Below, one piece after another: positions 1 to 32,554 of a stretch of DNA of 32,554 bases. A program made the translations under genes and the position numbers. The notes under the pieces are model-generated. The model ran no database searches, had not been told where the DNA came from, and saw only the letters and a list, made by a program, of their open reading frames with translations. Positions within the stretch are counted from its first letter, which is position 1. The number at the start of each line of letters is the position of its first letter. Location: NCBI GenBank assembly GCA_020345725.1, contig CP070767.1, positions 101,782-134,335 on the forward strand, written 5' to 3'. This DNA comes from Methanobacteriota archaeon. GTDB taxonomy: Archaea; Thermoplasmatota; Thermoplasmata; RBG-16-68-12; SOIM01.

Positions 1-461
1 CGGGAGGAGAGGAAACTGTCACAAGGTCTTTCGAGCATCCCAGAATAAAGGTATCAGTTGGGAAGAAGAGCGCAGTGGTATCGATTGAATACCCGTCAAA
101 GGCTGACATGGCTCTGGTGGGCACGATCACTTCCCACATCAGGAACATGGTCAAGGGCGTGACGGAAGGTTTCCAGTACAAGATGAAGATAGTGTACTCT
201 CACTTCCCGATCAAGGCGTCGGTGAGGGGCCAGGAATTCGTGGTAGAGAACTTCCTCGGTGAGAGGAGCCCGAGAATTGCCAAGATACTAGGGAGAACGC
301 AAGTGCAGGTCAACGGTGACGAGGTCACCTTGACAGGACCGAACGTCGAGGACGTTGGACAATCCGCCGCGAACATAGAGCAGGTCACGATGATCAAGGG
401 CTACGACCCAAGGGTCTTCCAGGACGGCATCTACATAGTCCAGAAAGGTAAGGAGGAATAG
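1..461 (+). CDS. rpl6: Large ribosomal subunit protein uL6 (L6), 5' end cut off
   Basis: Ribosomal protein uL6 binds 23S rRNA near the factor-binding site of the large subunit. The reading frame is open from base 3 to the TAG at 459-461, so the gene starts before the window. An internal GTG at 75 is not the true start, because the codons before it read VTRSFEHPRIKVSVGKK, typical archaeal L6 sequence. The C-terminal half contains the family-like segments GFQYKMKIVYSHFP and IYIVQKGK. It is the first visible gene of an archaeal spc-type operon and is followed after 4 bases by eL32. The family call is certain; only the amino end is missing. Confidence 0.96.
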   Translation, partial: GGEETVTRSFEHPRIKVSVGKKSAVVSIEYPSKADMALVGTITSHIRNMVKGVTEGFQYKMKIVYSHFPIKASVRGQEFVVENFLGERSPRIAKILGRTQVQVNGDEVTLTGPNVEDVGQSAANIEQVTMIKGYDPRVFQDGIYIVQKGKEE

Positions 462-465
462 CAGT

Positions 466-1167
466 TTGCCAAAGAAAGAGGAAGAGGATATAGAAATCGT
501 GGACGAAGAAGAAGTCGAGATCGTGGAAGAGGTCAAAGCGAAGAAGGTTACCAAGAAGAAGAAAGCGGTGCCCACTGTTAGTGAAATCAAGAAGGCCAAA
601 AAGGATGAGCTTGTCAAGATGTGTAAAAGCCTTGGCCTCAATCATGAAGGAAAGGCCGCTGAACTTCGCGAGAGACTAGTCAAGTACGTAGAGATAGAGG
701 AAGAAGAAGTGGAAGAAGAGGAAGAGTTGGAAGTAACTGGAGAAGAATTCGTCGTTGCAGTCAAACCCAAGCTTGATAAGAAGACCAAGGAACAGCTGAA
801 ACTCAGGAAGCAGATCGCAGATTCAAGACCCACATTCCGAAGGCAGGAATGGTTCAGATACTCTCGGTTGGGAGAGAGCTGGAGGAAGCCCAGGGTGCTT
901 CATTCCAAGATGAGGAGAGGGTTCGGATACAGGGTCAATCTCGTTTCAACTGGCTATAGAGGCCCCAAGGCGGTGAGAGGTTTCCATCCCTCCGGGTTCC
1001 AGGAAGTGATGGTTCACAGATTGGAAGACCTGGAAGATTTGGACCCCAAAAAGCAGGCCGCCAGGATAGGACCTGCGGTAGGTAGCAGGAAGAGAGAGGA
1101 GATTGAGAAGGCGGCAGACGAGAAAGGAATTAGGATCCTCAACAGGAGCATGATTCATGAATCTTAG
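466..1167 (+). CDS. rpl32e: Large ribosomal subunit protein eL32 with N-terminal acidic and SAP-like extension
   Basis: This is an eL32 protein of the archaeal/eukaryotic large subunit. The 233 residues fall into three parts. Residues 1-36 are very acidic then lysine rich. Residues 38-76 resemble a SAP domain (KKDELVKMCKSLGL, then GKAAELRERLVKYVE), a fold that usually binds nucleic acid. An acidic linker leads to the eL32 core from about residue 104, with WRKPRVLHSKMRRGFGYRV and GYRGPKAVRGFHPSG. The core alone is about the usual archaeal length, so roughly 100 residues are added. The start is TTG at 466, preceded by GGAGG at 452-456. The 3' end overlaps eL19 by 11 bases. The core call is firm; the SAP assignment rests on motif resemblance only. 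Confidence 0.95.
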   Translation: MPKKEEEDIEIVDEEEVEIVEEVKAKKVTKKKKAVPTVSEIKKAKKDELVKMCKSLGLNHEGKAAELRERLVKYVEIEEEEVEEEEELEVTGEEFVVAVKPKLDKKTKEQLKLRKQIADSRPTFRRQEWFRYSRLGESWRKPRVLHSKMRRGFGYRVNLVSTGYRGPKAVRGFHPSGFQEVMVHRLEDLEDLDPKKQAARIGPAVGSRKREEIEKAADEKGIRILNRSMIHES

Positions 1168-1615
1168 GAATCAGAGAAGAATGGCAGCGAGAATCCTGAA
1201 GTGCGGTGAGCACAGAGTCTGGATCCATCCGGACTACACCGAGGACGTCGCCGAAAAAATCACCAGAGCTGACATTCGTGAAGCTATACAGCAACGCCTC
1301 ATCCAAGCAAGGCAGAAGAAGGGAACTTCTAGGACACAGGCGGAAAGGGCACGCGCCCAGAGAAGGAAGGGAAGGCGGAGAGGTCACGGCAGCAGGAAAG
1401 GCAGCAAGAAAGCCAGATACCCCAAGAAGGAGCGGTGGATAAAGACCATCAGACCGATTAGGGAGAGACTGAGAGAGCTGAGAGATAGCCAGAAGATTGA
1501 CGTGAGGACATATCGGGAGTTCTATCGGAAGTCAAAGGGAGGCATGTTCAAGAGCAAATCTCACTTGGAACATCAACTTAGATCGCAGGGACTGATAAAG
1601 GAGGAGGTGGAATGA
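1157..1615 (+). CDS. rpl19e: Large ribosomal subunit protein eL19
   Basis: eL19 is an archaeal/eukaryotic large-subunit protein that helps form an intersubunit bridge. The 152-residue product begins MNLRNQRRMAARILKCGEHR, typical of the family, and has the conserved segment RVWIHPDY and a very basic central stretch (RAQRRKGRRRGHGSRKGSKKAR) followed by a helical tail. The length matches archaeal homologues. ATG 1157 lies 11 bases inside the end of the eL32 gene, and its TGA overlaps the uL18 start by four bases (ATGA), suggesting coupled translation within one operon. Confidence 0.96.
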   Translation: MNLRNQRRMAARILKCGEHRVWIHPDYTEDVAEKITRADIREAIQQRLIQARQKKGTSRTQAERARAQRRKGRRRGHGSRKGSKKARYPKKERWIKTIRPIRERLRELRDSQKIDVRTYREFYRKSKGGMFKSKSHLEHQLRSQGLIKEEVE

Positions 1616-2112
1616 AGCACGGACCCAGATATAGAGTACCCTTCCGAAGGAGAAGGATGGGGAAGACGGATTTCCGCAAGAGGAAGAAACTGCTGACATC
1701 CAAGCTCCCAAGAGCGGTCGTTAGGAATTCGAACAGATATACGAGGGTTCAGTTCGCCACATTCAGCTTAAAAGGCGACTTGGTGGTCGCATCTGCAATA
1801 TCGAAAGAACTCAAATCATTCGGTTGGAAGCACTCTAACGGAACCACGCCGGCCGCGTATCTGACTGGTTTCTTGGCTGGAAAGAGGGCTTCTAAGGCAG
1901 GACTAAAAAAAGCTGTCCTGGATGTGGGCCGTCACAATCCATCTCGAGGCTCCAAGGTCTTTGCATCACTCAAAGGCATGGTGGATGCAGGAATCGATGT
2001 TCCACACAGCGAAGAGATATTGCCTTCTGAGGACAGAATCAAGGGAAAGCATTTGGACGAGAAGATAGAGGCAGATTTCGACAAAGTAATGAAGAAACTG
2101 GAGGCTGAGTAG
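1612..2112 (+). CDS. rpl18: Large ribosomal subunit protein uL18
   Basis: uL18 binds 5S rRNA and anchors it to the large subunit. The 166-residue protein starts MKHGPRYRVPFRRRRMGKTD and continues with the 5S-binding style segment DFRKRKKLLTSKLPRAVVRNSN. The family motif GWKHSNGTTPAAYLTG and the region GLKKAVLDVGRH follow. Length and motif order are typical for archaea. The start ATG overlaps the eL19 stop by four bases and the uS5 start lies one base past its TAG, so it sits inside the operon. Confidence 0.96.
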   Translation: MKHGPRYRVPFRRRRMGKTDFRKRKKLLTSKLPRAVVRNSNRYTRVQFATFSLKGDLVVASAISKELKSFGWKHSNGTTPAAYLTGFLAGKRASKAGLKKAVLDVGRHNPSRGSKVFASLKGMVDAGIDVPHSEEILPSEDRIKGKHLDEKIEADFDKVMKKLEAE

Positions 2113-2113
2113 G

Positions 2114-2932
2114 TTGGAGCGGCTTTCACCGGATTGGGTACCGAGGACGAGGTTGGGGCGGAAGGTCCTTGAGGGAGAGATCAAGACAATGAGCGAGGCC
2201 CTCAATTCAGGATTGCCCCTGAGGGAAACCGAGATCGTGGACATATTGCTGCCTGACCTGGAAGATGAAGTTCTTGATGTTAACATGGTTCAGAGAATGA
2301 CAGACTCGGGGAGAAGAGTGAACTTCGTTGTCACTGTCGTAGTAGGTAACGGAGACGGGTTCGTGGGACTCGGAAGGTGCAAGGGACGAGAGGTCGGACC
2401 CACCATTCGCAAGTCCATAGAAATGGCCAAACTGAACATGATAGAGATCAAGAGAGGTTGCGGATCCTGGGAGTGCGGATGCGGGACCGCTCATTCACTA
2501 CCATTTCAAGTTGAAGGTAAGGGAGGATCGGTGGTTGTCACCTTCAAACCATCACCTCAAGGCATTGCGCTAGCTGTTGCAGAGGTCCCAAGACACATTC
2601 TCAGACTTGCAGGTATTCGAGATGCGTGGGGGTTCTCAAAGGGCCATACAAAGACAACCGTCAACTATGCAATAGCCGCCTTCGATGCTCTCAAGAAGAC
2701 TGGATCCACCAAGGTCACAAGGAGACAGTTGGAAGAACTTCACATTGTCACGGGACCGACGGAAGAGCTGAAAATCGAGCCAGAGCCAGAACCCATAGAG
2801 GAATCGGTAGAGGATACAGAGGAGGAAGAAGCACCGACTGAGGAAGAGGTAGAGCCCCCTGAGGTTCCTGAAAAAGAGCCGGAAGAAGAACCATCTGAAG
2901 ATGAGAAGGAAAAAGCGGTGAAGAAGAAATGA
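2114..2932 (+). CDS. rps5: Small ribosomal subunit protein uS5 with long acidic C-terminal tail
   Basis: uS5 of the archaeal/eukaryotic type contributes to the decoding site and mRNA entry channel. The TTG start at 2114 gives a typical N-terminus, DWVPRTRLGRKVLEG. Residues 67-95 carry the S5 RNA-binding motif (VNFVVTVVVGNGDGFVGLG), residues 115-124 the archaeal/eukaryotic signature CGSWECGCG, and residues 150-195 the second S5 subdomain. After about residue 214 comes a tail of nearly 60 residues, mostly Glu and Pro, ending with lysines (KAVKKK). This tail is longer than in most archaeal S5 proteins known to me. Its last codons overlap the uL30 ATG by four bases. The family call is certain; the role of the tail is unknown. 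Confidence 0.96.
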   Translation: MERLSPDWVPRTRLGRKVLEGEIKTMSEALNSGLPLRETEIVDILLPDLEDEVLDVNMVQRMTDSGRRVNFVVTVVVGNGDGFVGLGRCKGREVGPTIRKSIEMAKLNMIEIKRGCGSWECGCGTAHSLPFQVEGKGGSVVVTFKPSPQGIALAVAEVPRHILRLAGIRDAWGFSKGHTKTTVNYAIAAFDALKKTGSTKVTRRQLEELHIVTGPTEELKIEPEPEPIEESVEDTEEEEAPTEEEVEPPEVPEKEPEEEPSEDEKEKAVKKK

Positions 2933-3405
2933 GCTACGCAGCAGTAAGAGTCCGAGGAACCGTCAACATACGCAAGGATATCAAGGACACATTGCAGATG
3001 CTCCGCCTCAACCGCGTGAATCATTGTGTTATCCTACCAAACGACCCTCCAACCGAGGGCATGCTTCGGAAGGTCAAGGACTATATCACATGGGGTGAAC
3101 TGAAACCCGAGGTCCTCGCCAAGCTCATATTGAAGAGAGGACGCTTGGAAGATGGAACGGGCATCAAGGATTCGTACGTCAAGAAGAACACCAAGTTCGG
3201 TTCGATTATAGCATTTGCCAAGGCAGTGTGCGAAGGAAAACAGAAATTCACGGATTTGAAATTGGTCAAGCCAGTGATCCGACTGCATCCTCCGATTAAA
3301 GGTTACGAAGGGGTCAAGAGATCGTTTATCGAAGGTGGAGCTTTGGGATATCGCGGTGACAACATCAACGAGCTGCTTGACAGAATGATTTTCGAGGAGA
3401 AGTAA
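2929..3405 (+). CDS. rpl30: Large ribosomal subunit protein uL30
   Basis: uL30 is a large-subunit protein of about 155 residues in archaea, and the product here is 158. The start SYAAVRVRGTVNIRKDIKDT and the following LRLNRVNHCVILPNDP are typical. Family segments continue with GMLRKVKDYITWGE and LHPPIKGYEGVKRSF near the C-terminus. The ATG overlaps the uS5 TGA by four bases, and uL15 begins one base after the TAA, so translation is probably coupled along the operon. Confidence 0.96.
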   Translation: MSYAAVRVRGTVNIRKDIKDTLQMLRLNRVNHCVILPNDPPTEGMLRKVKDYITWGELKPEVLAKLILKRGRLEDGTGIKDSYVKKNTKFGSIIAFAKAVCEGKQKFTDLKLVKPVIRLHPPIKGYEGVKRSFIEGGALGYRGDNINELLDRMIFEEK

Positions 3406-3406
3406 C

Positions 3407-3847
3407 ATGGGAAGAACGAGGAAGCTCAGGGGAAAGAGAACCCACGGCAGGGGAAAGAAGGCAGGCAGAGGCGCAGGATTACGAGGAGGTAGAGGCAAGG
3501 CCGGCCTTCACAAGCACAAATACATGAGCACTGTCAAGTTCGACCCTGACCATTTTGGCAGACACGGATTCAAGAGACATCCTTCGCTGACCAAGAGGAA
3601 GAAGACGATCAACATTGCGCAGCTCGAGGAGAGCCTGGACAAGCTGATCGAGAAGGGTGTCGCTGAGAAAGGGAAGGAAACAATTAAGATTGACCTCACC
3701 TCCCTGGGCGTGGAGAAGCTCCTCGGAGGTGGGAACGCCACGAGGAAGATGAAGATTATAGTCGCTGAGGCGACAGGCAGAGCAGAGAGCAAGATAGTCG
3801 AAGCAGGCGGAAGTATTGAGAGACAAGAGGAAAAGGCAGAGGAATAG
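3407..3847 (+). CDS. rpl15: Large ribosomal subunit protein uL15
   Basis: uL15 is an assembly and structural protein of the large subunit. The 146-residue product has the expected Gly/Arg/Lys-rich N-terminal extension (RKLRGKRTHGRGKKAGRGAG) that threads into rRNA. The globular part follows with KRHPSLTKRKKTINIAQL, the KLLGGGNATRKMKIIVAEA region, and the C-terminal helix (ESKIVEAGGSIE). Length and motif order fit archaeal L15. It lies one base after uL30 and three bases before secY, the canonical archaeal order. Confidence 0.96.
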   Translation: MGRTRKLRGKRTHGRGKKAGRGAGLRGGRGKAGLHKHKYMSTVKFDPDHFGRHGFKRHPSLTKRKKTINIAQLEESLDKLIEKGVAEKGKETIKIDLTSLGVEKLLGGGNATRKMKIIVAEATGRAESKIVEAGGSIERQEEKAEE

Positions 3848-3850
3848 TAG

Positions 3851-5398
3851 ATGGCAGAAGAAGGTCAGAGTCTCCTCTACAAACTCAGACCCATAACATC
3901 CAGACTTCCAGCAGTGACACGACCCGAGAAATCCGTCCATTTCAGACAGAAAATGGGCTGGGTAGTCCTGATCATTGTTCTCTACTTTGTGATGACCAAT
4001 GTTTTTCTGTACGGTCTCGACCAAGCAGAGACTGTGGACATGTTCGCCAGTTTGAGGGTCATCCTCGCCGGCGCGCAGGGTTCACTGATGCACCTTGGGA
4101 TAGGTCCCATAGTCACTGGGTCAATCATAATGCAGCTCTTTGTGGGCGCCAAGATAATCAAGCTTGACCTGTCAAAAGATGATGACAAGGCGGTATACCA
4201 GGGGACCCAGAAGCTTCTCGTCATAGTCATGATTGTGGTGGAGTCCGTCCCCCAGGTCTTCGGATTCCTCACACCTTCAGGCGCACTGGTGGGGAGCGTC
4301 GGTTTAAACGGGGCTAGGACTGTCATAATAGCGCAGCTCTTCATCGGAAGCTATCTCGTCTTTCTTATGGATGAGGTGGTCTCCAAATGGGGTATAGGCA
4401 GCGGTATCAGCTTGTTCATAGCTTCAGGCGTGGCACAGCAGATATTCGTGGGAACGTTCAACAGGATGCCTGCAAACCCGGGCAGCGATATACCCTCAGG
4501 GACCATTCCCAAGACAATCTATTATTTGAGTCACAACAGCGCCCAGAACATGGCGGCTGGGGGATACGAGGGTCTCCTCCTCGCGAACCCGAACCCCATG
4601 ATCGCGTTGATTGGCACCATCGTGATATTCCTCATTGTGGCCTACGCAGAATCCATGCGAATTGAACTTCCACTAGCGCACGCTACCGTCAGAGGAGCGA
4701 GGGGGAGGTACCCAATCCGACTCATCTATGCCTCCAACATACCCGTAATCCTGATGTCGGCAGTGTTGGCAAACGTAAGTATGTTCTCATTGCTATTCTG
4801 GCAGAACCCGGGTTGGCCCATCGTTGGTCAGAACTGGATGATAGGCGCATACCCATCAATCGAGCAGGCTGAGACCTTGGGCATTAGCCGGACTACACCT
4901 GTTTCGGGAATAGCGTACTACTTATCTACTGTCAATGGCGTAGGTGACTGGCTCCTACCATTAATGAACCCGGATAGCTACGGCTATCTCATGCGGGGCC
5001 ATGCATACTGGCAGGTCCTCACTCATGTCGTTACGTACGCGTCGGTAATGGTCTTGGGTTCGATCCTTTTCGCCAAGTTTTGGATAGAAACGACCAACAT
5101 GGGTCCGGAAGCCGTCGCCAAACAGATTGAGACCAGCGGCATGCAAATACCAGGATTCCGTAGAACGCCAAGGACTTTCAAACGGGTGTTGGAAAGGTAT
5201 ATCCCGGCAGTGACGGTGATTAGCGGAGCTGCCGTCGGCGGTCTGGCTGCCGGAGCTGATATGATCGGAACTGTGGGACAGGCAAGTGGAACCGGGGTCC
5301 TGCTAGCCGTAGGCATCATGATCCAGTTCTATGAGGCAATAGCTAGAGAGAGAATCGAAGAGATGCCAAGACTGATGAGAAGAGTGGTAAAGGGCTAG
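3851..5398 (+). CDS. secY: Preprotein translocase subunit SecY
   Basis: SecY is the channel-forming subunit of the Sec translocon in the cytoplasmic membrane and carries secretory and membrane proteins across or into the bilayer. The 515-residue protein has the archaeal N-terminus (LYKLRPITSRLPAV, amphipathic helix) and about ten hydrophobic segments; the first is near residues 35-55 and the last two are in the final 70 residues. Recognisable SecY features include a plug-region segment with GPIVTGSIIMQLFVG, then YQGTQKLL, VVSKWGIGSGISLFIASGVA, and the C-terminal cytoplasmic end EMPRLMRRVVKG. It is the last gene of the operon visible here; the next gene is convergent. It is the likely route for the two giant exported proteins at the other end of the window. 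Confidence 0.97.
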   Translation: MAEEGQSLLYKLRPITSRLPAVTRPEKSVHFRQKMGWVVLIIVLYFVMTNVFLYGLDQAETVDMFASLRVILAGAQGSLMHLGIGPIVTGSIIMQLFVGAKIIKLDLSKDDDKAVYQGTQKLLVIVMIVVESVPQVFGFLTPSGALVGSVGLNGARTVIIAQLFIGSYLVFLMDEVVSKWGIGSGISLFIASGVAQQIFVGTFNRMPANPGSDIPSGTIPKTIYYLSHNSAQNMAAGGYEGLLLANPNPMIALIGTIVIFLIVAYAESMRIELPLAHATVRGARGRYPIRLIYASNIPVILMSAVLANVSMFSLLFWQNPGWPIVGQNWMIGAYPSIEQAETLGISRTTPVSGIAYYLSTVNGVGDWLLPLMNPDSYGYLMRGHAYWQVLTHVVTYASVMVLGSILFAKFWIETTNMGPEAVAKQIETSGMQIPGFRRTPRTFKRVLERYIPAVTVISGAAVGGLAAGADMIGTVGQASGTGVLLAVGIMIQFYEAIARERIEEMPRLMRRVVKG

Positions 5399-5430
5399 AG
5401 CAGACTCTAATCCAGATTCAAAAGAAGAAC

Positions 5431-6390
5431 CTACATGAGGCCACTGGACATTTCATACATCCCTCTTATCTTGTGAACTGAACTGAGGAACCTGTCCACA
5501 TCAAATGACTTCACATTCTTCAGCAGACTTCTCGCCTGGCCAATGTGCCTATCCCAAAGCTTTTCGAATTTCTTCATTGCAAAAGACTCCACGACCTTGT
5601 GAGCGCTACCGTCATAGACATCCCTAATCTCAACGCCGTCGTTCTCCAATGTGTAGATAGTTGCGAAATTCCCGAATGAAACCTCTTCATTGATTTCCCG
5701 GTCAATTGTGTAGACGTCATTGACAAGCTGCACCGCAATCTGGATGTGATGCAAGGCGGCTCTGAAGTCCGAGAGTTCCTCGTCGTCAAAATCGGGGGAG
5801 AACATCAGGTCCATGGTCATATGTGGTTTCACGTTGAAGTTGTGTGTTCCATATGCGATATATTCCTCGCAGTTACATAAGGAGGGGGTAATATTGATTG
5901 AATAATTGTACCTCTGACATTGGATAAGCTCTCCGATGTCAAAGAGGAAAAGGTCCCTATATTGGTAGAACTGGGGACTGGTTCTGAGGAAGGCCATAAT
6001 CTCATTCCAAGCTGACCGCGCCAGGGATAAGGGAGAAGTCTCGCCTTTCTCACACATCAGAAAGACGCCCAGTTCTTCCTCATGAGGCACTGTTGATATC
6101 TTGTCCAGTAGCTTCCTGTCCTTGTACTTATCCACAACATCATCGATCAGGACAGTGAAGAGAGTAGTTAGGTTCTTGGCGTGGATCAACTTTCCACGGT
6201 ATCGATCAGGGACACAGGAGAGAGTAGTGATTTCATTGGCTTTCTTCATGGCCTCCCAGAGCGTCATGGTTCTTAGGCCATTCCTTACGAGCATCGGGAA
6301 GAGTTCGTTCCTGTTCTCGAATTTCATCGCCTCAAATATGTCTATTGGCTTGATGATCTCCTCGATCATTCCACCAACGGATGTTTCCAT
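5431..6390 (-). CDS. Class I terpene synthase-like protein
   Basis: The 319-residue protein looks like a class I terpene cyclase, which ionises a prenyl diphosphate with Mg2+ and cyclises it. Two metal-binding motifs are visible at family spacing: DDVVD at residues 83-87, and NDVYTIDRE at 224-232, matching the NSE/DTE pattern (N)D(V)x(T)xxxE. After the second comes NEEVSFGNFATIYTLEN, like the G..N.V stretch of bacterial cyclases. The length is close to bacterial sesquiterpene synthases. Odd points: the arginine expected about 46 residues before the NSE motif (pyrophosphate sensor) is Ile178, and no RY pair is evident near the C-terminus. A prenyl-chain synthase is less likely because there is no second DDxxD. 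It is convergent with secY and divergent from an RHH regulator. Substrate unknown. Confidence 0.72.
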   Translation of the reverse strand: METSVGGMIEEIIKPIDIFEAMKFENRNELFPMLVRNGLRTMTLWEAMKKANEITTLSCVPDRYRGKLIHAKNLTTLFTVLIDDVVDKYKDRKLLDKISTVPHEEELGVFLMCEKGETSPLSLARSAWNEIMAFLRTSPQFYQYRDLFLFDIGELIQCQRYNYSINITPSLCNCEEYIAYGTHNFNVKPHMTMDLMFSPDFDDEELSDFRAALHHIQIAVQLVNDVYTIDREINEEVSFGNFATIYTLENDGVEIRDVYDGSAHKVVESFAMKKFEKLWDRHIGQARSLLKNVKSFDVDRFLSSVHKIRGMYEMSSGLM

Positions 6391-6430
6391 TATTCCAGCT
6401 CCCCTGTTATCATTATCGATAAGGATAATA

Positions 6431-6477
6431 TGCTACATCTATATATAATTTGCTACATTTTCTATCAATTGCTACAT
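6431..6477. promoter_or_regulatory. Three direct TGCTACAT repeats, probable operator array
   Basis: The octamer TGCTACAT occurs at 6431-6438, 6451-6458 and 6470-6477, all in the same direction with start-to-start spacings of 20 and 19 bp, about two helical turns. The intervening DNA is AT rich. The array lies between the terpene-synthase-like gene (-) and the RHH regulator gene (+). The first two copies flank a TATA-like element for the minus-strand gene. RHH proteins commonly bind short direct or inverted repeats in phase and control their own genes, so this is a strong candidate operator. Binding by the neighbouring protein is inferred. Confidence 0.7.
6441..6449 (-). promoter_or_regulatory. 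TATA box of the terpene-synthase-like gene
   Basis: Read on the minus strand, the bases give ATTATATAT, a good archaeal TATA element. It is about 50 bp before the ATG at 6390, so transcription would start near 6415 and leave a leader of about 25 bases. It sits between the first two TGCTACAT repeats, so a protein on the repeats would block TBP/TFB. Confidence 0.5.
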
Positions 6478-6496
6478 ATCTTAACAGGAAAAAGAT

Positions 6497-6506
6497 AGAA
6501 ATATCA
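6497..6506 (+). promoter_or_regulatory. TATA-like element of the RHH regulator gene
   Basis: The sequence AGAAATATCA, preceded by the purine-rich BRE-like GGAAAAAGAT, ends about 22 bases before ATG 6528. That spacing fits leaderless transcription, and no Shine-Dalgarno sequence precedes the ATG. The third TGCTACAT copy ends about 20 bp upstream of it, which would allow autoregulation. Confidence 0.4.
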
Positions 6507-6527
6507 CTTCGTTGATTAGCCTACGAG

Positions 6528-6725
6528 ATGAAGAATGAAGGGCCCGGGAAAGCCCAATACAACATCAGAATCGATGCCGAACTATTGAGAAGATACAAAG
6601 AATTCTGCGAAGACAATGGATTAGATCCTCAGGGTCAGGTCATTAACTTCATGAGAAGAATGGTGGAGTCTGGATTCTCGTTCCAGGACAAACTATGGGA
6701 AGTGCTGACAAAGGACGTGAAGTGA
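6528..6725 (+). CDS. Ribbon-helix-helix (CopG/Arc-like) transcriptional regulator
   Basis: This 65-residue protein fits the ribbon-helix-helix fold, a dimeric DNA-binding fold of small prokaryotic repressors. Residues 9-15 (AQYNIRI) form the expected N-terminal strand. Helix one (DAELLRRYKEFCEDNG) follows, then the turn LDPQGQV and helix two (INFMRRMVESGF), and a short amphipathic tail ends at residue 65. The gene is divergent from the terpene-synthase-like gene, and three TGCTACAT repeats lie in the shared 137-bp gap, so it probably controls that gene and itself. Its TGA at 6723-6725 abuts the end of the convergent DUF835 gene. An antitoxin role is less likely because no toxin gene is adjacent. 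Confidence 0.72.
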   Translation: MKNEGPGKAQYNIRIDAELLRRYKEFCEDNGLDPQGQVINFMRRMVESGFSFQDKLWEVLTKDVK

Positions 6726-8078
6726 CTAGGACACGACTTGATCGAAGCGCCTTTTGAGTGTGCCCATCTCCCGATCATTGAATGCACTAGGATGGATGGG
6801 TACCAAGAGTTTTGTCCCCTCGGAGGAGACCAAATCAATCAGATACTGAAGGAACTCGAGAACCTCAGGGAACCCTGCCGAGGACGAGAGATACTCCAGG
6901 CCCTCGAAAAGAATCACATGGGTCGGATTGTCCTCAGCAAACTTGGTCACATCTCTGAGCGCCTCATATTTCAACTCGGACGGGTCAATTGCCCCAGGCA
7001 GTTCTCTCGTTTCTGAGAGCCAGATGAAATCGGTGTTTGTGAAGCCTTGTCTCTTTGATATTTTCCCCGGGAAGGTAGTGGTGATGAACAGACCAGTCCT
7101 CTCCATTGACTCTCTTCTGAATTGGTCATAGCAGAGGTCCTGTCGGTCTTCGAACAGCACACAGACAGCTGGAGAGTATATCGCCCTACCTGGCAACCCT
7201 TCCACATGCGGAATCTCGTTAATCGAATCGAAGCTCTTCCTGACTGTGGCAATCTCCTTATCCTCAAGCGCTGATGGGTTCACAGAGACAACAACGGTGG
7301 AACGATTTGCGGAACCCACGTCCGCGATGATCTTCACGAATCTCAGGACACTTTTGAACCCGGCGGTTTGGACCAAATACTCCAAATCCTCCAATAGTAT
7401 GGAAGTTCTTGGGTTATCCCTCATAAACTGTGTGGCTGACTGAGAAACCTCGAAGTTCAGGTCAGAGGGTTTGAAGGTGGTCTCACCCTTGGACATCTTT
7501 GAGATCCAGATTATTGGCGTTTTCTCCAACCCGTATTGCTGCCTCACCTTTTCTGGATAGGTCGTTGTGACACACAGGCCTGGGGTATCGGAAACGATGT
7601 TCCTGAAGGCGTTGTAGGCATACTCTGAACTAGTGGACTCAATCAAGTTGTTGTGTCCGACCTCAAGGAGATACTCCATCTTAGGGGGTCTGAATACCTC
7701 GGTCGCAGGTTCGATGACGAGGAGTTTGTATTTCATTATGGCATAGGCGGCGAATATCCCCATGATGACGGTGTATATGCTGCCTATACCCAGCCTGGTA
7801 GGTATGTCCATCAAGACCGGAAGGAAGGTCTCAGTGACCGATCCCACAATGACAGGGACCGCCACTCCCATCAGAAGTATCTTTGACCTCTTCTTTATGA
7901 TCTGGACTTCGCTCATCCTATAGGTTCCCAACAGGACGACCAATGCCGCCACAATCTGTGCAGTGTAGATGACGGCCATAATGAGGTATCCAGAACCCAC
8001 TGACGCATCATAACCTAGAGGACCAGGAGCAATCCCCCTCAATACAAGGTCCGAGGACCATACAAGTCCGATTATCAC
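6726..8078 (-). CDS. C-terminal part of a 7TM protein with two DUF835 domains
   Basis: From the GTG at 8078 the product has 450 residues. It begins with the remaining transmembrane segments of a seven-helix sensor-type module, roughly residues 1-12 (end of TM4), 28-52, 63-88 and 95-115. Two copies of a DUF835-type domain follow, about 165-300 and 315-450. The repeats share segments such as GLCVTTTYPEKVRQQYG and GLFITTTFPGKISKRQG, then IIWISKM and FIWLSET, and ILLEDLEYLVQTAGF and ILFEGLEYLSSSAGF. DUF835 occurs in archaeal membrane signalling proteins; its biochemical role is not established. The frame continues unbroken upstream except for one TAG at 8118-8120, so this and the 8118-8408 fragment were very probably one 560-residue gene. 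An independent function from GTG 8078 would begin in the middle of TM4 and seems unlikely. Confidence 0.75.
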   Translation of the reverse strand: MIIGLVWSSDLVLRGIAPGPLGYDASVGSGYLIMAVIYTAQIVAALVVLLGTYRMSEVQIIKKRSKILLMGVAVPVIVGSVTETFLPVLMDIPTRLGIGSIYTVIMGIFAAYAIMKYKLLVIEPATEVFRPPKMEYLLEVGHNNLIESTSSEYAYNAFRNIVSDTPGLCVTTTYPEKVRQQYGLEKTPIIWISKMSKGETTFKPSDLNFEVSQSATQFMRDNPRTSILLEDLEYLVQTAGFKSVLRFVKIIADVGSANRSTVVVSVNPSALEDKEIATVRKSFDSINEIPHVEGLPGRAIYSPAVCVLFEDRQDLCYDQFRRESMERTGLFITTTFPGKISKRQGFTNTDFIWLSETRELPGAIDPSELKYEALRDVTKFAEDNPTHVILFEGLEYLSSSAGFPEVLEFLQYLIDLVSSEGTKLLVPIHPSAFNDREMGTLKRRFDQVVS

Positions 8079-8117
8079 GAATGTCGGAGCATAGACAAGG
8101 GCATAGGTCAGCTTCTT

Positions 8118-8408
8118 CTAAAGAATCGACTTCTTTGTGGGATAGGACAACACAAAATGAACCAAGACTCCACCGATTGCAGCGATTCCAGTCCACTCCA
8201 ATCTAAGCCAGACCATCATTGCGGGGTCAGCTGGATTGTCAATGTACCTCAAGACAGCCTCCGAGAGATCCCAGAGCACAAAACTCCCCATGAGAAGAGC
8301 AAAGGACCGGTTGGCAGCCGCACCAGGGTTCTTTCGCAGCACGTACACCCCAAGCGTCATATTGACGGCAAAGGCGGCTACTGATACAATGACGAAGAGA
8401 TTTGTCAT
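8118..8408 (-). CDS. N-terminal part of the same 7TM-DUF835 protein, ended by an in-frame amber codon
   Basis: This 96-residue reading frame encodes three hydrophobic helices (about residues 3-23, 35-55 and 68-89) like the first half of a HisKA_7TM-type sensor module, with the typical NRSFALLMGSFVLWDLSEAV. It ends LSYPTKKSIL then TAG. The codons after the TAG, in the same frame, read KKLTYALVYAPTFVIIGL, exactly the basic loop and fourth helix expected next. A premature stop in one gene (mutation, sequencing error or read-through) is therefore the best reading. It begins 17 bases after the stop of the KaiC-like gene, on the same strand, suggesting one operon. Whether a three-helix product is stable is unknown. 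Confidence 0.7.
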   Translation of the reverse strand: MTNLFVIVSVAAFAVNMTLGVYVLRKNPGAAANRSFALLMGSFVLWDLSEAVLRYIDNPADPAMMVWLRLEWTGIAAIGGVLVHFVLSYPTKKSIL

Positions 8409-8425
8409 TTATAGCTTGCTCCAAC

Positions 8426-9139
8426 CTACTCGACAAGCACCTCGAAACCACTTTTATCCACAAGTAATGGATAATAATCCAACTCGTGCTTGGTTCCCCT
8501 CATCTTGGCGATGCCGATGAATCTTCTCACAGATGTGGTTCTTCCCACTTCAACTTCCTTCAAACGCAGATGAATGATGCCATCGGAGAGGAATTCCTCC
8601 ACTCCGTGCTTCCCGAAGAATCCACCTTCCCTTGGCATTTCGGATACCAGGAAGGCGGTCAGATTAAGATCGCGCAGAGATTCGAAGAACGTGAATATCT
8701 CATTCCTCGGATTCTTCAGTGAGGAAAGGGCATAGAGTGCATCCAGAGAATCGATGGCCAGAAGCTGAGGGTCGAACTCCTCATTGTACTTCACCAACAG
8801 ATCCTGCAACGTCGCAATCCAGTTCACCTCCTCCGGTTTCTCTGTTTCCCTTCTAAGCTTAGCCAAATCTACAACATTCAGAGTATCTGTGTCCTCAACG
8901 GAAAGCCCCAACGATGAGGCCTGCCCTAGAAGACTCTCTTTGCTCTGCTCGACTGAGAGATACAAACTTCTCAAACCCTGATCCTTTGTAGAGTGATAGA
9001 GTATATTGAAAGCCAGAGAAGATTTCAGGCTACCAGATGGTCCACAAATGAGCACTGTGAATCCTGCTGGAATTCCTCCACCTATTCTCTCATCAAGGCC
9101 TCTCACATGTGTCCCTATTCTGCTTTCAGTACCATTCAT
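8426..9139 (-). CDS. KaiC-like RecA-superfamily ATPase, single domain
   Basis: This 237-residue protein has one KaiC-type ATPase domain. The N-terminal RIGTHVRGLDERIGGGIPAG is the usual KaiC lead-in. Walker A is GPSGSLKS at 33-40, a strand ends with the Walker B Asp in QLLAIDSLDALY, and the C-terminal part (FIGIAKMRGTKHELDYYPLLV) matches the end of the domain in archaeal homologues. Such proteins are cytoplasmic ATPases thought to act in signalling rather than recombination. GGAGAGG lies shortly before the ATG. It is the first gene of a minus-strand pair with the 7TM-DUF835 protein 17 bases downstream, so the two may work together at the membrane. The target is not known. Confidence 0.85.
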   Translation of the reverse strand: MNGTESRIGTHVRGLDERIGGGIPAGFTVLICGPSGSLKSSLAFNILYHSTKDQGLRSLYLSVEQSKESLLGQASSLGLSVEDTDTLNVVDLAKLRRETEKPEEVNWIATLQDLLVKYNEEFDPQLLAIDSLDALYALSSLKNPRNEIFTFFESLRDLNLTAFLVSEMPREGGFFGKHGVEEFLSDGIIHLRLKEVEVGRTTSVRRFIGIAKMRGTKHELDYYPLLVDKSGFEVLVE

Positions 9140-9232
9140 TCAAACCTCTCCTTTCCAAAAGAGCAGGTTCATTGAAAACCTCCCCTTTCCCCCTTCTACT
9201 TCTTCGACAGCGTGGAAAAGTTCATGTGAGCG

Positions 9233-9246
9233 CTATTATTTAATTG
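9233..9246 (-). promoter_or_regulatory. Probable TATA box for the KaiC-like/DUF835 operon
   Basis: On the minus strand this region reads AATTAAATAATAGC, an AT-rich TATA-like element about 95 bases before ATG 9139. It predicts a leader of roughly 65-70 bases that carries the GGAGAGG ribosome-binding site. The 247-bp gap between 9140 and 9386 holds this element and the divergent GTPase promoter; I see nothing else in it. Confidence 0.4.
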
Positions 9247-9354
9247 TTTTTTGGGTTCTTGGAAATGGGGAGGAAGAGCATCCCACTTTCTGGTGCCTGG
9301 AAGATTGTGAGATTGCCCAAAACTAACTATCAAATCTGATAACTCAGAAAAAAG

Positions 9355-9363
9355 CTTTATATC
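9355..9363 (+). promoter_or_regulatory. TATA box of the first GTPase gene
   Basis: CTTTATATC is centred about 28 bases before ATG 9387, the spacing of an archaeal TATA box to a transcription start at the ATG itself. There is no Shine-Dalgarno sequence in between (GCATGGACACGGG), so the mRNA is probably leaderless. Confidence 0.6.
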
Positions 9364-9386
9364 AATACCCAGGGCATGGACACGGG

Positions 9387-9977
9387 ATGACAGCCAACGA
9401 AGAACCCCAATACAAAGAAAAGAAAATGAAGATGAAGATCTGTCTGATTGGCGAGGGAGCGGTCGGCAAGACCAGTCTCATAAGAAGGTATGTTCTCGAT
9501 GAGTTCGATGACAAATACCTGCAGACATTGGGAACGAAGGTCTCCAAGAGAGAACTTGAGATTCCCGTCGAGCACGAAGGAACGCTCATCAAAGTGGACA
9601 TGACCATCTGGGACATAATGGGTCAGAAGGGTTTCAGGGAACTCCTCAAGGACGCGTACTTCTACGGAGCCAAGGGAATCATAGCGGTATGTGATGTGAC
9701 GCGAAGAGCCACCCTGGAAGACTTGGATGATTGGATAGAGGGCGTCTACAACGTTTCCGGGAAGATACCCATCCAGTTCCTTGCCAACAAGGCCGACCTG
9801 GAAGATGAAGTGTCAATGAACGAGAAGGATCTGGAACAGGCAGCAAAAGCGTATGATTCTCGCTACTACTTCACGAGTGCCAAGACGGGGAAGAACGTAG
9901 AGAGAGCCTTCCTGGAACTCGCCAAGAAAATCGGAACAGAAGAGGCCACAAAAGACAGCAAAAAGGCCGCCAAATAG
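9387..9977 (+). CDS. Rab/Ras-like small GTPase 1 of 4 (catalytic Gln present)
   Basis: This 196-residue protein is a small GTP-binding protein of the Ras superfamily, closest in motif style to Rab. G1 is GEGAVGKTS (22-30). The switch I threonine lies in QTLGTKV (47-52). G3 is WDIMGQK with Asp76, Gly79 and Gln80, the Ras Gln61 position. G4 is NKAD (134-137) and G5 is TSAKTG. The last residues are Lys rich (KDSKKAAK) with no C-terminal Cys, so there is no lipid-anchor signal. It is the first of four tandem paralogues and the only one with the normal catalytic Gln. Such proteins switch between GDP and GTP states; no regulator or effector is visible except, possibly, the divergent KaiC/DUF835 operon. 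Confidence 0.88.
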   Translation: MTANEEPQYKEKKMKMKICLIGEGAVGKTSLIRRYVLDEFDDKYLQTLGTKVSKRELEIPVEHEGTLIKVDMTIWDIMGQKGFRELLKDAYFYGAKGIIAVCDVTRRATLEDLDDWIEGVYNVSGKIPIQFLANKADLEDEVSMNEKDLEQAAKAYDSRYYFTSAKTGKNVERAFLELAKKIGTEEATKDSKKAAK

Positions 9978-10036
9978 ACCAATCATGCTCCGGTTTCGTC
10001 GGATCAGATACCTAGCAGTCAAATTGAGGTCGTGCC

Positions 10037-10579
10037 TTGAGAAAGGATCGAATGAAACTGAAAGTTTGCCTTGTCGGTGAGAGGGCGGTAGGAAAGACTA
10101 GTTTGGTCAGAAGATTTGTGATGGATGAGTTTGACGATCGCTACATCAGGACCTTGGGAACTAAGGTCTCAAAGAAGAACGTCAAGGTTGTGCGGTCTGA
10201 TCAAGACAAGGAATATCATATAAATATGACAATCTGGGACATAATGGGGGAGAAATCGTTCACCGACCTTCTGCAAGAGGCTTTCTTTTTTGGAGCAAAT
10301 GGCGTCATTGCTGTCTGCGACCTCACCAGGAAGAGAACTCTAAAGGAACTGAAGGGCTGGGTCGAACAGGTATATGGGGTCACTGGTGAGATTCCTGTCG
10401 CAATCCTTGGGAACAAGAGTGACCTCAGAAGCAGGAAACAACTGACCAAGAAGGACATAGTCAAGCTCTCCAAGGAATACAAGTCAGATTCATATTTGAC
10501 CAGTGCCAAGACAGGTTATGCAGTTGAGAAGGCTTTTCAGAGTTTGGCAGAAGCCATGGTCGAACAGAGAACCACATAG
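10037..10579 (+). CDS. Rab/Ras-like small GTPase 2 of 4 (Gln61 position is Glu, Gly12 position is Arg)
   Basis: This is the second paralogue, 180 residues. G1 is GERAVGKTS (14-22), with Arg16 where Ras has Gly12. Switch I contains RTLGTKVSK. G3 is WDIMGEK with Asp68, Gly71 and Glu72 in place of the catalytic Gln. G4 is NKSD and G5 is TSAKTG. Nucleotide-binding residues are intact, but hydrolysis should be weak by analogy with Ras substitutions (inference). The start is TTG 10037 with GAGGT six bases upstream; ATG 10052 (MKLKVCL) is a possible alternative. The 59-base gap from GTPase 1 has no clear TATA element, so the two may be co-transcribed. Confidence 0.86.
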   Translation: MRKDRMKLKVCLVGERAVGKTSLVRRFVMDEFDDRYIRTLGTKVSKKNVKVVRSDQDKEYHINMTIWDIMGEKSFTDLLQEAFFFGANGVIAVCDLTRKRTLKELKGWVEQVYGVTGEIPVAILGNKSDLRSRKQLTKKDIVKLSKEYKSDSYLTSAKTGYAVEKAFQSLAEAMVEQRTT

Positions 10580-10618
10580 TGGGCGACAGGCATATCAAAC
10601 CCGATAATGTAGTAGAAA

Positions 10619-10628
10619 GAATTAAATC
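10619..10628 (+). promoter_or_regulatory. TATA-like element of GTPase gene 3
   Basis: GAATTAAATC lies about 45 bases before ATG 10670, which would give a short leader with the ribosome-binding site GGAAGG (10655-10660). It argues against translation from the TTG at 10631, which would fall before the predicted transcription start. Confidence 0.4.
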
Positions 10629-10669
10629 GATTGCTGGAAGGTTTCTGGGATACTGGAAGGCGAGAGAAC

Positions 10670-11236
10670 ATGTCCGAGAGCGAAGATGAAATGAAGGCCA
10701 AGATCTGCCTGGTTGGGGACTCAAGCGTAGGCAAGACAAGCCTGATCCGCAGATACGTTCACAACGAGTTCGATGACAAGTACATATCAACCATTGGAGC
10801 CAAAATCAGCAAGGTCGAGATGACAATCGATACTGATGAGGGAGACATCAAAGTCAACATGACCATCTGGGACATCATGGGAGGGAAGGGCTTCGTAGAG
10901 CTTCTAAAGGAAAGCTATTTCGATGGAGCTGGGGGCATTCTAGCAGTCTGTGACTTGACTAGAGAGGATACATTTGAAGGTTTGAAGGATTGGATCACGG
11001 CTGCCAGAGCAATTACAGGAGAGATACCCATTGCATTCGTGGGGAACAAGAATGATCTGGAGGACCTGGTCTGTTCAGAAGTGGATCTTTCAACTTTGGC
11101 CGGAGGCTATGAGTCACCGCATTTCCTGGCAAGTGCTAAGACAGGGGACAATGTAAATAGGGTCTTCATGAGCCTGGCAAGAAGGGTGTTGGAAAAGGAA
11201 TCCAAAGCCCAGAGAGTGTCTTCTCAACCAAAGTGA
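10670..11236 (+). CDS. Rab/Ras-like small GTPase 3 of 4 (Gln61 position is Gly)
   Basis: This is the third paralogue. From ATG 10670 it has 188 residues; an in-frame TTG at 10631 would add 13 residues but lies too close to the promoter. G1 is GDSSVGKTS (16-24), identical in style to eukaryotic Rabs. Switch I has STIGAKISK. G3 is WDIMGGK with Asp68, Gly71 and Gly72 replacing the catalytic Gln. G4 is NKND and G5 is ASAKTG. An acidic N-terminal leader (SESEDE) precedes the fold. There is no C-terminal cysteine. Loss of the Gln side chain predicts slow intrinsic hydrolysis unless a partner supplies the catalytic group. It ends with TGA, and a separate promoter for GTPase 4 follows. Confidence 0.86.
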   Translation: MSESEDEMKAKICLVGDSSVGKTSLIRRYVHNEFDDKYISTIGAKISKVEMTIDTDEGDIKVNMTIWDIMGGKGFVELLKESYFDGAGGILAVCDLTREDTFEGLKDWITAARAITGEIPIAFVGNKNDLEDLVCSEVDLSTLAGGYESPHFLASAKTGDNVNRVFMSLARRVLEKESKAQRVSSQPK

Positions 11237-11277
11237 TAGCCAGGCAAAGGATATCAACTTAGATAATCAGGTGGAAA

Positions 11278-11288
11278 TACTTTTTATT
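11278..11288 (+). promoter_or_regulatory. TATA box of GTPase gene 4
   Basis: TACTTTTTATT is centred about 28 bases before ATG 11311, which fits leaderless transcription beginning at that ATG. It makes the in-frame TTG at 11299 an unlikely start. Confidence 0.5.
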
Positions 11289-11310
11289 CCTCCAGGGATT
11301 GATTACTGGA

Positions 11311-11958
11311 ATGGTGAGTGATGCAATTCTTGACGACAATGAGAATGTCGCCTCCAAACGCATGAAGGCAAAGATCTGCCTGGTAGGCGAATCTGCCGTG
11401 GGCAAAACAAGCCTCATAAGGAGATATGTTTTGGATGAGTTCAGTGACGACTACATCGCCACCATGGGAGCCAAGGTCACCAAGAAGGATGTTAGAATCA
11501 AGGACAGTGCACTTGGGAACATCCAGGTAAACCTGGTTATCTGGGACATAATGGGTGACAAGGGCTTCCGGGACCTTTTGAGAGAGGCTTTCTTCCAAGG
11601 AGCCCAGGGAATCATGGCAGTATGTGACGTTACCAGGAATGCAACACTGAAGGAGTTGCAGAGCTGGATAGAAGCCGTGACCAGAGTCGCGGGAAAAATC
11701 CCGATACAACTCTTGGCCAACAAGATAGACCTGAAGCACGAGATGCAGGTCGGCGAAGTGGATATCAAAGGTGTCAGCGACTACTACGAATCTGGCTATG
11801 TCCTGACAAGTGCAAAGACGGGGGAGAATGTCGAAGAAGCCTTCAAGAATATGGCCAGGGCCGTCGTGGACAAGAGAGTCAGCACCTCGAGCATGTTGGG
11901 AAAGCAAGTTCCAGGCATGGCCAGCAATCAACCCGTAGAAGCAGCAAGAAAAGTTTAA
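11311..11958 (+). CDS. Rab/Ras-like small GTPase 4 of 4 (Gln61 position is Asp)
   Basis: This is the fourth paralogue, 215 residues from ATG 11311. G1 is GESAVGKTS (26-34). Switch I has [10 protein letters not shown]3 is WDIMGDK with Asp79, Gly82 and Asp83 where the catalytic Gln would be. G4 is NKID and G5 is TSAKTG. It has an N-terminal extension of about 20 residues, partly acidic, and a C-terminal extension of about 30 residues rich in Ser, Met, Gln and Val, without a cysteine or other lipidation signal. The leaderless-type promoter suggests it is transcribed separately from the first three. LonB follows 55 bases later with its own TATA-like element. Confidence 0.86.
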
Positions 11959-11971
11959 TAGGGTTGAGCAA

Positions 11972-11979
11972 GTTTATTA
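11972..11979 (+). promoter_or_regulatory. TATA-like element of lonB
   Basis: GTTTATTA lies about 38 bases before the lonB ATG at 12014 and would place the transcript start about 10 bases ahead of it. No strong ribosome-binding site precedes the ATG. Confidence 0.4.
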
Positions 11980-12013
11980 CATTAGCAATACGTCAGCGGG
12001 GAGAAATTATCCT

Positions 12014-14026
12014 ATGCCAGAGGATTCTGAAACCGAAAAAGACAGCGGACTACCGCCCATCGAGGAATGGGTGAAAAGTCAGAAATTCAAGACCACAGAG
12101 GACATGGAAATCCCAGCCAAACTGGTTGGCCAGGTAATCGGCCAGGATGAGGGTGTCGAAGTTGTAAGGAAGGCTGCCGAGCAGAAAAGGCACGTCATGT
12201 TGATTGGAGACCCCGGAACGGGCAAGTCCATGCTGGCGAACGCAATGGCCGAACTTCTGCCAAAAGGGGAACTTCAGGACATTATATGCTATCACAATCC
12301 AGAGGATCCCAATGAACCGAGAATACGCGTCGTACCGGCCAGTAAAGGCAAGGAGATCGTAAACGCCCAGAAGTCAGAAGCGATGCAACACAAGGAGAAA
12401 AGGGCAAGCGTAATGATGACCATCATTTTCATGGTTGTGCTACTGGCACTCTTTCTTTCTTTCAGATGGACTCCGGAAGGAGTGAGTTTCGACCCCATGA
12501 TACTCCTACTCGGAATATTGATTGCCGTGATCATTTTCGTGTTCACTCGGTACACTGGCCACAGACAGGAGGGTCTATTGATACCCAAGATTCTGGTGAC
12601 TCACGACGATGAGGACATGCCGCCTTTTATCGATGCTACTGGAGCTCACGCTGGTGCTCTTCTCGGAGACGTCAAACATGATCCGTTCCAGTCCGGTGGG
12701 TTGGAAACACCAGCTCACGAGAGAGTGGACAGCGGTGCAATCCACAAAGCCCACAAGGGCGTGCTCTTCATAGATGAAATCAATATCCTGAAGTTGGAGA
12801 GCCAGCAGAGCCTTCTTACCGCACTCCAGGAGAGGAAGTTCAGCATTGTAGGACAGAGCGAGAGGAGCTCTGGAGCCATGGTCAAGACAGAGCCGGTTCC
12901 CTGTGATTTCGTCCTTGTAGCTGCCGGAAACCTGGATTCGATCTACGGTGTGGTGGATGAGCATGGAATCAGGCACGGAGGCATGCATCCAGCGCTGCGT
13001 TCCAGGATAAGAGGGTACGGCTATGAGGTCTACATGAACCAGACCATGCCAGATACCGAAGACAACAGAAGGAAGCTTATCAGATTCATTGCTCAAGAGG
13101 TTGCTAAGGACAAGAAGATCCCACACTTCGACAAGAAGGCGGTCGCCGTGATTATGAAGGAGGCACGACGCAGGTCAGGAAGGAAGGGACAGCTCACACT
13201 TAGGCTGAGAGAACTCGGAGGGCTAGTGAGAGTAGCTGGTGATATCGCCCAGGAGGCTGGAAGGACAACCGTCAGTGCACGGGACGTGCTTCAGGCCAAG
13301 ACAATAGCAAGGTCACTTGAACAGCAGGTGGCAGACAGATTCATTGAGAAATCCAGGGATTACAGGACCTTCGTCACGGAAGGGTCAATCGTAGGGACAG
13401 TGAACGGACTGGCCGTCCTAATCGGCGACAGCAGCATGAGCGAGTACAGCGGAACGGTGCTCCCCATTATGGCTGAAGTTACTCCCGCCCAGACAAAACA
13501 GGGTGGCAGGATAATCGCCACAGGGAGATTGGGAGAGATAGCCAAGGAGGCCGTGGAGAACGTTTCAGCCCTCATCAAGAAATACACCGGAGAGGACATC
13601 AGCAATCACGATATCCATGTTCAGTTCGTTGGAAGCAAGGAAGGAACGGAGGGTGACAGTGCAAGCATCAGTGTGGCTACAGCAGTTATCAGCGCATTGG
13701 AGGATGTTGAGGTAGACCAGTCCGTGGCAATGACAGGTAGTCTCAGCGTCCGGGGGCAGGTTCTGCCAGTGGGTGGAATAACGGCCAAGATCGAAGCTGC
13801 CTCTGAGATGGGCATTAGAAAAGTCCTTATCCCGAAGGCGAATCTGAAGGACGTGCTGATAGAAGACAAGTACGTAAAGAGAGTGGAGATAATCCCCGTG
13901 GAGACACTACAGGATGTCCTCAATCAGGCCCTTGTGGGGGCAAAGAAGGAAGGACTACTGAGGAAGCTATCATCCCTGGTCACCAAGAGGCCCACCCGTG
14001 CTGCGGACAGGGCAATTCCCCAATAG
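12014..14026 (+). CDS. lonB: Archaeal Lon protease (LonB), membrane anchored
   Basis: LonB is the archaeal ATP-dependent protease bound to the inner face of the cytoplasmic membrane; it degrades damaged and regulatory proteins. The 670 residues show an AAA+ module with Walker A GDPGTGKS (65-72). An insertion carries two membrane helices (about 133-150 and 161-178), a hallmark of LonB. Walker B is VLFIDEI (250-256). The C-terminal Lon protease domain has catalytic Ser549 in EGDSAS and Lys592 in [10 protein letters not shown], the Ser-Lys dyad. Length is typical for the family. The acidic N-terminus (PEDSETEKD) and Lys/Arg-rich C-terminus are ordinary variations. NadM begins 12 bases after its TAG, so the two are probably one transcript. 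Confidence 0.96.
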
Positions 14027-14038
14027 TGGAGGATTCTC

Positions 14039-14563
14039 TTGAACGAAAAGGAGGGGAGTGCCAGACTTCCGGCACTGTTTGTTGGGAGGTTTCAACCCTT
14101 TCACAACGGTCATCTTTTCATGGTCAGGAAGATACTGGAAGATCTCGATCGTGTCATCATCGGCATTGGGAGCGCCCAGCACAGTCACACGCCCAGGAAC
14201 CCATATACCTCCAGTGAGAGGCAATCCATGATAGAAAGAGCACTTGAGGGTGAGAATATCCGTTCTTATGAGATAGTTCTCATTGAGGACGTTGGAGAAC
14301 ATTCCTTGTGGGTCCCGTACGTGGAATCCCTTGTACCCAGATTCGGCGTGATCTTCTCCAATGACCCGCTGACAGTCAGGTTGTTTCGGGAGAAAGGCTA
14401 CGAGGTCAGGGAACTCCCTCTTGAGAGGAGAGAGGAATACTCAGGGACAGAACTGAGAAGACGGATGTCATCTGGTGAGGATTGGGAGCATCTTGTCCCA
14501 GATGCCGTTGCGGACTACATTAGCGAATTATATGGGATAGAGAGGATAGTTGGAGTGAGCTAG
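14039..14563 (+). CDS. nadM: Nicotinamide-nucleotide adenylyltransferase, archaeal type
   Basis: NadM transfers AMP from ATP to nicotinamide mononucleotide, making NAD+ and diphosphate, in the cytoplasm. The 174-residue product carries the nucleotidyltransferase signature GRFQPFHNGH (16-25, with the HxGH histidines 22 and 25) and the ISGT-type motif YSGTELRRRM (134-143) that binds phosphates. Also typical is GSAQHSHTPRNPYTSSER (44-61). The length equals archaeal NadM. The start is TTG 14039 with GGAGG at 14028-14032, so it is translated directly after LonB. Its last four bases overlap the convergent membrane-protein gene. Confidence 0.94.
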   Translation: MNEKEGSARLPALFVGRFQPFHNGHLFMVRKILEDLDRVIIGIGSAQHSHTPRNPYTSSERQSMIERALEGENIRSYEIVLIEDVGEHSLWVPYVESLVPRFGVIFSNDPLTVRLFREKGYEVRELPLERREEYSGTELRRRMSSGEDWEHLVPDAVADYISELYGIERIVGVS

Positions 14564-15087
14564 AGGGGGGTCAGAGCTAGGAGCACGATCAGAACCACCA
14601 AAGAAACGAAGCTCACGCAGAAGTTGAGTATGGGATCGTCATTCCTTCTTTTTCCAGGAAGGGTAGCAGTTTTCCAATTCGCCCATGAGTTATCTGGATC
14701 ATACTTCCTTTGGAACCATCGTGAGATATGCAGGGTCCGCGGCATGAGATATATCCCCTCTTCTGTCATAGCATCAGCAAGCAGGTGGGAAGCGAAAGCG
14801 GTTGGGAATACTGTCGCAAGAGGTAGAAGTTGGATTTGGGTCATCAGTTCAGACATGGAGACAAGACACAGAAACAATGCAGCCAGCAAAGACCAGATTA
14901 CACCGAACAAGACAGAATGCAGAAGGGGTGTCCTTTTGCCGTTGTAGGAGTCTCTGTCGAGATGGACGAGCATTGAGACGATACCGGACATGAAACTGGT
15001 CACGGAGAGGTAGTTCAAGCCCAGAAACGGATTGAATACCGATTGTAGGGCCATGGCGGACAGACAGTGGGCCAACAGGTATACCAT
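14560..15087 (-). CDS. Integral membrane protein, metal-dependent hydrolase-like (DUF1286/YdjM-type)
   Basis: This 175-residue membrane protein has about four hydrophobic segments and polar motifs rich in His and Asp: LVHLDRD near residue 42, PLLHSVLFG near 55 and SHLLADAMTEEGIYLMP near 100. The pattern recalls membrane-bound metal-dependent hydrolases of the YdjM/DUF457 or DUF1286 type; their substrates are unclear, so no reaction is assigned. The start is chosen at ATG 15087 because GGGAGGAG lies eight bases before it; ATG 15105 in the same frame would place that ribosome-binding site inside the gene. It faces lonB-nadM tail to tail and is divergent from the THEP1-type gene. Confidence 0.6.
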   Translation of the reverse strand: MVYLLAHCLSAMALQSVFNPFLGLNYLSVTSFMSGIVSMLVHLDRDSYNGKRTPLLHSVLFGVIWSLLAALFLCLVSMSELMTQIQLLPLATVFPTAFASHLLADAMTEEGIYLMPRTLHISRWFQRKYDPDNSWANWKTATLPGKRRNDDPILNFCVSFVSLVVLIVLLALTPL

Positions 15088-15230
15088 GAACAAGTCTCCT
15101 CCCATCGGTTCTTATTCCTGAGGACTACAGGTAGGATAGAAATAGCAAAATGATGCCAGAAGTAGCACGACAATACTTCTGTGTGAATCGCCAATTCATC
15201 CAATCAACAAACCACTGTCAATGGCAATCG

Positions 15231-15243
15231 TATTTTTATATTT
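15231..15243 (+). promoter_or_regulatory. TATA box of the THEP1-type NTPase gene
   Basis: TATTTTTATATTT is centred about 28 bases before ATG 15266. The spacing fits a leaderless transcript starting at that ATG and rules against the in-frame ATG at 15221, which lies upstream of the TATA element. Confidence 0.6.
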
Positions 15244-15265
15244 CGAAATCAATACACCTTGGCGC

Positions 15266-15823
15266 ATGGAACCTACAATGGGAGAGGCGATAAAGATTGG
15301 CATAACGGGCCTGCCCAATGCTGGGAAGACGTATGCTCTTCTGAAAGTCATTGAGATGCTTGAGGCGAATGAACAGGTCGTCGGAGGGATGATAACTGAA
15401 CCTATATTGGAGGACGAAAGGAGGGTGGGCTTCCATATTATGGACTGGGCCACCAAGGAGAAGAGGATTCTTGCGCATACGGACTTGGACTCCAAGATAA
15501 GAGTGGGCAAGTACGGGGTCGATCTTTCTGCACTCGAGGAAGTAGGAGTGAATGCCTTAAGGGATGCGTCCGCGAACGCCGATGTGATCGTCATAGATGA
15601 AGTGGGCAAGATGGAAATCGAATGCGAATCTTTTGTTGACGCGGTCAAAGAAGCACTTGAAGTTGACAAGGCACTGATCCTCACTCTTCACAAGAAATCC
15701 CGGAATCCATTGCTCCAGGATATCAGGAGAAGGGACGATGTTCGAATCCTTGAGGTCACTCCGGTGAACCGGGATCTCCTACCATATAAGATAGTAAAGA
15801 TAATGCAGGGCGAGATATGGTAG
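15266..15823 (+). CDS. THEP1-family nucleoside-triphosphatase
   Basis: This 185-residue P-loop NTPase belongs to the THEP1 (DUF265) family, whose members hydrolyse ATP and other nucleoside triphosphates in vitro; the cellular role is not settled. Walker A is GLPNAGKT (15-22). The following segment VVGGMITEPI(L)EDERRVGFHIMD is the family signature, and Walker B is VIVIDEVGKMEI. The start ATG 15266 is chosen from the TATA box position and because residues after it match the normal N-terminus (IKIGITGLPNAGKT). The ATG of trm1 overlaps its last seven bases, so the two are probably co-transcribed. The context with a tRNA methyltransferase does not by itself show a role in RNA metabolism. Confidence 0.88.
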   Translation: MEPTMGEAIKIGITGLPNAGKTYALLKVIEMLEANEQVVGGMITEPILEDERRVGFHIMDWATKEKRILAHTDLDSKIRVGKYGVDLSALEEVGVNALRDASANADVIVIDEVGKMEIECESFVDAVKEALEVDKALILTLHKKSRNPLLQDIRRRDDVRILEVTPVNRDLLPYKIVKIMQGEIW

Positions 15824-16929
15824 ATTTTGATTTTGAAGTTGAGGAGATTGTTGAGGGTAAGGCAAGAATTCTTGTTCCGAAGACTACCAGGGGCAAGGGA
15901 CCGGGAAAGAAGGAAGGAGTTCCTTTCTACAATCCCGTGATGGAACCAAATCGCGACATTTCCGTATTGGTGCTACAGAATTGCCTGTCCAGTGGGAAGA
16001 ATAGGATTCTCGATGGACTGGCTGGGACGGGAATTAGAGGGATAAGGTTCGCCATGGAAGTCAGTGGGAATTTGTCAATCTTGATGAACGATTGGAACGA
16101 ACAGAGCCATGCCATTATGTTGGAGAATATCAGGAGAAACGAGGCGCAGAATACAGAAGTTAGACATGAAGACCTCAACACTCTGCTGACAAGTGATGAA
16201 TTTGACTATCTGGACGTTGATCCGTATGGGACACCAGTTCCGTTTCTGGACAAGGCTGTGAAAGGAGTGAGAGATGGTGGAATCTTGGCGGTAACGGCAA
16301 CCGATACTGCAGCCCTTGCTGGAAGCTCTCCCAAAGCCTGTATGAGAAAATATGGGGCCACTCCAATCAAGAGCAAGACAAGTCATGAAACAGGATTGAG
16401 AATCCTCGTTGGATATTGTGCCAGAATTGCTGCAGAATATGACCTGAACATCCGACCTCTCCTATCTCATTCCACTGACCACTACTACCGAACATATCTG
16501 GAGATACAACAAGGTCAGAGTCAGGCCAATGGCACCCGTGAGAATGTGGGCTTTCTTTCTGTGGATCTATCCTCGCAAGAGATGTTCCTTGAAGAAGAGA
16601 AGAAAGACGACTTTGTGGCTGCAGGTCCACTGTGGATAGGGAGCCTATGGAACCCCGGTTTCCTTGAGGAGATGAGATCCAGATCCTATATGCCCTCTGA
16701 AACATCGAGAATCCTGGAACTTCTGAAGCTGGAATCCCAGATAGAGTCCCCATACCATTCGTCCGAGGAAATCGCATCGCACCTGAAGGTTCACACTCCC
16801 AGATTGGCATCGATACTTGAAAGGCTGAACGAAGAAGGTTACAACGCCTCGCCCACACATTTCGATTCAAAGGGTTTCCGCACAAATGCTCCAATTGACG
16901 AGATATTGCAGATCTTTAAGAAGACCTAG
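15817..16929 (+). CDS. trm1: tRNA (guanine26-N2)-dimethyltransferase Trm1
   Basis: Trm1 dimethylates N2 of guanosine 26 at the junction of the D and anticodon stems of tRNA, using S-adenosylmethionine. The 370 residues contain the N-terminal FYNPVMEPNRDISV (37-50), the SAM-binding LDGLAGTGIRGIR (65-77), the catalytic-type motif DVDPYGTPVPFLD (133-145) and TATDTAALAGS (160-170), all diagnostic. The C-terminal part (from about 290) is the usual helical tRNA-binding region. Length is normal for archaea. It overlaps the THEP1-type gene by seven bases and overlaps the convergent PAPS-reductase-like gene by four bases at the 3' end. Confidence 0.95.
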   Translation: MVDFDFEVEEIVEGKARILVPKTTRGKGPGKKEGVPFYNPVMEPNRDISVLVLQNCLSSGKNRILDGLAGTGIRGIRFAMEVSGNLSILMNDWNEQSHAIMLENIRRNEAQNTEVRHEDLNTLLTSDEFDYLDVDPYGTPVPFLDKAVKGVRDGGILAVTATDTAALAGSSPKACMRKYGATPIKSKTSHETGLRILVGYCARIAAEYDLNIRPLLSHSTDHYYRTYLEIQQGQSQANGTRENVGFLSVDLSSQEMFLEEEKKDDFVAAGPLWIGSLWNPGFLEEMRSRSYMPSETSRILELLKLESQIESPYHSSEEIASHLKVHTPRLASILERLNEEGYNASPTHFDSKGFRTNAPIDEILQIFKKT

Positions 16930-18815
16930 AATGAGAATTCTCCAGTGAAATCAGCAGCTGGACAGGGGCCAATGCAGGACCCACAGTGCTCACATTTCTC
17001 TTCGTCGATCAGTGCAACCTCTTCGATATGTATCGCATCGGTCGGACACTGACCTAAGCACGTTCCACATCCCACACAACCGTGAGCCTTTCTCGCTATT
17101 CTCTCAAGTATGCCAGATGTCTCGTGAAGTTCCTTTTCGTCCTTTGCCTTGATGATGGCAACTCCCTCTTCGAATACTGTCACCCTTTCCGTGAGACATG
17201 CCCGGACCACATCGTCATACTCGACCTCCCCAACCAGGTTCATGAAAACGCGCATTCTGTCTATGTTCAATGTCGAGGTGAATATCCCCTCAGCGCTAAT
17301 ACCCATCACACAAGGACCATAACCCTCGGAAAGATGAAACTCAAACGGATCCTCAGGGGGCTTCAATTCCTTCTTCCTTCTGCCCAGGAGTTCCCTCATT
17401 GGTTGAGGTGGAAGCTTCCATCTCCAGCCTCCATAACCGATCCAATTCTTGCCCCAACCTGACCTTTCTGCGTACTGATGTAAGAAGTCTTGCCATCTGT
17501 CATAGTCCTTGATCTCTGAACCCACGGCCTCAATTTCTGCCAGGTCAGAAGAGGGACATAGCCAGCAACCAATCCTCTCTAAACCCTTCTCATACCAGGG
17601 ATTATACTCCACCCCATTCATGAAGAGGTAAAGCCAGATATGCATGGAGGTCCAGTTCTGAATCGGTGAGGCACCTATCTGCAACGGAACCCAGGGATTC
17701 TTCCATACGCTCTTCTTTGCAGCCCTCTGTTCGGACTCATACCTCCTCTGACCAATGAAGGAAAGCACCCCCTTTGGATACTTCTCTTTGATGATTCGGG
17801 CGGCTGGTCCGAGCTTACACGTCTTGCAACACCACCTGTAGTCCTTTGCGGGAGGACCGAATCTGTCCAGGTTCTCCCAGAATGATTCTCCTGCCATCTC
17901 CTGAACCAATGGGAGGTCGTACTCCCTGCAGATAGCTCCCACGTGCTCTACCGTTTCCTCAAATTCGAGGCCGGTGTCGATGAACAGTATGTCAGGTCTG
18001 AGGCCGGCTTCAAGAACTAGAAGAAGTGTAGCCAGACTGTCCTTACCCCCGCTGAAAGATACTGCAACGGGCATATCGTACTTCTCAACTGTCCTTTTCA
18101 CAAAACCGACGGCCTTCTTGACGACTTTGGACAGGTTGTCCCTGTTCGCTGCTACTGCATCTTCCCAGGTCTGTCCGCCTGGAAGGACCTCAGGAGGGCA
18201 GGGAGCAGAGGCCCAGCGTGTCTTAGCACCAGCACCTCTGGTTTTGCTCATCATCTCCTTCCCTGACATCCTGGCAATGCCAACTGCAATCGCCTCCCCG
18301 TCCTCGGTGAGGATGATGACCTCGTCCCCTTTCTTGATGCTGGGTGAGGCTTTCGCTATTCCAGGGACCATTGGACTGGCCTTCTTCGAGATGGAGCCAA
18401 CCGCTCCTTTGTGAACGGTGATGAAGCCCTTCCTCAGTCCCTTTGCCAGCCGTCTTCCACCTTCCATTCTCAACACAAAATGATATCCACTGCCCGGGTC
18501 AAACCTCAACGACCCCAGAACATGTCCATCTATGATGACTTCGTCCATTCTATCCAAATGAGGCACTTTATTCAGTACAATTGTCTTGTTGTCAGGAAAC
18601 AGGAGCTCTCCTTTCCCTCTTCCAAACTGCCTGTCCACGGTCTCTTTTAGAACATCGATATCTGCTTTGAACGCGGGACGTGCGTCTCCAGGAGGTGTTA
18701 TCTTAACCTCAACAGTGGGTTCGGAACAAGTACTGCACAGTTTCTGTTCCAGAATGGGTAGGTTGCAGTTCCTGCACCAACGCAGCAGAAGCTTACCAAG
18801 CCGAACAGCAGGCAC
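16926..18815 (-). CDS. Zinc ribbon-PUA-PAPS-reductase-like-ferredoxin fusion protein
   Basis: This 629-residue cytoplasmic protein combines four modules. A zinc ribbon has cysteines 14, 17, 27 and 30 (WCRNCN and CSTC). A PUA-type region covers about 130-196 (VHKGAVGSISKKASPMVPG, then GDEVIILTEDGEAIAVG). A PAPS-reductase-like PP-loop domain follows with SGGKDS at 255-260, DTGLEFEET, WCCKTCK and IGCWLCPSS. Two 4Fe-4S clusters end the protein (CVGCGTCLGQCP and CEHCGSCIGPCP). Similar proteins occur in many archaea as PAPS-reductase family members; PUA and zinc ribbon point to an RNA substrate and sulfur transfer, but the reaction is not established. The start is GTG 18815: a TATA box at 18837-18848 fits leaderless initiation there. 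A GTG at 19013 would add 66 residues unlike the family. Confidence 0.85.
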   Translation of the reverse strand: MPAVRLGKLLLRWCRNCNLPILEQKLCSTCSEPTVEVKITPPGDARPAFKADIDVLKETVDRQFGRGKGELLFPDNKTIVLNKVPHLDRMDEVIIDGHVLGSLRFDPGSGYHFVLRMEGGRRLAKGLRKGFITVHKGAVGSISKKASPMVPGIAKASPSIKKGDEVIILTEDGEAIAVGIARMSGKEMMSKTRGAGAKTRWASAPCPPEVLPGGQTWEDAVAANRDNLSKVVKKAVGFVKRTVEKYDMPVAVSFSGGKDSLATLLLVLEAGLRPDILFIDTGLEFEETVEHVGAICREYDLPLVQEMAGESFWENLDRFGPPAKDYRWCCKTCKLGPAARIIKEKYPKGVLSFIGQRRYESEQRAAKKSVWKNPWVPLQIGASPIQNWTSMHIWLYLFMNGVEYNPWYEKGLERIGCWLCPSSDLAEIEAVGSEIKDYDRWQDFLHQYAERSGWGKNWIGYGGWRWKLPPQPMRELLGRRKKELKPPEDPFEFHLSEGYGPCVMGISAEGIFTSTLNIDRMRVFMNLVGEVEYDDVVRACLTERVTVFEEGVAIIKAKDEKELHETSGILERIARKAHGCVGCGTCLGQCPTDAIHIEEVALIDEEKCEHCGSCIGPCPAADFTGEFSF

Positions 18816-18836
18816 GTCTGTAGATGTACTACTTGG

Positions 18837-18848
18837 AATAAATATTTT
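18837..18848 (-). promoter_or_regulatory. TATA box of the PAPS-reductase-like gene
   Basis: On the minus strand this reads AAAATATTTATT, centred about 28 bases before GTG 18815. It fixes the likely start of the gene and lies inside the extra N-terminal region that a GTG at 19013 would produce. Confidence 0.55.
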
Positions 18849-18950
18849 CACCAACCTCCCCAAAAAAGACCTACCACGATCATGTGACGGACACTTAAGG
18901 CCCCAAATCGGTAGTTCTATCGTGGGAAAAAGGGTCATTCCCATGCGAAG

Positions 18951-18961
18951 CTTTTTAATAT
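18951..18961 (+). promoter_or_regulatory. TATA box of the KaiC-like/giant membrane protein operon
   Basis: CTTTTTAATAT is a good TATA element on the plus strand. It predicts a transcript start near 18982-18987, some 28 bases before the CTG at 19013, leaving a short leader that contains GGAGG at 19002-19006. The rest of the gap from 18849 to 19001 shows nothing else recognisable. Confidence 0.5.
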
Positions 18962-19012
18962 CAGAATTGCATACATCTTTCAACAGTTTGTTGAATCGGA
19001 TGGAGGCACTCA

Positions 19013-19729
19013 CTGAGAAGAATTCCCACTGGTATTGAGGGATTTGACGAATTAGTGGATGGAGGTTTTCCAGAGGGCAGTGTCAACCTAATTTCTGGAC
19101 CTACCGGCTCAGCAAAAAGCCTGTTCTGTCTTCATTTTGCGTACAATGGGGCTGCAGAATACGATGAACCTTCACTCTATGTGACTCTGGAGGAGAAGAA
19201 GGACAACCTACGAGAGACCCTCAAGGGTTTTGGGATGGACCCCACGAAGTATGAGACGGACGGGACGCTTACGATAGTGGACTTAGGTGAAATCAGACAG
19301 CTGACGGAGGATGAGAGCGAGATTGACTTCCATTCCATACAAGCGATGATCGATGGTTTGATCGAGACGAACAGAGTCAAGAGACTGATTGTCGACTCAA
19401 TCGCCATCATAGGACTGCAACAGAAGGACCGTAGGGAGTTCAGAAGGGACCTTTTCCAATTCGGAAGATTCCTAGGGGGGAAGAACACCACGTCCATATT
19501 GGTCACAGAGTGTTCCGAGAAGGGGGAGCTTACAAGATTCGGAGTGGAGCAGTTCATTTCTGATTCATTCATATTCCTTGGTCTTGACAATGTTAAGGGG
19601 GAGCTGACCAGGACCATTGTTGTGAGGAAAATGCGCCTCACCCATCATGATATCGCAGTTCATCCCTTTCTCATCACTAACAGAGGGATTAGGGTCTCGT
19701 CAGATGTGAAAGTGTCGGAGGGGAGGTAG
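19013..19729 (+). CDS. KaiC-like ATPase, probable CTG start
   Basis: This single-domain KaiC-like ATPase has 238 residues if it starts at CTG 19013. Walker A is GPTGSAKS (29-36), the Walker B strand is RLIVDSIAIIG, and the C-terminal end IVVRKMRLTHHDIAVHPF matches the KaiC fold end. The usual N-terminal motif RIPTGIEGFDELVDGGFP is coded before the first ordinary start (GTG 19055), and no ATG, GTG or TTG lies in frame between the stop at 18992-18994 and that GTG. CTG 19013 has GGAGG six bases upstream and gives the same length as the other KaiC-like protein in this window (237). A one-base frameshift from ATG 19000 is the alternative. The next gene begins one base after its TAG, so the pair is translationally linked. 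Confidence 0.75.
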   Translation: MRRIPTGIEGFDELVDGGFPEGSVNLISGPTGSAKSLFCLHFAYNGAAEYDEPSLYVTLEEKKDNLRETLKGFGMDPTKYETDGTLTIVDLGEIRQLTEDESEIDFHSIQAMIDGLIETNRVKRLIVDSIAIIGLQQKDRREFRRDLFQFGRFLGGKNTTSILVTECSEKGELTRFGVEQFISDSFIFLGLDNVKGELTRTIVVRKMRLTHHDIAVHPFLITNRGIRVSSDVKVSEGR

Positions 19730-19730
19730 T

Positions 19731-22700
19731 ATGGTTTCTATGGGGATCAGGAGATTTCATCTTCTTTTGGAGCAGGGCATTCCAGAACGTTCGGCCGTTG
19801 TAGTCCAGGGTCCTGTTGGAGACGAGAAGGATTTGGTTTCGTATCAATTCCTGGCTGAAGGTCTCAGAGCAGGCGAAGGAGCATTTGTGGTCCTGAGCAA
19901 GGTCTCTCCTGAAGATTTCAGGAAGGAGATGGAGGACCTCGGTCTGAAGATCAGCAAATATGAGGATCGTGGGGAGTTCGTAATCGTGGACTGGTACTCC
20001 CATAGGAGCTCAAGAATCGACGGGGTGGAGGATGAGGGTTCAGTAGTGCGTTCCTCGGAGAGCATGGTGAACCTGGAGATCGCAATAAGTGAAGCAGTAG
20101 GGAAGCTCAGCGGATTTGAAAGGAAGAGGGCAATCGTTGATATTCTTTCCCCAGCCGTCAAGATATTTGGATCCACAGAGGTCTATGCTCTGTCCCAAAC
20201 CCTCAGGACCAAATTCCGGGACGAGGAAATCACTTCAATATTCTTGGTCGAGAAGGACATGCATAAAGAGGATGAACTATCGAGTATCCACCAGGCTTTC
20301 GATGGGGTCCTGGACATCAAGAAGGAGGAGAGAGAGGGCAGAACCGAGACGATGATCGGTGTCCTTTTCATGAGAGGTGTCAGAACCGAGACCAAGTACT
20401 TCCCGCTGGCCTATTCAGAAGGTGAGATGGTTCTGGAGACCCTTCCAGAGGTTGAGGAACCCGAACCTCTGCCTGAAGAGGAAGATGTCGCAGAAGAATC
20501 CCTGCGAGTGGTGGATGAGAAGGCAATCTTCGCAGAGGGTATGAGACTTCTTGAGCTGGGCGAGTACGAGGAGTCATTGGGCAAGTTCGATGAGGTCCTC
20601 GAAATCAGTCCAGACTACAAGGAAGCATGGAATGCAAAAGCAAATGCTCTCATGCATCTGGGAAGACCCGAAGAAGCGACCGAGGCCTACAGGAAGGCCC
20701 TAACGACCGTCCTTGAGTTCGTGGACAGGGACTATCTACGGGAAGTAACGAAGAAGGCCACAGCAAGGGAGGCGCTGAGGGAGATAATCAAAGAGGAGAT
20801 AGGCCTCAAGAGAGTATCCTGTCCGGTATGTGGGAGCGGTATTCCCGGTACTGTGGAAATCTGCCCGGAGTGCGGGGCCACTGTCCGGGAGGAAGTTGTG
20901 GAAGAAGAGGCTTTTCCAGAGCTCGAACCGGCAGAGGAGATCACAGAGGAAGAGGCTGAGCTCAGAGATTGGTTGAAGGATCAGAAGGAGAAGCAGAAGG
21001 ATATTATCGACTTCAGAAAGAAACTTGCCAAAGAAGCCCGGGCCCCCATGAAGAGGGTTGATAGAGAAATCGGGCTTGTGAACGGAATAGCGAGGGAGTC
21101 CAGAGCCGGGATTGGCCTGACCAATGGTCTCACGAACGGTCTTGCTGCAAGGGGAAGAACGAATGGAATTGTAAACGGGCTGACAAACGGACTCAACACT
21201 GCTTTGAAAGGACTGACCAACGGACTGACGAACGGAAACGGATTGACAAATGGTCTGGGATGCAGAAGGTTTGGAAAGGAATCTCGCAAGAATAAGTACA
21301 AGATCTTCCTAATTCCGATTATTGCATTGATTCTTCTCTTCCTACCTCTGACTACGGTCACCGAAGTAGGGCCAGAAGGTGTAATTGGGATAGATGGCAG
21401 TTTCTCCGATTGGACAGGGATTTTGGCCAACCAAGAGAACCCTGCAATCAACCAGAATATCGACATAACTGGAACTGCAGTTGACTCGGACGAACATAAT
21501 CTCTATTTGTACTCCGAGGTCAGAGGTTCCATTCTAATGGGTGCCCCTGTGCCGAGAGTGACGGACAACATTCGAGCGTTCATAGACCTGGACAGGAATC
21601 CCTTGACTGGGTACCCGGTTGGAGGGATCGGGGCTGACTACTTGGCAGAGATGATGGGATTCAATGGAAGACCTAGCTTCCCAAGGCTCCGCCAGTTCCA
21701 TTTCGACGATGAGAAAGGCAGGAATGATTGGAACAGCTGGAAGAACACCCGCAACATCGAGGTGTCTACCGGAATTGCAGCAGCTGATGCTGGGAAGATG
21801 GAAGCAAGGGTCCCATGGTCCCACCTGGGAGCAGAAGAAACGGTCGTTGATGTGAGGTTCTACTCAGTAGGGTGGGACGAATCAATGGATTCTTCTGATT
21901 ATGTGATGAGCAACAGCCCTGGAATCCTCACCCTTACCCAGGAAAACTCCATCCCAATAGATCACATCCTCAGCACCAGCGGAGAGACGAGAGTACTGAC
22001 TCTAAAGGCGAAGGCAGAGGGAGAAGACATTAACATTCAGAGTATGAAGGTTACATTAATCGGGACTGCGTACTCGACGGACGTGGACAGGGTTTCTCTC
22101 AAAACCTCAGGGGGGGATGAACTTGCTTCTGTGTGGCCCTTGACGAACGAGGTGGACTTCCAATCCTTGGATATTGTGATCCCAGAGAATCAAGAGCTTG
22201 AGTATGGTGTGGATGTGCAGCTCTCCAAGTCGAGCAATCGAACGCTTGGGGCGGAAGTGGAGCTCAGTTCCGATGTTGTAATCGACAAAGGTGCGGTAAC
22301 TCTGAGAACCGTCCAGAGTGAGCGAAAGGTCGGGTACATCGGCTCCGTTCCGATCGGAATCACGATCGACGGTGCATTCGCCGATTGGTATGGAATGGAG
22401 GAAGTCGATGACCCCATGGAATCACCTCCTGGAGGGAATGAAGACGTGAACATCAGAAGCTTCGCCAACTATACTCAAGGAGATGATGTGTATCTATTCC
22501 TGAATGTTAGTGGAGAAATGTTGGGCGGATCGCCAATACCGGTTCTGAACCCTGCGCAACCAGAGAACATCCCAGGAGTTGTTGATTCGGACCGCGATAC
22601 CGTCCCAGATTCTTTGGATGAAGACACATTCGATTTCGACAACGACAACATACCTGACAGCCAAGAAGGCGGTGACATCGACGGAGATGGTGTTCTGGAT

Positions 22701-25193
22701 TACCCAGCGGGGCCTGATGAATGGCTGATTACAGTGATTCCGAGTCATTTTCCAGCTCCCTATGCAGGCAAGAGTGTGACTGTGTTCATCGGCAGAATCG
22801 AGAAACCAGTCCTGACTGGGTCTGATGTGGCGAGGGCGTACATAGACTCGGACGATGACAAGGCTACCGGCTACTGGATAAGCGAGATAGGTGCGGATTA
22901 TCTGGTTGAGATATTAGGCAGAAGCGGCGAGGTGGTCTCTTCAAGCATCAGGAAATACCTACTACCAGGCGGGTCTTCGCAGTGGAATTGGGACGATCCA
23001 GAAGTGATTGACATAGAAACCGCTATGGGATCGTACAGTATGGAATCTCACTTCGACGCACAGAGCCTCGGATTCGCACCAAGCATTCACATGGTCTTCG
23101 AAACCAGTGATTGGAGGAAACACAAAGATATGGCAACGAATGTGGGCACCAGATCCTTGAGCAGGGGTGACTACGGAGACTATGACATCTCGTATTCCTC
23201 CCATTCATATGACGCTTTCTTCACAGAGGACGCGGACAAGGTCATGTTCCAGAGAAAGGGAGTCCAGCTCAGTTGGGAGCTACCCAAAACAATATACTGG
23301 AGATCGGCGGAAGAATTCGCTGCCATTGAGAATTTGGGCTTCTCAGAAGCAGTGCTAAACGGGCTCTCAGTTGAATATGGAGGCTCGGCAATCGACATCG
23401 AATACCAGCTGGAGCACAATGCCCTGAAAGAGGAGATCTTCCTACACTCCCGGCCCTCTGCACCTACCGATTCCTACCTGTCTGTTCCAGTGCCTATTCG
23501 GTTCTCCTCTGATCTGATGATATATGTTGAGGGTGAGGAGGCAATGGGAGGCATGATTACGGAGCAGCCCATGACCTTCTACGAGAGGGACACTGCAAGA
23601 TTCACCGTCAATCCTCCTTTCGCAATGGACTCCAGAGGTGCGAGGGTGGACTGCAAGTATCTCTACCAGGAAATCGGGAACATACTCGAGATGTTGTGCC
23701 CCATGGATTGGTTGGAGGATGCTGTCTATCCTGTGGCCTTGGATCCCACTGTTACAGCCTATACGCTGGAGAATGACGGGACCCTGGGTCAAGCAGGAGA
23801 GAAGTTCGGTCATTCCGTTGCGATCGGGGATTTCAACAATGACAGCTATGCGGATGTCCTGACTGGGGCACCATACGCAACCGTCAGCTCTGTATCAAAT
23901 GCAGGCGCAGCCTATGTCTATTATGGACCGTTCAGCGGGGACGACACATCCCCAGACGTCTACATCGAAGGCAGCATTACGGACGGACATTTGGGTTGGG
24001 CGGTCGCCGCGGGTCAGTTCAACAACGATGACCACTGGGATGCCGCGGTCTCCCAGAAGGATAACGATGTGTACGTCTATTATGGATCAGATTCTTGGTC
24101 CGGACAGGAGAACACTCCAGATGTCACCTTTGACGAGAGTTCCATCACAACTGATAACGGGATTGAAGGCTTCGGCATGTCCCTCCATTCCTGCAATTTC
24201 GACTATGATGGCACGTCGCTGAACTTTGATGATCTTCTAATTGGTGCACCTTTCAAGAACATCGGGACTGGACAGGCCAAGGGCAACTATGACGGTGCTG
24301 TATATGCGTTCGTAAGTGTCTTTGCCTCGACTGAGACAGGAGAGGACCATATGCTCCGACCCGAAGACAATAAGGACAAGGGTCAGTTCGGATTCTCAAT
24401 TGGGTGCGGGAAGATAGATAGTGATAACAAGTGGGATGTTGTAGTTGGGGAACCTTGGAACACCACGCTGGATGGGTCAGTCCAGATCTTCTATGGTGAT
24501 GAGATAAACGCCATAACAGAGACCCCTGACGAGTGGTTGGAGCCTGAGACCACAGGCGAGCAGTTCGGATTCAGTGTAGCAGTTGGAGACATGGACACCG
24601 ACAGCTATGCAGACGTATTGGTAGGTGCTCCCTACAATGATGAGGGCGGAACGGACATAGGAAGAGCATATGTATACCAAGCTGAAACGGACGGAAGCGG
24701 ACTACTTGCCCAATCAGCACCGGATCTGGATATCGCAGGCTGGACAGCAGGAAGCCTTTTCGGGTTCAATGTTTCGATAGGAGACTTCTATGGAGATGGC
24801 CAGGGAGATGCGATAATCAGCGCACCATATAATGATACAACAAACGTATATGGATCGATATTCATCTTCGATGATCCGATAGGGGGGGATGCCGTGGTTG
24901 ACGATGCCGTTTCAGGTGACCAGGGCAGCGAGCACTTCGGTTGGGATGTCGCAGGAGGACAGTTCAGCAGTGACGCCAATTTTGTCGTGGCCGGAGGTTC
25001 GATCGACTGGGATGACGGGAGTCCATCAGAAACAGACGCTGGCAGAATTATGGTCTTCATGATTCCCGAATTTGATAATCTTGCCTTTCCCCTATTTATC
25101 TTACTTTTAATACCAGTAGCTTCGTGGTTCAGAAGAAGAAAGACGTCCATTTCAAGGCAGCGACACCGGGACAAGGTTCAAGCAACACACTAG
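19731..25193 (+). CDS. Giant transmembrane protein: degenerate KaiC domain, TPR, zinc ribbon, Asn-Gly repeats, ectodomain with seven FG-GAP repeats
   Basis: The gene encodes 1820 residues in one frame. Residues 1-235 are KaiC-like, but the Walker A site reads GPVGDEKD (27-34), lacking the usual glycine and Ser/Thr, so ATP use is doubtful. An acidic linker, TPR-like helices (263-330) and a zinc ribbon (Cys364, 367, 378, 381) follow. Residues 448-510 are Asn-Gly repeats; 523-541 form a membrane helix after a basic stretch, placing the N-part in the cytoplasm. Outside are two related domains starting IDGSFSDW and IDGAFADW; the second holds an inserted calcium-loop segment (DSDRDTVPDS, DIDGDGVLD). 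Seven FG-GAP repeats occupy about 1350-1776. The end has IPEF (1778-1781), a hydrophobic helix and RRRK, like PEF-CTERM. ATG 19731 follows GGAGG. Confidence 0.85.
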   Translation: MVSMGIRRFHLLLEQGIPERSAVVVQGPVGDEKDLVSYQFLAEGLRAGEGAFVVLSKVSPEDFRKEMEDLGLKISKYEDRGEFVIVDWYSHRSSRIDGVEDEGSVVRSSESMVNLEIAISEAVGKLSGFERKRAIVDILSPAVKIFGSTEVYALSQTLRTKFRDEEITSIFLVEKDMHKEDELSSIHQAFDGVLDIKKEEREGRTETMIGVLFMRGVRTETKYFPLAYSEGEMVLETLPEVEEPEPLPEEEDVAEESLRVVDEKAIFAEGMRLLELGEYEESLGKFDEVLEISPDYKEAWNAKANALMHLGRPEEATEAYRKALTTVLEFVDRDYLREVTKKATAREALREIIKEEIGLKRVSCPVCGSGIPGTVEICPECGATVREEVVEEEAFPELEPAEEITEEEAELRDWLKDQKEKQKDIIDFRKKLAKEARAPMKRVDREIGLVNGIARESRAGIGLTNGLTNGLAARGRTNGIVNGLTNGLNTALKGLTNGLTNGNGLTNGLGCRRFGKESRKNKYKIFLIPIIALILLFLPLTTVTEVGPEGVIGIDGSFSDWTGILANQENPAINQNIDITGTAVDSDEHNLYLYSEVRGSILMGAPVPRVTDNIRAFIDLDRNPLTGYPVGGIGADYLAEMMGFNGRPSFPRLRQFHFDDEKGRNDWNSWKNTRNIEVSTGIAAADAGKMEARVPWSHLGAEETVVDVRFYSVGWDESMDSSDYVMSNSPGILTLTQENSIPIDHILSTSGETRVLTLKAKAEGEDINIQSMKVTLIGTAYSTDVDRVSLKTSGGDELASVWPLTNEVDFQSLDIVIPENQELEYGVDVQLSKSSNRTLGAEVELSSDVVIDKGAVTLRTVQSERKVGYIGSVPIGITIDGAFADWYGMEEVDDPMESPPGGNEDVNIRSFANYTQGDDVYLFLNVSGEMLGGSPIPVLNPAQPENIPGVVDSDRDTVPDSLDEDTFDFDNDNIPDSQEGGDIDGDGVLDYPAGPDEWLITVIPSHFPAPYAGKSVTVFIGRIEKPVLTGSDVARAYIDSDDDKATGYWISEIGADYLVEILGRSGEVVSSSIRKYLLPGGSSQWNWDDPEVIDIETAMGSYSMESHFDAQSLGFAPSIHMVFETSDWRKHKDMATNVGTRSLSRGDYGDYDISYSSHSYDAFFTEDADKVMFQRKGVQLSWELPKTIYWRSAEEFAAIENLGFSEAVLNGLSVEYGGSAIDIEYQLEHNALKEEIFLHSRPSAPTDSYLSVPVPIRFSSDLMIYVEGEEAMGGMITEQPMTFYERDTARFTVNPPFAMDSRGARVDCKYLYQEIGNILEMLCPMDWLEDAVYPVALDPTVTAYTLENDGTLGQAGEKFGHSVAIGDFNNDSYADVLTGAPYATVSSVSNAGAAYVYYGPFSGDDTSPDVYIEGSITDGHLGWAVAAGQFNNDDHWDAAVSQKDNDVYVYYGSDSWSGQENTPDVTFDESSITTDNGIEGFGMSLHSCNFDYDGTSLNFDDLLIGAPFKNIGTGQAKGNYDGAVYAFVSVFASTETGEDHMLRPEDNKDKGQFGFSIGCGKIDSDNKWDVVVGEPWNTTLDGSVQIFYGDEINAITETPDEWLEPETTGEQFGFSVAVGDMDTDSYADVLVGAPYNDEGGTDIGRAYVYQAETDGSGLLAQSAPDLDIAGWTAGSLFGFNVSIGDFYGDGQGDAIISAPYNDTTNVYGSIFIFDDPIGGDAVVDDAVSGDQGSEHFGWDVAGGQFSSDANFVVAGGSIDWDDGSPSETDAGRIMVFMIPEFDNLAFPLFILLLIPVASWFRRRKTSISRQRHRDKVQATH
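21072..21260 (+). repeat. Asn-Gly repeat region (GLTNG units) in the giant membrane protein
   Basis: The DNA codes for about ten units ending in NG, mostly GLTNGL and variants GLVNGI, GRTNGI and IVNGL, over 63 residues immediately before the basic patch and membrane helix. The codons vary between units (aatggt, aacggt, aacgga, aatgga), so the protein sequence has been kept while the DNA drifted. It should be flexible and lies on the cytoplasmic side. Function unknown. Confidence 0.85.
23785..25060 (+). repeat. Seven FG-GAP repeats (predicted beta-propeller) in the giant membrane protein
   Basis: Seven units share the pattern FG.SVA.GD.N.D.Y.D.L.GAP. Examples are FGHSVAIGDFNNDSYADVL, FGFSVAVGDMDTDSYADVL and FGFNVSIGDFYGDGQGDAI. 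The third and seventh units are divergent. Seven is the number of blades in a closed integrin-type propeller, whose loops often bind calcium, so a complete domain is likely. The region lies just before the C-terminal membrane helix. Confidence 0.8.
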
Positions 25194-25230
25194 CCCTCGC
25201 CGGCATGAAATCCTCCAAATCTAGGAAAAT

Positions 25231-25239
25231 CTATATATC
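25231..25239 (+). promoter_or_regulatory. TATA box of the secreted giant protein gene
   Basis: CTATATATC lies about 68 bases before ATG 25303, giving an expected transcript start near 25262 and a leader of about 40 bases. GGGGAG at 25290-25295 is the ribosome-binding site. The gene thus has its own promoter and is separate from the KaiC-linked operon. Confidence 0.55.
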
Positions 25240-25302
25240 TAAGCAAACCAATCTCTCTTGTGCCTTTGGGTCGCTAATTGGTGGGCGTAGGGGGAGAGAA
25301 GC

Positions 25303-28300
25303 ATGATCCCAAAAGCATGGGCGCGAGCATTGAGCTTGGCTATTGTGTGTTCTCTATTGACCGGCCTCTATGTGATAACGGACTTCCCCGTAATGGAAGT
25401 GAAAGCTGTAAACCATGCCGGAGTAGTTACACAGAATGAGACCTGGAGAGGAACCAACAACCACATCATATTGATGAACGTGACGATTCCTGAGAACATA
25501 ACAGTCGAAATAGAGGCAGGTGCCGATGTACAATTCGAGGACACAGGGAACACAAACTTGGGACCTCTTAACATCTTCGTAAATGGAACCCTCATTATCA
25601 ATGGAACGCCTGCGGATCCAGTTACGTTCTGGCCAAGGGTCCAGGCTGGCAAAGAAGTACCAGGAGATTGGGGTTCTATCTACTATAATGCCACGGCAAA
25701 TGATACCGCGAGCAAGGTGTCCTATGCCATAATGGGATATGCAACAGAGGCATTGTATCTAGAGGATACGGGCATACTGGTCGAGAACGTCCAAATTCAC
25801 AACTCGTCACAATCAGGAATAGTCTCGTACGCTTCCAGTCCAGTTATTCGAAACTCTACAATACAGTACAACAACTTCGGAATCTGGATGGAGGCTGGGG
25901 GAGAGCCTGTCATAGATAACAACACGATTGAATGGAACTGGTATGACGGTATCTACGGAGTCAGCAGGGTCAAACCAACCATCATAAACAACCGTGTCTG
26001 GAGGAATATTGACGACGGAATACACCTCCTCGCCTTGTTCAATCAAGGCTTGGTTGCGAACAACACCGTGATAGAAAACTGGGACATGGGAATGGTGCTT
26101 AACGTTCGGGCTGATGCACTCGTAAAAGACAACAACATCTCAAACAACTTGGATGCTGGAATATGGATGAGAGCCGCAAGTCCGATAATTCAACATAATC
26201 TCATCACAAACAACACCAGGAATGGAATAAGGATTTTCGACTGCAAGGAAAATGAATTCTGCCCAGCTTCCCAAATAGTGAACAATACAATTGCTTACAA
26301 CAACAGGGAGAGCGAAATAAATCCCGACATATTATATCCCGGTATATTCGTTGAGAACGCGGACCCGCTGATTGCGAACAACTACATCGCCTTCAATGAT
26401 GCTGAGGGGATATACCTGAGAAGAGATTCTGGTGGGAATATCTCGAGCAACGCGATCATCAACAACGAGCTGGGAATATCGGTCAACGACTCCTCACCAT
26501 TCATACTCAACAACAACCCGATATCGGGGAACATCGCGGGCATCTACGTGAAGAAGGGTTCCCCGCTCATCAGGGACAACGTCCTTACCAACAACAAATA
26601 CGGTATCTACACCTATGATGAAGCAGAGCCGGGAATCTACAGGAATGTCATAAGCAGCGCCAGTGGAAAGGACCTCATCGTAGGTGACAAGGAAGGTAAG
26701 GTTACCTATTTCGAGAACAGGGGTGAGAGCGTCTTCATGGACCGGGGAAGGATGAAACTCGAGACCGGCGAGGACATAGATGTGGGATCATATGCGGACC
26801 CGGCTTGGGGCGATGTCGACTACGATGGACTTGATGATCTTCTGGTTGGCAATGGCTTTGGGAATGTGTACTACTACCGGAATCTTGGGAATGGATACTT
26901 CCGCGATATGGGTCCCCTGACGAACGAGACACCGGTCACCCAGATTGGGAACCTTGTGGACCAGTTCTGCCATCCCTTTGTGACCGACTGGGACAATGAT
27001 AGTGACCTTGACCTGTTCTGTGGGAACTCTGTTGGTAACATCTTTTATCTCTCAAATAACGGGGACGATGTTTTCACAAGCATGGGTCAACTGAAGGAAG
27101 GAGGTTTGCCAATCGATCTTTCAATGGCGGCCCCATTCTTCACACGCTGGAACCCTGATCAAGATAGAGATCTCATTGTCGGAGACTACTGGGGAAATGT
27201 GTTCTATTACGAGAATACCCTGGGGGATGGAAATACGTCCTTCCTCAAGATAGATAATGTTCGGTTGGCAGACAACACCCCCATCAGTGCTCCGAACTAT
27301 ACCGTTCCTTGGTTGGCAGACTGGGACGACAATGATTTGACCGAGGATGATCTGACCATAGGCAATGACAAGGGTGTGTTCTTGTACACAAGGGCAACAG
27401 GGAATACTTTCAATCCTCCAGTACAGTTGATCAGTAGCACAACTCCTATAACCGCTCGAGCAGTCGATTGGAATAGTGATGGGGCAATGGACTTGATAAC
27501 AGGGGAGCTCGGTGGCTATGTTAAATTCCACAGAAACACTGGATTCGACACCTTCAACGAATTCCAGATACAGAACGGCTCAGGGCCGCTTTATCTCCCA
27601 ACTTGGGCGTCACCATTTCCTGTTGATTTTGATGACGATGGCGTGCTGGATTTGATAGTAGGCGACCAATACGGCGACGTGTGGTTCTTCAGAGGAACTG
27701 CACCAGGAAGCCCAATAGTGGAGTTTGTGTCGATTCTGACTGCGTCCGGAACCAGGCAGAACTTGAAGGTCGGACCTCTTGGTTTCGGAATGGCCACTCC
27801 GGTCTCAGTTGACTGGAGAAGCATCGGGAGGGCTGACCTATTGGTTGGAGAGGTAAATGGATATGTCTGGCTCTTCACTGATGACGGGGATGAAACATAC
27901 TCATCGGAAGGTAGAGCGCACAACGAAACCGGGACTCTAATAAGAACATTCGCAATGAACTCTGCACCTGGAGTGGGAGACTGGAATGGAGACATGCTTC
28001 TGGATTTGATTGTAGGTGACCAGTGGGGATACCTTCACTTCTGGAAAAGGAACGACGTCTCTGGGGACTTGATGAATTTCACGGACATGGGGTACTTGAT
28101 GACAGATGGCATTCCTCTCCAAGTGAGCACTTACGCTAACCCCTATGTCGATGATTGGAACGCGGACGGGGATTTGGACATCCTAATTGGAGAAGAGAGT
28201 GGCAGAGTGATGTACTATGAGAACGACGGAGATGGGACTCTGACGTTCAAAGGTAACCTAACTAATGTCCTGGGAGGAGACCTGAAGGTCTCCAACAACG

Positions 28301-31300
28301 CAGCCCCACAGGGAGTGGGTTACTATGGTTCCATTCGAGGCTACAAGGGTGGAATTGGGATCTACTGCAAGGATTCTTCACCCGACATTCAGAACAATAT
28401 TATGATCAAAGGTGGAGATGGAAACAAGTCAGTTGGAGAAGGTGACATTGGAGGAGTCGGGATATACCTACTCCGTTCGGTTGCTCGCATAACTGGTAAC
28501 AAGAACGTGACCGGTGGTTCGGGTGGATTGGGCCTCACAGATCCCGCAGGAGATGTGATCGGAGGACAAGGAGGACATGGCATCTTTTTGGATAACTCTA
28601 CTGGCTTCATAACTGACAATGTGATAAGTGGAGGCCTGGGTGGCCCTGCAGAAGACTCTGTCTCTCCCTACCTTACCATTGGCGGAGCAGGTGGCAGCGG
28701 TATCTATTCGGTCAATAATACCAATACGATCATCTTGGGGAATGTTGTCATGGGTGCGGAAGGAAGTTGGGCAAAGAACGGAACGGGTGAGCATGGAGCT
28801 GGGGTCCGGGCTATGAATAACTCGGAGCCCTACATTGAAGGCTCAATCATCTCGGGTCCGATTGGAGTTTACGCGGACAATTCCACACCCTACTTAGTGA
28901 ATAGCACCATAACGGCAAACATGAGCTTCAACGCAACAAACCACGCCCACATAGTAGCTCTGAATACAACATTCGACAGAACGAAGACGTACTATGGTGA
29001 TGACTCGGCAGTGTTGGAGGCTCAGTGGTTCCTCAACGTCAAGGTGGTGGACAGGAGCGGATTCTCGGTTCCCGCAGCAGAAGTGGTGCTTGAGAGGGAC
29101 GGTCTCGCCTTCCAAGGGCATCTTGATTCGGGCTTTACTCCATTACTTACGACACCTGGCCCATCACCCACAGTGGTTGATTGGGATGGGGATGGATTTG
29201 ATGATCTGATAGTGGGGGAGGACGACGGTGATGTCCTGTTCTACAAGAACAGGGGCGATAACACATTCCAAACACCTCCAATCATCCTGATACGAGGGAA
29301 CCCCTTGAGGATAAGCAGGCCGCATGCGTATGATCTTGATTTCGATTTCAATCCCGATATTGTCCTAGGAGACAGCACTGGCAAGGTTTCCTGGTACAAG
29401 AGAAATGGTACGGATATGGAGTTCTTTGACACCTTCAAAATCGAGGATGATTTCGGAGTTGTGATTGGGGAAGTAAACGTATCCGCCTTTGGCAAATCTG
29501 CTCCCGCAGTGGGCGATTACAACCTCGACGGTTATTGGGATCTGTGGGTCGGCGATGGGTTTGGCAATGTGAACATATTCATCAGAAACAGGACATCCTT
29601 CCTCAAGTTCAAACCGGGAGGGGTAGCGAGAATGACTGATGGCTCTCCAGTGAGAACATTTACGAATGCCGTTCCTCACGTCGTTGATTGGAACGGAGAT
29701 GGATATCGGGATCTCATTCTTTCATCCGTGGGCATGGTCTCGCTATATCTGAGCTGCGAAAACGGAACCATGCTCCATGGCGGACCTTTCTACACAAACA
29801 GATCTGGCCTCAATCCAATACTCGTGGGAGGGTTCTCCGCGACAACAGTGACGGACCTGAACGGCGACGGTGACCTTGATTTGCTCGTGGGAGCGACCAA
29901 CATCTCCCTTCCAAGTGCGGGCAACATCGAGTATTTCGAAAGCAACAAGAACGGGGATTCAAGGACGTTCATGGCAGATGATGACGGCGAGGTGAACTGG
30001 GTCATCGCCACTGAATTCATAGAGTCTGACAAGAATGGGAATCATTTCGGAAATGATCCAGGAGACAAGGTCTACTACACCCAGCACATGCTCAGAGCAA
30101 AGAAGAATATCGACATCGGCTGTGCATCACCTCAGGCTTTGATGACGGAAAGCCGTGACGTCTATATTCACATGTGCCGGGACGTAGCCCTACCCTATGT
30201 TGTGGCCACCGATCCGAAGTCTGGCGAAGAGGGCGTGCCCCTCAACAAGAAAATCACCATATGGTTCTCGAAACCAATGAATCCAAACGGAGTCTTCTTA
30301 TCTTTCTACACATCCAACTACTCTACTCAATGGACAGACAACAATATGACACTCATACTCACTCCAAGCCCAGTATTGATTCAGGACACACACTATACGA
30401 TTATAATCCACGGCAATTCGGTGGATGCTACGACTCCAATCCCTCAGCCTCTGGACGGTAATAGAAATGGGAAGTGGGATGGTGCAGATGATGATTCATA
30501 CCATTTCAACTTTCACACCGAGAGGGTCGGTCCCCCTGTGCCTCCAGTCGCAGAGTTCATCCACTGGCCTTCGCCCTCAATCTCAACATTTGTGATCGGG
30601 ACTGAACTGGTCTTTGACGGAAGGAATTCATCTGATGATGACGGTATTGGATTGTGGAATATTACCGTCCGCGACGGGATCGGTACCTACACCTTCGGTG
30701 ACACAAACATACAAAACGCGACGACCGGACCGATTATGTTCAATGTCCTCGGCACGCATTGTTCCAACATTACTGTATGGGACTTGACGGTACTCACGAG
30801 CAACGCCACCGATTGTGTGAACATAATCAACGTGGACATTACTCCACCAGTTGTCGATGCCGGACCTGACCAATGGGTAGCTCCGAACCAGATGGTGACT
30901 TTCGACGGTTCGAATTCCTGGGATGATGTTACTCCGCAAAGCATGCTCGATTTCAACTGGACATTCATCGATGTCTTTCAACGGAATTTGACTGGAATGA
31001 ATCCGACATACGCTGGGTTCAGTGCAGAAGGTGATTACCTGGTCACGCTGGCCGTCACCGACGAAGCCAACAACACAGGCTTTGACAGCATGACTGTTCA
31101 CGTAGTATCCGATCCAGACCCAATAGCCGACGCTGGTCCCAGTCAGGACGTATGCGCTGGTGATGTGGTGACCTTGGATGCCAGTGGGACTTGGGACAAC
31201 AATCCCCTTGCAAATCTGACCTTCAACTGGACATTCGACGACGGAACAGGCTCCATCTTCCTTCAGGGCATGATAGTCACCCATCAGTTCAACAACACAG

Positions 31301-32554
31301 GGAGTTTCGGAATCTTCCTGAACGTGACAGATGAATCCGGAGGCTGGGATATTGATGCCACATGGGTGAACGTGACGTCCTGCATCAAGCCCACAGTGGA
31401 CGACTATGGGCCAAGAGGTCCTGACCATCTTGTGGACACCTTTGTCTGGGCAGAGTTCAGCAAAGACATGGCTACACCTTCAATCTTCACATCCTTCTCC
31501 TTGATCATAGATGGCACTCCCACGCAAATCGCAGGGAATCCAACCTACACCTCGGCTGGTTTCAACTTCACATTCACACCATTCCAACCGCTGAGCTATG
31601 GAACAACGTACAGAGCATGCTTCAGAGGGGATATCGCAAGGGATACCGAAGGCTTCTATCTTGATGGAAACGGCAACAATGTGTCAGAAGGATCACCAGC
31701 TGACGATTTCTGCTGGACATTCCGAACCGCTGAGCCTCCCTGGGTGGTGTTCACTGAACCTGGAGCAGATGAGCCGGACGTTCATGTTGGTACGAACATA
31801 TCGATTTCTTTCAACGACCCAATGGATCCCGCTTCGGTGCAGCTGGCGTTCTCGATCAGAGATGGAGTCGGAGTCTGGGACAGCACCAGTTTCTCTGTGA
31901 GCTGGGATGTGGACATGCTTGCATTCACTTTCTCTTACCCCAGTTTCGGATTCTCTTTCTCAACTACGTACAATGTGACATTGGATTCCTCTGTGGCTAA
32001 AAGCCTGAGGGGTGTGTATCTGGACGGTAACATGGATGGGACTTCAGAAGGATCTCCGATTGATGACTACACCTGGTTCTTCACTACCGAGGACACTCCG
32101 ACCATGACTGGAATCCCGACGGGAAGTGACGTTCCGTTGAACGCGGACGTCGTGTTGAGCTTCAGCAAACTCATGGACTGGCAATCTGTCAAATCTGCCA
32201 TCACCATCAAGGAAGACACGGTGCCCGTTCAAATAGACAGCTTTGGAGCGGTGTCCTGGAACGACGCGGCTATGACATTCTCAATCAATCCCTTCATGCT
32301 GAAACATGGAACAGCATACAACATAACCGTCTCAGGTGATTCCGCCACTGGAGCAAAGGACCTTAACGGCAACAGTCTGGATGGAAACAGAAACGATGTC
32401 CTGGAGGGTTCTCCCAGCGATGACTATTCGTGGGAGTTCACCACAACGGCTCAGGATGTTGATCCGCCTCATGTTGTTGACACATACCCAGCGAATGGCA
32501 CTTTGGGAGTTTCCTCAACCTCGCTGATAACCGTGACCTTTGACGAGCTGATGA
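25303..32554 (+). CDS. Secreted giant surface protein: beta-helices, 14 FG-GAP/VCBS repeats, PKD and SbsA Ig-like domains (3' end beyond window)
   Basis: The frame is open from ATG 25303 to the window end, at least 2417 residues, with no stop found on reading the frame through. Residues 1-35 form a signal peptide-like segment (WARALSLAIVCSLLTGLYVIT). A right-handed beta-helix region (NosD-type, repeated I.NN.I) covers about 75-470. Nine FG-GAP/VCBS-like repeats (about 496-990; WD.D.D.DL.VG) are followed by a glycine-rich second beta-helix (about 1010-1235) and five more FG-GAP repeats (about 1280-1545). Then come an SbsA-type Ig-like domain (about 1633-1740), three PKD-like domains (about 1745-2028) and four further SbsA-type domains. 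Each of the complete ones ends with LDGN.....EGSP.DDY.W.F. Asn-glycosylation sequons are abundant. The protein is probably extracellular and calcium binding; the partner is unknown. Confidence 0.85.
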   Translation, partial: MIPKAWARALSLAIVCSLLTGLYVITDFPVMEVKAVNHAGVVTQNETWRGTNNHIILMNVTIPENITVEIEAGADVQFEDTGNTNLGPLNIFVNGTLIINGTPADPVTFWPRVQAGKEVPGDWGSIYYNATANDTASKVSYAIMGYATEALYLEDTGILVENVQIHNSSQSGIVSYASSPVIRNSTIQYNNFGIWMEAGGEPVIDNNTIEWNWYDGIYGVSRVKPTIINNRVWRNIDDGIHLLALFNQGLVANNTVIENWDMGMVLNVRADALVKDNNISNNLDAGIWMRAASPIIQHNLITNNTRNGIRIFDCKENEFCPASQIVNNTIAYNNRESEINPDILYPGIFVENADPLIANNYIAFNDAEGIYLRRDSGGNISSNAIINNELGISVNDSSPFILNNNPISGNIAGIYVKKGSPLIRDNVLTNNKYGIYTYDEAEPGIYRNVISSASGKDLIVGDKEGKVTYFENRGESVFMDRGRMKLETGEDIDVGSYADPAWGDVDYDGLDDLLVGNGFGNVYYYRNLGNGYFRDMGPLTNETPVTQIGNLVDQFCHPFVTDWDNDSDLDLFCGNSVGNIFYLSNNGDDVFTSMGQLKEGGLPIDLSMAAPFFTRWNPDQDRDLIVGDYWGNVFYYENTLGDGNTSFLKIDNVRLADNTPISAPNYTVPWLADWDDNDLTEDDLTIGNDKGVFLYTRATGNTFNPPVQLISSTTPITARAVDWNSDGAMDLITGELGGYVKFHRNTGFDTFNEFQIQNGSGPLYLPTWASPFPVDFDDDGVLDLIVGDQYGDVWFFRGTAPGSPIVEFVSILTASGTRQNLKVGPLGFGMATPVSVDWRSIGRADLLVGEVNGYVWLFTDDGDETYSSEGRAHNETGTLIRTFAMNSAPGVGDWNGDMLLDLIVGDQWGYLHFWKRNDVSGDLMNFTDMGYLMTDGIPLQVSTYANPYVDDWNADGDLDILIGEESGRVMYYENDGDGTLTFKGNLTNVLGGDLKVSNNAAPQGVGYYGSIRGYKGGIGIYCKDSSPDIQNNIMIKGGDGNKSVGEGDIGGVGIYLLRSVARITGNKNVTGGSGGLGLTDPAGDVIGGQGGHGIFLDNSTGFITDNVISGGLGGPAEDSVSPYLTIGGAGGSGIYSVNNTNTIILGNVVMGAEGSWAKNGTGEHGAGVRAMNNSEPYIEGSIISGPIGVYADNSTPYLVNSTITANMSFNATNHAHIVALNTTFDRTKTYYGDDSAVLEAQWFLNVKVVDRSGFSVPAAEVVLERDGLAFQGHLDSGFTPLLTTPGPSPTVVDWDGDGFDDLIVGEDDGDVLFYKNRGDNTFQTPPIILIRGNPLRISRPHAYDLDFDFNPDIVLGDSTGKVSWYKRNGTDMEFFDTFKIEDDFGVVIGEVNVSAFGKSAPAVGDYNLDGYWDLWVGDGFGNVNIFIRNRTSFLKFKPGGVARMTDGSPVRTFTNAVPHVVDWNGDGYRDLILSSVGMVSLYLSCENGTMLHGGPFYTNRSGLNPILVGGFSATTVTDLNGDGDLDLLVGATNISLPSAGNIEYFESNKNGDSRTFMADDDGEVNWVIATEFIESDKNGNHFGNDPGDKVYYTQHMLRAKKNIDIGCASPQALMTESRDVYIHMCRDVALPYVVATDPKSGEEGVPLNKKITIWFSKPMNPNGVFLSFYTSNYSTQWTDNNMTLILTPSPVLIQDTHYTIIIHGNSVDATTPIPQPLDGNRNGKWDGADDDSYHFNFHTERVGPPVPPVAEFIHWPSPSISTFVIGTELVFDGRNSSDDDGIGLWNITVRDGIGTYTFGDTNIQNATTGPIMFNVLGTHCSNITVWDLTVLTSNATDCVNIINVDITPPVVDAGPDQWVAPNQMVTFDGSNSWDDVTPQSMLDFNWTFIDVFQRNLTGMNPTYAGFSAEGDYLVTLAVTDEANNTGFDSMTVHVVSDPDPIADAGPSQDVCAGDVVTLDASGTWDNNPLANLTFNWTFDDGTGSIFLQGMIVTHQFNNTGSFGIFLNVTDESGGWDIDATWVNVTSCIKPTVDDYGPRGPDHLVDTFVWAEFSKDMATPSIFTSFSLIIDGTPTQIAGNPTYTSAGFNFTFTPFQPLSYGTTYRACFRGDIARDTEGFYLDGNGNNVSEGSPADDFCWTFRTAEPPWVVFTEPGADEPDVHVGTNISISFNDPMDPASVQLAFSIRDGVGVWDSTSFSVSWDVDMLAFTFSYPSFGFSFSTTYNVTLDSSVAKSLRGVYLDGNMDGTSEGSPIDDYTWFFTTEDTPTMTGIPTGSDVPLNADVVLSFSKLMDWQSVKSAITIKEDTVPVQIDSFGAVSWNDAAMTFSINPFMLKHGTAYNITVSGDSATGAKDLNGNSLDGNRNDVLEGSPSDDYSWEFTTTAQDVDPPHVVDTYPANGTLGVSSTSLITVTFDELM

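Follow-up and report, generated by a model that had tools for sequence, protein, structure and literature searches.

In archaea, signalling hubs built around KaiC, and catalytically inactivated copies of this ATPase (iKaiC), are already known (PMC5847659, citing Makarova et al. 2017): dead KaiC domains are fused there to further signalling modules, and the archaea concerned have many active KaiC paralogues. ArlH, the KaiC-like ATP-binding protein of the archaellum, offers a second point of comparison, since it works as a switch for membrane machinery (PMC8978795). The locus described here lies in a stretch of 32,554 nucleotides ('the window', G000:C1:101782-134335) of the genome of an uncultured archaeon of the phylum Thermoplasmatota, assembled as a single contig of 1.99 Mb; coordinates below are those of the window and, unless stated otherwise, of the plus strand. 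It differs from the published iKaiC proteins in that a giant surface protein with one membrane pass carries the iKaiC at its cytosolic end and has its own active KaiC (kai1) adjoining. The first-pass annotation knew of no described system of this form, a statement weakened by the published KaiC and iKaiC hubs; the open papers searched, which did not include Makarova et al. 2017 itself, gave no membrane-bound giant in which an iKaiC is partnered by an active KaiC. Inactivated KaiC is known, and the transmembrane iKaiC with a cognate active KaiC partner appears to be a new form of it.

The first gene of the pair, kai1 (19013-19729, 238 codons), encodes a single-domain KaiC-like ATPase (Pfam KaiC, E=7.6e-60) that is predicted to be active. 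On inspection of the reading frames, its KaiC frame stays open throughout 19013-19729 and contains no ATG, GTG or TTG that would fit the start of the conserved domain; the apparent start is a CTG at 19013 with GGAGG upstream. Five species of the family keep both this CTG and the GGAGG, and an ATG takes the place of the CTG in the sister family, so that the start originally proposed at 19013 is right. Ordinary gene callers would shorten a gene that begins in this way. Alignment with KaiC CI places Walker A (GPTGSAKS) at 19097-19120, with both the Lys and the Ser intact, in line with the intact P-loop of the first-pass annotation; the Ala preceding the Lys is common to 14 of 26 testable kai1 copies. 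Walker A and the catalytic Glu pair are kept in all 26 copies that have N-termini, as are Walker B and the K-M-R-x-T-x-H trans finger in 29 of 29. In KaiC this finger completes the ATP site of the neighbouring subunit. The profile match (PF06745), Walker A, Glu pair, Walker B and trans finger together mark kai1 as an active-type KaiC and, judged by these residues, it has every element needed for a homo-ring.

Fold, Walker motifs, Glu pair and trans finger are shared with cyanobacterial KaiC, to whose CI half kai1 is nearest; however, cyanobacterial KaiC forms a CI-CII double ring, whereas kai1 has a single domain and the second KaiC of this locus is a separate, dead, membrane-bound chain. A circadian clock KaiC was rejected as an identity for kai1 (168.8 versus 408 bits and 127.8 versus 546 bits against the curated KaiC equivalog cut-offs, with no CI-CII tandem), and so was ArlH (45.3 bits against a curated cut-off of 215). 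ArlH resembles kai1 as an ATP-binding protein of the KaiC fold that works on membrane machinery, but the partner of ArlH is ArlI/ArlJ and that of kai1 is the iKaiC surface protein.

Exactly one base (19730) separates kai1 from the gene for this surface protein (19731-25193), which at 1820 residues has the length, as the gap has the width, given to it at first pass. The protein opens with the iKaiC domain (residues 3-227, 19737-20411; Pfam KaiC, E=4.2e-25), which AlphaFold2 models confidently as a KaiC fold (pLDDT ~90), nearest to PH0284 (2dr3; Foldseek TMt 0.85-0.87). Its P-loop, GPVGDEKD (19809-19832), keeps the Lys but has Glu for Gly and Asp for Ser/Thr, so that the loss of key P-loop residues claimed for this domain is real, and in the alignment the Gly-to-Glu change (Glu32) is invariant in all 30 strong iKaiC relatives. 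The catalytic Glu pair is present in no iKaiC copy, and the K-M-R-x-T-x-H finger is lost. Residues found only in iKaiC have become invariant (E32, S59-P60, W88, H178 and G192) beside retained ones (K33, D87, E174 and D191). Two further pairs have an iKaiC nearly devoid of the P-loop region, next to an intact kai1. This combination of a KaiC fold with lost catalytic residues places the domain in the iKaiC class, and we predict that it is catalytically dead and does not hydrolyse ATP.

Behind the iKaiC domain come TPR repeats (residues 267-325, 20529-20705; Pfam TPR_2, 7e-11), a zinc ribbon (364-384, 20820-20882) whose four Cys are invariant in 24 relatives, and, in the AlphaFold2 model, a long helix that may be a coiled coil (406-436, 20946-21038). 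The TPR is ordered in the model, and residues 440-514 are without order. This last region contains a juxtamembrane repeat, (LTNG)n (449-508, 21075-21254), within a linker of ~70 residues between the cytosolic domains and the membrane that is predicted to be disordered (pLDDT ~30). The chain then crosses the membrane, N-terminus inside, by a helix at residues 525-543 (21303-21359; mean hydropathy 2.75; helical in the AlphaFold2 model) preceded by basic residues. Outside lie two CBM9-like modules, at approximately residues 553-731 (21387-21923; IDGSFSDW at 554) and 878-1131 (22362-23123; IDGAFADW at 879), the second with an Asp-rich insert (~952-990) that possibly binds Ca, and a propeller of seven FG-GAP repeats (23805-25055; residues 1359-1736, spacing ~60 residues; Pfam FG-GAP, 8.7e-17). 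The membrane crossing and external propeller of the original description are thus both supported. The chain ends in a putative anchor (25062-25139), made up of IPEF, a hydrophobic segment (~1776-1799) weaker than that at 525-543, and FRRRK, so that basic residues flank both membrane segments on the expected inner side; this tail matches no curated CTERM model above cut-off, and the genome carries two archaeosortase-family genes (exo_archaeo family).

For the ectodomain the model has a mean pLDDT of 82.9. Among its Foldseek matches only those to CBM9 modules (7nwo and 1i82; TMt ~0.5, E ~0.006-0.012, with no Pfam CBM9 match) appear local and credible in the model. Sialidase and complement C5, suggested by whole-model searches, were discarded as multi-domain artefacts (rmsd ~28-30 Å). 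The propeller resembles that of integrin alpha in having seven FG-GAP repeats outside the cell, but all else differs and nothing we found points to a shared origin of the two systems. The kai1/iKaiC system lacks any known output domain (kinase, DNA-binding) and does not belong to the two-component sensor kinases, the Pfam scan of P0001 showing no HisKA or HATPase.

The pair is conserved well beyond this genome. Among 32 fetched membrane-type loci (defined as iKaiC followed by LTNG repeats), kai1 lies directly upstream on the same strand in 21, with gaps of -23 to +36 bp, and the pair occurs in many families, which upholds the linkage that the first-pass annotation had proposed to look for in related genomes. 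The other 11 comprise three cut by contig ends and eight without an adjacent kai1: five in genus g5, a second copy (G034:C17) and the more distant G122 and G333:C1. A kai1 search in the g5 genomes gave nothing above a paralogue of 33-36% identity and, since this one genus keeps iKaiC without an adjoining kai1, the partner is not obligate. Five further loci carry a soluble form of the pair (gaps -4 to +18 bp), in which kai1 is followed by a protein of 650-870 residues that joins an unrelated N-terminal domain to iKaiC domains; these occur in families f37 (outside the class) and f21 (within it) of the same phylum, and imply that the core job of the pair need not involve the membrane. In soluble iKaiC proteins adjoining kai1 we also observe a conserved N-terminal domain of ~270 residues without a Pfam match (L208 3231-4040; L209, L210, L212). 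In a combined tree, with the iKaiC rows G047_f17m and G058_f21m disregarded as having the same sequence as their kai1, kai1 and iKaiC form two fully supported groups, the iKaiC group having weak internal support and several long branches; second pairs (f2a/f2b and f20a/f20b) are placed separately in both gene trees. The ~2-Mb genome itself has ~16 KaiC matches, no two further ones of which lie less than 2 kb apart.

Selection appears to act differently on the two sides of the membrane. In pairwise comparison of the window with a relative of the same genus, where dS approaches or exceeds 1 in every part and the ratios are therefore rough, dN/dS is 0.045 for kai1, 0.051 for iKaiC, 0.048 for the repeat and transmembrane stretch and 0.11 for the CBM9-like ectodomain; for the FG-GAP part, with dS saturated, dN is 0.38 against 0.05 inside. 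By this measure iKaiC seems to be under purifying selection and as tightly constrained as kai1. All 15 orthologues compared keep both IDGxFxDW modules, but the distal ectodomain is variable (FG-GAP in six, a lamin-tail domain (LTD) in two, HisK_sensor in two, Reg_prop in one and MG2 in one). A conserved inside and a fast-changing outside would be as expected for a receptor.

With a probability of roughly one half, we propose that the two genes encode a transmembrane device in which a homo-ring of kai1 is recruited and modulated by the membrane-tethered pseudo-ATPase iKaiC. The active ATPase kai1 would probably form a KaiC-type homo-ring in the cytosol; iKaiC would dock on or next to it, stacked or capping and not alternating within one ring, and would both hold kai1 at the membrane and modulate it, with the TPR and zinc ribbon making further cytosolic contacts. 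A ligand or surface met by the ectodomain, with its two sugar-binding-type modules and propeller, might then recruit or cluster kai1 or raise its local concentration. We infer the contact between kai1 and iKaiC, the ring state, the direction of the signal and its output from the features above. An outside-in direction is preferred because the ectodomain is fast-evolving and exchangeable, and the flexible (LTNG)n linker suggests coupling by recruitment, clustering or local concentration and not a rigid membrane-spanning lever. The earlier proposal that the pair 'reads or drives' the state of the outside domains is in this respect partly supported, as tethering and the external propeller fit it but direct coupling is weakened by the predicted disorder of the linker. 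As the pairing is kept across many families, it is probably a KaiC-based link of the cell surface to the inside. It is possible, and we suggest it tentatively, that such proteins make up a separate transmembrane signalling class in archaea, in which single-pass receptors with exchangeable ectodomains act on a cognate KaiC ring by way of a pseudo-KaiC tail and have no histidine kinase or chemoreceptor module. Archaea have many KaiC paralogues of unknown purpose, and the pair offers a testable route by which surface information could reach a KaiC ATPase; the fixed residues of the inactive partner are open to mutation.

The main rival of the outside-in reading, though we think it rather unlikely, is control in the opposite direction: kai1, as an ATP-dependent switch like ArlH, would govern how the giant surface protein is assembled or presented, or how adhesive it is, and iKaiC would be the docking site of kai1. 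The action of KaiC-like ArlH on a membrane machine (PMC8978795) is a precedent, and the ectodomain looks adhesive (FG-GAP, CBM9-like), has a second giant FG-GAP protein downstream and is found in a genome with archaeosortase-family genes. However, kai1 falls far below the ArlH cut-off, the linker is predicted to be disordered, and the soluble form of the pair lacks a surface protein. Doubtful, too, is the idea that iKaiC has been re-purposed for another ligand or partner and that kai1 is merely co-transcribed: its specific invariants beside retained KaiC residues, and the genomes that have iKaiC without kai1, agree with this, but adjacency across many families, the soluble form and the separate second pairs would be left unexplained. 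The first-pass annotation favoured a hetero-oligomer, and an active/inactive KaiC pair does exist, with a shared fold and coupled, stoichiometric-looking genes; a mixed ring in which iKaiC poisons or times neighbouring ATP sites is nevertheless quite improbable, since iKaiC has lost both the cis (P-loop Gly and Ser/Thr, Glu pair) and the trans (KMR-T-H) halves of the site and the interfaces of an alternating ring would be empty. A misassembly or decaying pseudogene, as a very long gene in a MAG with a degenerate P-loop might suggest and, for a misassembly, as the first-pass annotation had cautioned, is rejected, because orthologues of 1822 and 1802 residues with the same order in other, independent MAGs (G001, G002) exclude a chimera and dN/dS is 0.05.

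Returning to the surface protein of the outside-in reading, its (LTNG)n-TM-CBM9-like core recurs in other proteins of the genome whose cytosolic ends are zinc ribbons, helix-hairpin-helix-like domains or TPR and which terminate in IPEF or VPEF tails; of the 194 genomes sampled from the phylum, 14 have the core (E<=1e-8), and it is widespread in nearer relatives. Several cytosolic modules, KaiC among them, therefore seem to be carried on a shared surface-protein scaffold. Tetrapeptide repeats of the form (L/V)TNG stand beside the transmembrane helix in several giant proteins that differ in their cytosolic modules (L218, L219, L220, L221, L222), and our literature search for the LTNG repeat string found nothing. 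Recent expansion of the repeats at the DNA level was ruled out, as synonymous codons vary and dN/dS is low; these codon patterns indicate selection at the protein level. A soluble protein of 871 residues elsewhere in the genome (L215 3209-5824; G000:C1:1663208-1665823) combines a helix-hairpin-helix with iKaiC/DUF7504 and has relatives in many genomes of the phylum.

Upstream of the pair, 18-34 nt before the kai1 start, lies a palindrome, TTCAACAnnnTGTTGAA (18979-18995), whose core is single-copy in the genome and occupies the same site in G001-G005, G014 and G018 although the flanking DNA has diverged; G004 has one extra copy of the core and G010, where the kai1 contig is cut, has none. It may serve the pair as an operator or as a leader hairpin. 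Downstream, after a gap of 109 bp that is likewise found in two relatives, follows a gene for another giant secreted protein (25303-32554; beta-helix, FG-GAP, Big_5 and PKD; 2460 residues in the genome), possibly a co-transcribed partner. The divergent gene on the other side (16926-19013, minus strand) encodes a PAPS-reductase domain with PUA, TGT_C2-like and 4Fe-4S parts, and its listed start is probably too long, given the shorter ORFs in relatives.
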